Both the position numbers and the translations under genes were made by a program. Source: Planctomycetaceae bacterium (GTDB lineage: Bacteria > Planctomycetota > Planctomycetia > Planctomycetales > Planctomycetaceae). From it: DNA of 64,000 bases. The stretch is taken from positions 1 to 64,000 of the forward strand of contig JAKFWA010000086.1 of assembly GCA_021732995.1 (NCBI GenBank), in the 5' to 3' direction. Under the pieces are notes generated by a model, which had not been told where the DNA came from, did not search any database, and saw only the letters and a program-made list of their open reading frames with translations. Positions 1-64,000 of the stretch are shown in pieces. Positions within the stretch are counted from its first letter, which is position 1, and every line of letters starts with the position of its first letter.

Positions 1-3000
1 ATTCCTTCAGGCGACCTTCAAAGAACGCCGAGACTTGGTCGGAGCTGAAGACTTCAAACGCGTAATCGCGGTGGGTGCATCCAGCCGCGGTTGAGGAACT
101 CGTTCGCCGGTAGCTGGGTCCCAGATCACACCGTCGGAATGATCGAGTTCGTGGTCGGTGAAGAAGCCCGCTTGACCGTTGCGGACTCGCAGCCGCAGTT
201 CGTCGCCGACGTAGCAGTCGTAGTGGAAGAAGAACAACCGCACGCCGCCTTGTCGCGCGTGTCCGTCAATCTGAATCTGGTAGTGCAGCGTCTCGCCCGG
301 CTTGGGCAGGCTGCCGAAGAACGTGGCTTCGCAACCCAGCAGGCGATAGACGCGTTCATCCTGATTGAGGAAGTCCGCGCCCATCCACGAGATGAGTGTC
401 AGGTCCGCCTGACCGGACTCAATCATGATGCCAGCGGGCATCACGCCATCGTGCAGATACCAGCGATCCCAGTCGATGTCGGTTTCAGTCCAGATCGTGC
501 CTTTGCCCAGCACGCCCGGTTCGGCGTCGATACCGCAGACTCGATCACACAGCAGCAGCGGCGGCATCGGCAGGCGGACTTGGCGTTGATACTCGTCCTG
601 GCGCTCGAACAAGGGGCCGAACACCGACGAAATTTTGCCGCTGCCCAAAACTTCAAGTTCCTCGCGACCGAAGGCTGGTCCCGATGGCACCCGTCGTGGG
701 TCTTTGGTGTGCGGTGATTGCTTCGATGTCGCGGGGGCTGCGGCTCCGGCAATGACCGCAGTTGGAGTCAGCGTTCTCTGTGCGGGCGTCGTCGTCGGCT
801 TCGATTCAACGCGAGACTCTGGCTTGGCGGTCGCGGGAACGATTGGTTTGGGAACGGCACTCACACGCGGCGGCGCGGCGGGCACTTGCGCAGTCGGGGC
901 TGGACGTTCTAAGACCGGCGATGCGATCTCAGCCTGTGTTTCAGACACCGCCTCATCGACGGCAGCCGTGAGATCGAAGTCGCCAAAGTCCGCAGGCAAG
1001 TATTCAGACGAAGGCGTCAGTTGTGGCGTTGCGAAGTCCTGAAGGTTCGCTGTGCCAGCCAGGAGTTGTGCGATCTGAGCGCGTTGTGCCAGGAACTGCT
1101 CGTGCACCGTCGCCTGAAACGCCATGAACTGGTGATGCATCGCGGCCAACGGCAACAACGGTCGGTCGACAACATCTTGCGAATCGTCGATTGCGGGTGA
1201 GGTATGGGCTGTGAGATCAGCACTTGAGGCGGACTCATCGCTGAGTAACGGCCACGGAATCTGACTGTCTTCAAGCTCAGAATGAGGTTCGTCCCAACTG
1301 GCTTCGACGTTGACGGACTCGGCAGTCAACGCGACCACGCTCTTGTGTGGCGCTGGTGTCGGATTGGATCGATCCCACCACGCCAACACCGACGGGCGGT
1401 GCGGAGCTGCTCGCATGGCTTGAGCAGCGGTGGGCAGAGAACGTGATGGCTTCATAGGTGATGTCTTGGGAGGAACGGAACTCACCACCGTCTGTGGCGA
1501 AGGGACCGGATGTTTGTCTGAGTTTGGTGGAGTGCCCTGATACGTCTGCTGAGACGTCACCAAGGGCGCCGCAACATCTGTGTTCCCCTCGCCACTTCGG
1601 GGAGAGGGGTTAGGGGTGAGGGGCTGCTCTAGCTTTTGTGTTGGTTGCTTGGTTTCGCCGGTGGACGATCCGCTTGCTGGTGTTGTGGCTGGCTTCGGCG
1701 CGCTGATTCCCGGCAGCAGGCCGTCCAGATTGACCGGCTTCCAGTGAGCCGAGAACGGCATCAACTTGCCGGGTGCGTCGACGGGCTTAGACACAACGCC
1801 CGCATCGCCAGGTTCAACGATGACGGAGGCCGCTTGGCCGTGCAGCGACGAACATTCCACAACCGCCGACTTACGGTTGCCGCGCAGCAATTCCTCGCAT
1901 TGACGAGCGACCTGCAGCAAGCCTTTCGCTGCAAAGCCTGCTGGTTCCTTGAGTGAGTTCGCGGGAGCGGCGACTGACTCGTTGTCGGTTCCGAGTGTCA
2001 ACCAGGCGATAACCTGATCGCCGTCGCGACGTGCTGCAGCTTCCGATTTCAGCACCAGCGCGACAGCCGAATCCGCTAACTTTGCGTCGTTGATCCCGAT
2101 CTGCTTAAGAGCGGCGGCATGTATTGGTTCGCAACTGAGGTCAACGGCGCAGGCCACCGCGGCGTCGACGGTTCCTTCGGTCAGCAGCCGAGCGGCGATC
2201 TCCAGTGCTCGAATGCCGGAGAGTTCGTCTGCCGAGACTGTGAAGCTCGGCCCGCGCCAGTCGAACTGCACGTTCAATCGATTGGCGGGAATGTTCGGCA
2301 TCGTGCCAGTAACAGCTCCGGCTTCCAGCGGCGGAACGAAGCGATCTTGCAACGCCGTCACGGTGTCTTGACCGACCTTCGCGAAGCGGCCTTCGTGAGC
2401 CCACTGTGGGGTACGCCACCGAGCCCCATAGCGTGCAATCTCGGCATCGCATTCCATGCCGACAAGCACCGCGGTTGATACCGGAGCCAGGTTGATACCG
2501 GCGACGGCCTGCTCCACCACCTGCCAGGCCAGCAATTGCTGAGGCAGGGCAAGTTCCAGATCCCGCGGTGCGAACTTCGACTTGCCGGGGGCTGCGTTGA
2601 GGTGAATCTGTTCCAGCGGTTGCCCGGTGATGACTGACAGGCCCACGAGCGCAACTCGCGATGAACGCGGCTGGTGCGCGGCTGATGCGGTCGACTTCGC
2701 CGGAGCGGCACCCGTTGAGCTAGCTCCCTTGCCCATCCATTCTTCAACGATGAGGTGGGCATTCGTGCCGCCCAGGCCGAACGCACTGACGGCCGCCAGT
2801 CGCGGACGGTCGCCGCGCGGCCACGCTTCGGGCCGAGCGATGACTCGCACCGGCGCTTGTTGAGCTTCCGGCCTGAGGTCGTCCAAATGGATGGTCGGAG
2901 GCAGCAGGTTGTGCGCGAACGCACCGAGAACCTTCAGCAGTCCAGCAGCACCCGCGGCTGTGATCAAGTGGCCGAGGTTTGACTTGTGAGACCCGATCTT

Positions 3001-4044
3001 CAGCTCGGAAGCGCCGCTGAAGAACGACCGCAGACCTTCCAGTTCCACACCATCGCCGATTGTCGTGCCGGTCGCATGACATTCAACGTAGGAGACTTCA
3101 CGCGGATCGATTTCCGCTTGCTCGTAGGCACTGGCGATGGCTCGCAACTGTCCTTCGGACGATGGCGACAGGAAACCGCCCTGGGTTCCGTCGTTGGAGA
3201 GCCCGACCCCTCGGATGACGCCCAGAATCCGGTCGCCCGCCTGTACCGCATCTTCGAGCCGCTTGAGGGCGACGATGACACAGCCTTCGGCCGGGATTAG
3301 TCCGTCGGCTCCGCGATGGAACGGGCGGCTGCGTCCGGAACGGCTTAGTGCACCCAAGGCGGTGAAGCCGACATGCAGGAACAAGTCGTCCGCGCGATTC
3401 ATGCCTCCCGCGAGCATCACGTCCGCCCGGTGATCGTGCAGCGCATCGCACGCCAGCTTGATCGCGTACAGCGACGACGCACAAGCGGCGTCGAGGCAAT
3501 ACGCCGGACCTTCCATGCCGAGGCTGCCCGCAACGAGTGCGGCGCTGCCACCGACGAATCGGCTGTGGCCACTCGGCGGAATTTTTTCATAGAGACCCGC
3601 TTCGCGCAGCCAGACGCATTCGGCGAACTCGGCGAACTTCGAAGTCGGATAGCACAGGTTACCGACGATCAGGCCTTGCTTCGATTCGTCGATATTGTCC
3701 AGACGCACGGGAGCGAGAGCTTCAGCCGAGCACTGCAGCAGCCAGCGGGTCAGCGGATCGTGAGACTGCAGGGCCTGCTTCGTGGCGTCGTCGAGGTCGT
3801 AACGCTCGATATCGAAGATGTCCTCGAATCCGTAAACGTAACCACCGCGATCTGAGTACGCCTTGTCTCGAGCCGAGCCCGCCGCTTTGGAAACCACGCG
3901 TTGCGGATCGAGCCCCCAGTAACCGCGCGGAGTACGGCGCACCGCGTCGCCTCCCTGAGCCAGCAACTGCCAGAACTCATCTGGCGAGAGCGCTCCCGGT
4001 AGCACGCAGGCTTGACCAACGATGGCGATGGGTGCGAATGGCAT
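1..4044 (-). CDS. pfaC: PfaC-like polyketide/PUFA synthase subunit (KS-CLF-DH), cut by the left edge
   Basis: Subunit of an iterative PUFA-synthase-like lipid synthase. From ATG 4042-4044 it opens with a ketosynthase whose first strand is MPFAPIAIVGQACVLPG. Its nucleophile is Cys188 (LDAACASS) and the His motifs CHATGT and SNLGH follow. A second, degenerate ketosynthase-like domain (about residues 460-740) has Glu where the Cys should be, as expected of a chain-length factor. After a long Pro/Ala-rich linker comes the first FabA-like hotdog dehydratase (LHDGVMPAGIMIESGQADL). The frame stops at 7-9, but the -1 frame from about position 80 continues with PfaC-like sequence (FEVFSSDQVSAFFEGRLKE) to the edge, so I draw the gene through to base 1. 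A longer GTG start at 4158 would add 38 residues before the KS strand and is unlikely. It is the last gene seen of the operon, downstream of pfaA. Family is firm; C-terminal extent is inferred. Confidence 0.85.
1584..1624. repeat. Dispersed palindromic GC-rich repeat inside pfaC linker
   Basis: A CCCCTC/GAGGGG-rich partial palindrome lies in-frame in the Pro/Ala linker of PfaC and is translated as LTPNPSPRSGEGN. That peptide is typical of a dispersed repeat known from other bacterial genomes. It sits in a disordered linker, where an insertion would be tolerated. Related hairpins occur at 48359-48377 and 52762-52782. Confidence 0.6.
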
Positions 4045-4379
4045 GTGCGATAACGATCCGAAATCAGTGTCAGAAGCGTGAGACGGTGCGGCGTCGTGCC
4101 GCAAACTCACGAACAATCGGTGCTGCCAATTGTGCACTGCATCCTTGCAGATGACCACAATTCCGAGCTTGAGCGGTTCATCCGATGTGTTGACCCGCGA
4201 CCGCGGCGACCGTCCTGGTCACCGGTATCACAACGCAGCTTTGTTGCCGAGTCTTTGGCGAACTTAAAGACTCGAACTTGGAAAGGACAAAGGCCGCGTG
4301 ACCTTTGGATGGGTCAGTGCGGCCTTCTGGTCAATTCACACTTAACAGACAGGCGCGACGAACTTGTTGGCGCCACAGC
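4045..4379. other. Spacer between pfaA and pfaC, no gene seen
   Basis: This 335-bp spacer separates the two minus-strand synthase genes. I see no convincing coding frame, no strong hairpin with a T-run and no clear promoter. A weak purine-rich stretch precedes the pfaC ATG. Confidence 0.5.
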
Positions 4380-7300
4380 TCATGCCATGAGCGCCATTTC
4401 AAGATCTTCCAGTTCCAGGATGGGTTCACCCGATTCGGTCGTGATCCGCACGTCGAACGAGTGCGTGTGCAGTCCGATGCGTTTCGCGAGGACTTCACAC
4501 TTCATCATGGGTTCGTGGTCTTTGGATGACAGCAACCGTACCGCCTTGACGCTGGTCGGCAGCGACGAACGGCCGGTCCGACGCAGGCTCCAGAGCAGTG
4601 CCAGTTGCATCGCTCCATCAATCGCCGGGGCATCCGTGTGCCACGGTCCATCATGCCAGAGCTTCGAACGAATGCCTGTCAATTTTGCCTGAGCACCTTG
4701 ATCGCTGACGCCATCCAGCGATCGCAGGACCTGAAAATCAGGGCCATGGAATAACCGGTCGTAGGCTTCTTCGATCGACCAGGGCCACGGTTCGCCCTTG
4801 GCCATGCCACCCTTCAACTTGGCCTGTGCTTTGCGGTCGGCTCCAGCCATCTCCACCGTGCAGCGATAGTGCTTTGTGCCATCCAGGCTGCGCAGCTCCA
4901 TCTGCATCTCGATGGTGTTGTCGACCTCAATCTCCTGGCATTCGATGCGGAAGCGGCGACCGTTCTCGAAGTCCGTCAGCGGTACTCCACGCAATACCTG
5001 CAGATCGCGGCAGCGCAGGAGCGTCATGTCTGCATGACGTGAGTGGGCGGCTCGCACGAACCATTCCAACGCCAGAACCATTGGCAGGACGGGCACGTCC
5101 TTCACTCGATGGTCGTCGAGAAAGGAATGACGCGACGGCGAGACGATCACTTGCAGGTCGTTGTCGCAGGCTTGCAACGGCAACACCGCACGCAGTTGGC
5201 TGTCGCCACCAATGACGACTTCCACCTGGCTCGGATCGCCACGCAGCACCTCTTCCACGAACATCCGGGCACCGATGTCGAGCGGAATCGGTTCGATGCC
5301 ACGCTTCTGGAAGAGAGCCTTCAGAGCGGGCGTCACCATGCCTCCGTCCCACGGGCCCCAGTTGATCGACTTCACCTGGCAGGCGCCGCCGCGACGAGTT
5401 CGTTCGGCCTGCGCCATTTTGTTGAGGATCTCGTTGCCAGCGGCGTAGTCGCACTGGCCGGCGTTCCCGTACCGACCGGCGACGGACGAGAAGAAGGCGA
5501 TGAGTTGCAGCGGCTCTTCACGTGTGGCTTCGAGCATCGCCTGCATACCTTCGACCTTGGTCTCCAGCACGCGGTCGAACTGCTCCTGCGTCTTGTCGAC
5601 AATGCGTTTGTCGGCGAGCACACCAGCGCCGTGGATGACTCCCTTGATCGGTCCCCATTCGCGACCAATCTGCTTGACCAATTGCGAGACAGCTTGCTGA
5701 TCGCGGATGTCGACGGCGATGTAACACACCTGCGCGCCGGCAGCCTTGATCTGCTTGAGCGTCTCACGAATCTCACGCTGGCCGACGATCTCGTTGACCT
5801 GCTTGTCGATGCGAGCCAGGACTGGCTTTTCACCGCGCGAAGTCATTTCGGCGATGACAGCTTGCTTCAAAGCCGCATCCGTTCTGGCTTGCGGGAACGG
5901 GTCACCGATGTCGTTGAGTTCGGTTCGACCCAGCAGCACGAACTTGGCTCGTGTGGCCTTGGCCAGCTCGATCACCGTACGAGCGGTTACTCCGCGAGCA
6001 CCGCCGGAAACGAGGATGACGTCGTTCTGCGTAAGTTGCAGTGTCGGAGCACGTCCAACCCGCGCGTCGATGGTTCGCAACGTCCAGCGCGTTCCGTCGG
6101 AGGGCAGACCAACTTCGAGTTCCGCACCACCTGAAAACAGCTCTTGTTCGATGGCTTCAGCGACTTGAGCGGGCGAGCGATGAGTGCGTTCGACGTCCAG
6201 TGCCTTCACGGCGGCTTGCGGCCATTCCTGAGCGGCTGTTTTGGCGACGCCGGTGACTCCCGCCACCCAGGCTCGCTGAGCGGAAAGACCGTTGATTCCG
6301 AATCGGCCACCGGTGTCCTGCACCGTCACGAGAGCGACTCGCTCCTGATCGGCCACCTTGGCCAGCACTTGAGCGGCACGCAGCAAGTTACGCAGCAGGT
6401 CGGCACCGTCTTTCCATGAAGATGCTTCGCGCAGACCACCCAGATGGATGACGGCGCGAGCTTCCGCAGGAACCGTGGTGGCGAAGATCGCGGGCAAGCC
6501 GTGATCGGCCAGGCGTGTCGTCAGTTCCACGGCGACTTCTTCCACGAACTTGTCCGCGGCATCTCCCACCACAATGGCGAGCGGCACACCACTCGTCAGC
6601 ACCGGCAAGGCGAAGCCAGACGCGTTCGTTCGTTCCAGCCGAACCGCCAGGCGGCGAATCGGCGAGTTCGGGTCTTCAATTTCGTCAGCAACAACATGGG
6701 TTTCAGGGCCAGAGTTACCCGGCCCTGACAAGTTTCCCAAGGGGCCCCCCTGAGTCACTGCGTGTCCAGCCGGACTCACGACAGGCTGCAGGCCACCGGC
6801 CGCATCCAGTTTCGAGAGCACGTCACGCAGTGTTCGCAGTCCACCGAGTTCAGACATCTGAACTTCCGGCAGGCCGGGGACAAGTTCCATCACCGCACTG
6901 AGAATCTCAACGCGCTTGATGGAGTCGATGCCGAGACTGGCTTCGATCTCCATGTCGAGATCGAGCACTTCTACCGGATAGCCAGTCTTCTCAGAGACGA
7001 CCTCCAGCAGGATACGCTCCACATCCAGCCCGGTTCCTCCTCGCGGCGGCGGCGCTGTTGCCACTGCAGCTGCGGCTGGCTGACGGTGTTCAGCAATTTG
7101 AGCCGGAGCGGCTGCGGGAGCTGCGGGGCCGTTCGAAGCGACAGCGTTGAGCAGATCGCCGAGCGTTCGCAGTCCGCCGAGTTCGGAGAGCTGCATCTCG
7201 GGCAGTTCTGGATGGCGTTCCATCAGAGCGCTGAGAATCTCAACTCGCTTGATAGAGTCGATACCGAGCCCGGCTTCGATGTCGAGGTCCATATCGAGGA

Positions 7301-10300
7301 CTTCAACCGGGTAGCCGGTTTTCTCCGCGACAACTTCGAGCAACGTGCCTCGCAAGTTCGCTCCGGAGGGTGCTGCTGCTGAACTCGCGGCAGGCGCGGC
7401 GACCGGTTGGGCTTTCGCGACTGGCGCGGCCGGAGCTGCACTTTCGGCTGGTTCGTTGGCGGCGACGGCGTTGAGCAGATCACCGAGCGTTCGCAGTCCG
7501 CCGAGTTCGGAGAGCTGCATCTCGGGCAGTTCGGGATGCCGTTCCATCAGGGCGCTGAGGATTTCAACTCGCTTGATGGAGTCGATTCCGAGCCCGGCTT
7601 CGATGTCCAGGTCCATATCGAGGACTTCGACCGGATAACCAGTCTTCTCAGCCACGACTTCCAGCAGCGTGGTTCGCAGCTTCGACCCCGATGCCGCTGG
7701 TGCCGCAACTGGAGCAGGTTTCGATGCAGCTGCCTGGACTGCAGGCTTCGCTACTGGCTGAGCGGCAACCGGAGCTGGCGGTGTCGCAGGACGAGCTGCG
7801 GCAATCGGTTGGGCAGCGCGAGGAGCGACTGGTGCCGGTGCGGAATAAGCTGCTGCGGCCTGGACATCCCGTACTGAAGGAGTCACCGGAGCCGCGGCTG
7901 GTCGCGCAACAGGCTGTGGAGCGAAGACGGGATTGGCGAGTACAGGCAACGTATTGCCCGTGGGGACCATCGACTGCAGGAAGGCCATGTGGGCCTGGGC
8001 CATGGTCTGCAGGTAGACCTGATGAGCTTCTGCAGTCTGCCGCTGCACTTCCAGCAGCCAGGTGGTGTTGGCATCGCTCAACGCAAGCGGCGGTGCAGCC
8101 GGAGCGGTGCCAGAGTTTCGTTGGGGTGAATTCATAGGTTGCACTTTGGTAACGGAATTAGATCGCTGCGGGCCATTGGTGCTCGGCAACGACTGGGAAA
8201 CTCGATTGGAGGAAACCGTCACTGGGGATGGTGTCGCCTGCGAAGACGCAACACCACCAGTCGACGCAACGGATTGAGAGACGGAAGAGACATTCGCAGC
8301 GGTCAAGCTGCGCGACGTGCCACCGGCTCCAGAAGCACCTGCCGTGGCAACTGCTGCTTTGGGTTCCGGCGGACGACTCACGACGACAATCGGAGCCTGC
8401 AATTGCCCTGGACGTGGATAGGGTTTGCCATAATTAGCGCCGCAGATTTGCAGCGAACGCTTGGGATCGACAGCCACGGGTTCTGCCGGCGTCGTGAAGT
8501 CGGCCGTCAACGCGGTCCAGTCGATCGGTGCACCGACGACTGCCAACTGTCCCAACGCATGCCAGAAGTTCGTGACACCGTGCTGACCTTTGCGATCAAT
8601 CGCGACTGCCAGCACATCGTCATGTCCTGCGAGGCATTCTCCGACAAGGCCGGTGAGCACTGCTCCGGGGCCGACTTCCACGAAGGTGCGTACGCCCGAG
8701 GCATACATCGCCGCCAGCGATTCACGGAAGCGAACAGGCTTGGCGAGTTGATTGGCCAGCAACGCTCGCGCGTCGGAAAGCTTGGACGGATAGCGTTCTG
8801 CCGTCGTGTTGGCGTAGACGGCTACTTCCGGCGTGCCGACGAGGTGCCGCGCGACGGCCGCCGCGAATTGATCAGCACAGTCCTGCAGCGCAGGCGAATG
8901 GAAGGCCGCTGACACGTTCAATCGCTTGTAGGAGACCTTGCGGCGTCCGAGTTCTTCTTCTAAGGCCACAATGTCAGCAGTCGGTCCACCGACGACAATC
9001 TGCTTGGGACTGTTGTCATTGGCGAGGAAGACCTTCGGGAACTGTTCCTTCAGCAGGGCTCCGATGGTCGCCGCGTCGGATCGCACGGCCGTCATCGTGC
9101 CAGCGACCTTGTCTGCGGACTTCATCAATACGCCACGCAGTTTGGCCAGTGTCAGCAGCGATCGTTCTGAGATCGAACCTGTTGCGGCCAGCGCGGTCAG
9201 TTCGCCGAAGCTGTGTCCGGCGGCTGTGTCCAGCGGCACGTTCAAGGCTTTGAGCACTCGAGCTGCCGCGAGCCCGGTCACACCCAGTGACGGTTGAGCG
9301 ATGTCGGTCTCACGCAATCGGGTTTCCTGAGCTTCACGCTCTTCATCCGAGAACGCATTCGGGGGAAACACAAACTGATGGAGCGGGGCTTCGATCAGAT
9401 CCGGCACGTCCACGGCCAGGTCCCATGCCTGTCGGGCTTCGCTAAACGCAGTGGCCAGATCCTGTCCCATACCGACGTACTGGCTGCCTTGTCCGGGGAA
9501 CAACCAGGCGATCTTGCCGTGCTTCTTGTTGAGGCCGAAGTAAACGCCATCGGCCACTCGCAGGCCGACTTTCGGACTTCCCGATGAAGCAAAAGTGCCG
9601 AGGCGGCTGCTAAGTTCTTCCACGGTCCCAGCGACGATGGCTAGCCGCGCGGCGTCTGTCGCCTTGAACGCCTGATGCGAAAGATGAGCCAAGCGTCGCA
9701 GCATCGCAGGCTCATGCGGCCAACTCGAAGCACTGGCGACGAGCTCGTTGGCCTTCTTCGAGACATCGGCAGCATCACGTCCAGAAAACACGACGAGTTC
9801 GGTCGGCGTCTGGCTCATGCGCACCGGCGCCTTGGACGGCCCGACATATTCTTCCAGCGTCACGTGGAAGTTGCTGCCACCAAAACCGAAGGAACTCACC
9901 GAAGCGCGCCGCGGATGATCTTCGCCGCGAATCCACGGCCGAGGCTGCGTGTTCACGAAGAACGGGCTCTGCTCCAGAGCGAGTTTCGGGTTGGGCTTCT
10001 CAACCTTAATTGTCGGCGGCAGGACTTTGTGGTGCAGGCTGAGCACCGCCTTCATGACGCCCGCCAGACCGGCAGCGGCTTTCGAGTGTCCAATCTGCGA
10101 CTTCACCGAGCCGACCGCACACCAAGAGGACGCACCACCGGCAGCTTCACCAAAGACGGTTGTCAGTCCACCGATCTCGGCGACGTCACCGGCCTTTGTG
10201 GCCGTGCCGTGAGCTTCCACCAGTTCGACGGTGCGGGCCGAGTAACCGGCGGCTGAGTAGGCTCGCCGCAGGGCCTTGGCCTGACCTTCTGAACGCGGGG

Positions 10301-11228
10301 CGTAGACGCTCTTGGACCGACCATCTGACGAAGTGCCCACCCCACGAATGACGGCGTAGATGTGATCGCCATCTCGTTCGGCATCCTTCAGGCGACGGAG
10401 AGCGATCAAAGCGATGCCTTCGCCGAGGATGGTTCCATCAGCCTGTTCCGAGAACGGACGGCAATCGCCCGTCGGTGACAGGGCAGGGGTCTTACTGAAG
10501 CACAGGTACATCAGCGGATCGTTCAGCGTGTCGATGCCGCCGACGATCGCCAGGTCAGACTGACCCTGATGGAGTTCGTTCACTGCCATCGACAGCGCGG
10601 CGAGTGAACTCGCACAGGCCGCATCGACGACGCAGTTCGTACCGCCGAGGTCGAAGCGATTCGCAATGCGTCCCGCGACGACGTTGCCCAGCAGTCCGGG
10701 GAAGGTGCTTTCCTGCCAAGGAACGAAGTTAGCAGCAATACGATCGGCAATGCGTTTGACTTCGGCATCGTCGAACCCGGCTTCTCGCAGCCCTTGCTCC
10801 CACTGCGGGCGGCTCATGCGACCGGACATATGCGCTGTGAGTTCCGTCGTTCCGGTCACGCCCAGAATGATGCTGATGCGCTCGCGGTCGACCTTCTTCA
10901 ACGCGTCCTGGTTGATGTCTTCCAGCAGGCGGTCGGTCATCATGAGCGACAGCAACTGTGACGTGTCTGTCGCCGGAACGATGCTCGGAGGGATGCCGTA
11001 TTTCAGTGCGTCGAAAGCGACGGGCGAAAGGAACGAACCGCGATTGCAGTAGGTCTTGTCGGGCGCCAGCGGGTTGGCATCGTAGTAGTCGCGCGCCAGC
11101 CAGTGAGTTTCCGGCACTTCTTTAATGAGGTCGCGCCCGGCGACAATGTTTTGCCAGAAAGCCGCCGCATCGGGCGATTCCGCGAACAGGGCACTCACGC
11201 CAACCACGGCGATGGGTTCAGTCGTCAT
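4380..11228 (-). CDS. pfaA: PfaA-like multidomain PUFA/polyketide synthase (KS-AT-ACPx3-KR-DH)
   Basis: Core megasynthase of 2282 residues. The ketosynthase (1-460) has nucleophile Cys205 (VDAACASS). The acyltransferase (about 530-880) has FPGQGSQYVGMG near 579 and its Ser in GHSFGEL near 672. Three acyl carrier domains, each with GIDSIKRVEIL around the phosphopantetheine Ser, lie near residues 1213, 1323 and 1431, separated by Ala/Pro linkers. The ketoreductase begins with VILVSGGARGVTARTV near 1739. A hotdog dehydratase-like domain (HSFLDDHRVKDVPVLPM near 2030) ends the protein. ATG 11226-11228 starts just before the KS strand; an in-frame GTG 9 bases upstream is less likely. This order is that of PfaA proteins that build long-chain polyunsaturated or related lipids from malonyl units. 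The product in this organism cannot be read from the sequence. A phosphopantetheinyl transferase must come from elsewhere. Confidence 0.93.
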   Translation of the reverse strand: MTTEPIAVVGVSALFAESPDAAAFWQNIVAGRDLIKEVPETHWLARDYYDANPLAPDKTYCNRGSFLSPVAFDALKYGIPPSIVPATDTSQLLSLMMTDRLLEDINQDALKKVDRERISIILGVTGTTELTAHMSGRMSRPQWEQGLREAGFDDAEVKRIADRIAANFVPWQESTFPGLLGNVVAGRIANRFDLGGTNCVVDAACASSLAALSMAVNELHQGQSDLAIVGGIDTLNDPLMYLCFSKTPALSPTGDCRPFSEQADGTILGEGIALIALRRLKDAERDGDHIYAVIRGVGTSSDGRSKSVYAPRSEGQAKALRRAYSAAGYSARTVELVEAHGTATKAGDVAEIGGLTTVFGEAAGGASSWCAVGSVKSQIGHSKAAAGLAGVMKAVLSLHHKVLPPTIKVEKPNPKLALEQSPFFVNTQPRPWIRGEDHPRRASVSSFGFGGSNFHVTLEEYVGPSKAPVRMSQTPTELVVFSGRDAADVSKKANELVASASSWPHEPAMLRRLAHLSHQAFKATDAARLAIVAGTVEELSSRLGTFASSGSPKVGLRVADGVYFGLNKKHGKIAWLFPGQGSQYVGMGQDLATAFSEARQAWDLAVDVPDLIEAPLHQFVFPPNAFSDEEREAQETRLRETDIAQPSLGVTGLAAARVLKALNVPLDTAAGHSFGELTALAATGSISERSLLTLAKLRGVLMKSADKVAGTMTAVRSDAATIGALLKEQFPKVFLANDNSPKQIVVGGPTADIVALEEELGRRKVSYKRLNVSAAFHSPALQDCADQFAAAVARHLVGTPEVAVYANTTAERYPSKLSDARALLANQLAKPVRFRESLAAMYASGVRTFVEVGPGAVLTGLVGECLAGHDDVLAVAIDRKGQHGVTNFWHALGQLAVVGAPIDWTALTADFTTPAEPVAVDPKRSLQICGANYGKPYPRPGQLQAPIVVVSRPPEPKAAVATAGASGAGGTSRSLTAANVSSVSQSVASTGGVASSQATPSPVTVSSNRVSQSLPSTNGPQRSNSVTKVQPMNSPQRNSGTAPAAPPLALSDANTTWLLEVQRQTAEAHQVYLQTMAQAHMAFLQSMVPTGNTLPVLANPVFAPQPVARPAAAPVTPSVRDVQAAAAYSAPAPVAPRAAQPIAAARPATPPAPVAAQPVAKPAVQAAASKPAPVAAPAASGSKLRTTLLEVVAEKTGYPVEVLDMDLDIEAGLGIDSIKRVEILSALMERHPELPEMQLSELGGLRTLGDLLNAVAANEPAESAAPAAPVAKAQPVAAPAASSAAAPSGANLRGTLLEVVAEKTGYPVEVLDMDLDIEAGLGIDSIKRVEILSALMERHPELPEMQLSELGGLRTLGDLLNAVASNGPAAPAAAPAQIAEHRQPAAAAVATAPPPRGGTGLDVERILLEVVSEKTGYPVEVLDLDMEIEASLGIDSIKRVEILSAVMELVPGLPEVQMSELGGLRTLRDVLSKLDAAGGLQPVVSPAGHAVTQGGPLGNLSGPGNSGPETHVVADEIEDPNSPIRRLAVRLERTNASGFALPVLTSGVPLAIVVGDAADKFVEEVAVELTTRLADHGLPAIFATTVPAEARAVIHLGGLREASSWKDGADLLRNLLRAAQVLAKVADQERVALVTVQDTGGRFGINGLSAQRAWVAGVTGVAKTAAQEWPQAAVKALDVERTHRSPAQVAEAIEQELFSGGAELEVGLPSDGTRWTLRTIDARVGRAPTLQLTQNDVILVSGGARGVTARTVIELAKATRAKFVLLGRTELNDIGDPFPQARTDAALKQAVIAEMTSRGEKPVLARIDKQVNEIVGQREIRETLKQIKAAGAQVCYIAVDIRDQQAVSQLVKQIGREWGPIKGVIHGAGVLADKRIVDKTQEQFDRVLETKVEGMQAMLEATREEPLQLIAFFSSVAGRYGNAGQCDYAAGNEILNKMAQAERTRRGGACQVKSINWGPWDGGMVTPALKALFQKRGIEPIPLDIGARMFVEEVLRGDPSQVEVVIGGDSQLRAVLPLQACDNDLQVIVSPSRHSFLDDHRVKDVPVLPMVLALEWFVRAAHSRHADMTLLRCRDLQVLRGVPLTDFENGRRFRIECQEIEVDNTIEMQMELRSLDGTKHYRCTVEMAGADRKAQAKLKGGMAKGEPWPWSIEEAYDRLFHGPDFQVLRSLDGVSDQGAQAKLTGIRSKLWHDGPWHTDAPAIDGAMQLALLWSLRRTGRSSLPTSVKAVRLLSSKDHEPMMKCEVLAKRIGLHTHSFDVRITTESGEPILELEDLEMALMA

Positions 11229-11578
11229 CGAGACCACTTTGTTTGAACGCTATTGAATTTGAGCTTTCGTCGTCTGGCTTGGCCTTTGACGTCAGCTCTG
11301 GCAGTTGATGAGTTTGATACTTCACGCTCCGCCGACTCCTTCGCGGCGTTGCGAGACTTGTTCCACCCACTCGTCCGGTGACCTCAATATCACTCGGATT
11401 CAGGGTTGCCAATGACGTAAGTCCATGTGCAACAACGCGCCATCGACAACCGCGTGATGTTAAGTCACGAAGCTGGGCAAGTTTGTCTGTGACCGGTCAA
11501 ACTTTTGTCAAAGTACTGTCATCGCGGGACGGCCAATCCATCGAGTTCGTCCTGCTTTTGAACTTTTATGGCCGGAAT
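11229..11578. other. Spacer between pfaD and pfaA, no gene seen
   Basis: 350 bp without a supportable gene. A 64-codon minus-strand frame overlaps the pfaA start but has no family features. The pfaA leader could hold its own promoter, but I cannot point to -35/-10 boxes with confidence. Confidence 0.4.
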
Positions 11579-13207
11579 TCAGTTGAGACTGAGCATTCTC
11601 GGCTGGAAATCAAAAGCGTTCGCCGCCACCGGGGCGCCGAATGTCCTCAATTGCTGAGCTCGCGTAATCACCGCTGCTCCCTCAAGGATGTTCAGTGCGA
11701 TCTGCTCGACTGTCCGCGCTTCCACGGGCTCCAGGAACGAGCCCTTCACCCAGCGGTTGAAGCTCCCCATCGCCGGGCCGCACCACAACTGGTAGTCGAT
11801 CGCCCGGCCGCCATCACCCTCAATGGCCCAGCGGCTGGCCTTGCCGAGATACCAGCGGAACACCAGCGCCATCTGGTGCTTGGGATCAGCTTCGGCTTTC
11901 GTGACTTCGCCGGGCTCCCGACGTTGCCAGAAGGCCTTCGTTTCAGCCCAAATGTCGTTCAACGAAGCGCGGAAGATCTGCTGCTCCAGCTCCGACCGCA
12001 CCTTGCTCGGCAAATCATCCAAGCCCGCGTTGTCTCGATAGACTTCGTACAGGCGGTGAGCCCGTGAAGCAAACATCGTCCCGCGCTTCAGCACTTGAAC
12101 CTTGACCCCGAGCTCGAACATGTCAGCGGCTGGCGCCATAGTGACGTCTGCCATGTCGGCCTGGGCCAGAATCTTCTTGGCGCCTTCAGAGACACCAGCT
12201 TCGACTGCCGATTGATTCACGGACCCAGTTAATACGTAAGCCGCACCCAGACCGAACGCTGCAGCCGCCGCTCCCGGAGTACCGATGCCGCCGGCCGCTC
12301 CGACGCGAATAGGACGTTCGAAGTTGTATTTCCTCTGCAGGTCATCTCGTAATGAGCACAGCACCGGCAGCAGCACCGTCAACGGGCGGTTGTCCGTGTG
12401 CCCGCCGGAATCGGCTTCAGCCGTAATGTCTTCAGCCACCGGAAGATTGGCTCCCAGGCGGGCTTCCTCTGCGGTCAGCTTTCCTTCAGCGACCAGCGTT
12501 TCCAGCATCGACGCCGGAGCTGGGTTCATGAAGGCTGCCGCGACTTCCGGACGTGACACCTTGCCGAGCACCTGAAACGGCCGCTGCAGCCGACCAGACG
12601 CGTCCACATGCAGTCCGTGATAGGCGTAACGCACGATGCTGGAGCGGAGGTTCATGAACGCGGATGCCGAGACGCGCTGCACGCCCTTGGCGAGGAACAG
12701 GTCGACGTTGCGTTCTTCCAGCAGAGGCTCTTGCGGCGAGTGAATCAGGTTCGCGCCCCACGGCATGCCGGTGCCGTCGAGTTCGCGTTTGATCTCGTCG
12801 AGCCCCGCTTCCACTCGCTGCGGCCCCAAGCCAGCGCAGCCCAGGAAGCCGACGCAACCAGACTTCGCGGCGGCAATCACCATGCGGGGGCTGGCGATGC
12901 CGTTGGCCATCTCGCCGACGACATAGGGGAATCGCACGCCGTGAGTTTCGCCAAAGCTGCGGTCGCCGAGCCATTCCGGATACAGCGGCGGCAGGGAACC
13001 TCGCACCCACAATCCTTGCTGAGCAATAGCTTCCATGTCGGCTGCGAAGTCGCCTGTGCCCACCGTGACGCCGACAGCTCCTGAATCGGGAGATTCGACG
13101 ACGAACAGCGTCTCGCGTACTCGGGCGGCCGCTGCAGTGATCTCGTCGGGCGAGAACGCTGCCGCCGACACGTTTAGGTCTGCTGTCGCCAGCGACTGAC
13201 CAGCCAT
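11579..13207 (-). CDS. pfaD: PfaD-like trans-acting enoyl reductase (nitronate monooxygenase fold)
   Basis: 542-residue flavoprotein of the PfaD family, a TIM-barrel FMN enoyl reductase related to 2-nitropropane dioxygenase. It works in trans with the Pfa synthase to reduce enoyl intermediates. Visible marks are VVGEMANGIASPRMVIAAAK (about 120), GCAGLGPQRVEAGLDEIK, and the glycine-rich phosphate-binding stretch GGIGTPGAAAAAFGLGAAYV near residue 300. The C-terminal part is the PfaD-specific extension after the barrel, which ordinary nitronate monooxygenases lack. ATG 13205-13207 has AGGGAG 7 bases upstream. It is the first gene of the minus-strand synthase set and is divergent from gyrA. Confidence 0.92.
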   Translation of the reverse strand: MAGQSLATADLNVSAAAFSPDEITAAAARVRETLFVVESPDSGAVGVTVGTGDFAADMEAIAQQGLWVRGSLPPLYPEWLGDRSFGETHGVRFPYVVGEMANGIASPRMVIAAAKSGCVGFLGCAGLGPQRVEAGLDEIKRELDGTGMPWGANLIHSPQEPLLEERNVDLFLAKGVQRVSASAFMNLRSSIVRYAYHGLHVDASGRLQRPFQVLGKVSRPEVAAAFMNPAPASMLETLVAEGKLTAEEARLGANLPVAEDITAEADSGGHTDNRPLTVLLPVLCSLRDDLQRKYNFERPIRVGAAGGIGTPGAAAAAFGLGAAYVLTGSVNQSAVEAGVSEGAKKILAQADMADVTMAPAADMFELGVKVQVLKRGTMFASRAHRLYEVYRDNAGLDDLPSKVRSELEQQIFRASLNDIWAETKAFWQRREPGEVTKAEADPKHQMALVFRWYLGKASRWAIEGDGGRAIDYQLWCGPAMGSFNRWVKGSFLEPVEARTVEQIALNILEGAAVITRAQQLRTFGAPVAANAFDFQPRMLSLN

Positions 13208-13757
13208 GAATGCTCCCTGAGTGAAATCAAATCAATAAGTTGCAAGCGTTTGTATTCAGTCGCCGTGATGATGACGTTCGGATTGCCGAAATCGTATCCG
13301 AGCGCAGAGGTCCGTTCAGACCTCGCAGCAGCGACTCAATTGAACGGAAGAATCTCGGCCTCCGGTCCCGAAGTCAAATCGGGCAACCGAGGAAGCTTGA
13401 GACGGGCGGTGATTGGCCTCATGGGAATCCTGCAACTACGGGACATTCGAGGAAATCCTGACGTGGCTAAGCGGCAGTTTTCTGGTGTGTTGAGAGGGGG
13501 TTCGAACGCCGCTCCCACGCGAATCTTTCTCCGCGAAAGAACTTCGTTGCCGTCAGCGGCCAAATCCCGAAAAAATAAGCAGAATAACAGGTCCGGCAAG
13601 TGCGTGTGTTCGTTGTGAGCGGGCCTTCTCTCCGCTACCATTCCGCCGCATTTTGAAACAGGCGAATGAATGGGGCTCGACCTCGCTTTCCTGGATGCAG
13701 AAGGCGTCTACGAAGCGGGCTCGGAAATCGACTCTGCGCAACTGAAGGAGACTGTGA
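13208..13757. other. Divergent intergenic region pfaD/gyrA
   Basis: 550 bp between divergent genes. It must carry both promoters, but I cannot assign boxes reliably. Several short frames run through it on both strands without family signatures, so I call no gene. Confidence 0.5.
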
Positions 13758-16577
13758 TTGTCGGACGGAGATGCTGACGCACTGCCTCGAGGCACCGAAC
13801 GGATTCGTGATCTCGATATTCGAGATGAAATGCGAACGAGCTACCTCACATACGCTATGAGCGTCATTGTGAGCCGCGCCTTGCCCGATGTTCGGGACGG
13901 CCTGAAACCGTCGCAGCGACGCATTCTCGTCGCGATGAACGATCTGAACCTGACGCCCGGCGGAGCGACCACCAAGTGTGCCGGTATCGTCGGTGAGACG
14001 ATGAAGCGTTATCACCCGCACGGTGACGGCGCGATCTATCCGACGCTCGCCCGTATGGCCCAGGATTGGGTGATGCGGCAGACGCTCATCGCCAAGCAGG
14101 GTAACTTCGGTTCGCTCGCTGGTCTGCCACCTGCGCAGATGCGTTATACCGAAGCAAAGCTGTCCGGCGCATCCTCCGAGATGCTGGCCGATATTGAATA
14201 TGACACTGTCGACTTCGTGGCAACGTATGACCAGAAGTCACAAGAACCAGCCGTTTTGCCGGCGCGGTTTCCCAACCTGCTGGTGAACGGTTCTCAGGGT
14301 ATTGCCGTCGGTATGGCGACGAGCATTCCGCCGCATAATCTGGCGGAAGTGGCCACTGCGATGGTGGTCCTGATCGATAATCCTGATGCTTCGATTGACG
14401 AATTGATCGACGTGCTGCCGGGGCCGGACTTTCCGACCGGTGGTATTATTTGCGGTCGCTATGGTATTCGTCAGGGGTATCAAACGGGTCGCTCAACGCT
14501 CACGTTGCGCGCGCGTACGCACTATGAGACCGAGAAGAATTCTGATGTAATCGTCGTCACTGAGATTCCGTATATGGAAACTCGTGACCGCGTCAAAGAA
14601 AAGCTTGAGCAGCTCATCCGCGACGAGAAGATCAAAGGCATCTCTCGCGTCGTCGACTATACCGACCGCAAGACTCCGCCGTGGCAGGTGCGGCTGCACA
14701 TTGTCCTGAAGAAGGAAGCGGACAAAGAGGTCGTTCTCAATCAGCTCTTCGAGTTCTCTCCGCTGCAGGCCACGATCAGCGTGATCCTGCTCGCTCTGGC
14801 GGGTAATCGGCCGAAGCTGCTGAATATCAAAGACCTCTGTCTGGAGTTCATCCGGCACCGTGTGGACGTCATTCGCCGTCGCACTGAGTTCCTGCTGGCT
14901 GAGGCTCGCAAACGCAAGCACACAGTGGAAGGGTTGCTAGTCGCTCAGGTCGATATCGACAAAGTGATCAGCACGATTCGCGGTGCGGGCAGTCGCGCTG
15001 AAGCGAAGATTGCACTGCAGAAAATTGAAGTCCCGGCGGAGCTCATTGCGCGGGCCTTGGGCGATGACGGCTTCAAGAACTTCTCGTCGGAATATGGATT
15101 GCGCGAGAACTATTCGCTGTCGAACAATCAGGCGGAAGCCATTGTTTCGATGCAGCTTGGTTCGCTGGCGAATCTGGAACGCGAGAAGCTCCGCAGCGAA
15201 TACATGAAGCTGCTGGACGATATCAACGGCTTCCTGCTGCTGCTGGCGAGCGACGCGAATATTCTCGCAGTCGTGCGAGATGACATGCTGGCGCTCAAGG
15301 AAAAATATCCGGACAAGCGGCGCACGGAAATCAGCGAAGAAGAGCTGACCGACGTCAACAAAGACGATCTGATCACCGAAGAAACGATGGTCGTCACGTT
15401 GTCGCAGCGCGGGTATATCAAACGCACTTCGCTGAGTATGTATCAGGCTCAGAATCGCGGTGGTAAAGGTATTACTGGCGCGAAGAGCGACGAGGAAGAT
15501 GCCATTCAGCATTTGTTCGTCGCGAGCACTCACGCCTATCTGCTGTTCTTTACCAATTTTGGTAAGGTGTATTGGCAGAAGGTGTATGATTTGCCACTGC
15601 AAGGGCGCACTGCCAAGGGCCGTGCACTCGTTAATCTGCTGGCGCTCACCGAGGGTGAGATCGTCGAGAACTGCTTGCCGGTTTCGTCGTTTGACGACCA
15701 GCACTTCCTGGTGATGGCAACGAAAAATGGCACGGTAAAAAAGACCGCGCTGACCGAGTATAGCCGACCAAAGCAGGGTGGTATTATTGCCATCCGCTTG
15801 AAGGAAGGCGACGAACTGGTTGACGTCGTGATTGTCGGTCCCGGTGATGACGTCCTGCTGTCGACTGCCGCCGGTATGGCGATTCGATTTCCACATACCG
15901 ATGCACGGCCGATGGGTCGCGCCACTGAGGGCGTACGCGGTATCAGACTGTCCAAGGGTGACTGCGTCGTTGGAATCGTCGTCGCAAAACCCGAGATGTT
16001 CCTGCTGTCGGTGTGCGAGCACGGCTATGGCAAACGCACACCTTTTGGTGTGGCCGCTGAGATTGAACAAACGGAAGCCCTGCCTGACGCCGTCGTCACA
16101 GGGACAGACGCTGCCGATGTTTCGGAAGCTGCAGACGAAGTAGATCTAGCGGAGACGCCTGAGTCGGAAGAGGCTGAAGGCGAAGAAGACGCTCGCAGCG
16201 GGTTCCAGTACCGTCGCCAAGGCCGCGGCGGTAAAGGTGTTCGCGATATCAAGACCACGAGCCGCAACGGCAAAGTGATTGATGTCTTGGCTGTTCAAGA
16301 TGGCGATCACGTCGTGATGGTGACCTCCGGAGGCATGCTGCAACGCGTGCGTGTCGCCGACATCAGCGTCGTGGGCCGCAACACTCAAGGTGTGCGCATC
16401 ATCCGCCTCGACAAGGGTAAGGAAGACGCGCTGGTATCACTGGCGCGTATTCCGGCTGAGATTGTCGAAGACGAAGCCGTGGTTGACGTGCCTGTGACTC
16501 CGGTTGCGGAGTCTTCGGCATCTGAGGTTCCGCCAGCAGTTGAGGCTGATGGCACCAATCCGCCGCTTGCTGAGTAG
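13758..16577 (+). CDS. gyrA: DNA gyrase subunit A
   Basis: 939-residue type II topoisomerase subunit that cuts and rejoins DNA. The breakage-reunion domain has catalytic Tyr130 ([12 protein letters not shown]). The C-terminal pinwheel contains a GyrA-box-like QNRGGKG at about residue 567, which favours GyrA over ParC. In the quinolone-determining region the sequence is HGDGAIYP: Gly91 and Pro95 replace the Ser and acidic residue of E. coli (83 and 87). An acidic insertion (about residues 766-815) interrupts the propeller. I use the TTG start at 13758, with GAAGGAG 7 bases upstream; the first ATG in frame would remove conserved N-terminal residues. gyrB is not in the window. A yacG gene, whose product inhibits gyrase in E. 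coli, lies far away at 40 kb. Confidence 0.97.
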
Positions 16578-16781
16578 TCTTGGCAACGATGACGGGGCTC
16601 GTGTTTCAAACGAGCAATTTAGATTGTTGGCGCGGCTGGAACGCGCTCCAGTCGGTGCATCTCATTCGGCAAACGATATAGTCGCAAAAGAGTCCTCGAT
16701 TTCGACCCGCGGCTTGAAGTTCCATGGCGTTCGGGCCACGTTGTTCCGCTGCAACCCGTCTGTTGCCTGAGGAATGCACAC

Positions 16782-17486
16782 GTGAATGTCGACGTTCGTC
16801 AGATCGGAAGTCACATCGCCAAGCTGACGTGGGTGGGCGTGCGATCGTTCGTAGTAACGTCAGTCGTGACGTGGCTGGCCGGTACCGTCATGGCGGCACT
16901 GTCGTATTACTACCTGCGCGAACACCAGTGGTTCTACGGGGCTATTGCCGCCGTTGTGGCGCTGACTGAGTCACTCACCACTGGTGTCCTCTTGGGTGCC
17001 AAGCGAGCTGTGGTGATGGTGGCCGCGCATGGCTTCGGCGAGTTGCGCATGGGCCGGGCTTTGGTGCGGCTGGTCTTTGAACGCATGCTCGTGGGCATTC
17101 CCACCGAAGACGCAGACGGCCAGAACACACTCGCCAGACGCGGATTCAAGCGGCTCCCTCTGGCTCAAGCCGACGAACTTCTGAGCAGCGCAGTGCGAAG
17201 CGTGGTGGGTGATGCTGAACAAGGCGGCTGGCTACGCCGGACGGTGCAACAGTGGTTGCTGGAGGCCGTCCGAAAATACACGCTCGCGCGGTTTCGCGAG
17301 GAAGGTGCTCAGCAGGGCGGTGTTGATTTACTTCTCGTGCAAGCAGAGCTTGAGGAGAACATTGACGACGCGATCGTCGAGAAACTGCGCGCGAGCCTGC
17401 AGCTTTGGACCGCGCTGGTGATTCTTGGCCTGCCGTTATTGGTGGCAGGGCAAACGTGGATCGTCATCATGGTCCTGCGCTCTTAG
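16782..17486 (+). CDS. Hypothetical membrane protein
   Basis: 234 residues from a GTG start preceded by GAGGA. Two hydrophobic segments lie near the N-terminus (about 19-40 and 46-68), then comes a ~130-residue charged cytoplasmic or periplasmic section, and one more hydrophobic segment (about 207-230) ends the protein. The middle contains amphipathic helices with no motif I recognise. It lies 204 bp after gyrA on the same strand and could be co-transcribed, but nothing ties it functionally to gyrase. The hydrophobic pattern and RBS make the gene itself convincing. Confidence 0.75.
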   Translation: MNVDVRQIGSHIAKLTWVGVRSFVVTSVVTWLAGTVMAALSYYYLREHQWFYGAIAAVVALTESLTTGVLLGAKRAVVMVAAHGFGELRMGRALVRLVFERMLVGIPTEDADGQNTLARRGFKRLPLAQADELLSSAVRSVVGDAEQGGWLRRTVQQWLLEAVRKYTLARFREEGAQQGGVDLLLVQAELEENIDDAIVEKLRASLQLWTALVILGLPLLVAGQTWIVIMVLRS

Positions 17487-17580
17487 GGAAAGATCGAACC
17501 CAAGTCGCGCTATCCATCGAATCTGCCGGCGCGAGGTAACTCCGCCAAGGCTGAAAGATCTTCTTCAAGGAGAACAGTCG

Positions 17581-19128
17581 ATGAAGCGGGCAGTCTGTCT
17601 GTGGATTGGTTGGTGGTTGTGGGCTTCATGCATTTCTCTGTCACTTGCTGGTGATGGGAATGCACCTCGGTCTGACGGCTCGCCCATCGAGTTGCATCGA
17701 GGGCCGCACTTGCTGATCGATGATTATCTCATTGCGCGTAGTACGGGGATTGAGCGGAAGGTGGTTTCGCCGCGCCGGTTTCTGACGGAGCCCATCGTGA
17801 CGGGCTCCGTCGAGCATCAAAACTGGCAGCCGTTCTTTACGGTGCTGCATGATGCGGATGCTCCGCGCGAGAAGCGGTTTCGGATGTGGTACAACGCTGA
17901 TGTCCTCGATGATCCAGGGGATGGTGAGTTCTTCGGAAAGACGGCGTACCTGGAGTCGGATGACGGGGTTCATTGGCCGGGGCCGTATCGTCGCATGGAG
18001 ACATTGGTAGAGGATGGTCGAGTGCGGTTCGGTGCCAGTGTGCTGGATGACGGCCCGCAGCATTCAGTCGCCTCTGAGCGTTTCAAGATCCTGTACTTCG
18101 ATGCGGGTAAGCAGGTCGGGCCGAGAGTGGCGTTTTCGCCGGACGGTTTGCAATGGAAGCTGTGGAATGGCGGCAAGCCCATTCTGCCGGTGGCCAATGG
18201 CGATGACATCTGGTCTGCTGGCTATGACCCGATTCGCAAACGCTACTTTCTGATTGGCAAAATCTTCGAGCCTTACACGTGGACCAATGCTGAAGGTCAG
18301 AAGGTAACGGCCAGCATCCGCCGTTACTTCACCAGTTGGAGTTCCGACTTCAAGACGTGGAGTCCGCCGAAGATGGTGTTCTCGCCGGACGAGAAGGACT
18401 CCGGTGTGACGCAGTGGTACGGGCCGGCGGGCTTTCTGGTAAGAGGCGACTTGATCATTACTTTTCTGCGGGTACTGCGTGACGATCGATCGCCGGAAGG
18501 CGTGCCTCAAGCTGCGGTTGACGCCAACACTCGCGGGCACGCCGGGCTGGGAGCCTCGGGGCTCGGGAAGGTTGGTGGTTCAGGCATGGGTTACACGGTG
18601 CTGGCCTGGACTCGCGATGGCGAAACGTGGCACCGTGATCGGCACACAGACGTCTTCTTCGAGCCTGACCCGCGCGTTGGCGCCTGGGATCATGCGATGG
18701 CTTGGGTAGGCAGCGCGGTGCCGGTGAATGACGAAGTCTACCTCTACTATTCCGGTTATCGCTGGGGGCATAAGTATCACCACTCAGTGGATCGCCAGTT
18801 GGGATTGGTCAAAGTGCCGCGTGACCGCTTTATTGCGAGGCGTGCCGGTCCACAAGGTGGGACATTTGCGACGCCGCTGATCAAGCTCAACGCGGAAGCA
18901 ATGACACTCAATGTTGATAGTCAGCAAGGCGAAGTTCGTGTGCAGATCACGGATGCTTCCGGCAAGCCGCTGCCCGGCTTCGCGTTTGCTGACTGTGAGC
19001 CAATCAAAGGCGACTCGCTGGCGGCGCCCGTGAATTGGAAAAGTCAGCTCGCAACTTTGAAGGGCCAACCTGTGCGTCTGGAGTTCTCGATTAGGAACGC
19101 GAGCCTCTTCGCCTTCGATTTGCGGTGA
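17581..19128 (+). CDS. Secreted glycosidase-like five-bladed propeller protein
   Basis: 515-residue exported protein. It has a signal peptide (MKRAVCLWIGWWLWASCISL) followed by a mature part starting near GDGNAPRS. The body has features of the GH32/GH43/GH68-like propeller group that is abundant in planctomycetes: HLLIDDYLI, FRMWYNA, YLESDDGVHW, FSPDGLQWKLW, FLIGK, WSSDFKTWSPPKMV and YLYYSGYRWG. Substrate cannot be told, and no catalytic triad is certain. ATG 17581 has AAGGAG 8 bases upstream; the frame is open further upstream, but that part lacks a good RBS and overlaps the previous gene. Probably periplasmic and involved in polysaccharide scavenging (inference). Confidence 0.7.
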   Translation: MKRAVCLWIGWWLWASCISLSLAGDGNAPRSDGSPIELHRGPHLLIDDYLIARSTGIERKVVSPRRFLTEPIVTGSVEHQNWQPFFTVLHDADAPREKRFRMWYNADVLDDPGDGEFFGKTAYLESDDGVHWPGPYRRMETLVEDGRVRFGASVLDDGPQHSVASERFKILYFDAGKQVGPRVAFSPDGLQWKLWNGGKPILPVANGDDIWSAGYDPIRKRYFLIGKIFEPYTWTNAEGQKVTASIRRYFTSWSSDFKTWSPPKMVFSPDEKDSGVTQWYGPAGFLVRGDLIITFLRVLRDDRSPEGVPQAAVDANTRGHAGLGASGLGKVGGSGMGYTVLAWTRDGETWHRDRHTDVFFEPDPRVGAWDHAMAWVGSAVPVNDEVYLYYSGYRWGHKYHHSVDRQLGLVKVPRDRFIARRAGPQGGTFATPLIKLNAEAMTLNVDSQQGEVRVQITDASGKPLPGFAFADCEPIKGDSLAAPVNWKSQLATLKGQPVRLEFSIRNASLFAFDLR

Positions 19129-19164
19129 AGGTGGGGATGAATGTCTTCACGCAGGAGCGTTGAC

Positions 19165-20178
19165 ATGGCAGGTGGTGTCTTAATTCGCGGCTTAGTTCTT
19201 GTAGGTCTGATGGCGGGGTTGCTGGGCGGTGAGCCGGTTTCTGCTCAAACAGAATCCAAACCTAAATTCCTGATGACGTGGGGACAGAAGGGTGATAAGC
19301 CGGGCGAGTTCTATTCGCCGATTCAAATCGTGATCACGAAGCAGGATGAGATCTTCGTTACCGATTTGAATAACTCCCGCGTGCAATGGTTTAACACGGA
19401 CGGGAAGCATCAGGGTGGATTCGATCTACCCTTGGACAAGCCACCGCGTAAGTCCTGCATCATCGGCGGAATGGCGATCGACGACGCGGGGCAGATCTAT
19501 CTGTCGTTTATGGTGCAGCACAAGATGGCGGTGTATTCATCGAAGGGTGAACTGATTCGCGAGTGGGGCAAGTCCGGTAAAGGTGACGGCGAGTTCAATC
19601 AGCCTGGTGGCATCGTGTTGTATCCCGACGGAACGGTGTACGTCGCAGACCAGTGCAATCACCGCGTGCAGCAGTTCACAAAGGCCGGCAAGTTTCTCCG
19701 CAAGTGGGGTGAGCACGGTTCTGAGCCCGGTCAGTTCGGAGGTCTGGAACGCGCCGGTTCTCGCTTTGCCGGACCGCACTTCCTGTCGATGGACAGCCAA
19801 GGGCGGCTTTACACGACTGAAGGCGTTTCAGGCCGAGTGCAGCAACTCTCCGCTGAAGGTAAGCCGCTCCTGGCGTGGGGTAACAAGACCGACGAGCCGG
19901 GTGGCTTTGGTGAATACAATTTCGGCTCGCTCAAGAATACCTTTGGACCGATTGGCGTGCTGGTCGATCGTCATGATCGCGTGTGGGTCAGCAGCCTGAA
20001 CGACCGCGTGCAGTGTTTCAGTTCAGACGGCAAGTTTTTGTTTGGCCTTGGCGGTGCGGGTAGCAAGGAAGGGCAACTGACTCATCCGCATGGCATGGCG
20101 TTCGACAGCCACGACCATCTCTACATCGCGGATGCCGGTAACGAGCGCATTCAGAAGTTTGCTGTGCCCGGCCCCTGA
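19165..20178 (+). CDS. Secreted NHL-repeat six-bladed beta-propeller protein
   Basis: 337 residues with a signal peptide (hydrophobic LIRGLVLVGLMAGLLGG, cleavage near VSAQ). The mature part is NHL-type blades with the recurrent pattern WGxxGxxPGxF...P..I....DGxxYVADxxNxRVQxF, for example VYVADQCNHRVQQF and LYIADAGNERIQKF. NHL propellers usually bind proteins or other ligands rather than catalyse. ATG 19165 is chosen over ATG 19141 because AGGAG lies 7 bases upstream of it and the shorter form begins at the signal peptide. It follows the preceding propeller gene by 36 bp, so the two are likely one operon. Confidence 0.85.
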   Translation: MAGGVLIRGLVLVGLMAGLLGGEPVSAQTESKPKFLMTWGQKGDKPGEFYSPIQIVITKQDEIFVTDLNNSRVQWFNTDGKHQGGFDLPLDKPPRKSCIIGGMAIDDAGQIYLSFMVQHKMAVYSSKGELIREWGKSGKGDGEFNQPGGIVLYPDGTVYVADQCNHRVQQFTKAGKFLRKWGEHGSEPGQFGGLERAGSRFAGPHFLSMDSQGRLYTTEGVSGRVQQLSAEGKPLLAWGNKTDEPGGFGEYNFGSLKNTFGPIGVLVDRHDRVWVSSLNDRVQCFSSDGKFLFGLGGAGSKEGQLTHPHGMAFDSHDHLYIADAGNERIQKFAVPGP

Positions 20179-20213
20179 CCATCGGAAACCTGCCTGATCA
20201 GAGACCAATTGAC

Positions 20214-23200
20214 TCAGATCGCATCCACCCAGTTGGGCAGCAGGGTGAAGACTTCATTGATGGAAGTGTCACCGCCTCCCGAGACGAAGGTGTCGCTGAC
20301 GTCGTTCTCATAGACGTCGGCACCGGGGCCTCCATCCAGCGAATCGGCACCGTCGCCGGCTTGCACCGTGGCGTCGTTGCGATTGCCACCCGTCAGAGTG
20401 TCCGCCAGCGTACCGCCAATAAGCGTATCGTTGCCCGGTCCGCCGATTAGCACGACCGGTATCGTGGCTGCGGACGCGTTGAACGAGTTAGCACTCGCGC
20501 CACCAATCAGCACAATACGCTCGACGTTGGTGGGCGAATCCGTTCCGGTGGCCGCCGACATGATGGTCGCGGACGTACCGATTGTCGCACCGTTGACGGT
20601 GAAGTTCGTGTCGGCTTTTTCCAGGACGTAGTCGGTGCCGTCACCGCCATCAATAATGTCGACGCCTGCGCCGCCAGAGAGGACGTCATCGCCCTCATTG
20701 CCGAGCACGCCGTCGCCCTTTGAGCCGCCCAGCAGCGTGTCGTTGCCCAGTCCACCAGACAGGAACACAGGAACCGTTGCCTGTCGCGCGTCAAAGAAAT
20801 TGGGGGCCGCGCCACCGCTGATCTGAATGCGTTCAATAGCCAGGACAGTGTCCGACCCGAGCCCGGTTGTGGTAACCGTGATTCCATTAATCGTGACGTT
20901 CGTGTCGAAGACCTCGTTGATGCGATCGAAGTCGGCGCCGCCATTCAGTGTGTCGTTTCCGAGATCTCCCTGCAGAGTATCCAAGCCCGCTCCGCCGTTG
21001 AGCGAGTCATTGCCGATCGCGCCTACCAGCGAGTCCGCCCCATCACCGGCGTTGATGACATCATCCCCCTGCAATCCAAACAGCCGATCGTCCCCAGCAT
21101 CGCCATTGAGTGTGTCGCCCGCAGTGTTGCCCTGCAGGGTGTCATTACCTTCGCTGCCGTTGAGTATGCCTGCTTCGGTTTGGCCGCTCAGGAAATCGTT
21201 GCCGAGTCCACCGGTGAGCGTGTCAAGACCCGCACCACCCACCAGAACGTCGTTGTCGGCGTCTCCGAGAAGCGCATCATTACCGTTCTGGCCATTGAGG
21301 TTATCAGCGCCATCGCCGCCGTTGATGGTATCGTTGCCGCTACCTCCGAAGATCGTGTCACCACCCGCGCCACCGCTGATCGAGTCCGCGCCAGTAAGAG
21401 TGAAGATCATATCCGCGCCGGGCGTACCCGTGATGACATCGTTGCCGCCGCCACCGCTGATCGTGGTCACGCCTGAGTTCGTAAAGCCGCTCGCGTTGAT
21501 GATGTCCCGCGCCGCACCGCCGGTGAGATCCGCGAACTCAAAGCCGAGCAGCGTGTCGCTGGAAAGAGTGGTGCTGCTCTGCTGCACGATCAGCGAACTG
21601 CTTGTGAGCGTGACATTGCGAGTCTGGCCCGAGGCGGCATCGGTATAGGCGACATCGCGGAATCCATCCGTTCCGGCTCCGCCATTGAGCGTGTCGTTCG
21701 CGCCGCCACCCGTCAGCGTGTCATCACCTGTCTGACCATCAATGTTGTCGGCTTGGTTACCGCCGATGAGAGCATCATTCCCGCCACCGCCGAACAGCGA
21801 AACCGGAATTCCTGCTGTTGACGCATCAAGGACGTTGGCGGTTCCTCCACCCAGCAGCAGGGCTTTCTCAAAGCCAGTTAACGAGTCGACGGTTTGCGAA
21901 CCAATCAGACCAATTGACAGTTGGCTCGCCGACAACGTCAGGTTCGTGGTGGTTGACTCGCTGAGGACATCTGCAGATCCACCGCCACCCGCTAGCGTAT
22001 CGACTCCATTACCTCCGGTCAGCGTGTCATCGCCGAGGCCACCATCGAGTAGGTCGGCATACTGGCTTCCGATGATTGAGTCGTTGCCATCGTTGCCTGA
22101 CACGGCGACGCTGGTGAGTGCCGGGAACGCCGAAGTCGTTACGCCTGAAAGATCGATCGAGTTGTTGCCTGATCCGCCTTGAATAGTGAGCGTCTTCATT
22201 GCCACTGCGGGAACGGTGTATTGATCGTCTACGATATCGTTGATTCGCACTTCAACATTGTCGCCAGCGCGAGTCACTCGCACCGATTCGCTTCCGGTTA
22301 CCGTGACATTCACAACGTCTTGTGGACTTCTGAGAAACAGGACATGAACCGCACCCAAAGCGGTGTTATATTCCGTCGCTGCTGTTCTATCTGCGAAAGC
22401 GCCGACTGCGATATCGGTCAGGCCGTCTCCATCCAGGTCGCCTATGTTGGCCACTGACGCACCAAAGAAGTCGTTATCGGCTAAAGTTGGGGCACCGTTT
22501 GTATCGCTAGCAAGCTTTAAACTGCTCTTCACCGTGCCGTTGGCATTGAGCCGTAATACATGCACTGCACCGCGATTTGAATACGCTGCTCCGCCAGTAG
22601 AGTCATGATAGGCTCCCACAGCGAGGTCGGTCACGCCATCCCCGTCCAAATCCCCGAGTGAGGCTACTGACGAGCCAAACTGGTTTGATTCTGCGAGAGC
22701 TGGTCCACCATTGGTGTTACTGGCAATCTTGGAATTGCTCTTGATCGTTCCGTTGGCGTTGAGTCGCAGTATATACACTGCGCCACGGCCAGAATAGATT
22801 CCACCAGTGCCTTCAGTGTCATCGCCAGAAGCACCAACAGCGAGATCTGTTATCCCATCTCCATCTAGATCACCCAGCGACGCAATCGACTGTCCGAAGT
22901 TGTCGTTGTCCGCAAGTGTGGGGCCGCCGTTTAACTCATTTGCCAGCTTCACACTGCTCTTAACCGTGCCGTTTGAGTTCATGAATTGCACATACACGAC
23001 ACCGCGCCCATTCCCGGCTGTGCTGTCGCGGGAGGCGCCGACAGCAATATCGGTCACTCCGTCGCCATCTAAATCACCCACTGATGATACTGAGCTTCCA
23101 AACGAGCCGTAGGCACCCAGTTCTGAAGCGCCATTCAGTCCGCTGGCGAGTTTCACGCTACTTTTGACGGAGCCACTTGATGTCAGCAGCAGGATGTAAA

Positions 23201-26111
23201 CGGCTCCGCGATATGTGCCGCCGGTGTCGTCGCCGTAGGCTCCCACTGCAAGGTCAGGCACCCCGTCTCCATCGAAATCACCCAGCGCCGCTACCGAGTT
23301 TCCGAAGTAATCATTACCCTGAAGGGTTGGGCCCCCGTTTGTTTGATTTGCAATCTTCACACTGTTTTTCACGGTGCCGTTTGAGTTCATGAACAACACA
23401 TGCACTGCCCCTGTGTTAGAGCCTCCCGTGTTGTCGCCGTACGCTCCCACCGCCACATCAGTCACACCATCTCCGTCGACGTCACCGAGAGACGCTACGG
23501 AGAATCCGAATAATGCTTCATGGTCCAGCGTGGGCCCGCCGTTGGTTTGATGCGTGATTTTTTTGGACTTTGAACTAAGAACTGTTCCTCCGCCAACTAC
23601 GGTGATCGTCGCCGTATAGTCCTCGACTTCGCCACCATTGGCCGGGCCGATTGGGCTGGCGGCCGCCAAATCATTACTCAATCGAAACCGGGCATACGTA
23701 GCTCCGGCAGTTGTGATTGTTGGTATGATTGGGAAATTCAGTGTGAACGTAGCTTTCGTGGTAGCCGTTGGCACCGAGACAGACGTCCGCTCGGTGGCGT
23801 TGTCGAAAATGCCATCGCGATTGAAATCAATCCAGCCATAGAGCGTCGCGCTCGAACCCGTGGTGTTCGTCGCTCGGACCCGGACCGCTGGCGCCGTGCC
23901 GACTGTCAGCAGCAGATCCTGCGCGGGCTCGATCAAGCCGTCTTCGTCGTCCGGCGCCTTTGAACTGTCGTCGCCACTTGCGACACCGTCCTGCGCAGCG
24001 TTGGCTTCCCCGTCTACGCGGGCTCCGAGAAATAGCGTTGCCTGTGTTGAGGTGATGGTATGGCTTGGGCCTCCGCTGGTCCGTAGCGTCTCGTAGTTGC
24101 CTCGGCTGGTCCCAGGTCCCGTGTCCCTTGCGTCACCATAATCCAAGCTGGGCGGGGGATTCTGACCATTTAGAAATAGAACATGCACCGCGCCACTATT
24201 TAAACCACCGGTATCATCCAAGAATGCTCCCACAGCGAGATCGGCGGCACCATCGCCATCCAGGTCTCCCAACGAAGCTACTGTTCGACCAAAGTAATCA
24301 CCGGCTGTGAGAGTGGGACCACCATTGGTTCCGCTGGCCACTTTCACGCTGTTCTTCGCGGTGCCATTGGCGTTGAGTCGCAGCAAGTGGACGGCTCCTG
24401 CTGCACTGCCACCTGTATCATCGCCGAAGGCTCCGATCGCCAGGTCGGTAATCCCGTCGCCGTCTAAGTCGTTGATCGCTGCTAATGATGCTCCAAAGCG
24501 ATCGTTGTTGGCGGTTACAGGCCCGCCGTTGAGACCACTCGCAATCTTCAGTGTACTTTTCGCTGTGCCATTCGAATTCAACATCAACACATGGACGGCA
24601 CCGCGATTGGTACCGCCTGTGTCGTCTCTTGATGCTCCCACAGCGATATCGGTAATCCCGTCGCCGTTGAGATCTCCCAGCGATGCGATGGCAACTCCCA
24701 GGTAGTCTCCGTCCGTGAGCGTTGGACCACCGTTTGTTCCACTAGCAATCTTCACGCTGCTTTTGGCGGTGCCGTTCGAATTCAGAAGCAGAACATGCAC
24801 CGCTCCGCGACCGGATCCATTTGTGTCATCTCCAATCGCTCCGACGGCGAGATCAGTGACACCATCACCATCCAGGTCACCAATCGCGGACGTGGAATTG
24901 CCGAAGGAGTCATTGTTGCTGAGTGTCGGCCCGCCATTGGTTCCGTGGGCGATCTTTGTAGTGCTCTTCACTGTTCCATTTGCGTTCAAGAACAGAATAT
25001 GCACCGCACCGCGATTCGACAGAAGGGGGCCGCCTGTATCATCAACGTCCGCTCCAACGGCTAAGTCGATTACACCGTCGCCATCGAGATCTCCCAGCGC
25101 AGTGACCGATGTGCCAAATAGATCATCATTGGCAAGCGCAGGACCTCCGTTCGTGTTGTGGGCAATCTTGATGCTCGATCTGGCGGTCCCGTTTGATTTC
25201 ATCAGTAGGATGTAGACTGCTCCGCGTTCACTGCCTCCGGTGTCATCAGAAATCGCCCCAGCAGCGAGATCCACAATTCCATCGCCATCCAGGTCGCCGA
25301 TGGATGTCACCGAGAACCCAAAGTTATCGAAGGTTGCCAGCAGCGGACCGCCATTCGTTCCGTCAGTTATCTTCTGGGACTTTGATGGATCGACAACGAG
25401 ATCTGTGATTCCAGCAATCGTCGCGATGTGGTCTTCGACTTCGCCGCCAGATGCCACGCCTGTGGAGTTTGCGGCTGCCGTGTCTGTGCTCAGGCGGAAT
25501 CTCGCGAATGTTGATCCGGGTGTGGTATTCGTAGCGATGGTTGGAAATGTCAGCGTGAACGTGCCCTTATTCGTCGCCGTAGGGATGGCGATCGAACTTC
25601 GCTCGGTGGCATTGTCGAACACGCCGTCTCGGTTGATGTCGATCCAGCCGTAAAGGGTTGCTGCTGTGGCTGTGACGTTGGTCGCTCGCACGCGCACAGT
25701 GGCCGCCGTACCGATAGTGAGTGCGAGATCCTGCGCGGGCTCGATCAGGCCGTCTTCATCGTCTGGAGAGGCCGTTGTGTCGTCGCCGTTCGCTCGAGCA
25801 CCCGGGACACCGTTCGCATCACTATCGACACGAGCGCCCATAAACAACGTCGTTTGCGTGGCGTCGATCACGTGGCTCGGACCGCCATTGGCGAGCAGCG
25901 TTTGATAGTTCCCCGTGCCGGTTCCTGTGCCGGTGTCGGGGGCGTCGCCGAAGTCGGAAGCCAACACCGTGCGCGGCTCAAGGAGTTCCAGACGCCGCTG
26001 AGCGTGCGACAACAGACGCTGACGAGTGCGTCGAGTAGAGGATCTCCCCGAAGGTCGTTGCGAAAAGATGGGCAAGCGGCACAGTTGATCGAGCCAGTTC
26101 GTCAGTTGCAC
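20214..26111 (-). CDS. Giant LEPR-XLL surface protein with GEVED, FG-GAP and RTX-like repeats
   Basis: About 1965 residues, exported. The N-terminus carries a basic stretch and RRLELLEPRTVLAS, the LEPR-XLL signature of planctomycete surface proteins. Then come a GEVED domain (FGDAPDTG...DDEDGLIEPAQ), six FG-GAP repeats of ~68 residues with calcium loops such as DLDGDG, a second GEVED domain (YGDARDTG), six more FG-GAP repeats, and ~700 residues of RTX-like GGxGxDxL calcium-binding repeats with interspersed strands. I start at GTG 26109-26111 (QLTNWLDQL follows, typical for the family), which has AAAGG 8 bases upstream; the same frame extends 40 codons further without support. Likely a calcium-dependent cell-surface or matrix protein. 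Tail-to-tail with the preceding propeller gene. Confidence 0.88.
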   Translation of the reverse strand: MQLTNWLDQLCRLPIFSQRPSGRSSTRRTRQRLLSHAQRRLELLEPRTVLASDFGDAPDTGTGTGTGNYQTLLANGGPSHVIDATQTTLFMGARVDSDANGVPGARANGDDTTASPDDEDGLIEPAQDLALTIGTAATVRVRATNVTATAATLYGWIDINRDGVFDNATERSSIAIPTATNKGTFTLTFPTIATNTTPGSTFARFRLSTDTAAANSTGVASGGEVEDHIATIAGITDLVVDPSKSQKITDGTNGGPLLATFDNFGFSVTSIGDLDGDGIVDLAAGAISDDTGGSERGAVYILLMKSNGTARSSIKIAHNTNGGPALANDDLFGTSVTALGDLDGDGVIDLAVGADVDDTGGPLLSNRGAVHILFLNANGTVKSTTKIAHGTNGGPTLSNNDSFGNSTSAIGDLDGDGVTDLAVGAIGDDTNGSGRGAVHVLLLNSNGTAKSSVKIASGTNGGPTLTDGDYLGVAIASLGDLNGDGITDIAVGASRDDTGGTNRGAVHVLMLNSNGTAKSTLKIASGLNGGPVTANNDRFGASLAAINDLDGDGITDLAIGAFGDDTGGSAAGAVHLLRLNANGTAKNSVKVASGTNGGPTLTAGDYFGRTVASLGDLDGDGAADLAVGAFLDDTGGLNSGAVHVLFLNGQNPPPSLDYGDARDTGPGTSRGNYETLRTSGGPSHTITSTQATLFLGARVDGEANAAQDGVASGDDSSKAPDDEDGLIEPAQDLLLTVGTAPAVRVRATNTTGSSATLYGWIDFNRDGIFDNATERTSVSVPTATTKATFTLNFPIIPTITTAGATYARFRLSNDLAAASPIGPANGGEVEDYTATITVVGGGTVLSSKSKKITHQTNGGPTLDHEALFGFSVASLGDVDGDGVTDVAVGAYGDNTGGSNTGAVHVLFMNSNGTVKNSVKIANQTNGGPTLQGNDYFGNSVAALGDFDGDGVPDLAVGAYGDDTGGTYRGAVYILLLTSSGSVKSSVKLASGLNGASELGAYGSFGSSVSSVGDLDGDGVTDIAVGASRDSTAGNGRGVVYVQFMNSNGTVKSSVKLANELNGGPTLADNDNFGQSIASLGDLDGDGITDLAVGASGDDTEGTGGIYSGRGAVYILRLNANGTIKSNSKIASNTNGGPALAESNQFGSSVASLGDLDGDGVTDLAVGAYHDSTGGAAYSNRGAVHVLRLNANGTVKSSLKLASDTNGAPTLADNDFFGASVANIGDLDGDGLTDIAVGAFADRTAATEYNTALGAVHVLFLRSPQDVVNVTVTGSESVRVTRAGDNVEVRINDIVDDQYTVPAVAMKTLTIQGGSGNNSIDLSGVTTSAFPALTSVAVSGNDGNDSIIGSQYADLLDGGLGDDTLTGGNGVDTLAGGGGSADVLSESTTTNLTLSASQLSIGLIGSQTVDSLTGFEKALLLGGGTANVLDASTAGIPVSLFGGGGNDALIGGNQADNIDGQTGDDTLTGGGANDTLNGGAGTDGFRDVAYTDAASGQTRNVTLTSSSLIVQQSSTTLSSDTLLGFEFADLTGGAARDIINASGFTNSGVTTISGGGGNDVITGTPGADMIFTLTGADSISGGAGGDTIFGGSGNDTINGGDGADNLNGQNGNDALLGDADNDVLVGGAGLDTLTGGLGNDFLSGQTEAGILNGSEGNDTLQGNTAGDTLNGDAGDDRLFGLQGDDVINAGDGADSLVGAIGNDSLNGGAGLDTLQGDLGNDTLNGGADFDRINEVFDTNVTINGITVTTTGLGSDTVLAIERIQISGGAAPNFFDARQATVPVFLSGGLGNDTLLGGSKGDGVLGNEGDDVLSGGAGVDIIDGGDGTDYVLEKADTNFTVNGATIGTSATIMSAATGTDSPTNVERIVLIGGASANSFNASAATIPVVLIGGPGNDTLIGGTLADTLTGGNRNDATVQAGDGADSLDGGPGADVYENDVSDTFVSGGGDTSINEVFTLLPNWVDAI

Positions 26112-26350
26112 GTGGTGACCTTTCAGCGACCTCGAATCAGACGCAATGCAGTGGAGCGACAGGGCGAGGTTTTCCCCGTGAAGCGTTTGTACGCGCGAGT
26201 AGAACGGAAGGCCACAATGGCGTGCAACCATTGTTCGACCGGTTGCGGTTGAGTTCGAACATCTTGCTGCCCGTCAAGTTCTTGGCAGGCTGGGCAGAGC
26301 GCGTTAGGGTTGGGCCTTGGCTGTAGAGAGACCTTGCTCCGAGGCACTTG

Positions 26351-27421
26351 ATGACCGAACCGATTCGCCTGACTCAACTCGCTAAACGCGCGGGATGTGC
26401 GGCCAAGCAGCCTCCGGGTTTTCTGCTGCCGCTGTTGCAGATGTTGCCGCCGATCACTGACCCGAATGTGCTGGTCGGAACGGCGACGGCGGATGACGCG
26501 GCTGTTTACAAGCTGAGCGACGATCTGGCGCTGGTTCTGACGACGGATTTTTTTACTCCCGTTGTGGATACGCCTTATGACTTCGGGGCGGTTGCCGCAG
26601 CGAACGCGCTGAGTGACGTCTACGCGATGGGCGGTAAACCGCTGACCGCCTTGAGTATTGTGGGGTTCCCGGACTCTGTGCTTCCCCGAGAGGTCCTGGG
26701 TGACATTCTGCGCGGTGCGACGGATAAAGCGGCCGAGGCCGGTATCGCGATTGTCGGGGGACATACCATCAAGTCCGAAGAACCCATCTTCGGCCTCGCT
26801 GTCGTGGGCACTGTGGCGCCGAATCGAGTGCTTGCGAACAGTCATGCTCAGCCCGGCGACGTGCTGGTGCTCACCAAGCCGCTCGGACTGGGGATCATCA
26901 CGACCGCAGCCAAGAACGGTGAAGACCGGCTCGGCGCGATCACGGAAGCCATTCGAGTGATGACGACACTGAATCGCGTCGGTGCAGAGGTGATTACGCG
27001 GTTCGATGTTCACGCTCTGACCGATGTCACGGGCTTTGGTCTGCTGGGGCATCTGCGAAACATCGTCGCAGCCAGCAAGGTCAGCGCGCGAGTCTTTCTG
27101 GACCGAGTGCCCGCGTTGTCTGCCGCATGGGAGTACGTTCGATCCGGCATCGCTCCCGGTGGAACACATGCCAATTATCGCTTCCTCGCTGATTGGGTCG
27201 CGTACGCATCGGACTTGACCAAGGAAGAACAACTGCTGCTGTGCGATGCCCAGACATCGGGCGGCCTGTTGGCCGCCGTCGCTGCCAAGGACGCTAAAGA
27301 ATTGGTGGCCGCGTTGCGCGATGCGGGTTTGCAGGCTGCCGCTGCGATCGGCGTCATTGAAGTTGATCCGCCCGGTAGGATGTTCGTTGATCGTTCTGGG
27401 CCGCTGGATTGCCTCGCGTAA
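26351..27421 (+). CDS. selD: Selenide, water dikinase
   Basis: 356-residue enzyme making selenophosphate from selenide and ATP, the selenium donor for selenocysteine and for 2-selenouridine in tRNA. The catalytic motif reads GCAAK, with Cys16 and Lys19, so the protein uses cysteine and not selenocysteine. Metal- and ATP-binding marks include TADDAAVY, TDFFTPVVDTPYDFG, NALSDVYAMGG and GHTIKSEEP. The C-terminal AIRS domain includes TDVTGFGLLGHL and DAQTSGGLL. ATG 26351 is used; a TTG directly before it is also in frame. No selA, selB or mnmH is in the window, so the use of selenophosphate here is open. Confidence 0.96.
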   Translation: MTEPIRLTQLAKRAGCAAKQPPGFLLPLLQMLPPITDPNVLVGTATADDAAVYKLSDDLALVLTTDFFTPVVDTPYDFGAVAAANALSDVYAMGGKPLTALSIVGFPDSVLPREVLGDILRGATDKAAEAGIAIVGGHTIKSEEPIFGLAVVGTVAPNRVLANSHAQPGDVLVLTKPLGLGIITTAAKNGEDRLGAITEAIRVMTTLNRVGAEVITRFDVHALTDVTGFGLLGHLRNIVAASKVSARVFLDRVPALSAAWEYVRSGIAPGGTHANYRFLADWVAYASDLTKEEQLLLCDAQTSGGLLAAVAAKDAKELVAALRDAGLQAAAAIGVIEVDPPGRMFVDRSGPLDCLA

Positions 27422-27490
27422 ACGAGGATACATTGGGCTTACTCAGGCGTTTGCGGTTCCTCCAGTTCTTGCTGTGTGAGGATGCTACCC

Positions 27491-28234
27491 ATGCGATTTG
27501 CGGTCCACGTTTCCGCGTTCGTTGCGGCACTGAGCTTGTGCGGAGCGCTGCTTGCTGCCGAACCGCGTCAGGGCAACTTCGCCTCTGAGACAATCAAGGT
27601 CGACAAAGACCAGCGCGAATATCGGCTGGTGGTTCCAAACACGGTCGATCTGAAGAAGCCCGCGCCGCTGGTATTCGCGCTTCATGGCTTTCTGATCGAC
27701 AGCAAAGACGTGATGCCGGTGTATTCCAAGCTGAACGATGCCGCCGAAAAACACCGCTTTATTCTGGTCTATCCCAATGCGCTGGATCGCAGTTGGGCAC
27801 TCGCTCCCGAAAAGATGGTCAAGGACGTAGCGTTCTTCGACACGCTGCTGAAAAAGTTATCCGCTGACTACAAGATTGATGAGCAACGCATCTATGTGAC
27901 CGGGATGTCGAATGGCGGCTACTTCGCTCACTTCATCGGCAAGGAACGCTCGAATGTCATTGCGGCCGTGGCGTGCCATTCGGGAGCCCTCGGCTTGCAG
28001 ACGTTGCTGGGCATTCATGCGGATCGCAAGTTTCCCGTCATGATCGTGCACGGAGACAAGGACAACATTATCTCCGTGAACATCGCGCGCGAGAACCGCG
28101 ACAAGTACAAGAAAGAAGGTCACGATGTGACTTACGTCGAAGTGCCCGGTCTTGGTCACGGGTGGGCGAACGGCGAGGGCATCAACGACAAGATCTGGAA
28201 GTTCTTCGAGGAGCATCCGCTGCCGAAGAAGTGA
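27491..28234 (+). CDS. Secreted alpha/beta-hydrolase esterase (PHB depolymerase/LpqC-like)
   Basis: 247-residue exported esterase. The signal peptide is MRFAVHVSAFVAALSLCGAL with cleavage after LLAA. The nucleophile is Ser140 in GMSNGGYFAH, the acid is likely the Asp in HGDKDNIISV, and the His is in GLGHGWANGEG. The core LVFALHGFLIDSKD and the length fit the poly-hydroxybutyrate depolymerase / feruloyl esterase-like family (LpqC). Natural substrate unknown. ATG 27491 has GAGGA 9 bases upstream; ATG 27482 is also possible. It lies 69 bp after selD on the same strand but has no evident link to it. Confidence 0.85.
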   Translation: MRFAVHVSAFVAALSLCGALLAAEPRQGNFASETIKVDKDQREYRLVVPNTVDLKKPAPLVFALHGFLIDSKDVMPVYSKLNDAAEKHRFILVYPNALDRSWALAPEKMVKDVAFFDTLLKKLSADYKIDEQRIYVTGMSNGGYFAHFIGKERSNVIAAVACHSGALGLQTLLGIHADRKFPVMIVHGDKDNIISVNIARENRDKYKKEGHDVTYVEVPGLGHGWANGEGINDKIWKFFEEHPLPKK

Positions 28235-28275
28235 TCCCGGGACGACTACTCTTTGAAACGGAAAAGGATTCATGC

Positions 28276-28671
28276 ATGGCTCAAGCCATTTCAGCGTTCC
28301 TGATGTTTGAAGGCACTGCCGAAGTTGCCATGAAGCTGTATATCTCCTTGTTTCCAGGCTCGGAGATCAAACGCATTGATCGGTACGGTCCCGGAGAAGC
28401 CGGCGCGGAAGGTACGGTGAGAGTGGCTGAGTTCTCCTTGGGCGGCTATCGGCTGATGTGCATCGACAGTCCTGCGAAGCACGCCTTCACGTTCACGCCG
28501 TCGATCTCGCTGTTCGTGGACTGCGCGGATGAGGCAGAGCAGACCAGGGCGTTTGAGCAATTGTCACAGGGTGGCAGCGTACTGATGCCACTCGATAACT
28601 ACGGTTTCAGTCGACGGTTCGTGTGGCTCAACGATCGCTTCGGAGTGTCGTGGCAGTTGAATTTGCCTTAA
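28276..28671 (+). CDS. VOC-family PhnB-like protein
   Basis: 131-residue single-domain protein of the vicinal oxygen chelate superfamily, PhnB / 3-demethylubiquinone methyltransferase-like group. It starts MAQAISAFLMFEGTAEVAMK, contains YISLFPGSEI, GEAGAEGTV, FTPSISLFVDC and ends WLNDRFGVSWQL, a pattern typical of that group. ATG 28276 has AAGGA upstream. The open frame extends further left but overlaps the esterase in another frame and carries no signature. Biochemical role unknown; these proteins are often small-molecule binding or isomerising enzymes. Confidence 0.88.
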   Translation: MAQAISAFLMFEGTAEVAMKLYISLFPGSEIKRIDRYGPGEAGAEGTVRVAEFSLGGYRLMCIDSPAKHAFTFTPSISLFVDCADEAEQTRAFEQLSQGGSVLMPLDNYGFSRRFVWLNDRFGVSWQLNLP

Positions 28672-28691
28672 GTGACCGACTTACTGAATCG

Positions 28692-30137
28692 TTAGCCGAA
28701 GACACTCGTGACCGGCTTGCCTGATGAGATCTGGTGCGGACGTTGAACGCGGTCATGCAGCACGGCGTTTTCGGGAATGCCGAGTCCATGAAAGATCGTC
28801 GCGGCGAAGTCCGCAGGTGAGACCGGGTTCGTCGCGGGGTAAGCGGCGTGTTGGTCGCTCGACCCATACACCTGGCCGCCGCGAATGCCGCCGCCGGCCA
28901 GCAGACCTGAATAGCAGTTGGGCCAGTGCTCGCGACCGGCGTTGCCCGCCGAGATCGTGGGCCGACGTCCGAACTCACCCACCCAGGCGACCAACGTTTC
29001 CTCCAGTAGACCGCGTTCAGACAGGTCGTCGAGTAATGCGCACAGTGCCCGGTCAGACGGAGGGATCAAGTCGTTCTTCAGCCGGTTAAAATTGTTGCCG
29101 TGAGTGTCCCAGAAGTTCTGGCCATCGTTGTGCCAGTTCACGGTGACGACAGGCACGCCGTGTTCTACCAGTCGCCGCGCCATCAGCACGGACTGGCCGT
29201 GAATGTGTCGACCGTAACGCTCGCGAACGGCGGCGGGCTCCTCTCGGATGTCGAACGCGCTGCGTACTCCGGGAGACGTGAGGAGTTCAACGGCTCGCAC
29301 TTGCTGAGCCGACAGCGTGCCTGCCTGTGCTGAATCCGCCAGCGCGGCTCGCTGTTGATCGAGCGACGTCAGCAAGGACTGACGATTGCGCAAGCGGTCC
29401 GCAGTTACTCCATCCAGCAGCCGCAAGGCGGGAACTTCCCAGCGCCAGTTCGAAGGATCGCCTTGAATAAGGAACGGATCCCAGCCGCGTCCGAGCCAAC
29501 CACCATGCTGGCCACCGGCCTGACCGCCGGGAGCCGAGGGATGCGAGACGGCCCACGGCAACGCGACGAACGATGGGAGGCTTTGACCGATCTGCGGACG
29601 TTGCCAGATGCCGGATTGCTGCAGGAACGAGAGAGACGAACCGATGTGCGGTGTGTCCTTTTCGCTCGGCGGGTCATTGTCGCTCGGCCAGACCGGGGCT
29701 TTCTCGCCGGTCAGCGTCGCGTGAGCACTCGAAAGATGCGCGGGGTCGTTGTGAGTCAGCGACCGAAAGATGGCCACGTGCTGCGTGCGCTGCGCGAGCA
29801 GCTTGAAGTGTTCGCTGATGAAAATGTCCGGCACGGAAGTCGGAATGGCTTTGAAATCGCCACGTACCTCAGCGGGCGCATCGACTTTTGGATCCAGAGT
29901 ATCCAACTGCGAAGGTCCGCCCCACATGAACAGAAAGATCAGAGAGCGGGCTCGTTTGCGAGCGGTAACAGCACCGGCTCCTACTGGCAGAACTTCCGCA
30001 CTCAAGGCCGCCTGATTCAGCAGCCACTGAGAGCCCAGTGTGGCGGCGCTCGCCTGCAACAAGACTCGGCGTCCGAAGCGTGATTGCGAAGCGAACGGCA
30101 TCGTTGGCGATGAGGTGGTCAGCGAGGCGGGGGGCAT
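28692..30137 (-). CDS. Secreted DUF1501 protein, Tat signal
   Basis: 481 residues. The N-terminus has a twin-arginine-like export signal (SRFGRRVLLQASAATLGSQW), implying export after folding. The body is DUF1501, a sulfatase/alkaline-phosphatase-like fold very abundant in planctomycetes: FLFMWGGPSQLDTLDPK, HFKLLAQRTQHVAIFRSLTHND, HLSSAHATLTG, GHIHGQ-like RYGRHIHGQSVLMARRLVEHGVP, TVNWHNDGQNFWDTH, and GEFGRRPTI...GREHWPN near the C-terminus. DUF1501 genes usually sit beside a DUF1553/DUF1549 cytochrome partner; none is seen here. Function uncharacterised, probably periplasmic. Convergent with the PhnB-like gene, 20 bp between stops. Confidence 0.9.
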   Translation of the reverse strand: MPPASLTTSSPTMPFASQSRFGRRVLLQASAATLGSQWLLNQAALSAEVLPVGAGAVTARKRARSLIFLFMWGGPSQLDTLDPKVDAPAEVRGDFKAIPTSVPDIFISEHFKLLAQRTQHVAIFRSLTHNDPAHLSSAHATLTGEKAPVWPSDNDPPSEKDTPHIGSSLSFLQQSGIWQRPQIGQSLPSFVALPWAVSHPSAPGGQAGGQHGGWLGRGWDPFLIQGDPSNWRWEVPALRLLDGVTADRLRNRQSLLTSLDQQRAALADSAQAGTLSAQQVRAVELLTSPGVRSAFDIREEPAAVRERYGRHIHGQSVLMARRLVEHGVPVVTVNWHNDGQNFWDTHGNNFNRLKNDLIPPSDRALCALLDDLSERGLLEETLVAWVGEFGRRPTISAGNAGREHWPNCYSGLLAGGGIRGGQVYGSSDQHAAYPATNPVSPADFAATIFHGLGIPENAVLHDRVQRPHQISSGKPVTSVFG

Positions 30138-30321
30138 AGGCGAGGCTTCCGAAGAGCATGACTCGGCGGGGAATTACGAATGCTGCAGTGCTGCTAATCA
30201 GGCTGTCAATGTGTGATATCGGTCTCCACTGATGGATGGCTGAAAAAGGATTGTCGATACCGGTTCGACCCGCGAGTCCGGTTCGGACACGCCGCGACTC
30301 GCGAGACTTCGTTTCGTCGGC

Positions 30322-31092
30322 TCAGGCGCTGATGTACTGGATCACATAAAAGATAACGCCTTGCGGCGATGTGATGCCGCAGAAGCGGCCGATTTCGGGA
30401 ATGTCCTGCGGTGGGATACAGAGGCTGGCTCCGAGTTCAGTCGCCAGCTTTGCGGTTTCATCCGCGTTGTTCACGGTGAAATAAACTCCCCAATGCGGCG
30501 GCAGAGGTCCCATGTCGGGGGTAATCTGCATCATGCCCGCGACGGGTTCGGCACCGAGCATAAACGTCGTGTAGCTGAATCCTGGCATCTGGTTGACCTG
30601 TGGCGTCCAGCCAAACAGCGAGGTGTAGAACTCGGTCGCGCGATCAGCATCGGACGTCAGCGTCTCGAACCAGCTCGGAGCACCGTGCAGGGTGCTATCG
30701 ACCTCGGTGCCTTTCTGCTTTTTCGGTTCCCAGACATCGAACTGGGCGCCGAGAGGATCAAAGCAGACGGTCATGCGTCCTGAGTCCATGACGTCGAACG
30801 GTGGCTGAGCGTTGCCACCCAGCGCCTTCACTTTGTCGAACATGGCGTCGGCGCTCTCGACCTTCACCATCACGCCGATCATCGGTGGCAGACCCGGCGG
30901 CGTGTTTGGTCCGTTCAGATCAAACAGACCTCCGATGCTCTTTCCGTCCACTTCGATGGAATGTCCCATGCCGGGAATGTCAGAGTACTTCCAGTCGAGC
31001 AGTTTGCCGAAGAAATCCCGCGCGAGTGTGGGTTGCGGGGTCAACATGTTGATCCAACAGAACTCGCCGGGTTTGCGTAAGCCTGCCGCCAT
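30322..31092 (-). CDS. Two-domain VOC (glyoxalase-like) protein
   Basis: 256 residues with two tandem vicinal-oxygen-chelate domains: FCWINMLTPQPTLARDFFGKLLDWKY (shortened: FCWINM...LLDW) and WFETLTSDADRATEFYTSLF, each followed by the GM..I / G..M strand pairs and ending FDPLGAQFDVWEP and SPQGVIFYVIQY. This layout is common in bacterial proteins annotated as glyoxalase/bleomycin-resistance-like; the true substrate is usually unknown. ATG 31090-31092. It stands alone on the minus strand, separated by 184 bp from the DUF1501 gene. Confidence 0.88.
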   Translation of the reverse strand: MAAGLRKPGEFCWINMLTPQPTLARDFFGKLLDWKYSDIPGMGHSIEVDGKSIGGLFDLNGPNTPPGLPPMIGVMVKVESADAMFDKVKALGGNAQPPFDVMDSGRMTVCFDPLGAQFDVWEPKKQKGTEVDSTLHGAPSWFETLTSDADRATEFYTSLFGWTPQVNQMPGFSYTTFMLGAEPVAGMMQITPDMGPLPPHWGVYFTVNNADETAKLATELGASLCIPPQDIPEIGRFCGITSPQGVIFYVIQYISA

Positions 31093-31334
31093 GAGTGATC
31101 TCCGATATTCAACAGAAGTCGTCAGAGGTGACTGTGGAGTTCTGGTCGAGCGCGGTTGCTACGCGCCACCACCAGCAATCTACCGTTTCACTGCGGCGAT
31201 GACAGAGAACGACCGCGAGCCCCGTGAATCAGGCTGGCGGTTGGCCTAAGCTCCGCAGCGTGACGAGTCAGCGTGCGGTAGTCGCATTCAAAATGCATGA
31301 AGATCAGTGCTCGATTGGAAGGAACATCGCAGTG

Positions 31335-33500
31335 CGAACCTGTTTACTCGTGTTGCTGTTGTTGGGAAATGTCGTTGCCCGGGCTGCCGATGACGTGGCG
31401 GCTATCACGTTGCGCAGTCCGGTGCCTCATCAGGTCGTGCAGCGGGAATGGTTCGTTCCTCAAAAGGCCGCTGCGGAGCAACCGATCGGCAATCGAGGCT
31501 TCGCGAGTGTTCTCATTCAATCCGACAAGCCGGCTGAAGGTATTTATGAGTATCGGTTCGTAGGTCTCAATGCGGGCGATGTTCGCGAAACCACTTGGGC
31601 TTCACTTGATGTGAAAGCAGGCAGCGCTGTTGTGGAAGGCTCGCCTAAGGTGACTTCGGGTGGGTGGTACCGTTTGGAAGTGCGCTGTCGGGCGGGCGAG
31701 AAGATCGTCGCTCGTGGTGCTGTGGAGCCGGTTGGAGTTGGTGAGGTGTTCCTTATCGCTGGTCAGTCCTATGCGTCGAACTCCAACGATGAGCAGTTGA
31801 AAGTGACGGAACCGTCCTCGCGCGTCGTGGCGTTCGACGTTGCGAAAGGAACATGGGCTGTTGCACATGATCCGCAGCCAACTCCGGATGGCAGCAAAGG
31901 CGGCTCAATCTGGCCGCCGCTGGGAGATGCTCTCAGCAAAGAGCTAAGAGTGCCGATTGCCTTCGTGAATGTGGCGTGGGGCGGTACATCTTCTCACCAG
32001 TGGATGCCGAATGGCCAACTGCATCAGCGGCTGATTCAAGCTGGCAAGACGATCGGTCGATTCCGCGCCGTGCTGTGGCAACAGGGTGAGTCCGATGTGA
32101 TCGCCAAGACGCCTACTGAGACCTACGTCGAGAACGTGCGAACCATCCGAGAAACGGCGGTAAAGGCGTGGGGCTTCGAACCACCGTGGCTGTTGGCGAA
32201 GTCGACCTTGCACCCCACCGTCTACAACGACGCGGCCGGCGAGGGACGCATCCGCACGGCAATCGACCAACTCAGCAAGATGCGCGGCTTTCGGGCTGGA
32301 CCGGATACGGATCAACTGGCGGGAGAGAACCGTGGCGGTCCGAAGTCGATGCGTCATTTCTCGGCGGTTGGCCAACGCAACGCCGCTCAGATGTGGCTGG
32401 CAGTTTTGCAACGTGAGCTGAGTGCACCGTCTCGCGGCCTGGTCATGGCATCGCTGCCTGAACTCCATTTGCTCGAGCCGGTCTGGTCGTCGCCTGTCGT
32501 GTATCGCGAAAGCAGCGTCCTGCTGCAGAAGGATGCCACCAGCCCCGTGACGGCTAGACTGGCGTTTCCGGCGGAAGAGATCATCGAGATCAGCACGGCC
32601 AATCGCGAACACCGTTACGCGATTGGAGCGGATGTCGTGCTCTCTGCGGACAAGCAGGTGCTGACCTTCGCGAAGCCTCAGCCCGTGCAACCGCTGGCAG
32701 AAAGTGACTTGTATCCCCCGAAAGATGCACCAAATAGCTATCGGCATCGAGCCAGTAATCCCGAGCAGAATCTGATGTATCGACCGGGCAGCTGGTTTCA
32801 TGAGCATAACGTCGAGATCACCTATCGGCGTGCCTCTCCTCCTCAATATGCCTCAGTCGTGACGAATCTGCTTCCTAAGACTTTGGCGCGACTCAAGGCG
32901 GGTGAACCCCTCACGCTGGGTATCAGCGGAGACAGCATCTCGACGGGGCTAGATGCGTCCGGCCTGTTCCAGACAGCTCCTTATCAGCCCGGCTACCCGG
33001 ATCTGGTGGCCGCTCAATTGCAGGCGACGTTCAAGTCTGAGATCGCCCTGCACAACCGGGCTGTTTCGGGCTGGAGCATCGCCAATGGTTTGAGCGATCT
33101 CGACAAGCTGCTGGCCGACAAACCGCAGTTGATCATCGTGGCGTACGGGATGAACGACGTTGGCCGCCGCGATCCCAAGTGGTTCAGTGATCGGACGCGC
33201 GAGTTCATCCAGCGCGTCAAAGCAGCAGACCCTGAGATCGAGCTGATTCTGGTTTCGCCGATGCTGGGCAACTCCGAATGGGTGCACACGCCACGTGAGA
33301 TGTTTGCGAAGTACCGCGACGAGCTGCAGGCGTTGACGGGGCCGGGAGTGGCCCTCGCGGACGTCACTCAAGTGTGGGACTTACTCCTCAAGCACAAGCA
33401 CGACCTTGATATCACCGGCAACGGCTTGAACCATCCCAATGACTTTGGCCACCGGTTGTATGCTCAGACGGTGCTTTCGCTGCTCGTTTCCGGGAAGTGA
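31335..33500 (+). CDS. Secreted tandem SGNH esterase (sialate O-acetylesterase-like + GDSL)
   Basis: 721 residues. The signal peptide starts at GTG 31335 (RTCLLVLLLLGNVVARAA), with AAGGA 8 bases upstream; an in-frame ATG at 31293 is less well supported. The first catalytic module resembles carbohydrate/sialate O-acetylesterases: GQSYASNSND, AWGGTSSHQWMP, LWQQGESDV and HFSAVGQ. The second is an SGNH/GDSL domain: LGISGDSISTG, GWSIANG, VAYGMNDVG and LNHPNDFGHRLYAQ. In the last block Gly occupies the position where classical GDSL enzymes have Asp before His. Two esterase heads on one secreted chain suggest deacetylation of complex polysaccharide (inference). Confidence 0.85.
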   Translation, partial: RTCLLVLLLLGNVVARAADDVAAITLRSPVPHQVVQREWFVPQKAAAEQPIGNRGFASVLIQSDKPAEGIYEYRFVGLNAGDVRETTWASLDVKAGSAVVEGSPKVTSGGWYRLEVRCRAGEKIVARGAVEPVGVGEVFLIAGQSYASNSNDEQLKVTEPSSRVVAFDVAKGTWAVAHDPQPTPDGSKGGSIWPPLGDALSKELRVPIAFVNVAWGGTSSHQWMPNGQLHQRLIQAGKTIGRFRAVLWQQGESDVIAKTPTETYVENVRTIRETAVKAWGFEPPWLLAKSTLHPTVYNDAAGEGRIRTAIDQLSKMRGFRAGPDTDQLAGENRGGPKSMRHFSAVGQRNAAQMWLAVLQRELSAPSRGLVMASLPELHLLEPVWSSPVVYRESSVLLQKDATSPVTARLAFPAEEIIEISTANREHRYAIGADVVLSADKQVLTFAKPQPVQPLAESDLYPPKDAPNSYRHRASNPEQNLMYRPGSWFHEHNVEITYRRASPPQYASVVTNLLPKTLARLKAGEPLTLGISGDSISTGLDASGLFQTAPYQPGYPDLVAAQLQATFKSEIALHNRAVSGWSIANGLSDLDKLLADKPQLIIVAYGMNDVGRRDPKWFSDRTREFIQRVKAADPEIELILVSPMLGNSEWVHTPREMFAKYRDELQALTGPGVALADVTQVWDLLLKHKHDLDITGNGLNHPNDFGHRLYAQTVLSLLVSGK

Positions 33501-33519
33501 GTGCTAGATCGGGCGGCGC

Positions 33520-33891
33520 TCAATCGGTGTGACGTTGTAAGTGGGTGACGACGGCTTCGGCGGTCGCTCGATTGGTCGCCAGCGGAACTTTATGCACGTC
33601 GCAGACACGCATCAGGGCTGAGACGTCGGGCTCATGCGGCTGGGCGGTAAGCGGATCGCGGAAGAAGAACACTGCTTCAACGTGCTTCTCCGCGACTCGG
33701 CCGCCGATGATCAGGTCGCCGCCTTCGGGGCCGTGAGTCACGCATTCCACGTCGAGACCCAGTTGCTCGATGAGGCGTCGTCCGGTCTGGCCGGTCGCCA
33801 CGAGCTTTCGCGTGCGGAAGAACTCGACGTGCTTGCCCGCGAATTCCAGCATCTCCGCTTTCTTCGCGTCGTGAGCAATCAGGGCGATCAT
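33520..33891 (-). CDS. mgsA: Methylglyoxal synthase
   Basis: 123-residue enzyme converting dihydroxyacetone phosphate to methylglyoxal and phosphate, a bypass of lower glycolysis. Marks are IALIAHDAKK with His8, LVATGQTGRRL (phosphate loop), HGPEGGDLIIG with likely catalytic Asp59, and FFFRDPLTAQPHEPDV, which follows the family closely. ATG 33889-33891 sits at the usual family N-terminus and has a CGAGG sequence upstream; the open frame goes 21 codons further without support. Convergent with the esterase gene, 19 bp between stops. Confidence 0.95.
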   Translation of the reverse strand: MIALIAHDAKKAEMLEFAGKHVEFFRTRKLVATGQTGRRLIEQLGLDVECVTHGPEGGDLIIGGRVAEKHVEAVFFFRDPLTAQPHEPDVSALMRVCDVHKVPLATNRATAEAVVTHLQRHTD

Positions 33892-34041
33892 GGAAGCCTC
33901 GGGAAATGGAGTCGGGCCGAACTCGCTTACGCCGCATGTCATGATGCAGCACACTGCGAGACGGTGGTTTCGAAGTACACAGGTTTGGTGCTGTCACAAG
34001 TTCATCAAGTTCAACCGTCGGTGTGAAGCAGGTTGCCGTTC

Positions 34042-35664
34042 ATGCAGGAGTCTTATCGAGAGATCGTCGAGCGTCTGCGCGGAACCTTTCTGCTGGGAGG
34101 ATCTGCTCAGGACGCGAACATGCACGAAATGCTCGATGGCGTGCTCGCTCAAATGCGCGATTCCCGCTCGGTTGTTTTTGGTAAACCGGAGCCGGTCGAC
34201 TTCGCGGCAGCTCAGCAGCAGCGGTGCGGGGACTCAAGCCGGCACGCAGCTGACGTCGTCGCCGAACTGCGGTCGCGTTTGTCTGGTTGTCCGATCGCTG
34301 GGCACCCGCAGTCTCAGATGAATGTCATTCCGCCGCCGACCATGGCCAGTGTTGTGGGTGGTCTATTGCCCAGCCTGCTCAATGCGAATCTGGCGAGCGA
34401 AGAGTCTGCCGGTCGTTTGGCGCAGGTGGAGCTTGAGGTTGTGTCCATGATGGCTGGCCTCGTGGGCTACGAGCCGTCTGACGCGCGTGGTGCCTTCACC
34501 TTCGGGGGAACGGGCACGTTGCTCTACGCGGTGAGGATCGGTATCGAAAAAGCCCTGCCGGGCAGTTCGCGAATGGGGCTGAAGGAATTGCCCCTGATCG
34601 TGTGTTCGGAACGAGCCCACTATGCCTGCAAGACCGCCGCGGCGTGGTTGGGGCTTGGCGAAGACAACGTGATTGAGATTCCGGCCGGTCCTGACTACTC
34701 GATACGCCCCTGCTTACTGGAATCGATGTGTCGTGATCTGCTGCGGGAGGGACGCAAGATTGCTGCGATCATCGCGACGGTCGGAACGACAGATGCCTTT
34801 GGTCTGGATGATCTGGTCGCCATCGCTGATGTTCGTGAACGTCTCGTTGATGAGTTCTCGCTCGACTACGTTCCGCATTTGCACGCGGACGCCGTGATTG
34901 GTTGGGCCTGGTCAGTCTTCAATGACTACGACTTCACGATCAACCCTTTGCAATTCGACGCGGCTACGGCGGCTCATCTCGCGGCGACTCAACGCCGAGT
35001 GCGGCATCTGGCGCTGGCGGATTCGATGGGCATCGACTTTCACAAGACAGGTTTCACTGCGTACTCGTCGAGCTTATTTCTCAGTCGAAGCTCAGACGAC
35101 CTGAAAGGTCTGCAACGCGACCCGTTGGCGATCCCGTATCTTTTTCAGTCGGGAACTTACCATCCGGCGCTCTTCACGTTGGAAACGTCGCGGAGTGCCG
35201 CGGGGCCATTAGCGGCATTTGCGAATTTGCTGCTCTTTGGAAAGGACGGTCTGCGTTCGCTGCTCGGTAACGCGGTGTCGCTTGCGGCCGAAGTGAGGCT
35301 GCAACTGAAAGAGCATCCGCGTGTGCGGATCATGAATCCCGATAGTCATGGGCCGGTGACACTGTTTCGCGTCTATCCGCCCGATGTGAACCTTCAGGCC
35401 ATGTTTCGCGGCGAGTTCTCAAGTCTCGATCTGCGTGAGCAGTTTCAGTCCATCAACGAATTCAACAAGCGTCTGTTTGGACTGTTCCAGCAGGAGGCGA
35501 GAGATGGGCGAGGCATCGCTTTGTCGTTGACGGAGTGCTGCGCCGAGACCGACTTTGGCGAACCGATTCTGGCGCTCAAGTCTTATGTGCTGAGCCCGTT
35601 CACTCCGAAAGATTCCGCTGAGTCGCTCATCGCCACGCTGGACCGTTGTTTGGCTGCGTGCTGA
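34042..35664 (+). CDS. Group II PLP-dependent amino-acid decarboxylase
   Basis: 540-residue pyridoxal-phosphate enzyme of the glutamate/aspartate/aromatic amino-acid decarboxylase family. The cofactor lysine is Lys335 in DSMGIDFHKTGFTAYSSS. Other family marks are GAFTFGGTGTLLYAVRI, CSERAHYACKTAAAWLG, ATVGTTDAFGLDDL and the HLHADAVIGWAW segment, where HVDAAYGG-like sequence usually stands. The N-terminal helix (MQESYREIVERL) fits the usual start; a TTG 9 bases upstream is less likely. Substrate cannot be predicted from these motifs: aspartate, glutamate, tyrosine and diaminobutyrate enzymes are all alike at this level. Divergent from mgsA. Confidence 0.88.
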   Translation: MQESYREIVERLRGTFLLGGSAQDANMHEMLDGVLAQMRDSRSVVFGKPEPVDFAAAQQQRCGDSSRHAADVVAELRSRLSGCPIAGHPQSQMNVIPPPTMASVVGGLLPSLLNANLASEESAGRLAQVELEVVSMMAGLVGYEPSDARGAFTFGGTGTLLYAVRIGIEKALPGSSRMGLKELPLIVCSERAHYACKTAAAWLGLGEDNVIEIPAGPDYSIRPCLLESMCRDLLREGRKIAAIIATVGTTDAFGLDDLVAIADVRERLVDEFSLDYVPHLHADAVIGWAWSVFNDYDFTINPLQFDAATAAHLAATQRRVRHLALADSMGIDFHKTGFTAYSSSLFLSRSSDDLKGLQRDPLAIPYLFQSGTYHPALFTLETSRSAAGPLAAFANLLLFGKDGLRSLLGNAVSLAAEVRLQLKEHPRVRIMNPDSHGPVTLFRVYPPDVNLQAMFRGEFSSLDLREQFQSINEFNKRLFGLFQQEARDGRGIALSLTECCAETDFGEPILALKSYVLSPFTPKDSAESLIATLDRCLAAC

Positions 35665-35693
35665 GTTCGCGGGCCGCAGCCTTCGCAGGTCTA

Positions 35694-36683
35694 TTAGTCC
35701 CGAGTTCTGGCAGCTCGGTCGAGTTGATCCATCCAGGACTGCACTTGCAGCGCGTCGAAATACGTCGCTCCGTAGGGTACCTTTGCTTGCCCGCGTACGA
35801 CTCGGCAGAAGCAACGTAGCTCTTCGGCCATCATGCCAGTTGGTCCGGTTTCGTCCGCGCGAATCTCCAATGCCATTGGCCATCGAGCCTGCTCATCCCA
35901 CAACTCGATGGGGCGCGGGTTAGGACTGATGCGAGCTGCCCAGTTCGTTCCAAACACTTCCATGCGATCAAAGCCGCGCGGAGCCATCCCGCCTGGGGTG
36001 AGATATGACGCAGCAAACGAAGCCAGTGGTCCGCCATCCCACTGCAACTGTGCGAGCGCGAGATCGATCTCGCCAGTTGACGTGCGATGATATTGAGCAG
36101 AAAACCGCTGCGGCTCCGCTCCGCGCATCAGCACCTGGACGGAATACAGATCATGCACCATGGCCGCGTGCAGCGGGTTCTCGCCGGGGAAGTCCCGCAC
36201 GATCGTGGCGGGGCGATGTCGCACGCAGTCGATGAAGCTGATGGAACTGCGTCGCGCGGCTTCGTCCTGCAGTGCGCGGAACTCGCTGTTGAACAGCAAG
36301 ATGTGCCCAATCATCAGATTCGATGAGTCCGGCTTCACGAATGCCTCGAGGCTACGGGCATCCTCCAGCGATTCCGAAATGGGCTTCTCCAGCAGCACGG
36401 CCTTACCCGCCTGCAGCAGTTGCCGAGTGATGTGAACGTGCTCAGAAGTGGTGCAGGCAACGACCCACGCGTCTGCCTGCGATTCTTCAATGGCTTGAGT
36501 GAGGTTCGTCCAGCCGCGCACTCCGGGCAGTTCGGTCTGCAGCTTCGTCAGACTTTCCGGACGCCGGGCCACGATCGCGACGAGTTCAGCCTCAGCCAAC
36601 TTGGATAGGGTGAGGGAGTGCAGCCGCCCGAATCGGCCGAGACCGATGACTCCGATCTTCACGGGCCCATGCGATGCTGTCAT
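35694..36683 (-). CDS. Gfo/Idh/MocA-family NAD(P) oxidoreductase
   Basis: 329-residue sugar or inositol dehydrogenase-type oxidoreductase. The Rossmann fold starts GVIGLGRFGRLHSLTLSKL and the cofactor/substrate segment is VLLEKPISESLEDARSLE, where EKP is the family hallmark. The substrate-domain core is GHILLFNSEFRAL followed by DLYSVQVLMRG. ATG 36681-36683 leaves a 13-bp gap from the haem-protein gene upstream on the same strand, so the two are likely co-transcribed; a start further left would overlap that gene. Substrate unknown. Confidence 0.92.
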   Translation of the reverse strand: MTASHGPVKIGVIGLGRFGRLHSLTLSKLAEAELVAIVARRPESLTKLQTELPGVRGWTNLTQAIEESQADAWVVACTTSEHVHITRQLLQAGKAVLLEKPISESLEDARSLEAFVKPDSSNLMIGHILLFNSEFRALQDEAARRSSISFIDCVRHRPATIVRDFPGENPLHAAMVHDLYSVQVLMRGAEPQRFSAQYHRTSTGEIDLALAQLQWDGGPLASFAASYLTPGGMAPRGFDRMEVFGTNWAARISPNPRPIELWDEQARWPMALEIRADETGPTGMMAEELRCFCRVVRGQAKVPYGATYFDALQVQSWMDQLDRAARTRD

Positions 36684-36696
36684 CTGATTGCCGATC

Positions 36697-39600
36697 TCAT
36701 TCTGAACCCGCTGGCAGCGGTACTTGCTTGGTCGTGGCCAGATATCCGACGAGGTCGCGGACATCATCTTTGGACAAGGGCGTCAATTGCCCTTCGGGCA
36801 TCATCGACAACGGCGACTCCTTGATCTCATCAATGTCGGCGCGGTCCAGAACGACTCGTTCCGTGGCCGTTTGCAGTGTGATTCGAGTCGGCGTCGTTTC
36901 CACCTGCATGCCGGTGAGGACACGTCCGTCATTGGTCACCACAATGGACATGCGGAAGTCACGGCTGATCTCCGCGCTGGGATCAATGACGTTCCCGAGG
37001 ATGTAGTCCAGATTGGCGCGATTGGAACCCGTCAGATCAGGACCGATCGAATTCCCTTCGCCGAAAAGCTTGTGACATTGCTGGCAGGATTTCTTGTAGA
37101 GCAGTCTGCCATTCGACAGGTCGGCGTTCTTGAGTGCGTTTGCCGTCAGTTGGCTCTTGTACTTGGCGATGAGTTGTTGCTTATCGGGCCTCGAATCACG
37201 GACATCTCCCCAGACCTGACGCAATCGCTCTGAGAGTTTTGAATCCCCCAACGCATGCAATTGCCGAGCAGCGTAGGCTGAAACATCGGCTCTTGGCACG
37301 ACTTTCTTCTCAATGGCATCGAGTAAGACAAACGCGAATTCTTTACGGGACGTGAGAGTAGAAACAGCGTCTTGCTTCTCTTCTGGATTGAACTCGCCGT
37401 AGAGCGCGATGAGCTTGCCGGGAGTTTCAGCATGGGGAGCGGACGCCAATCCGCGAATCGCTGCTCGGCGCAGATTCTTGTCTTCAAGTAGGCCATGTAA
37501 TAGCGGCGGGAGGTCGGGTTGCGCCAAACCAACTAGTGAATCGAGTGCCGCGGATCGCTCCTTTGCGGTGGCTGTTGTGGACATGACGATCAGCCGCAAG
37601 TCAGAGATGGCTTCCTGATCGCCGAACTGGACCGCGATGGATAACGCGAGTTCGCGGACCTCAGGATTGTCGCTGCGTTTGAGTTTGGTGTAGGCCAGCG
37701 ACCAGTTCGTTGGGCCGGTTACCTTCTTGCGGCCACGCAGGGCTTCTCGCATTCCCCTGAGTATGTCGCGACGTGTCGTGTCGTCGGTGTCACTTAGTCT
37801 GTCACGCACGGGATCAAGTGGCAGCACCTTACTTTGACTCAAGGCGTGTTCGACGAACCGCCGAGCACCGAATTCGCGGATTTTGGCGAGATAACTACCG
37901 GCAGTCAGCTTCAAGAAACGCTCGTAATTCGCTTCAACTAGAGGCTCAATCCCATACCACAACATGAGCTGCAGGTTTTGGTCGTCCGCTTTTGTCGTTG
38001 TATCCAGGAGGGCTTTAGCGAGTTCCCAACGATACCTGCCAGATACCTCCATCCGCTGAAGGGCGGCTGCCAGGTAGAGTCGTACCAGCGGTGACTTCTC
38101 ATCGCGCGCCAATCGAACGAAGTGCTCGGCATTGGGGAGCTTGGGAACCTTCTCTTCAGGTCTTCTAAAGCGGTTTCGACCGATGAACTCAGGCTCGGCT
38201 CCGGTGGTGAGAGGCGTATCGAGGAGTTGAATCGTCCACGCGCGAATGTGCTCATGGTGATCGTTGAGGTATTCCAGGAGATCGACCCGGCGAAACGCCT
38301 GAGTGACGTACAGAGCCCAGAAGGCTCTCAGGCGGCGATCGACTGACAGGTCTTTTCGCGCGAGCATTTCATGCAGCAACTTGTGAGTCGCATCTCGATC
38401 TAGCTGCTTCTCTGAACTGCGTTCCTGCAGCAGGCGGCGTGAGTGCCGGACGTACCAATCATTGGGGTGCAACTGGAGCTTGGCCAAATCGACGTCAGAT
38501 AACTCACTCAGGCTGGTTTGAGGACTGCCCTCGGCGCTCTTGAGGACGTCGGGCAGATTCAACTTCCATTCACTCGCTGCCGGCTGCGGGCCGTCGTAAC
38601 TGATCTTGTAGATGCGCCCTGATCGGCGGTCGGGTTTGTAGGTGTGGCATTCGCCGGTGTCGGACCAGTCCGAGACATAGACGCTGCCGTCGGGGCCAGT
38701 TTTCAACGTGACGCCCATGAACCACGGGTCTCCGGAGATCATGAAGTCTGGTCCGTGACTGGCGACATAGCTTGGTCCCGAACGCTTCAGGATGTCATTG
38801 TTGATCCGTCGGCCATGCACGTTGCACATAAAGACGCTGTTGCGATATCGCTCAGGGAACGTACCGCCCAAGTAGATCAGAGTTCCGCAGTGAGCATGAC
38901 CGCCGCCCATTGCGAGCGTTTCTTGAGTCTCCCCGCGCATGGCCTTGGGTTGATCGCTGGGATAGTGCAGATGATCGGCGATCGTCGGGATGCGTTCGTA
39001 GGCGTAGAGGCTCGACGGTCGATTGCGCCACGGCTCGTAATGAGCCCCTTGAATCACGTGAAACAGATGAGGGTTCACGCAATTGGAAACGAAGCATTGG
39101 CCGTAGTCATCGAAATCGACGCCCCAAGGATTGGTGGTGCCGTCGGCGAAGTTTTCAAACTCCAACCTCGTCGGATGAATGCGACAGACTCCGCCATCGC
39201 AGTGGATGCGCTGCTCCTTTGGTGTGTCTAGACGACCCACATCAGAAGGGCTAGTGCGACCATGACCAAAGTAGAGCCATCCATCGGGCCCCCAGGTGAA
39301 TCCATTGGCCAGATTGTGGCGACTTTCCTTGTAGCCGAAGCCGTCGAACATGACCTCAGGTTCGCTGTCCGGGACGTCGTCACCGTTGCGGTCGGGGATA
39401 AAGTACAGATTCGGTACCGACATCACCCACACGCCGCCGAAGCCGAATTCAATGCCAGTGACATAGTTCAAGCCCTCGAAGAACACCTTCCTGGTCTCTG
39501 CGCGACCGTCACCGTCCTTGTCTTCCAGAATGATAATTCGGTCTGAACCGGTGGCCTGCCATTCGCCGTAATTCAGCGCTTCGGCAACGAACAGGCGGCC

Positions 39601-39789
39601 GCGATCATCGAAGCAGTACGAGACCGGCTGGATGACGTCTGGCTCAGCGGCGACGAGAGTGACTTTAAAGCCCTCAGGCACAATCATGCTATTGACGGCC
39701 TGCTCAGGCGGCAGCGGGGCGGGCGTTCGATCTGCAGCAAGAGCACCGGCGGCGAACAGGCAGACCGCAATCGACAGAATCCATCGCAT
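36697..39789 (-). CDS. PVC-type propeller/HEAT/cytochrome c secreted protein
   Basis: 1030 residues. Signal peptide MRWILSIAVCLFAAGALA. The N-terminal half is a sugar-dehydrogenase-like beta-propeller of the planctomycete type (FKVTLVAAEPDVIQPVSYCFDDRG shortened to FKVTLVAAEP, then GRLFVAEALNYGEW, DKDGDGRAE, WGPDGWLYFGHG and VSDWSDTGECH). The middle is helical HEAT-like sequence. The C-terminus has a c-type haem motif SCQQCHKLFG with a likely axial Met later, then a DUF-type strand region (GRVLTGMQVETTPTRITL). These proteins are probably periplasmic electron-transfer or sugar-oxidising proteins; function is unproven. It is upstream of and near the oxidoreductase gene. Confidence 0.92.
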   Translation of the reverse strand: MRWILSIAVCLFAAGALAADRTPAPLPPEQAVNSMIVPEGFKVTLVAAEPDVIQPVSYCFDDRGRLFVAEALNYGEWQATGSDRIIILEDKDGDGRAETRKVFFEGLNYVTGIEFGFGGVWVMSVPNLYFIPDRNGDDVPDSEPEVMFDGFGYKESRHNLANGFTWGPDGWLYFGHGRTSPSDVGRLDTPKEQRIHCDGGVCRIHPTRLEFENFADGTTNPWGVDFDDYGQCFVSNCVNPHLFHVIQGAHYEPWRNRPSSLYAYERIPTIADHLHYPSDQPKAMRGETQETLAMGGGHAHCGTLIYLGGTFPERYRNSVFMCNVHGRRINNDILKRSGPSYVASHGPDFMISGDPWFMGVTLKTGPDGSVYVSDWSDTGECHTYKPDRRSGRIYKISYDGPQPAASEWKLNLPDVLKSAEGSPQTSLSELSDVDLAKLQLHPNDWYVRHSRRLLQERSSEKQLDRDATHKLLHEMLARKDLSVDRRLRAFWALYVTQAFRRVDLLEYLNDHHEHIRAWTIQLLDTPLTTGAEPEFIGRNRFRRPEEKVPKLPNAEHFVRLARDEKSPLVRLYLAAALQRMEVSGRYRWELAKALLDTTTKADDQNLQLMLWYGIEPLVEANYERFLKLTAGSYLAKIREFGARRFVEHALSQSKVLPLDPVRDRLSDTDDTTRRDILRGMREALRGRKKVTGPTNWSLAYTKLKRSDNPEVRELALSIAVQFGDQEAISDLRLIVMSTTATAKERSAALDSLVGLAQPDLPPLLHGLLEDKNLRRAAIRGLASAPHAETPGKLIALYGEFNPEEKQDAVSTLTSRKEFAFVLLDAIEKKVVPRADVSAYAARQLHALGDSKLSERLRQVWGDVRDSRPDKQQLIAKYKSQLTANALKNADLSNGRLLYKKSCQQCHKLFGEGNSIGPDLTGSNRANLDYILGNVIDPSAEISRDFRMSIVVTNDGRVLTGMQVETTPTRITLQTATERVVLDRADIDEIKESPLSMMPEGQLTPLSKDDVRDLVGYLATTKQVPLPAGSE

Positions 39790-39914
39790 GCTGGTGACTC
39801 CCGAGCATTCCTCACATTGCTGCGCTAGCTCGTCACGACGAGCAACCTTTGCAGAATTTCAGCGATTCAGAATCTCGTGTGCCGCGTGGGAGTCTTCAAC
39901 TCTGGCGGCTCAGG

Positions 39915-40130
39915 TCATTCGTCGTAGTCGTCGAGAGATCCCGGCTGCGGGGTGTCCTGCATGACTTCGACCTGCTCGGGGTCGAGCGGTTCCACAATCG
40001 CGTAACTGCCTTTGCACCATCGCAGGAGGTCCACGTCGCGACAACGCTCGCTGCAGAACGGGAACGTGGCTGATTCGGATGCCGTGGCCGGCAGTGCCTG
40101 ACGGCAGATTGGGCAGGTGATTTGTCGCAC
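39915..40130 (-). CDS. yacG: YacG zinc-finger protein (DNA gyrase inhibitor family)
   Basis: 71-residue small zinc protein. Four cysteines at 6, 9, 26 and 30 give the C-x2-C-x16-C-x3-C pattern of YacG, with FPFCSERCRDVDLLRW. The E. coli homologue binds GyrB and inhibits gyrase. The start is GTG 40128-40130, immediately before the first Cys pair (RQITCPICR). It lies 47 bp after hemY on the same strand. Confidence 0.93.
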   Translation of the reverse strand: MRQITCPICRQALPATASESATFPFCSERCRDVDLLRWCKGSYAIVEPLDPEQVEVMQDTPQPGSLDDYDE

Positions 40131-40177
40131 GAAGGTCTCTCAATCTGGGCACGGGACGATTTGCGTCAGGGAAGTCT

Positions 40178-41668
40178 TTAATGGGGTTGCGGTTGTGAAC
40201 TGGCCTGAGCGAACTGGAACAAGCGGGCAGCAGCTTGTTCCGCACTGTCGATGCAGTCCGGCAAACCAACTCCGGTGTAGGCGTTTCCGGCGAGTTCAAT
40301 GCCCGGAATGCCTCGCAGCAATTCGTTGATTCGTCGAACTCGTTCCAGATGGCCGACATAATACTGCGGCATGGAATGATTGTGTCGCGCGATGATCATG
40401 AAGTCGGGCGTACCTTTAACGCCCAGCATGCTGCGCAGTTCGTCGCGCACGATAGCCTCGATGCGCTCATCGGGATGTTCCAGTTGCTCGGGTTGCATCG
40501 CTCCACCGACGAAGGTGCGCAGGATGACTCGGCCCTCGGGCGCGCGTCCGGCAAACTTGCGGCTGGAGAATGACACCGCCAGCACGCGACGTCGCTCGAT
40601 GGCCGGAATCACGAGACCGAAAGAATCGAGCGGATGTTCGATATCGGATAGCTTATGCCCACTGAGGACGATCGCCGTGGATGCGTACTCGATCTCTTTG
40701 AGTGCGGTGCTGATCGCCGCTGAGTTGGGTGATGAAGTCGACTCCAGCAGTGCCGCGGCACGAAACGCGGGGACGGCGAGGATGACTCCATCAAACTCTC
40801 CGCAACTGCCCGTTTGGCTGAAGAGTTCCACGTCGCCATTGCTCAGGTGCTGGATGCGGTCGATGCGGGTTTGTTTGCGGAGTTGCCCGCTGGATTCCAC
40901 TCGGGTAGCGAGCGTGTTGAACAGGTCCGACATGCCATCCTTGAAAGTGGCGAACAGACTGTAACGAGCACCTCCGCCCTTCGCGTTGGGGGCTTGTTGG
41001 GACTTGCTGGATACTTCGTGTCGCGAGGCACGAATCAAGCTGCCGAACCGCTGTTCCTGCTCAATGAATCGCGGCAGCGTGGCCTTCAGGCTGAGCCGTT
41101 CTGGGTCGGACGTGTAGATGCCTCCCACCAATGGCTGTACCAGTCGATCGAGTGCTTCTCGGCCAAAACGGCGACGTACAAAATCCGCGAGGCTCTCATC
41201 ATCGGACTGAGAAACAGTTCGCTTGGGAATAAAAAACTCCAGGCCCATGCGAGCCTTACCCCAAGGCGAGAAGATCGACGAGGTCAGGATCGGCCACGTC
41301 TTCGCCGGGCTGAGGAGCATGAAGCCCTCGGGCACGGGCAGAGGGCGGCCGTTTCGTAAGACCAGAGAGCCTCGGTAAGCCTCCTCAGTTTTGATCAGCC
41401 GATCCGTGATGCCGAGCCGTTCGGTCAGCCGAACGCAGGCGGGCTTGTTGGTGATGAAGCTGTCGGCACCCGTCTCAACGAGGTAGTCCCCCACACGAAT
41501 CGTGCCCGCGACGCCACCGACTCGGTCTGAGCCCTCGAACTGCACAATCTGCGCAGGTCGGCCGGCTTCGCGACTTAGCTCAATCAAACGATGAGCCGCT
41601 GCGAGCCCAGTGATGCCTCCGCCAATCACGGCGAAACGCCGGGGAACGGGTTGAACTGCCTCAGACAT
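40178..41668 (-). CDS. hemY: Protoporphyrinogen oxidase (HemY type)
   Basis: 496-residue FAD enzyme for the protoporphyrinogen oxidase step of haem synthesis (or coproporphyrinogen III oxidation in the related bacterial form). The FAD-binding start is FAVIGGGITGLAAAHRL, then FEGSDRVGGVAGTI and VETGADSFI. The substrate part has VQPLVGGIYTSDPERLSL, and the C-terminus has the second FAD contact AGNAYTGVGLPDCIDSAE. ATG 41666-41668 is preferred, with GGAG about 10 bases upstream; an ATG 27 bases upstream is possible. Downstream yacG suggests a two-gene unit. Confidence 0.94.
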   Translation of the reverse strand: MSEAVQPVPRRFAVIGGGITGLAAAHRLIELSREAGRPAQIVQFEGSDRVGGVAGTIRVGDYLVETGADSFITNKPACVRLTERLGITDRLIKTEEAYRGSLVLRNGRPLPVPEGFMLLSPAKTWPILTSSIFSPWGKARMGLEFFIPKRTVSQSDDESLADFVRRRFGREALDRLVQPLVGGIYTSDPERLSLKATLPRFIEQEQRFGSLIRASRHEVSSKSQQAPNAKGGGARYSLFATFKDGMSDLFNTLATRVESSGQLRKQTRIDRIQHLSNGDVELFSQTGSCGEFDGVILAVPAFRAAALLESTSSPNSAAISTALKEIEYASTAIVLSGHKLSDIEHPLDSFGLVIPAIERRRVLAVSFSSRKFAGRAPEGRVILRTFVGGAMQPEQLEHPDERIEAIVRDELRSMLGVKGTPDFMIIARHNHSMPQYYVGHLERVRRINELLRGIPGIELAGNAYTGVGLPDCIDSAEQAAARLFQFAQASSQPQPH

Positions 41669-41794
41669 GGGATGTCCGCTCCAGGGGATTCCCAAGTGTT
41701 GAGATCAGTCGACCCGGCCGCGATCGAATAGCAGGTGGATTTAGACAAACGATGTGCATGTGATGCAGTTTAGAGGACGTGCCGGGCGGTTGCA

Positions 41795-42250
41795 TTATTC
41801 AATGACGACTTCCGTCCGCACCGAGTTCGCGATGAAGCATTCTTCGTGCGCATGATGGTGCAGGTGCTGGAGTTCTTCGGGCGTTGGAAGTTTATCACCA
41901 CTCCAGGCGATGGCCGGCTTGAGCGTCACGCGATTGACCCACATGGATCCGCGCTCGTTCGCGGCCATCGTGCCGACGGCGGAATCGTGATAGCTGTCGC
42001 ACTGAAAGCCCTGCTTCGCGGCGAGATATAAGAAGGTCAGCATGTGACAACTGGAGATCGCGGCGACGAACGCTTCTTCCGGATCGACGTTCTCGGCCTT
42101 GGACCACGGCAACGGAACAACTGACGGCGACGATGACGCTGCGACAGTGATGCCGCCGTCGAAGGTCCAGGTATGCTCACGCGAGTACTGTCCCTTCAGG
42201 AAATTCTGAGTTCCGCGCTCCCAATGAATCGTGGCGAGGTGCTGGTGCAT
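41795..42250 (-). CDS. OsmC/Ohr-family peroxidase-like protein
   Basis: 151 residues with the OsmC fold. Redox cysteines are Cys68 (ISSCHMLTF) and Cys138 (HEECFIANS), spaced as in organic-hydroperoxide reductases. DPEEAFVAAISS is the central helix signature. Members reduce organic peroxides or bind hydrophobic ligands. ATG 42248-42250 starts the usual MHQHLATIHW strand. It lies 12 bp after the PhoD-like gene on the same strand, so co-transcription is likely. Confidence 0.92.
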   Translation of the reverse strand: MHQHLATIHWERGTQNFLKGQYSREHTWTFDGGITVAASSSPSVVPLPWSKAENVDPEEAFVAAISSCHMLTFLYLAAKQGFQCDSYHDSAVGTMAANERGSMWVNRVTLKPAIAWSGDKLPTPEELQHLHHHAHEECFIANSVRTEVVIE

Positions 42251-42262
42251 TTCGTTCTTCCG

Positions 42263-43336
42263 TTACTGCAGATCGCTGAGCTTCACTCGTTGCTGCAGCA
42301 CGACTCCGCCTAGTTCGTCGCGAACCTGCATGCGGATGACTGGCGAGGGCTGGGACCAGTCGATGTCGATGAAGCCGAAGTTGGTTTCGAAGTACGTCAG
42401 ACCGACGCGATACGAGTTGATTTCGTTGGCGAACCGCGTGCCTGCTTTGGTCATGTTGCCGCTGGGGGCATTCAGGCTGCTGGATGTCACTTCATAGAGC
42501 GGGTAGCCGATGCCTGCCGCATCGGGGGCGAGTCGCATCATCTCGGACAAATGTCGATCGCCGCTGATGACGACGAGGCCTTTCGCCTTCGTATCGCGGA
42601 TCAGGTTCAACAAACGCTTTCGCTCCAACGGGAAATTGCCCCAGGCTTCGGAACCGTGTTCGTCGGCCAGCATCTGATAACTGGAGCACAGCACTCGAAC
42701 GTCAGCGGGTTGCTTCAGTTGCTGTTCCAGCCACTTCCATTGCACTTCGCCGAGCACTGTCGCGTCGGGATCGTCATTCGGGACGTACTTGCCGCGGTAA
42801 CCTTCACCGGGCTCGGACGGCTTGATGCCGACTTTGAGCTTGCTCCGGCAGTAGCGGGTATCCATCAGGATGACCTGCACTCGCTTGCCCGGAGGTCCGA
42901 AGGTTTCGGCGTGATAGACGCCTTCCTGCTGACGGCGAGGACTGTCTTTGGGAATGCCGAAGAAGTCTTGAAAGAGCTGCTGTGACTCGCGCCGCTTGGG
43001 ATAGTCAGCGCCGGCGTCGTTGGCTCCATAATCGTGATCGTCCCAGGTAGCCAGGATGGGGCAGATTTGCCTGAGCTTCTGGTAGCCGGGTTGAGCCCCC
43101 AGCAGATCCCATTTCTGCTTCAGCAGTTCCATGTCCTGAGTGTCGCCGTAGATGTTGTCTCCAATGAAGAGGAACACCTGCGGCTTGGTTTCGACGATGG
43201 CATCCCAGATGGGCTGCGGCTTGTCTTGCTTGGCACACGACCCGAACGCGATGCGGCTCATGATCTCTTGAGCCATCGCGGCCTGAGACCATTGCCAGCT
43301 CAACACGATTCCGCACAGCAACCACAGCGCGCGCAT
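42263..43336 (-). CDS. PhoD-like metallophosphoesterase, secreted
   Basis: 357-residue alkaline phosphatase D-like enzyme. A signal peptide (MRALWLLCGIVLSWQWSQAA) precedes RIAFGSCAKQDKPQPIWD. Metal-binding motifs are FLFIGDNIYGD, TWDDHDYGANDAG and VISGDRHLSEM. Family members hydrolyse phosphodiesters or monoesters and are often Tat- or Sec-exported. ATG 43334-43336 has AAGGAG 8 bases upstream. The substrate is not predictable. Divergent from fbp. Confidence 0.9.
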   Translation of the reverse strand: MRALWLLCGIVLSWQWSQAAMAQEIMSRIAFGSCAKQDKPQPIWDAIVETKPQVFLFIGDNIYGDTQDMELLKQKWDLLGAQPGYQKLRQICPILATWDDHDYGANDAGADYPKRRESQQLFQDFFGIPKDSPRRQQEGVYHAETFGPPGKRVQVILMDTRYCRSKLKVGIKPSEPGEGYRGKYVPNDDPDATVLGEVQWKWLEQQLKQPADVRVLCSSYQMLADEHGSEAWGNFPLERKRLLNLIRDTKAKGLVVISGDRHLSEMMRLAPDAAGIGYPLYEVTSSSLNAPSGNMTKAGTRFANEINSYRVGLTYFETNFGFIDIDWSQPSPVIRMQVRDELGGVVLQQRVKLSDLQ

Positions 43337-43555
43337 TCCAAAGTCTCCTTACGAGTCGCGGGTAATGTCGTCGAAGTGCGAAGATAGAGCTTTCGCAGCC
43401 GATCGCGAACCGATCAGGCGATGATTCCCATCTGGTGGCACCCCAATTCCTGATGTTCCGAGTTACCGGATTCTGACTTTCTCTGGAGATCAAGATCCTC
43501 CATGCTGCGTGAGCGCAGCCTCGTCGCAGTGGTCTTCTCTAAGGAACGCTCGAAA

Positions 43556-44572
43556 GTGATCCAATCCAGTCTCGGAATTACTGCTGAACAACACATTCTG
43601 CTGCAACAGCGCGAACGCTTTCCCGATGCCAGCGGCGAGTTCTCCTGGCTGCTGTCGGGCATCACTCTGGCCTGCAAGATTGTCGGCGCGGCTGTGCGAC
43701 GTGCCGGTCTGGTGGACGTCCTCGGAGCGACCGGCGACACCAACGTGCAAGGCGAAGTCGTCCAGAAGCTTGACCATTACGCCAACGAAGCGTTGCTGAA
43801 CTGCCTCGGCAATCGAGGAAACGTCGGCGTGCTGGCGTCGGAGGAAAACGAAGAGCCCGTCGTCGTGATGAAGGATCCCAAGCACGGCAAGTACATCGTG
43901 ATCTTCGACCCGCTGGATGGGTCCGGCAACATCGACGTGAACATCAACGTCGGCACCATCTTCTCGATCCTGCGACGCGATCCCAATTCGCAAGATCCCA
44001 ACGGAGACGTGCTGCAATGCGGCTACCGGCAGATCGCCGCCGGTTATGTGCTGTACGGCTCATCGACGATGCTGGTCTACACGACGGGGCAGGGCGTAAA
44101 TGGTTTCACGTTGGACCCGTCGATTGGCGCGTTCATGTTGAGCCATCCCAACATTCGCATGCCCGAAAAGGGCAAGCAGTATTCATTGAATGAATCCAAC
44201 GCGGACAGCTTCCCCGAATACTTCCGGCGGTTCCTGTACTGGTTCAAATCGGGAGCAGATGGCTCGACTTATACGTCGCGGTATGTTGGTTCGCTGGTGG
44301 CTGACTTCCACCGCACGCTGTTGAAGGGTGGTATCTTCCTCTATCCACCGACCGCCAAGAATCCATCAGGCAAGCTGCGTCTGATGTACGAAGCCAACCC
44401 GATCGCCTTTGTCGCCGAACAGGCCGGAGGCATGGCGACCACTGGCCACGAACGAATTATGGATATCGTGCCGAGCAGCCTGCATCAACGAGTGCCCTTG
44501 ATGGTCGGCAGCAAGTATGAAATGGACCTTCTGCACAAGTTCGTCGAGCAGGACAAGCAGCGCGCGCTCTAG
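43556..44572 (+). CDS. fbp: Class 1 fructose-1,6-bisphosphatase
   Basis: 338-residue gluconeogenic enzyme removing the 1-phosphate of fructose-1,6-bisphosphate. Family marks are ASGEFSWLLSGITL, VQGEVVQKLDHYAN, ASEENEEP, the metal-binding FDPLDGSGNIDVN, and RYVGSLVADFHRTL. I start at GTG 43556, which has AAGGA 10 bases upstream and matches the family N-terminus; ATG 43502 would add 18 unusual residues and has a distant RBS. The last codon is CTC, then the TAG stop at 44570-44572, which is also part of a CTAG at the left edge of an insertion sequence. The protein is intact. Confidence 0.95.
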   Translation: MIQSSLGITAEQHILLQQRERFPDASGEFSWLLSGITLACKIVGAAVRRAGLVDVLGATGDTNVQGEVVQKLDHYANEALLNCLGNRGNVGVLASEENEEPVVVMKDPKHGKYIVIFDPLDGSGNIDVNINVGTIFSILRRDPNSQDPNGDVLQCGYRQIAAGYVLYGSSTMLVYTTGQGVNGFTLDPSIGAFMLSHPNIRMPEKGKQYSLNESNADSFPEYFRRFLYWFKSGADGSTYTSRYVGSLVADFHRTLLKGGIFLYPPTAKNPSGKLRLMYEANPIAFVAEQAGGMATTGHERIMDIVPSSLHQRVPLMVGSKYEMDLLHKFVEQDKQRAL

Positions 44573-46076
44573 GAGCCTGTCCGAATAGCCCTAGCGGAAT
44601 GAGATAGAATTTCCTCCAATGTATGCGTTGGATGTCTGTCGTTGCAGGCTGAGGGAATCGACGGAGGACTTGATGAGTAAGCGGTATCGGGAATGGTCGC
44701 CGGATCAGAGTTGGTTGTTTCCGCCTTCGCCTGGCGATTGGTTGCCGGAAGGGCATCTCGTTTACTTCATTAAGGATGTCGTGCGCGAGTTAGACCTGAG
44801 CGACTTTACGGCGTACTACGAAGCCACGGGCCAGGGGCAGCCGCCGTTTCATCCGCGGATGATGGTCACGTTGTTGCTGTTCGCGTACTGCACGGGAGTC
44901 TTTTCGTCGCGTCGGATTCAGGCTCATTGCGTGACCGACGCCGCCTTCCGAGTCATCGTTGCTGACGACATCCCCAACTTTCGCACGATCAGTGACTTCC
45001 GCAAGATTCATCTCACCGCGCTGTCGAAACTGTTCTTGCAGGCGTTGAAGTTGTGCCAGGCGGCGGGTCTGGTGAAGGTCGGGTCGTTCGCGTTGGATGG
45101 TTCGAAGGTGAAGGCCAACGCGTCGCGTCACAAAGCCATGAGCTACGACCGCATGTGCGAGCAGGAATAGCGCCTGCGGCAGGAGATCAAGGATCTGCTC
45201 ACGCGGGCTCAAACGGCCGATGACGCTGAGGATCAGCAGCACGGACCGGATCGTTCGGGCGATGACTTACCGCAGGAATTGGCGCGTCGCGAATCCCGCT
45301 TGCAGAAGATCCAGGCGGCCAAAGCGGCTCTGGAGGAGCAGGCTCGCATCAAGGCTCAAGCCGAGGCCGATGAGCTTCAGGCGAAAGGCCAGACGCCGAA
45401 CTTTGATCCCGCGGCAGCGAAGCCAGATCCGAAGTCGCAGCGGAACTTCACGGATCCCGAATCGAAGATCATGAAGACGTCCAGCAAGGGTTGGGATCAG
45501 TGCGGCAATGCTCAAGTGGTGACGACCGAAGAGCAGATCATCGTGGCCTGCGACGTGACGAACCAAGGCAGCGATGTTCAACAACTGGAACCACTGCTGG
45601 TGCGCACTGTCACCAACCTGACGGCCCTGGATCTCACTCTGAAAGATTCTGGAGCGACGCTGCTGGCCGACGCTGGCTATTACAGCGAATCGAATACTCA
45701 AGCGACGGTGGCAGCGCACTTCGATCCGTACATCGCGACGCAGCGTTTGAAACACAGCGAACAATTGCCCGAGGCGACGGACGACGTTGACGATGCCGCT
45801 CTGACACCGAAACAACGCATGGCTCGCACGCTGCGCACGAAGCGTGGCCGCGAGACGTACTCGAAACGGAAATGGATGGTCGAGCCGGTGTTCGGTCAGA
45901 TCAAGGCGTGTCGCGGGTTTCGTCAGTTTCTACTTCGAGGACTTCAGCAAATGCAGGGTGAATGGTCGCTGCTCTGCCTGACCCACAACCTGCTCAAACT
46001 CTTCCGCGCCCAACCGGCCTAACCCGAGGCCCGTTGGCCAATCTTGAGAACTTTGGAGCAGTACTCGGACACACTC
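44573..46076 (+). mobile_element. IS1182-like insertion sequence, ~1.5 kb
   Basis: A 1504-bp insertion sequence. Imperfect terminal inverted repeats start GAGCCTGTCCGAATA on the left and, read from the right end, GAGTGTGTCCGAGTA (12 of 15 match). It is flanked on both sides by CTAG (44569-44572 and 46077-46080), consistent with a 4-bp palindromic target duplication. The left CTAG contains the fbp stop codon, which is preserved. It encodes one transposase, now interrupted by a TAG. Family placement rests on transposase architecture, so read it as IS1182-like. Confidence 0.88.
44673..46022 (+). pseudogene. IS1182-like DDE transposase interrupted by TAG
   Basis: One 449-codon frame broken by a single in-frame TAG at 45168-45170. 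The two halves are otherwise in the same frame with no deletion, so one substitution explains it. The N-terminal part has the typical start SKRYREWSPDQSWLFPPSP and a first catalytic Asp in FALDGSKVKANASRHK. After the stop follow an Ala/Gln-rich helical segment, a second Asp in LLADAGYYSESN and the final Glu in MVEPVFGQIKACRGFRQF. ATG 44673 has GGAGG upstream. Without suppression the protein would be inactive. Whether TAG is a sequencing error cannot be told here. Confidence 0.9.
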
Positions 46077-46140
46077 CTAGAGTACGCCATGAGTGATGGC
46101 TTCTCGCATCAATGTTTCTGGATTCTCGTTGGAGTTGGCT

Positions 46141-46644
46141 ATGATTCGTAAGATACCGGCAATGGTTTGCTTGATGGCGGGGCTCGTCGGATGCGGCGGC
46201 GGTGGAGATGCGGTGGGGGGAAAGGGTAAGGAACCCGTGTACCCAGTCTCCGGAGTCGTCACTTACAAGGGTAAGGCGATTGCCAACGCAGATGTCACCT
46301 TCACAAGCGAGTCTGGAAATCGCGGAGCTTTTGGACGGACAAATGAAGAGGGCAAGTTCAAGCTGTCTACGTTCGGAGTGAATGACGGAGCAATCGCCGG
46401 GAAGCACACGGTTACCATCGTGAAAGCAAAGGCTGTAGCGGCCCCGGCGAAGAAGGAAGCAGATACATTCTCCCCTAACTATGAGCCGCCAAAACCCCTG
46501 ACGGAAGCCGATCCCGCGTTTCACGCGCCACCCGCCGGAACTAGCGAGATTCCTGCAAAATACGCTTCCGTGGCGACTTCCGGTTTGATTGCGGTTGTCA
46601 ACGCCGACTCTCCGAATGATCTGAAGCTGGATCTCGAAGACTGA
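46141..46644 (+). CDS. Planctomycete lipoprotein, carboxypeptidase-regulatory-like domain
   Basis: 167-residue lipoprotein. N-terminal MIRKIPAMVCLMAGLVGCGG shows a lipobox (LVGC) for lipid attachment. After a Gly-rich linker comes a beta-sandwich: VYPVSGVVTYKGKAIANADV, GRTNEEGKFKLST and AGKHTVTIVKAK. This VSGxVxYKGKPxxxAxVxF...T.E.G.F layout is one of the most frequent small lipoprotein types in planctomycetes. ATG 46141 is preferred over a longer frame. Function unknown; probably outer-surface. It stands just downstream of the IS. Confidence 0.88.
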   Translation: MIRKIPAMVCLMAGLVGCGGGGDAVGGKGKEPVYPVSGVVTYKGKAIANADVTFTSESGNRGAFGRTNEEGKFKLSTFGVNDGAIAGKHTVTIVKAKAVAAPAKKEADTFSPNYEPPKPLTEADPAFHAPPAGTSEIPAKYASVATSGLIAVVNADSPNDLKLDLED

Positions 46645-46707
46645 GCCCTGTTCCAGGGAGTTGACTGCGGCCCGAATACGCTCTGCCGCGATGTCTTGGA
46701 ATCAATC

Positions 46708-46750
46708 AAGTGCCTGGCGTTACCTTGAGGTAAGGCGATGCGAGGCACTT
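46708..46750. other. Compound hairpin downstream of lipoprotein gene
   Basis: AAGTGCCT at 46708-46715 pairs with AGGCACTT at 46743-46750, and inside it TTACCT pairs with AGGTAA. There is no T-run after it, so I do not call it a terminator. It lies in the 247-bp gap between two convergent genes, which otherwise holds no gene. Confidence 0.45.
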
Positions 46751-46891
46751 GTTGTATTCGTTCGCTGGGTGAGCAGTTCGGAGTCGCAACAGGCCGTGAT
46801 GCATGGCGTCCATTGAGCCACCCGGTCAGAGTAAACGATGTGGCAATCCGCAGGAATGTGCTGGCGAATTGTCGATTTCCAGATCGGCGCT

Positions 46892-48484
46892 TCAGCGGAG
46901 TTCGACTGTCTGGTCGTCGTTGTAGTTACTGCCAGCGTCATCAATGCGGTTAACACCCCAACTCACGAGGCGGGCTCGATCTTTTGCGAGCCGAACATAA
47001 TGGAACGGAGCGTCGGAGTGGGCATCCATCGGAATGGTCGGTAAGGATTGTGGAGCGAGCTGCGACAAGGCCGCGGGGAACTCGCCTTGCTCGCGCCGGA
47101 AGGCGATCAGTGCCATGCCAATGGTCACCAGATCGCGGCGAGAACGCGCACGGTCATCTGTGAGGCGACGTTGCCAATACCTCGGTCGTAGCGCCATGGC
47201 CATCGACTCACCGATCCAGCGACTGGCGGCGGCAGGATCTTTGTTGATCGCGTCGGCGAGTTGCCCCGTCTTGGCGTTAGCGGTTGCGTCCCAGGCGGCG
47301 TGAGCCTCATCCAGTTTCTTGAACTGTGATTGCTGCTCCTCGCGATCCCGAATGGAGAGCGCCCTCACGATCTGGTTCTGGAGTTCGTCGGCGCGCTTGT
47401 GTGCCAGTTCCCACTGGATCTTCGACAAGTCCATGTCCAGGGGATGGGCATCTTTCCCTCCCGGAACCTCGAAGAAGCCTTCGACAGAAGCTTTGTCTGT
47501 CTGCAGGAGTTCAATCTCCTGATGGAGCGCGGCTCGTTCTCCGACGTCCGCCGCCAATGCCGGAGAAGGCAGGCGCGGGATTCGGTCCAGTCCCTTCAGG
47601 TACGTTGTTGCCTCCTGGCTCGTCAATTGACCGCTCTGCAGCATGCCGATCGCGGCATTACAGGCGAACGAGTCAATTAAAGCGGCCTTCGCATGAGAAA
47701 CATCGAGTGGCGAGCCAACCGCCAGGAGCACGGCCAGTCGCTGACAGGCCAGCAGGTCGTCAACGGAATGAGTGACTTGATCGGTTGAACGCAGCCGCGC
47801 CCGCGCCGCCAGAACGCGGGCCACAAAAGGCAGCCTTCGGTCGATATTAAAAGCCGCTGAAAGCAGCCGTGGTGGCTTTTCGAGGGACAGCAGCGGCGCG
47901 TAGTAGCGTGGCCGATGGGAGGCGATGACGACGGTCTCAAGTGCCGCACGATTGGCCGTGAGGTAGTCCGCGAGCGCTGGAAACTCGTTGCGAGTCCAAG
48001 GGCGTTCCGAAGCCATTCGCAGTTGCTCGTTCAACTGAGCGACTTCCAACAGAATCTGTTCCGGCGTCAATCCGCTGCGGGTTTTGGCGAACGGTTCAAG
48101 GTAAATGAAGCGTGGAGCCGTCTTCGACAGCGAATGGATTCCCAGCATCTCGAGCGTCGCGCTGCGCAGTTCTGGCTCAAGGGATTCGTCACCGAACAAT
48201 TGGAGCAACAGGACTGCGGCGTTGTCGGCGGGCGACAGGTCTCGGGAAAGAGTCTCGTTCAGCGATCGCAGTGTGCCGGTCACGCTGGAAGGAATCTGCG
48301 GAGCCTTGAGAACCAGCCCTTCGGGAAGAGGGAGTCGTGGCGCCTCGGCGCCAGACTTCCCCCCTTCACAAGGGGGGATTGAGGGGGGACGTTCCTGCCC
48401 GAGTGCTTGCTTACCCAAGGACGACACGAAAAAAAGTCCCAGAACCAAGCTCTGGACTACACCGATCGGAGCCGGAATTCGCAT
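46892..48484 (-). CDS. Hypothetical secreted planctomycete protein
   Basis: 530 residues. A signal peptide (PAPIGVVQSLVLGLFFVSSL) starts after ATG 48482-48484. The mature N-terminus begins with a repeat-derived stretch (PPSIPPCEGGKSGAEAP) encoded by a dispersed palindrome. The rest is helix-rich without known motifs. The last ~80 residues (LVTIGMALIAFRREQGEFP, then LPTIPMDAHSDAPFHYV and WGVNRIDDAGSNYNDD) form a C-terminal module that recurs in planctomycete secreted proteins and recalls pseudopilin C-termini. I do not recognise a function. The frame is open 22 codons further upstream, but a start there would precede the signal peptide. Confidence 0.8.
   Translation of the reverse strand: MRIPAPIGVVQSLVLGLFFVSSLGKQALGQERPPSIPPCEGGKSGAEAPRLPLPEGLVLKAPQIPSSVTGTLRSLNETLSRDLSPADNAAVLLLQLFGDESLEPELRSATLEMLGIHSLSKTAPRFIYLEPFAKTRSGLTPEQILLEVAQLNEQLRMASERPWTRNEFPALADYLTANRAALETVVIASHRPRYYAPLLSLEKPPRLLSAAFNIDRRLPFVARVLAARARLRSTDQVTHSVDDLLACQRLAVLLAVGSPLDVSHAKAALIDSFACNAAIGMLQSGQLTSQEATTYLKGLDRIPRLPSPALAADVGERAALHQEIELLQTDKASVEGFFEVPGGKDAHPLDMDLSKIQWELAHKRADELQNQIVRALSIRDREEQQSQFKKLDEAHAAWDATANAKTGQLADAINKDPAAASRWIGESMAMALRPRYWQRRLTDDRARSRRDLVTIGMALIAFRREQGEFPAALSQLAPQSLPTIPMDAHSDAPFHYVRLAKDRARLVSWGVNRIDDAGSNYNDDQTVELR
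48359..48377. repeat. Short palindrome CCCCCCTT-cac-AAGGGGGG inside a gene
   Basis: Perfect 8-bp inverted repeat with a 3-base loop in the mature N-terminus of the hypothetical secreted protein. A related hairpin lies at 52762-52782. It probably represents a dispersed repeat inserted in frame right after the signal peptide. Confidence 0.6.
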
Positions 48485-49054
48485 GATAGTCTTTCTCCAA
48501 GGGAGACTCGTGCCATCGATCGAACGCACTTTGCATTGGTAATCCGACACTGAATCTACGCAGCAGACGAAAGCTACATGCCGCTTTGCATGTCCCGAAG
48601 TCTAATGATGGCGAATAATTCCCCGGCTCGGAGTAATCTTTCATCGCACGCCGCAACCGGCTGTCTTGCCCGCATTTTACCATGGAGGCATAGCGGACCA
48701 CTTTGCCACGTCAACGTCCTCTGGATGTGTGCGGGGGGCCTCGGTAGCCCCAACACGGGCGACCAGCGCCACCTGCGAAATGGATCTGCTGCGCATAAGT
48801 TCGTAGAACAAGTCCACCAACGCGGGATGTAGTGCCGCGAGTCCGTCAAATGATCGTTTCCTTCGCGGCTTAGCGCCTTCGCGTGAGTTATCTGGAGTGG
48901 TCTCACGCGAAGGCGCGGAGTCGCGAAGAATGGAGTGAAGCCGCCGACGTGCTGCTAGTAAATCTCGATTGTTGGTGTGTTATTGCTGGGCGGTCCCGTG
49001 TACCGCTGGCTGTTGATTGACGCCAACCCCAGCACGCGTCGGTTGAATCGCTTG
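48485..49054. other. Gene-poor 570-bp region with repeat copy
   Basis: No supportable gene. Several frames are open but have no RBS or family signature. The right half contains the palindromic repeat at 48850-48929. Confidence 0.5.
48850..48929. repeat. Dispersed palindromic repeat, copy 1
   Basis: Arms CTTCGCGGCTTAGCGCCTTC and the near-complementary GAAGGCGCGGAGTCGCGAAG surround GCGTGA/TCACGC and a short variable loop. A second copy in the same orientation lies at 51713-51792 with nearly the same arms and a different loop. The minus-strand translation (HAKALSRE) is the usual mis-ORF of such repeats. Confidence 0.85.
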
Positions 49055-49480
49055 TCAGGCTATCGCGCTCCAGCGCTCGACAATTTGATTGAAGAGTGAA
49101 TCGACTTCTTCCCAAGGTTCATTTGCTGAAGAATACACCACAGACAACGCACAGTATTGATTGGGGAAGGGAGCGATCGCGTGCATGTTGGCGATCGCTT
49201 GGGGCAGGGACAGGCCGGTTCCACGGATAGACTGAGCTGCCACAGCCAGCACCAGATCCTTGAGTGGATGCTCGAAATGAGCGTCGACTTGCTGAAGTAA
49301 GGCGAGCCGCGTTTCCGGCGTCACCGTCGCGCTGGCTGGAACTCGAACAAGTTCGTCGACCACCATGAATGCCGCATTGGGCGAGATCGAGCAACCACGC
49401 GCGATCAATCGTTCCGCTTCCGCGCTATCGTGGTACGGAAAACGGCAGTCGATCAGAGAGATGAAGTCGGATTCAGTCAT
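49055..49480 (-). CDS. Hypothetical protein
   Basis: 141 residues from ATG 49478-49480. Soluble, acidic, mostly helical (ESDFISLIDCRFPYHDSAEA, then NAAFMVVDELVRVP and PLKDLVLAVAAQSIRG). No motif recognised. Its lone position next to the reverse-transcriptase cassette and between two copies of a repeat is compatible with an accessory or immunity-like role, but nothing in the sequence shows this. Codon use looks native and the reading frame is well filled, so it is probably real. Confidence 0.6.
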   Translation of the reverse strand: MTESDFISLIDCRFPYHDSAEAERLIARGCSISPNAAFMVVDELVRVPASATVTPETRLALLQQVDAHFEHPLKDLVLAVAAQSIRGTGLSLPQAIANMHAIAPFPNQYCALSVVYSSANEPWEEVDSLFNQIVERWSAIA

Positions 49481-49646
49481 GGGCGAGATCTTACGCAATG
49501 ACCACCAGCTGCGCAAACCGGGGAACGAGAGCCAGATATTGCAGCCTCAATGCGCCTGCCGAGTTAGCTACGGAAAGCCAAACGGCACCGAGTGGTGCTG
49601 TGGTTCACCGACTTTTGAGCTTCTTGTCGCCCAATGGGGAATGGTT

Positions 49647-50726
49647 TTATTCGTGCGATGGGCCTTCAAGGCCACTGCGGCTAACGTCCTCTTGGACTCC
49701 TTCGCAGCCTTTCTTCTGGACATCGTAAGTTTCTTCCGGGCGATTGTCCGGTTTGCGAACTTCCTCAAGAGTCTTCTTGCGCTCGATCAGTCCATTTTTC
49801 TTGGCAAGCTGACTTACACGCATCCACGGAATAGAGCGAAATCTTCGATATAGCGCGCGGAATCTTCCCGGGTTTATCCAGCGAACAAAATGAATGCGTC
49901 CAAGAATCTGTTGTGGGGTGTAATAAGGCCCGTCAAATACTTCGTTATTAATCAGATTCGCCACGTCGGATAGCTGGCGATCCAGCTCATCCGCGTACTG
50001 TTTTGTTATGTCGAGGTGGTCGTCTTTAATGCGAACATTTGTAATGGATGCCTGCTCCATACTTGAGAAGTAGAACTTGTCTGGATTTGCCCTAAAGCCA
50101 TTCTCTCTCAGAACTCGGCAAAGAGTGCCTGCGAATCCGCTGTCGCGGATGTCAAATGTGCCGGATATCGTAATGTCATCCACGAAACGCGTGTACTTGA
50201 GGGACGCCGATTCGCACACTGCAGCCAATCTGCGGTCCACTGGGCGCAGAATCTGATCGGCAAGAATGGGGCTACTGACGAGCCCTAGTGCTAAATGGTT
50301 GTTGTATGTGCAAAGGCGCGTGCAAATTCGACTTACGTCGGGGCTACATTCGAAGTTGTTGGCGAATAGTCTATAAACTCGCGAATGGTGGATTGACGGA
50401 TAGAAGTTGGAAATATCAGCTTTGAAGATGAAGGCTGATCCTCGATGCGCCTCTGCATTAGTTTTGATGCTGCGACCCTTGATTCCGCCGTGGCTGAACT
50501 CGGTGGGTACGAGTTTGGGCAATAACACTCGTTTGTAGAGCCTGCTTTGTAGAGTTCTGAGTTCGCCACAAACGCTAATAACTTCACGAAGTTTATTAGG
50601 TCTTGCGGGATCGTGCAGGATATACGTCTTGTAATACTGCTTCGTGTTGCTGAGCACCTTTTCTAGTGCATCGACTGACGTATCGAGGGCGCGCAGTAAG
50701 TGTTTTGTTTGCCTGATTCTGATCAT
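49647..50726 (-). CDS. Retron-like reverse transcriptase
   Basis: 359 residues. The retron region-X signature NAxxH is present as NAEAH (90-94), directly before the first catalytic Asp104 in FKADISNFYPSI. Motif 4 reads GLVSSPILADQIL, without the usual Gln before Gly. The active-site box is FVDD (181-184) instead of YxDD, with both Asp retained. Region Y, normally VTG, reads ITN (228-230). A thumb-like ILGRIHFVRWINPGRF follows, then a basic tail. The N-terminal half has the usual RT helices and GIKGRSIKTN. ATG 50724-50726. It is the last gene of a three-gene set, 19 bp after the HTH gene. Likely function: copying an associated RNA into DNA as part of a phage-defence retron, by analogy; a related non-retron defence RT is the alternative. 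Confidence 0.88.
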   Translation of the reverse strand: MIRIRQTKHLLRALDTSVDALEKVLSNTKQYYKTYILHDPARPNKLREVISVCGELRTLQSRLYKRVLLPKLVPTEFSHGGIKGRSIKTNAEAHRGSAFIFKADISNFYPSIHHSRVYRLFANNFECSPDVSRICTRLCTYNNHLALGLVSSPILADQILRPVDRRLAAVCESASLKYTRFVDDITISGTFDIRDSGFAGTLCRVLRENGFRANPDKFYFSSMEQASITNVRIKDDHLDITKQYADELDRQLSDVANLINNEVFDGPYYTPQQILGRIHFVRWINPGRFRALYRRFRSIPWMRVSQLAKKNGLIERKKTLEEVRKPDNRPEETYDVQKKGCEGVQEDVSRSGLEGPSHE

Positions 50727-50745
50727 GCCGCACGTGCCTCGGATA

Positions 50746-51060
50746 CTAACCGTCTCGTTCGGAGTGTTCTCTAATCAGGTGTTCGATACGGATGCGCCAA
50801 GCAGAGGATAACGAGGCTGCGGCTTGACGTACATTCGGAGGAAGCTTGTCTATGCTTCCATCGTTGCACCATGCAAGCACGTAGAGGTCAATTCCCCATA
50901 ATTGCCTATATCTGTCAAGTAATTCGCGAGACGGTTGCTTCTTGTTGTTCTCAATGTTGCACAAGTGGGCGTAGGTGACATCGAGTTTTTCCGCGGTTTT
51001 TCGTTGAGTCCATCCCAGCCTTTCGCGTAGCTCCTTTGCTAAGGTGCCGATACTGATCAT
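50746..51060 (-). CDS. Cro/C1-type helix-turn-helix protein
   Basis: 104 residues. An XRE-like HTH occupies about residues 5-60: LAKELRERLGWTQRKTAEKL, then DVTYAHLCNIENNKKQPSRE. The C-terminal 40 residues are helical and charged. ATG 51058-51060 has GAGG about 9 bases upstream. It lies between the small acidic protein and the reverse transcriptase, all in one direction with short gaps. It could be the cassette's repressor or the effector of a retron of the HTH-associated type. I infer this from context only. Confidence 0.85.
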   Translation of the reverse strand: MISIGTLAKELRERLGWTQRKTAEKLDVTYAHLCNIENNKKQPSRELLDRYRQLWGIDLYVLAWCNDGSIDKLPPNVRQAAASLSSAWRIRIEHLIREHSERDG

Positions 51061-51096
51061 TGTGGAATGCCTCGCAATGTTGGAATTTGGGAGGTC

Positions 51097-51351
51097 TTAC
51101 AGCTCTTCAATACCCGCCATTTTACGAAGTGCACGAGCAGTTAAGGACTCTGCCTGATCAATATCAGGCGGATCCTCTGCGAGACTTCGTTCGGCGAGGT
51201 AGTACAAGTGCTCTAAGACCTCCCATGAAGTTGAGCCGGGGCTTTTGCCATGCAAGAGAGCTCGCCAAAAAAAATGTAGATTGGCGATTCTCTCGTTATC
51301 TGATGGCGGCTCGTCCGACGACTCCTCGTGATTGAAACGATTATTAATCAT
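51097..51351 (-). CDS. Small acidic protein, first gene of RT cassette
   Basis: 84 residues, with many Glu/Asp in the first 20 and helical sequence after (HFFWRALLHGKSPGSTSWEV, then LEHLYYLAERSLAEDPPDID). No family recognised. ATG 51349-51351 has AGGAG 7 bases upstream, a strong ribosome site, so translation is likely. The stop is 36 bp before the HTH start. It is the first coding gene after the structured region 51405-51676 and might be a toxin, antitoxin or cofactor of the reverse-transcriptase system; none of this is shown by motif. Confidence 0.7.
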   Translation of the reverse strand: MINNRFNHEESSDEPPSDNERIANLHFFWRALLHGKSPGSTSWEVLEHLYYLAERSLAEDPPDIDQAESLTARALRKMAGIEEL

Positions 51352-51404
51352 TTCATACTCCTACTAGGTTCAACCTGATTTTGGAAACCACCATGGTTCC
51401 CGAT

Positions 51405-51676
51405 TCCACTGACGCTGCACGCACGAAGTGCGTGCCGCGGCAGACCACTCCCAGCCAGCCAGCCAGGCCAGCAGGAGCGGGGTTTAAGGCGGCATCGATT
51501 GATGCCGTTTCAGGCCCAAAGTTGGCAATCCACAAAAATGGGTTACCAAATTGAGCAGCCCACGAGTGTGGGTGAGCGGAGTAGCGAGTTGCTGGCCGCG
51601 TTATCCTCGCGGACAACAACCCCGTCAAGCCGATCGAGTGGCGAATTCCACGTTTTAATGGTCGACGTTCAGTGAA
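51405..51676 (-). ncRNA. Candidate structured RNA (possible retron msr-msd)
   Basis: Reading the minus strand, hairpins follow in close order: CCGCG/CGCGG, CCCAC/GTGGG, an 11-bp TTGGTAACCCA/TGGATTGCCAA with one mismatch, CGGCATC-aatc-GATGCCG, and GCACGCAC-ttc-GTGCGTGC. The ends TTCACTGAACG (51666-51676) and CGTCAGTGGA (51405-51414) can pair, 10 bp with one bulge, like the a1/a2 stem of a retron RNA. It lies just upstream of the three-gene reverse-transcriptase set and on the same strand. A 138-codon frame crosses the region but lacks RBS and family signs. Confidence 0.5.
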
Positions 51677-51712
51677 GTTGGCTCGCCGCGCGGAGCATCT
51701 TGAGTTGCTCAG

Positions 51713-51792
51713 ATGGTTGTTTTCTTCGCGGCTTTGCGCCTTCGCGTGAGCTGGTTTGATTGATTTCACGCGAAGGCGCGGAGTCGCGAAGA
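51713..51792. repeat. Dispersed palindromic repeat, copy 2
   Basis: Same repeat as 48850-48929: arms CTTCGCGGCTTTGCGCCTTC and GAAGGCGCGGAGTCGCGAAG, loop differing. Together the two copies bracket the hypothetical gene, the reverse-transcriptase cassette and the structured RNA. Confidence 0.85.
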
Positions 51793-51965
51793 CGGCGTAT
51801 CTGGTTAGAAGTGCGCTGCTTCAAAAATGATCCTTCAGCACCGCTGGACGCCGCCGCAGAATTCTTTGAAGAAGCTTGTAAGGTTTGGCCTTTGCGGCGG
51901 TATTCCTCACTGTGGCGAGCAGCATCGAACGACGCTGCCGCAGGAATCGCAGTGAGGAGTTCAAA

Positions 51966-52664
51966 ATGATCAATGTTCGTAAAGCCAATCAGCGAGGCCA
52001 CTTGGATCATGGGTGGCTCGACACGTTTCATACGTTTTCGTTTGGCAGCTACTTCGATCCGGCGCACACGAGTTTTCGGTCGCTGCGGGTCATGAATGAA
52101 GATCGTGTGGCTCCGGGGCAGGGGTTTGGCATGCACGGGCATCGCGATATGGAGATCGTGACCTACGTGCTGTCGGGAGCTCTGCAGCACAAGGACAGCC
52201 TGGGCAATGGAGAGATCCTGCGTCCGGGTGAGTTCCAGCGGATGTCGGCTGGTTCGGGAATTCGCCACAGCGAGTTCAACCCCTCCAGCAGCGAGCCGGT
52301 GCATCTCTACCAGATCTGGCTGCTGCCAAGCCGCGAAGGGCTGACTCCCAGTTACGAGCAGAAGCCGCTGCCCACAGCGGGGCAGGGCGGAGCGTGGCAA
52401 CTGGTGGCGTCACCGGACGGAGCCAACGGCATGCTGACGATTCAGACCGACGCCCGGATTTATCTGGCGTCGTTGTCGGCGGGTCAGAGCGTGTTACACG
52501 AACTGGCTGCTGGTCGGCATGCGTGGTTGCAAGTGCTGCGTGGAGCTGTCTCGCTCAACGGCACGGAACTAGATACCAGCGATGGCGCGGCCGTCAGCAA
52601 TGAGCTGTCACTCAATGTGACAGCTTATCAGGACGCCGAGGTCATGCTGTTCGACCTTGGGTAG
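51966..52664 (+). CDS. Pirin-family protein
   Basis: 232-residue bicupin of the pirin/YhhW group. Marks are HLDHGWLDTFHTFSFGSYFD, FRSLRVMNEDRVAPGQGFGM, the metal-binding HGHRDMEIVTYVLSGALQHKD (shown in part: HGHRDMEIVTYVLSG), and SAGSGIRHSEFNPS. Related proteins oxidise quercetin or act as redox cofactors; function here open. ATG 51966 has GAGGAG 6 bases upstream. The open frame extends to the left without signature. It lies just outside the second repeat copy. Confidence 0.94.
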   Translation: MINVRKANQRGHLDHGWLDTFHTFSFGSYFDPAHTSFRSLRVMNEDRVAPGQGFGMHGHRDMEIVTYVLSGALQHKDSLGNGEILRPGEFQRMSAGSGIRHSEFNPSSSEPVHLYQIWLLPSREGLTPSYEQKPLPTAGQGGAWQLVASPDGANGMLTIQTDARIYLASLSAGQSVLHELAAGRHAWLQVLRGAVSLNGTELDTSDGAAVSNELSLNVTAYQDAEVMLFDLG

Positions 52665-52782
52665 GGTGGGTCGCGCTAAGAGGTCCACCGTCCTACCGTG
52701 CTACAGGGGTGGGTCTTGCGGCCCACCCTACGGACCCCCTCTTCCGGCCTGCGGCCTCCTTCTCCCCCTTGTGAAGGGGGAG
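52664..52782. repeat. Cluster of dispersed inverted repeats
   Basis: After the pirin stop, GTAGGGTGGG pairs with CCCACCCTAC ~60 bases later, enclosing GGTGGG-tcttgcgg-CCCACC, followed by CTCCCCCTT-gtg-AAGGGGGAG at 52762-52782. No gene is seen in the 191-bp gap. Such units may also act as terminators, but there is no T-run. Confidence 0.6.
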
Positions 52783-52855
52783 AGCCACCTGGGCCTGCGG
52801 CTCTTTGCTAACAGGTAAACGCTAACCCCTCGCCTTCGATCAGAAAGGTTTTGTC

Positions 52856-53941
52856 ATGTCTCAAGTCGATCTTTTCACGCCGATGCAGGTCGGGTCTTAT
52901 CAGTTGCGGAACCGGGTCTTGATGGCCCCGATGACTCGGTGTCGAGCTGATGCCGGGGGCGTCCCGAATGCCATGATGGCTGAGTACTACGCTCAACGTG
53001 CTTCGGCAGGTTTGATTATTACGGAGTGCACGCAGATCTCGCCGACCGGGGTGAGCTTTCCCAACACGCCTGGTATCCACAGCCCGGAACAAATTGCTGG
53101 CTGGAAGCGAGTGACTCAGGCCGTGCACGACAAAGGTGGTCGTATCTTCCTGCAGATCTGGCACACGGGGCGAGCTTCTCATCCCGATGCGATCCCCGGC
53201 GGCGTTCAGCCGGTTGGTCCTTCGGCCATCGCGGCGAAGGGCACGATCTACACGTCCAAGGGCCTGCAGCCGTACGCCACGCCGCGAGCGTTGTCTGTGG
53301 AAGAGATTCACGAGATTGTCGGCCAGTTTGCTCAAGCGGCGAAGAACGCCATTGAAGCTGGCTTTGATGGTGTCGAACTGCATGGCGCCAACGGATACCT
53401 CGTCGATGAGTTCATTCGCGATGGTTCGAATCAACGCACGGACGAGTACGGCGGCAGCGTTGAGAACCGTGCTCGTTTTGTGGTGGAGGTCACTCAGGCG
53501 TTGATCGCTGCTGTTGGTCCTGAACGTGTCGGTGTGAGGTTGTCTCCGAGCGGCACGTACAACGACATGCGAGACTCGAACGCACGAGCGACGTTCGGCT
53601 ACGTCGTGAAGGCTCTGGGCGAGTTGAAACCCGCCTATCTGCATATCACCGAAGGCAATGAAGGCGACGTGCGACACGGCGCGGACAGCATCCCGGTCTC
53701 TTACTTCCGTCCGCTGTTCGATGGTGTCTTGATTACGAACGGCGGGTTCACTCGCGAGAAGGGTGATGAGAACCTCGGCGCGGGTAACGCCGATGCGATT
53801 GCGTTCGGGACGTCGTTCCTGGCGAATCCAGACTTGCCGCAGCGGTTGCTGGTCGGGGCTGCTCAGAACACTCCCGACCCGAACACGTTCTATGCGTCAG
53901 GGCCGAAGGGCTACATCGACTATCCGGCACTCGCCGACTAG
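52856..53941 (+). CDS. Old yellow enzyme-family NADH:flavin oxidoreductase
   Basis: 361-residue FMN ene-reductase. Starts MSQVDLFTPMQVGSYQLRNR. Marks are MAPMTRCRA, QIWHTGRASHPD, FDGVELHGANGYLVDEFIRD (the substrate-binding HGAN), DEYGGSVENRARF, VGVRLSPSGTYNDM and ITNGGFT with DAIAFGTSFLANPDL for FMN phosphate. This resembles N-ethylmaleimide reductases (NemA) closely. It reduces activated C=C bonds, often in detoxification. ATG 52856 is the family start; a weak GAAAGG lies upstream. Not clearly in an operon. Confidence 0.95.
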   Translation: MSQVDLFTPMQVGSYQLRNRVLMAPMTRCRADAGGVPNAMMAEYYAQRASAGLIITECTQISPTGVSFPNTPGIHSPEQIAGWKRVTQAVHDKGGRIFLQIWHTGRASHPDAIPGGVQPVGPSAIAAKGTIYTSKGLQPYATPRALSVEEIHEIVGQFAQAAKNAIEAGFDGVELHGANGYLVDEFIRDGSNQRTDEYGGSVENRARFVVEVTQALIAAVGPERVGVRLSPSGTYNDMRDSNARATFGYVVKALGELKPAYLHITEGNEGDVRHGADSIPVSYFRPLFDGVLITNGGFTREKGDENLGAGNADAIAFGTSFLANPDLPQRLLVGAAQNTPDPNTFYASGPKGYIDYPALAD

Positions 53942-53958
53942 TCGTGACAAAGCACCAG

Positions 53959-54090
53959 GGCAGAGAGTCGGGAGTGAGGGGTAGGGTCAGAGGCCTTGAT
54001 CTGATCCTTCTTCAGCGGAGGTTGATGTTCAACATCTTGACGCATCGGCAAGCGCGTCAGCACTGAACCCCTCACTCCCGGCTCTCTGCC
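53959..54090. repeat. 132-bp inverted-repeat element (MITE-like)
   Basis: Arms of 24 bp, 53959-53982 and 54067-54090, match at 23 positions: left begins GGCAGAGAGTCGGGAGTGAG, right is its near-complement. About 84 bp lie between them. No gene inside. It could be a non-autonomous transposable element or a dispersed repeat; no target duplication is obvious. Confidence 0.7.
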
Positions 54091-54116
54091 TGATGGGCCA
54101 ATCGCAGCAGTTTGCA

Positions 54117-54166
54117 GGGCGGACAATCCTGTCCGCTGAAAAGATGACGGACAGGATTGTCCGTCC
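54117..54166. repeat. Strong hairpin repeat before DoxX gene
   Basis: CGGACAATCCTGTCCG and CGGACAGGATTGTCCG form a long stem (arms 54117-54135 and 54148-54166) around a 12-base loop. Each arm is itself nearly self-complementary, CGGACA..TGTCCG. It sits 45 bp upstream of the DoxX-like start and is likely a dispersed repeat. Confidence 0.65.
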
Positions 54167-54210
54167 TACACAGAAGCCTTTCAGACACGTCACGTTTTCA
54201 GGAATTGATC

Positions 54211-54612
54211 ATGAACAAACTTTCGAAACCGCGGTTGATTGCTGGTTGGATACTGATTCTGGCTGTCGTGGCCATGTTGGGGATGGCCGGCGCTGGCAAG
54301 TTCTTTGGGTCTGCTCCTCCCGAGGTCGTTGCGGCGATGACCAAGGCGGGAATTGCCGAACGCATGCAACTGATCGGGGCGGGTGCTCTGTTAACGAGCG
54401 TGCTGCTGTTGATTCCTCAAACCGCTTCGCTGGGCGTGCTGCTGGCCAGTGCTTATTGGGGTGGAGCGATCTTGATGCACTTTGTGCTCGGTGATTCGTT
54501 TACAACTCCGGCCGTGTTGCTGGTCATGACGTGGGCAGGCTGTGCGTTGCGTGGTCCATGGTTGCTCGGCAGCTTTCAGGGGCAAAAATGTACGGCTCAA
54601 TGCCAAGCCTGA
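54211..54612 (+). CDS. DoxX-like small membrane protein
   Basis: 133 residues with about four membrane segments (LIAGWILILAVVAMLGMAG, then LIGAGALLTSVLLLIP, LGVLLASAYWGGAILMHFVL, and TPAVLLVMTWAGCALRG). GAGKFFGSAPPEVVAAMTKAG near the first segment is typical for DoxX-like proteins. Role unknown. ATG 54211 has AGGA 8 bases upstream; a longer frame is not supported. Confidence 0.85.
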   Translation: MNKLSKPRLIAGWILILAVVAMLGMAGAGKFFGSAPPEVVAAMTKAGIAERMQLIGAGALLTSVLLLIPQTASLGVLLASAYWGGAILMHFVLGDSFTTPAVLLVMTWAGCALRGPWLLGSFQGQKCTAQCQA

Positions 54613-54698
54613 CATGAACTAAGGTGTCTGGCGGGCTCAGCCGCATGGCTCGCCGGACGAACTTAGAATGTGTGGCGTGTGTCTTAAGGAGAGTCAGA

Positions 54699-54902
54699 AT
54701 GTTCCAGGAAGGAGTTCGCAGCATCTGCGAATCGTGCAGCAACAAACGTGACGTTGTGTCGGGGAAGGGCTCGCGGTTTCTGTTGTGTGAGCGTGCCCTG
54801 ATTGATGCCAAGTTCTCGAAGTATCCGCCGCAGCCACTGGTGTCTTGTGTCGGATTCGAAGCCGCCGTGAAGGCCATCAGACTGCCTGTCCGAACCAAAT
54901 GA
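54699..54902 (+). CDS. Small Cys-containing planctomycete protein
   Basis: 67 residues. Pattern ICESCSNKRDVVSGKGSRFLL then CERALIDAKFSKYPPQPLVS and CVGFE: two Cys in C-x2-C spacing, a third after GSRFLL and a fourth near the end, suggesting zinc binding. I recall the same ESC...SGxGSRFLLC...F.KYPPQP pattern as a recurrent small planctomycete protein of unknown function. ATG 54699 has AAGGAG about 8 bases upstream. Too short for many gene callers. Confidence 0.75.
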   Translation: MFQEGVRSICESCSNKRDVVSGKGSRFLLCERALIDAKFSKYPPQPLVSCVGFEAAVKAIRLPVRTK

Positions 54903-55085
54903 TCTTGAAAAGTGCTTGCTGTCTCGCCAATGACCTCCCCTGAAGCCTCTGATTTGAGCGTAAGTCTTTCCTGATGCGTCCCGTTCTTCATGCTCGCAGC
55001 CTTGCACCGAATCGCAGCGAAACGACACTCCGTGCTAAGTCCGAGGCGACGCTCTCTGCTTCGGGACGGAACCCGGAGGTTTCTT

Positions 55086-55691
55086 GTGGGTCATGTATCG
55101 CCACCAACGCGGGCCAGTTTGCTGCTCAGGCTTCGGGACGGGACCAGTCCTGAAGCGTGGCATGAATTCGTGAAGCTCTACAGTCCGCTGATCTATGGCT
55201 TCGCGCGCAATCGAGGATTGCAAGACGCTGATTCCGCAGACCTGATGCAAGACGTGCTGCGATCGGTTTCCGGAGCCGTAGGCCGGTTGGACTACGATCG
55301 TCAGAAAGGTGGGTTCCGCGCATGGTTATTTACTGTAACCCGGAACAAGTTGTTTTCATTTCAAGAGCGTCGACGTTCGCAGGCGATCGCTTCCGGAGAC
55401 ACGGCGGCGGTTGAGCAGCTCAACAATGCTCCGGATCGAGCGAATCATCTGGAAGCCGAGTGGGATCGCGAGTACGAACGACGTCTGGCTGCGGCGGCCA
55501 TGGAAAAGATTCGGGTGGAGTTCAACGAGAAGACCTGGCAGGCCTTCTGGCTGACAGCGGTCGATGGGCTCTCTGCCGAAGACGTGAAAGAACGATTGGG
55601 GATGTCGACAGGTTCCATCTACGTGGCGAAGAGCCGCGTACTAGCTCGCGTAAAGCAAGAAGTGGAACACATGATGTCGGACGAACCGTGA
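55086..55691 (+). CDS. ECF-type RNA polymerase sigma factor
   Basis: 201 residues. Region 2 is LYSPLIYGFARNRGLQDADS, then ADLMQDVLRSVSGAVGRLDY and GFRAWLFTVTRNKLFSFQER. Region 4 has WQAFWLTAVDGLSAEDVKER with LGMSTGSIYVAKSRVLARVK. GTG 55086 has a near-perfect GGAGGT 6 bases upstream and removes an unlikely Arg-rich extension. The next gene, 49 bp later, is a zinc-finger kinase, a typical planctomycete partner. Its target promoters are unknown. Confidence 0.94.
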   Translation: MGHVSPPTRASLLLRLRDGTSPEAWHEFVKLYSPLIYGFARNRGLQDADSADLMQDVLRSVSGAVGRLDYDRQKGGFRAWLFTVTRNKLFSFQERRRSQAIASGDTAAVEQLNNAPDRANHLEAEWDREYERRLAAAAMEKIRVEFNEKTWQAFWLTAVDGLSAEDVKERLGMSTGSIYVAKSRVLARVKQEVEHMMSDEP

Positions 55692-55740
55692 TATGCATGA
55701 CCGGTGAGGCGAGCGGGATCACTGGTTGGGAGATAGTGAT

Positions 55741-58029
55741 ATGGAACGCACAAGTTGCAAGTCTTGTCCTGGCGAGGACGTGCTGCGCGATCTGATCGGT
55801 GGAGAACTCCCCGAAGCGGAACAGCAGGAAGTTGTGGAACATCTCGACGGCTGCAGCGGTTGCCAGCAGGTTATTGAGAAAGTCGCGACGGGCGCGGACT
55901 CATGGACTCACGTTGTCGAGCACATTGACCGCGCGCAGCCGCCGAGTGATTCCGCGTTCTGGAACGCTCAGCGCCAAGTCGAAAATGCGATGGCCGAAAC
56001 CTATGTGCCGCTGACCCGCGATACGCGCGAAACAGCGTTGGACTTCCTGCAGCCTGCGAATGATCCTGCGTACCTGGGGCGGCTCGACCATTTTGATATT
56101 GCGCGCGTCATCGGGCGCGGTGGCATGGGCATCGTCCTGGAAGGGTTTGATACGCACCTGCGCCGCTCTGTGGCCATTAAGGTGCTGGATCCGTCGCTAC
56201 TGAAGAACGAGCAGGCTCGGCAGCGGTTCTGCCGCGAAGCTCGCACGGTGGCTTCGATCTCGCACGAGCACGTTGTTGCAATGCACGACGTTTCGCGCTC
56301 AGATGGCGAAGGCGTCCCGTACCTTGTCATGCAGATGATCAATGGCGAGACGCTTGAGGCTCGCTTGAACCGCGAGGGTGCCTTGCCAGTGCGCGACATT
56401 CTGCGCATCGGCATGCAGATGGCCGCCGGACTGACGGCTGCGCATATGCAAAATTTGATTCATCGCGATATCAAGCCGGCGAACGTGTTGCTCGAATCAC
56501 CGGGCGGACGCGTGAAGCTGACGGACTTTGGTCTGGCACGTGCGGCGGAAGACATCAAGTTGACTCAAACTGGCTTTGTGACCGGCACGCCGATGTATAT
56601 GGCGCCGGAGCAGGCGCTGGGTGAGGAACTTGATGAACGCGCCGACCTCTTCAGTCTTGGAGCGGTTCTGTACCAGATGGCGACTGGCCATCCTCCGTTT
56701 GCCGGGTCAACAGCTTTGGCCGTGTTGCGCAAGATCACTGATTCGCAGCCAACGCCGATTCGTGAGTTGAACGCCGACATCCCTGAGTCGCTCGTGAAGT
56801 TGATCGATCAACTGCTTTCCAAGAAGCCGGAAGATCGACCGGAATGCACGGCGAGCGTCGCGGAACGGCTGGCCGGCATGCTGTCGGAACTGGGACCGTT
56901 GTCTCCGTTGCAGGTGCCGTCAATTCCGATGTGCGAGAACGAGATGGCGCAGTTCGCTCGCACTGCAGCGAATCCGGTCGTGCCTCAAGATGTGAAGTGT
57001 GCCAATGCGAAACGCAAGCTGATCTTTGGATTGATCTGTGCGAGTCTCGGCGTCGTGCTGACGCTGGCGTTGATCGTGCCGATGCTGATGCGCGAGCCGC
57101 AGAACTCTGCATCGCAGGGGACAACGCCGAGTGAGCCTGTCATCGAACCGGTGGCGGTGTTGTCAGGCAATGCGGGGCCGGTGTGGACGGTGGCCTTTAC
57201 TCCCGACGCGAGTACGCTGGCGATGGGTATTGATGATGGTACGGTGAAGCTCTGGGACGTTCCGGGAAAACGCATCAAAGCGACCATCAAGGCGCATCCA
57301 GGACCGGTCTGGGCCGCGACGATCAATCGCGATGGTACTTGGCTGGCTACTGGGAGCGACGATGGCCGCGTGCGGATTTTCGATGTGGTCACGACGGACG
57401 AAGTCCGCAGTTTTGAAGTCAGCGGTCCGATTCGTTCCATGGTGTTTTCGCCACTCGGCAACAACGTCCTGATTGGTGGTCGTACAGGATTCGTCGAAAT
57501 CTGGGACGCTGGAAAAGGTGAGAAAGTCACGACGACGAAGGGGCATGCTGCTGAGGTGGTAGGTGTGGCCTACTCGCCTGATGGACGCACGATTGCTACC
57601 GCCAGCGGCGACAAGACTGCGAAGCTGTGGAACGCCGAAACCGGTGCCGAGCAGTTGACATTGTCTGGTCACGCGGGGGGCGTCTATGGGATTGCGTTCT
57701 CGCCGAAGGGCAGTCATGTCGTGACCGGCGGATGGGACAAGGAAGTGCGACTGTGGGAGACCGCCACCGGATCGATCGCTCATACTTGCACGGGGCATGA
57801 CAGTGACGTGTGGTGTGTGGCGTACTCGCCGACCGCTCCGCTCGGGGCTTCGGTGGGAGAGGATCGACTGGTTCATATCTGGGACACGAACGAGAGAGCC
57901 CATGTGACCAAGCTTCCGGGTCACACCGGAACCTTGTATTCGGCCAGCTTCAGCCGTGATGGCCGCTATCTGGTGACCGCAGGTCGCGATGGCACGGCTC
58001 GCGTGTGGGACATGCAACTGGTCAAGTAA
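55741..58029 (+). CDS. Membrane Ser/Thr kinase with anti-sigma-like zinc finger and WD40 propeller
   Basis: 762 residues. The N-terminus has a ZAS-like zinc finger: Cys6, Cys9, then His34-x3-Cys38-x2-Cys41, as in anti-sigma factors. The kinase (about 115-400) has VIGRGGMGIV, Lys147 in VAIKVLD, HRDIKPANVLL, LTDFGLA and MYMAPEQALG. One membrane helix (LIFGLICASLGVVLTLALIV, about 425-445) is followed by an outside WD40 propeller of about seven blades (repeated GH...V..V.YSPDGR..A..SGD...KLW). ATG 55741 has GGGAG about 9 bases upstream. A sensor that links an outside ligand to kinase activity and to control of the sigma factor encoded just before it is the likeliest design (inference). Confidence 0.93.
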   Translation: MERTSCKSCPGEDVLRDLIGGELPEAEQQEVVEHLDGCSGCQQVIEKVATGADSWTHVVEHIDRAQPPSDSAFWNAQRQVENAMAETYVPLTRDTRETALDFLQPANDPAYLGRLDHFDIARVIGRGGMGIVLEGFDTHLRRSVAIKVLDPSLLKNEQARQRFCREARTVASISHEHVVAMHDVSRSDGEGVPYLVMQMINGETLEARLNREGALPVRDILRIGMQMAAGLTAAHMQNLIHRDIKPANVLLESPGGRVKLTDFGLARAAEDIKLTQTGFVTGTPMYMAPEQALGEELDERADLFSLGAVLYQMATGHPPFAGSTALAVLRKITDSQPTPIRELNADIPESLVKLIDQLLSKKPEDRPECTASVAERLAGMLSELGPLSPLQVPSIPMCENEMAQFARTAANPVVPQDVKCANAKRKLIFGLICASLGVVLTLALIVPMLMREPQNSASQGTTPSEPVIEPVAVLSGNAGPVWTVAFTPDASTLAMGIDDGTVKLWDVPGKRIKATIKAHPGPVWAATINRDGTWLATGSDDGRVRIFDVVTTDEVRSFEVSGPIRSMVFSPLGNNVLIGGRTGFVEIWDAGKGEKVTTTKGHAAEVVGVAYSPDGRTIATASGDKTAKLWNAETGAEQLTLSGHAGGVYGIAFSPKGSHVVTGGWDKEVRLWETATGSIAHTCTGHDSDVWCVAYSPTAPLGASVGEDRLVHIWDTNERAHVTKLPGHTGTLYSASFSRDGRYLVTAGRDGTARVWDMQLVK

Positions 58030-58092
58030 CGCATCAATTGCTGGCGAAGTCGTGGCTTCCGTCAGTTGAAAGACGACAAACTCACTTGTTTA

Positions 58093-58126
58093 CCGCCGCA
58101 ATCGTATAAGATTGCGGCGGTTTGTC
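58093..58126 (+). terminator. Rho-independent terminator after the kinase gene
   Basis: CCGCCGCAATC-gtataa-GATTGCGGCGG, a perfect 11-bp stem with a 6-base loop, followed by TTTGTCTTTG. It lies 63 bp after the kinase stop and just before the hsp20 ribosome site. Confidence 0.8.
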
Positions 58127-58153
58127 TTTGTCGCCGTGACTGGAGCAGAATGT

Positions 58154-58594
58154 ATGGGCGTCTTTCGTTGGGGACATCACTGGGATGCGATCGGAGACCT
58201 CGAACGCGAAGTCGATCGACTGCTGCGTAGCGTCAATCTCACGTTTCAAGGCATTCGTTTTGGTCGCCAGTATCCGGCGGTGAATCTGTACGAACTCGAA
58301 GAGGAATACATCCTCACGGCTGAACTGCCCGGCGTGAAAGCCGAGGATTTGGATCTCAGTGTCGCGAACGGGCTGCTTACGCTGCGTGGATCTCGACAAG
58401 ACCCTGAGCACGCCAACGAGCACGTCTATCGCCGCCTGGAGCGACCGCACGGCAACTGGCAGCGAACGCTCAACGTGCCGGATCGGGTCATCGAAGATGC
58501 GGTCCGCGCGGAACTCGTAAACGGCGTGCTGAAGATTCATTTGCCGAAAGCCCCCGCCGAGAAGCCTCGTCAGATCAGCGTTGCGGGCGGTTAA
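58154..58594 (+). CDS. Small heat-shock protein (Hsp20/alpha-crystallin)
   Basis: 146-residue ATP-independent holdase chaperone. The alpha-crystallin domain runs from YPAVNLYELEEEYILTAELP and includes GVKAEDLDLSVANGLLTLRG, RRLERPHGNWQRTLNVP and the conserved LVNGVLKIHLPKA near the end. ATG 58154 has GGAG 9 bases upstream; the frame extends left into the terminator hairpin. No CIRCE or ROSE-like thermosensor is evident upstream. Confidence 0.95.
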   Translation: MGVFRWGHHWDAIGDLEREVDRLLRSVNLTFQGIRFGRQYPAVNLYELEEEYILTAELPGVKAEDLDLSVANGLLTLRGSRQDPEHANEHVYRRLERPHGNWQRTLNVPDRVIEDAVRAELVNGVLKIHLPKAPAEKPRQISVAGG

Positions 58595-58665
58595 CGAGTG
58601 ATGCACGTTGCTTGATCGAGCTGCAGCCTTGGAGTTTCAGCAAGACGCGGCAGAAAGTCGGATCG

Positions 58666-60030
58666 ATGCAAGACAACAACACTCCGGCAACGATCGCAGG
58701 GGCTGGGCGTTTTGCTGCGATTTCCGATCGGTTGTACTCGGCGCTGCTGATGTTGATGCCGGGGACCTGCTGTGTGTTCTTTCTGCTGACTTACCCGCTG
58801 TGGTTGGGGACATCCAGCTTTCCGCAGATTCCCTTTGTGGCTGAATTGCGAGGAGTTTCGAACTGGCTCCCGCAACTGTGCTTCTGCTTTATGAGTGTGA
58901 CGCTGATGGCGCTCATCAAACTGGGTTGGCAGGGTTGGCGCTGGAATGCGGCCCAGCCGCTGACACGAACCTTGAGGCTTCAGATCCGCTTGGCTCTCGT
59001 GGTGTTTATCACTGCGCTTGCCGTTTCGGTGTTGCACAATCAGCATCGTCTACAGCCTTGGGCCTACCACTTTTTGATCCTGGCCGTGTTGCTGTGGCCC
59101 GGCGCGGCTGAGTCGCAGCGGGGAGAATCACGGCGGCTGAAATCTCAACTGGTTGTTTTGACGGCGAGCATCTACGTATGGTCCGCGTGGTCGAAGTTAG
59201 ATGCTCAGTTCGTGCAGAACTACGGGCGGCAGTTCGTGGAAACCATGTTGAATGCGGTCGGTCTTTCGACACGTTTCTGGAGCCCCGCAGCGCAGACGGT
59301 CGCTGCCGCCTCGTTATCTGTTGGGGAACTGCTGGTTGGCTTGTTGATGCTCTGGGGTCGCACCCGGATTGCGGCGTGCGCTCTATCCTGGCTGATGCAT
59401 TTGGGGTTGATGCTGGCCGTGGGCCCATTGGGTTTCAATCACCTGCCGGGGGTTCTGCTGTGGAACCTCTTTTTCATGATGCAGAACTTTCTGCTGGCGG
59501 CCTATGGGCGAACTGCTGCGCCTCCGGAGCCTTCTCCGGTTGGTCGGTTTGCTGAAGCGGAGCTGCCGCGTCACATCCTCGTAGGCGTCGTTGTCTTGCT
59601 CCCTCTGCTGCACCAGTGGGGTAGTCTAGATCATTGGCCGGCGTGGGCTGTGTACTCAGCCAGAATGGAGAAGGTCACCGTTGCCGTGGAGAAATCTGCG
59701 ATTGATCGCCTCCCGGCTGAGATCCAGCCATTTTTGGAAGTTCACCGGCTGCAAACGGGGTGGCGTTTCATTCGGATTGAGCGTTGGTCGTTGGCTGCGG
59801 TTGGCGCGCCCATCTACCCCGACGATCGATTTGCGATCGGAGTCGCCTTGGAAATTGGTGAGCGAGTTCGGTTGGACGACGAACTTCGAGTGGTGTGGCA
59901 AGCGCCCGTTGGATCTGGCTCTCGAGACCGCCCACGAGTTGAGCTCAGAAATCGTCAAGAGTTGCGGCGATTCGCGGAGGGGTTCCGGCTGAACGCTCTG
60001 GCTCAAGATCCTGATGCTTATGGGCATTGA
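58666..60030 (+). CDS. Multi-pass membrane protein with soluble C-terminus
   Basis: 454 residues. About eight to nine hydrophobic segments occupy the first 320 residues (for example LYSALLMLMPGTCCVFFLLT, LQIRLALVVFITALAVSVLH, and LLVGLLMLWGRTRIAACALS). YVWSAWSKLDAQFVQNYG recalls the conserved Y..a...K motif of HTTM/DoxX-MauE-like membrane proteins. The last ~120 residues are soluble. Start ATG 58666 is the first Met; an upstream TTG at 58612 is possible. Function unknown. Confidence 0.75.
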   Translation: MQDNNTPATIAGAGRFAAISDRLYSALLMLMPGTCCVFFLLTYPLWLGTSSFPQIPFVAELRGVSNWLPQLCFCFMSVTLMALIKLGWQGWRWNAAQPLTRTLRLQIRLALVVFITALAVSVLHNQHRLQPWAYHFLILAVLLWPGAAESQRGESRRLKSQLVVLTASIYVWSAWSKLDAQFVQNYGRQFVETMLNAVGLSTRFWSPAAQTVAAASLSVGELLVGLLMLWGRTRIAACALSWLMHLGLMLAVGPLGFNHLPGVLLWNLFFMMQNFLLAAYGRTAAPPEPSPVGRFAEAELPRHILVGVVVLLPLLHQWGSLDHWPAWAVYSARMEKVTVAVEKSAIDRLPAEIQPFLEVHRLQTGWRFIRIERWSLAAVGAPIYPDDRFAIGVALEIGERVRLDDELRVVWQAPVGSGSRDRPRVELRNRQELRRFAEGFRLNALAQDPDAYGH

Positions 60031-60194
60031 CGGACGAATTTAAGCTGTTTCACAATCTGAACTGCCGTTGTTTAAACTCTGTAACGAGGTGTTGCGGAAG
60101 CCTTACAACAGGTTTAACCTGTCTATTTATATTTCCCGCCTTAACAGTTTTGGCGGCTGTCGAGAGTACCGCAGCAGAGACGAGAGGGATCAAG

Positions 60195-61052
60195 ATGAGG
60201 CGATCGATCATCGCTTTGGCACTGGGGACGGCCACATTGGTGGCTTTGCCTCTGGCATCAGCCGACGGCCCGAAGAAGGACAAGGGTAAGGGCGCCGCAG
60301 AGGAACGACTCCACAAGCTCGAAGGACAGGTACGTGAACTGAAGGAGCAACAGGCGACCAATGCCAAACAGGTCCAGGGCGAACTGGCCGAGATCAGGAA
60401 ACTGCTGAAGGCGGGACATCACCATCCTGAGCCCAAGAAGCCGATTGCTGATCCGCCGAAGCTCACTCCGAAACCTGATCCTTGCGCGGACAAGCCGAAG
60501 CCCGGTGGTGGCACGCCACCGATTGAAGAACTCGACATGCCCGACGGAGTCAGGCTCTCGGCGTCGGCTCAAACGGCAACAACCGTGACGAAACGCTACT
60601 ACCTTGTTCCCGTGTCATCCCTGGCAGCGACGGGGTTGGTGGCCAATCAGTCTCTCGCTCTCACTGCTGCTCCGGCGGTGGTGAGTCAGCCGGTGCGGTT
60701 TGCGGCTCCAGTGGTGCCAAGTCTGGCGGCGCCGATGGTGTCTTCCATCTCTGCGCCCACTCTGATTTCTTCAACTCCGGTAGCGTTGAACTCGCCCTGC
60801 GCACCAGTGCAAGCTGCACGCGTTGCGACACCCTACGCCTATTCAAGTTACGCTTCTCCATGTGCGACTGCGGCACGAGCGTCGGCTTATTCTGGATCGA
60901 ACTACGTCATCAACAGTTTGCCGAATAACACGACGCTGCAGATTCGCGGTGGCCGTAGTTTCTCGTTGTCGCCTTCAGTTGCTCAGCCGTACGTGATGCC
61001 GTCTTACGATGCATCGTTCTACGGCGTCACTGCGAATCAGATTGCACCGTGA
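60195..61052 (+). CDS. Hypothetical secreted protein with coiled coil and Ala/Ser-rich tail
   Basis: 285 residues. Signal peptide RRSIIALALGTATLVALPLA, then a coiled-coil region (AAEERLHKLEGQVRELKEQQ), a Pro/Lys linker (HHHPEPKKPIADPPK) and a low-complexity Ala/Ser/Pro/Val tail. No domain recognised. ATG 60195 has GAGAGGG upstream; an open frame to the left adds 56 residues and would hide the signal peptide. Likely structural or envelope-associated. Confidence 0.7.
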   Translation: MRRSIIALALGTATLVALPLASADGPKKDKGKGAAEERLHKLEGQVRELKEQQATNAKQVQGELAEIRKLLKAGHHHPEPKKPIADPPKLTPKPDPCADKPKPGGGTPPIEELDMPDGVRLSASAQTATTVTKRYYLVPVSSLAATGLVANQSLALTAAPAVVSQPVRFAAPVVPSLAAPMVSSISAPTLISSTPVALNSPCAPVQAARVATPYAYSSYASPCATAARASAYSGSNYVINSLPNNTTLQIRGGRSFSLSPSVAQPYVMPSYDASFYGVTANQIAP

Positions 61053-61108
61053 TGCCGCTTGAGGTTGCGGTTCCAATGACATGGTTTTGAACGTGTTGGC
61101 TACAAAGA

Positions 61109-61146
61109 AAAGGCGGGCGGGAGTTCGTAACTCCTGCCCGCCTTTT
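61109..61146. terminator. Bidirectional terminator hairpin
   Basis: AAAAGGCGGGCGGGAGTT-cgt-AACTCCTGCCCGCCTTTT, a long stem with A-run and T-run on the two sides, so it can stop transcription from either strand. It lies between convergent genes, 57 bp after one stop and 49 bp from the other. Confidence 0.9.
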
Positions 61147-61194
61147 GCCTTGGCAATCATTTGGTAGTCGCTGGCGCAGTTCTGCGGCCGATCT

Positions 61195-63138
61195 CTATTT
61201 GCCGTTGACGATTCGATACACGCCTTTTCCTGACGCTGTCGCGGTGGTGACGAAGGACTCGCCTTGCTCGTCTTCGCCGAACGCGAGGACAGGCAGTCCG
61301 TTCCAAGGCAGGGACATGTTGCGGATCACCTTGCCGTTGGCTTCGTCGTAGTGCAGAGCCCACAGCTTGCCGCTCACGAAGTCACCGTAGAGATAGTGCC
61401 CGGCGAGTTCAGGGAGCTTGCTACCGCGATAGACGTGACCGCCGGTGATGGACTTGCCGAGGCGATGATCGTACTCCCAGACCGGAGCGACGAACTTGGC
61501 ATCGGGAGCATGCTTCTCGTTACCGAAAGCCAGCGAGCCTTCACGGACGCTCCAGCCGTAGTTGCCGCCCTTCTTCACGATGTCGATTTCTTCCCACAGA
61601 TCCTGACCGACATCAGCCAGCCACAAGTGGCCGGTCTTACGATCAAAGGCCAAACGCCACGGATTGCGGAAGCCGTAGGCGTAGATCTCGCCGGGGACCT
61701 TGTCGATGCCCAGGAACGGATTGTCTTTGGGCACCGCGTACTTCTTGCCTTCGTCTTTGTGGTTCACGTCGATCCGCAGCACGGCTCCCATGAAGGAAGA
61801 TCGTGCCTGGCCGAGATGCGTGGGATCGTTGCGTCCGCCGCCGTCGCCCATGCCGATGTAGAGCATCCCGTCCGGGCCGAACGCCATCGGACCGCCGTTG
61901 TGATTGGAGAACGGTTGCTTGATGACGGTCAGAACTTCTTCGCTGTCGGGATCGGCTCGATCAGCGTCGGTTTTCGACACCTTGAAGCGCGACAGATAGA
62001 TGGTCTGAGCGGCTGATTCTGTGTTGTAGTAGAGGAAGAACTCACCGTTCTTCTTGTAGTCGGGATGGAAGGCGAAGCCGAGCAAACCTTCCTCATCGTC
62101 AATCTTGAATTGATGAGTTCGCTTGCGGAAGTCGGCGTAGAGCTTGGCTTTCTTGGCGGCAGGATCGTTGGGCAACACGTGAATCATGCCGCTCTGATCG
62201 ATGATGAAGACTCGATTGGAGCCGTCACCGGCGTGCGTGATTTGTATCGGTCGCAACGGCGGATTGGGACGTCCATCGGCGTCGTGAGTGTCCCAGCCTT
62301 CCCACTCGACGTTCGGAAACGCGAGTTCGGTCTTTAACGCGAGTGTGCCATCGACCGGCTCTGGAGCCTTGCCATCGTCGGTCAGCTTGCGTGCTCGAAT
62401 GTTGCGGAAGGCAACTTCATTGCCGTGATCCTGCAGGCAGATGTGACCTTGCTTGGTCTTTCCGAACATCGCCAGCTTGGCGAACTTGCTCTTGGCGACT
62501 CGTTCGTCCCAGTCCTTGCTGTTCATGTTGAACTTGTAGTAGCTGACTCCATTCACGCAGACCTCGCCATCGTTGGGTGTGACCCGCAAATAGAGGTGAT
62601 TCCATTCACCGGCCGGTCGAGTGGCGTCATCGACATCAACGCCCTTGAAGCCGACCTGCTTCTCGAAGCGGATGGCCCATTCGGGTTTCTGTGGTGAATA
62701 GAGTTGATACAGCCAGCCCGCTTTCTGTGGATCGTGCCCGTCGACGTTGTCTTGAATCTGCACTTCGGGGCCGGTGTGCCACGGCGGGCCGGATTCCTCG
62801 GCAACATGAAACATCAAGCCGCTGTTGCCGCCTTTGGAGATACGGTATTCGAGCTGAATCTCGAAGCTGCCAAACTGATCCTTGGTGACGATGTCGCCAG
62901 CACCTTTGTCCTTGCGGATCAGAAGGCCGTCCTCAACGACCCAACCGGGGTTCATCTTGTCGGACTTGTAGTTCCGCCAGCCCTCGGTGGACTTACCATC
63001 GAACAGAAGCTTCCAGCCGGCACGTTGCTCAGCTTCCGACAGGCGAGTTTCTTCGGCGATCGAGGCAGAAACAGGCACACTTAAGAGCGAAGCGAGCAGG
63101 GCGCCTTGGCGGCAGCAGCGAGACCAGAGCGTCTTCAT
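61195..63138 (-). CDS. Secreted DUF1080 plus PQQ-sugar-dehydrogenase-like fusion
   Basis: 647 residues. Signal peptide ends near SASIAEE. The first ~235 residues are a DUF1080 / 3-keto-disaccharide hydrolase-like jelly roll: WKLLFDGKSTEGWRNYK, GNSGLMFHVAEE, GPEVQIQDN, AGEWNHLYLRV and HGNEVAFRNIRARKL. The rest is a glucose/sorbosone dehydrogenase-like six-bladed propeller: DEEGLLGFAFHPDYKKNGEF, SNHNGGPMAFGPDGMLYIGM, GDGGGRNDP, GFRNPWRLAFDRKTGHLWLA and DVGQDLWEEID. It joins sugar binding or hydrolysis with oxidation on one chain, in a combination common in this phylum. ATG 63136-63138. Probably periplasmic. Confidence 0.92.
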   Translation of the reverse strand: MKTLWSRCCRQGALLASLLSVPVSASIAEETRLSEAEQRAGWKLLFDGKSTEGWRNYKSDKMNPGWVVEDGLLIRKDKGAGDIVTKDQFGSFEIQLEYRISKGGNSGLMFHVAEESGPPWHTGPEVQIQDNVDGHDPQKAGWLYQLYSPQKPEWAIRFEKQVGFKGVDVDDATRPAGEWNHLYLRVTPNDGEVCVNGVSYYKFNMNSKDWDERVAKSKFAKLAMFGKTKQGHICLQDHGNEVAFRNIRARKLTDDGKAPEPVDGTLALKTELAFPNVEWEGWDTHDADGRPNPPLRPIQITHAGDGSNRVFIIDQSGMIHVLPNDPAAKKAKLYADFRKRTHQFKIDDEEGLLGFAFHPDYKKNGEFFLYYNTESAAQTIYLSRFKVSKTDADRADPDSEEVLTVIKQPFSNHNGGPMAFGPDGMLYIGMGDGGGRNDPTHLGQARSSFMGAVLRIDVNHKDEGKKYAVPKDNPFLGIDKVPGEIYAYGFRNPWRLAFDRKTGHLWLADVGQDLWEEIDIVKKGGNYGWSVREGSLAFGNEKHAPDAKFVAPVWEYDHRLGKSITGGHVYRGSKLPELAGHYLYGDFVSGKLWALHYDEANGKVIRNMSLPWNGLPVLAFGEDEQGESFVTTATASGKGVYRIVNGK

Positions 63139-63353
63139 AGATGTCCTTCAGCAAGAGCACGAGAAGCGGGACGGCAGCTACGCGCCAGGAGATTAGCTCG
63201 CGATGTGCTTCTTAAGCGAACGTGTTCGCCTGCGGTTGCCGAGTCTGCCACTGCAACGTCATTTAACCCGACTCATCCCGTCCTATCCCCAGAGAAGCCG
63301 TTTTCTTAATCGGGCGACGACCGCTACTCCACCGGTCCCTCACGCTGGATCGC

Positions 63354-63995
63354 TCAAGCATGTATTTGATGGTGTGTATTCCAGTACTTCAGGATTGAGC
63401 ATGTTCGAAAATCCCATTTGACTGGTTGTTCTCCATCTCCATCGATCATCGCGTGGTCGACGTGCCGCGTGTCTTTATTCCGAACTGCAAAGCTGTGTGA
63501 GATCTCTTGCAGCGTAGCAGCGGTGTCGCGTGCGTGAGTCAGATCAGAGATGAGCGCGAGATAGTAACTCCAGTACCTTTCGTAGCCGCGTAAGTTTGCT
63601 ACTTGCGGACTGTACTGTTGTTGCGAGGTCAGGCAGTCAATTGCGCGGTGATACTCAGACCAGAACCGTGTTAACGGAAAATGCTCTGAAACACGATGGT
63701 CCGTGCAAATGGTGAGTAGCGAGCGTGCTGCGTCCCACTCGCCAACAAGCCACGCGATATGTACTGGAGTAATATTGTTATCGACGGCGGCCGTTGGCGG
63801 TGAACTTGAGCTATGCAAGGCTCGGAATAAGCCTTCGTTCAAAGTGGCGATGCGCTGGATTGATGCGGCAACGCCTTGCCGAATGAGATACTCGATGCCA
63901 TCGGATGGGTTGTCGTGAAGTACTACAGAGACTCCCAACAGTGAGCGAACTGCGGATGAAAGACAAGTCAGCTCCATGCGGGGGACTGACTTCAT
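63354..63995 (-). CDS. Hypothetical protein at right edge
   Basis: 213 residues from ATG 63993-63995, possibly complete, but the start lies 5 bases from the edge, so a longer protein is possible. Helical and soluble, with Trp/Tyr-rich segments (TPVHIAWLVGEWDAARSLLT, YERYWSYYLALISDLTHARD). The overall look recalls bacterial polymorphic-toxin immunity proteins, but I cannot assign a family. No RBS can be seen because of the edge. Confidence 0.6.
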   Translation of the reverse strand: MKSVPRMELTCLSSAVRSLLGVSVVLHDNPSDGIEYLIRQGVAASIQRIATLNEGLFRALHSSSSPPTAAVDNNITPVHIAWLVGEWDAARSLLTICTDHRVSEHFPLTRFWSEYHRAIDCLTSQQQYSPQVANLRGYERYWSYYLALISDLTHARDTAATLQEISHSFAVRNKDTRHVDHAMIDGDGEQPVKWDFRTCSILKYWNTHHQIHA

Positions 63996-64000
63996 TCGCC

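What the first reader, a model, noticed from the sequence alone, without database searches (positions are those of the whole stretch)
51405..51676. Dense hairpin region as candidate msr-msd RNA
Within ~270 nt there are at least five strong stems (for example an 8-bp GCACGCAC and a 7-bp CGGCATC hairpin), and the two ends can pair over ten bases with a bulge, as in retron RNAs. It is directly upstream of the RT cassette, on the same strand. A CTGG tandem repeat between the hairpins is also unusual. The end pairing alone could be chance.
Basis: partly seen in the sequence, partly recalled or inferred. Interest (0 to 1): 0.75.

Follow-up and report, generated by a model that had tools for sequence, protein, structure and literature searches.

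The report
Type VI retron leader RNA
The dense hairpins are the front end of a reverse-transcriptase (retron, type VI) operon in a planctomycete bacterium: most likely the retron's template RNA, whose two ends pair across the ribosome-binding site of a small protein gene next to it, a layout that suggests the RNA also switches that protein on and off.

Summary
The hairpins are real. The 242-nt leader is the most stable minus-strand stretch of its length tested in the window (z -5.7). It heads a minus-strand operon: sigma70-like promoter (-35 51628-51623, -10 51605-51600), structured leader (about 51593-51352), a conserved 84-aa ORF, an HTH gene and an RT. The RT and HTH best match the PADLOC type VI retron models (1.6e-60; 1.7e-14). 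Across 16 related loci (window included; planctomycetes and one viral contig), 14 have the promoter at the matching place, and most leaders share a hairpin/(C)CUGAAA/hairpin core, with compensatory changes counted in 9. In 14 leaders the 5' end pairs with its own 3' end better than with those of other loci (1/20000; 0/20000 permutations), and that 3' arm holds the small ORF's Shine-Dalgarno site. This is the a1/a2 arrangement of a retron ncRNA. In this window alone the corrected a1/a2 pairing is also no better than chance; its support comes from the family. msDNA was not shown. Most likely: a new type VI retron whose a1/a2 stem hides the start of the small ORF.

The parts
51600..51628 (-). sigma70-type promoter: -35 TTGACG (51628-51623), 17-nt spacer, -10 GATAAC (51605-51600)
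   Evidence: score >=9 at the matching distance in 14 of 16 loci versus 8% of shuffled regions
51352..51593 (-). structured leader, candidate msr-msd ncRNA, also the 5' UTR of the operon
   Evidence: z -5.7, lower energy than 527 tiles; start inferred from the promoter
51578..51587 (-). a1 arm (TCGCTACTCC), followed by candidate priming G at 51577
   Evidence: MFE pairing with 51361-51353; family permutation tests; weak in this sequence alone
51514..51572 (-). msr-like hairpins 1 and 2 (CCCAC/GUGGG and the UUUGGUAACCCA... stem)
   Evidence: predicted fold
51508..51515 (-). conserved linker GCCTGAAA
   Evidence: GCCTGAA(A/G) in 8 of 14 leaders, related variants in others
51490..51507 (-). hairpin C (CGGCATC-AATC-GATGCCG)
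   Evidence: pair 1 CG/AU, pair 4 CG/UA, pair 5 AU/GC, pair 6 three types; own arms better than swapped arms, 3/20000 permutations (arms chosen by hand)
51383..51480 (-). presumed msd template: CTGG-repeat hairpin (51446-51480), GCACGCAC hairpin (51417-51435), GGAACC hairpin (51383-51400)
   Evidence: predicted fold; role inferred from position between hairpin C and a2
51353..51361 (-). a2 arm GGAGTATGA, contains the Shine-Dalgarno site of the small ORF
51097..51351 (-). small ORF, 84 aa, conserved three-helix protein
   Evidence: homologues in the same place in related loci; AlphaFold2 pLDDT 83
50746..51060 (-). HTH (XRE/HTH_3) protein
   Evidence: PADLOC HTH_VI 1.7e-14, Pfam HTH_3
49647..50726 (-). 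retron-type reverse transcriptase, 359 aa, NAEAH and FVDD motifs
   Evidence: PADLOC RT_VI 1.6e-60; RVT_1

Best explanation
This is a type VI retron. One transcript carries the ncRNA leader, a small ORF, an HTH regulator and the RT. Inferred: the leader folds with its 5' end (a1) paired to its 3' end (a2); the RT would prime from the G just after a1 and copy the hairpins between hairpin C and a2 into msDNA. Because a2 contains the Shine-Dalgarno site of the small ORF, the folded or RT-bound RNA should keep the small protein (candidate effector) low; disturbing the RNA, RT or msDNA, for example during phage infection, would free the site and start its translation. The HTH probably represses the promoter. 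Shown by computation: gene order, family matches, promoter, RNA structure, family-wide a1/a2 pairing over the SD. Not shown: msDNA, translational control, toxicity, defence.
For: RT_VI (1.6e-60; next best model 8e-48) and HTH_VI are the best PADLOC hits. A paper citing Mestre 2020 describes type VI retrons as RT + DNA-binding protein + small auxiliary protein (PMC8541194). HTH lies next to RT in many distant loci, and the small ORF is in the same place in the planctomycete set. Promoter in 14/16 loci versus 8% expected. Leader mean z -4.1 over 13 loci. Hairpin C compensatory changes. Own a1/a2 beats cross-paired arms: 1/20000 by energy, 0/20000 by helix length. SD pairing 0.88 versus 0.71 for GGAGG elsewhere in the same loci, p 5e-5; the SD pairs with the first 50 nt at 0.78 or more in 11 of 14 loci.
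Against: In this window alone the a1/a2 helix (6 bp ungapped) is no better than 17-37% of random stretches. Two loci of 14 (L073, L172) do not pair the SD with the 5' end, and L165 only at 0.45. Other type VI loci do not as a group show an occluded SD. No Rfam match. No msDNA data. The small protein has no known relative or informative fold match, so calling it an effector is a guess.
Confidence: 0.7

Rival explanations
1. The leader is only a cis-acting translation-control 5' UTR, bound by RT or HTH protein, and is not reverse transcribed.
For: SD occlusion is a well-supported feature of the 3' end; msDNA is not shown.
Against: A retron-type RT with NAxxH motif is encoded on the same transcript, and the 5'/3' end pairing with a G near the end of a1 and msr-like hairpins matches retron ncRNA anatomy.
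Confidence: 0.2
2. An ordinary retron whose a2 happens to lie at the SD because the ORF follows closely; no regulatory meaning.
For: In retron Eco1 a2 (AAGGGTGCGCA) also ends 6 nt before the RT start codon.
Against: Here a strong SD lies in a2 in most loci and is more paired than the HTH and RT start sites in the same operons (0.88 versus 0.61/0.62).
Confidence: 0.35
3. The 138-codon frame (51353-51769) is a protein gene and the hairpins are coincidental.
For: The frame is open.
Against: No homologue at the related loci, no significant family match; it runs through the promoter and a repeat palindrome.
Confidence: 0.01

Closest known systems
Type VI retron (Mestre 2020 classification; PADLOC RT_VI/HTH_VI)
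   Same: RT, HTH protein and small auxiliary ORF in one operon; RT and HTH best match the type VI models
   Different: The planctomycete small protein has no detectable match to any searched family; the SD inside a 5'/3' end-pairing arm was established only for this set among the type VI loci examined here
Retron Eco1 (Ec86, type II-A)
   Same: ncRNA with 5'/3' arms a1/a2, a G after a1, msr hairpins, and an ORF starting just after a2
   Different: In Eco1 the ORF after a2 is the RT, with a weaker SD-like AAGG; here it is a small ORF with a strong SD inside a2
DRT2 (ncRNA-templated de novo gene)
   Same: RT operon with a structured neighbouring ncRNA
   Different: This RT best matches retron models; a DRT2-like template for a repetitive gene was not looked for

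Membership tests
Retron | Retron-type RT with NAxxH, YADD-like and VTG-like motifs (motifs named in PMC12405507) | tested here: met
   NAEAH; FVDD in place of YADD; ITN in place of VTG (ITG in two relatives); retron models lead all PADLOC hits
Retron | Structured ncRNA next to the RT with complementary ends a1/a2 | tested here: met
   Family-level permutation tests; the window sequence alone is inconclusive
Retron | Conserved priming guanosine immediately after a1 (PMC11754653) | tested here: inconclusive
   A G follows or lies close to a1 in the leaders by eye; position not tested statistically
Retron | 2'-5' branched msDNA is made | not testable with these tools
   Needs expression and sequencing
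Retron type VI | RT of the type VI clade | tested here: met
   RT_VI best hit, 202.8 bits versus 161 for the next model; no tree built
Retron type VI | Associated DNA-binding (HTH) gene | tested here: met
   HTH_VI 1.7e-14 and adjacent in the operon
Retron type VI | Small auxiliary protein gene | tested here: met
   Conserved 84-aa ORF between leader and HTH; definition taken from PMC8541194
Rfam RNA families | Match at gathering score | tested here: not met

The most novel reading that the evidence does not exclude
A retron ncRNA that doubles as a translational switch: the a1/a2 helix used to start reverse transcription also hides the ribosome-binding site of the effector gene, so loss or damage of the RT-ncRNA-msDNA complex directly turns on translation of a small effector.
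Probability: 0.35. Interest if true: 0.75.

Novelty: new member of a known kind. Interest (0 to 1): 0.5.

Why it matters
In studied retrons the effector is a protein held in check by the RT-RNA-DNA complex (PMC12548924, PMC11754653). If the type VI small protein is instead controlled at translation by the ncRNA ends themselves, it gives a direct and easily tested link between reverse transcription and effector release. The held library has no description of a type VI ncRNA that I could find, and the related loci supply ready comparison sequences.

Tried and rejected
The 138-codon protein frame: no homologues. Rfam: nothing credible. HTH_VI as a genome-search probe: far too general, 292 of 392 genomes. 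MAFFT alignment of leaders with RNAalifold: too divergent, almost no consensus structure, so hairpin C and a1/a2 were tested by swapping arms between loci instead; hairpin C arms were picked by hand from nine loci where the hairpin is clear. Local hairpin B is only weakly supported (mean z -0.9). SD occlusion as a rule for all type VI loci: rejected (mean 0.56), although five Burkholderiales/gammaproteobacterial loci reach 0.75-0.87. Fold search of the small protein: no match better than E 1.9. L074 and L170 gave no clear promoter. A clean empty site in the one other genome of the genus was not found.

Full report
WHAT IS THERE. All parts are on the minus strand. Reading from high to low coordinates: promoter (51628-51600), structured leader (about 51593-51352), an 84-aa ORF (51351-51097), an HTH gene (51060-50746) and an RT gene (50726-49647). 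The RT's best PADLOC model is RT_VI (1.6e-60, 202.8 bits; next RT_III-A 161 bits) and the HTH's is HTH_VI (1.7e-14). The 84-aa ORF matches no family above threshold.

THE OBSERVATION. Both named hairpins and the CTGG run are present. The minus strand folds much better than shuffles (z -5.4; plus strand -3.7). The promoter-defined 242-nt leader (z -5.7) has a lower energy than all 527 same-length minus-strand tiles of the window.

RELATIVES. Searches with the RT gave 16 related loci including the window, from planctomycetes and one viral contig. The HTH precedes the RT in all 16, and the small ORF was found by profile in most; in L073 and L075 the profile match is not significant and in L149 the small ORF start was set by hand at an SD, so these three rest on position. 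HTH-RT pairs also occur in many more distant loci, where in a good number other small ORFs of about 65-90 aa sit upstream of the HTH.

PROMOTER. A TTGAC(N)/TATAAT-like promoter lies 244-311 nt upstream of the small ORF in 14 of 16 loci; 8% of shuffled regions reach the same score. Several loci carry a palindrome TTAAA-N7/8-TTTAA over the -10 region (sequences), a plausible operator for the HTH protein (inference).

RNA STRUCTURE. Leaders of 13 loci average z -4.1. Most share a core: hairpin, (U)UGCC, hairpin, (C)CUGAAA, hairpin C. Hairpin C, over nine loci with hand-picked arms, shows CG/AU, GC/AU, CG/UA and AU/GC exchanges, and own arms pair better than swapped arms (3/20000). Pairing of the first 50 nt with the last 36 nt of the same leader is stronger than with those of other loci (mean -24.7 versus -20.0 kcal/mol; 1/20000 permutations); the longest ungapped helix averages 9.0 versus 7.1 (0/20000). 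Swapping keeps the common CUCC/GGAG complementarity, so the excess is locus-specific. The window itself is among the weaker cases: its a1/a2 helix has 6 ungapped pairs and is no better than 17-37% of random stretches. I therefore rest the a1/a2 claim on the family, not on this sequence.

THE SD IN A2. The 3' arm contains the SD of the small ORF. SD pairing probability averages 0.88, against 0.61 and 0.62 for the HTH and RT starts and 0.71 for GGAGG/AGGAG elsewhere in the same loci (p 5e-5). In 11 of 14 loci the SD pairs with the first 50 nt at 0.78 or more; controls with the leader shuffled average 0.14-0.42. L073, L172 and in part L165 are exceptions. The feature is not general to type VI loci elsewhere (mean 0.56).

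INTERPRETATION. The anatomy is that of a retron ncRNA: paired ends, a G at or near the end of a1, msr-like hairpins, then a structured stretch (about 51490-51370) that would be the msd template. The position of the priming G was judged by eye. For comparison, in retron Eco1 a2 ends 6 nt before the RT start, so an ORF starting right behind a2 is not new; a strong SD inside a2 in front of a small ORF is what stands out here. The mechanism proposed (folded or RT-bound RNA keeps the small protein off; disturbance frees it) is inference.

SMALL PROTEIN. AlphaFold2 gives a three-helix bundle (pLDDT 83). Foldseek finds no significant PDB match (best E 1.9). Effector is the likely role by analogy with other retrons but untested.

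LIMITS. No expression or msDNA data; type VI literature is mostly outside the held library (Mestre 2020 not held); the description of type VI comes from a citing paper. No tree of the RT was built. Start codons were chosen by SD score and some by hand.

Noticed in passing
48839-48929 and 51702-51792: Two direct copies (82% identical, 91 nt) of a palindromic CTTCGCG...CGCGAAG repeat flank the segment holding the retron and one further ORF; shorter related copies are scattered over the genome.
   Followed up: partly
49055-49516: A 153-aa ORF downstream of the RT on the same strand, between the flanking repeats, without Pfam, NCBIfam or PADLOC match; link to the retron untested.
   Followed up: partly
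51600-51628 and the same place in related loci: Palindrome TTAAA-N7/8-TTTAA over the -10 region in several relatives, possible HTH operator; degenerate in the window.
   Followed up: partly
L116, L128, L130, L136, L143 leaders: Burkholderiales/gammaproteobacterial type VI loci also have a well-paired small-ORF SD (0.75-0.87), in several apparently through a nearer CUCCUU stretch.
   Followed up: no
52728-52794: A separate repeat of about 50 nt with some 20 copies in the genome.
   Followed up: no
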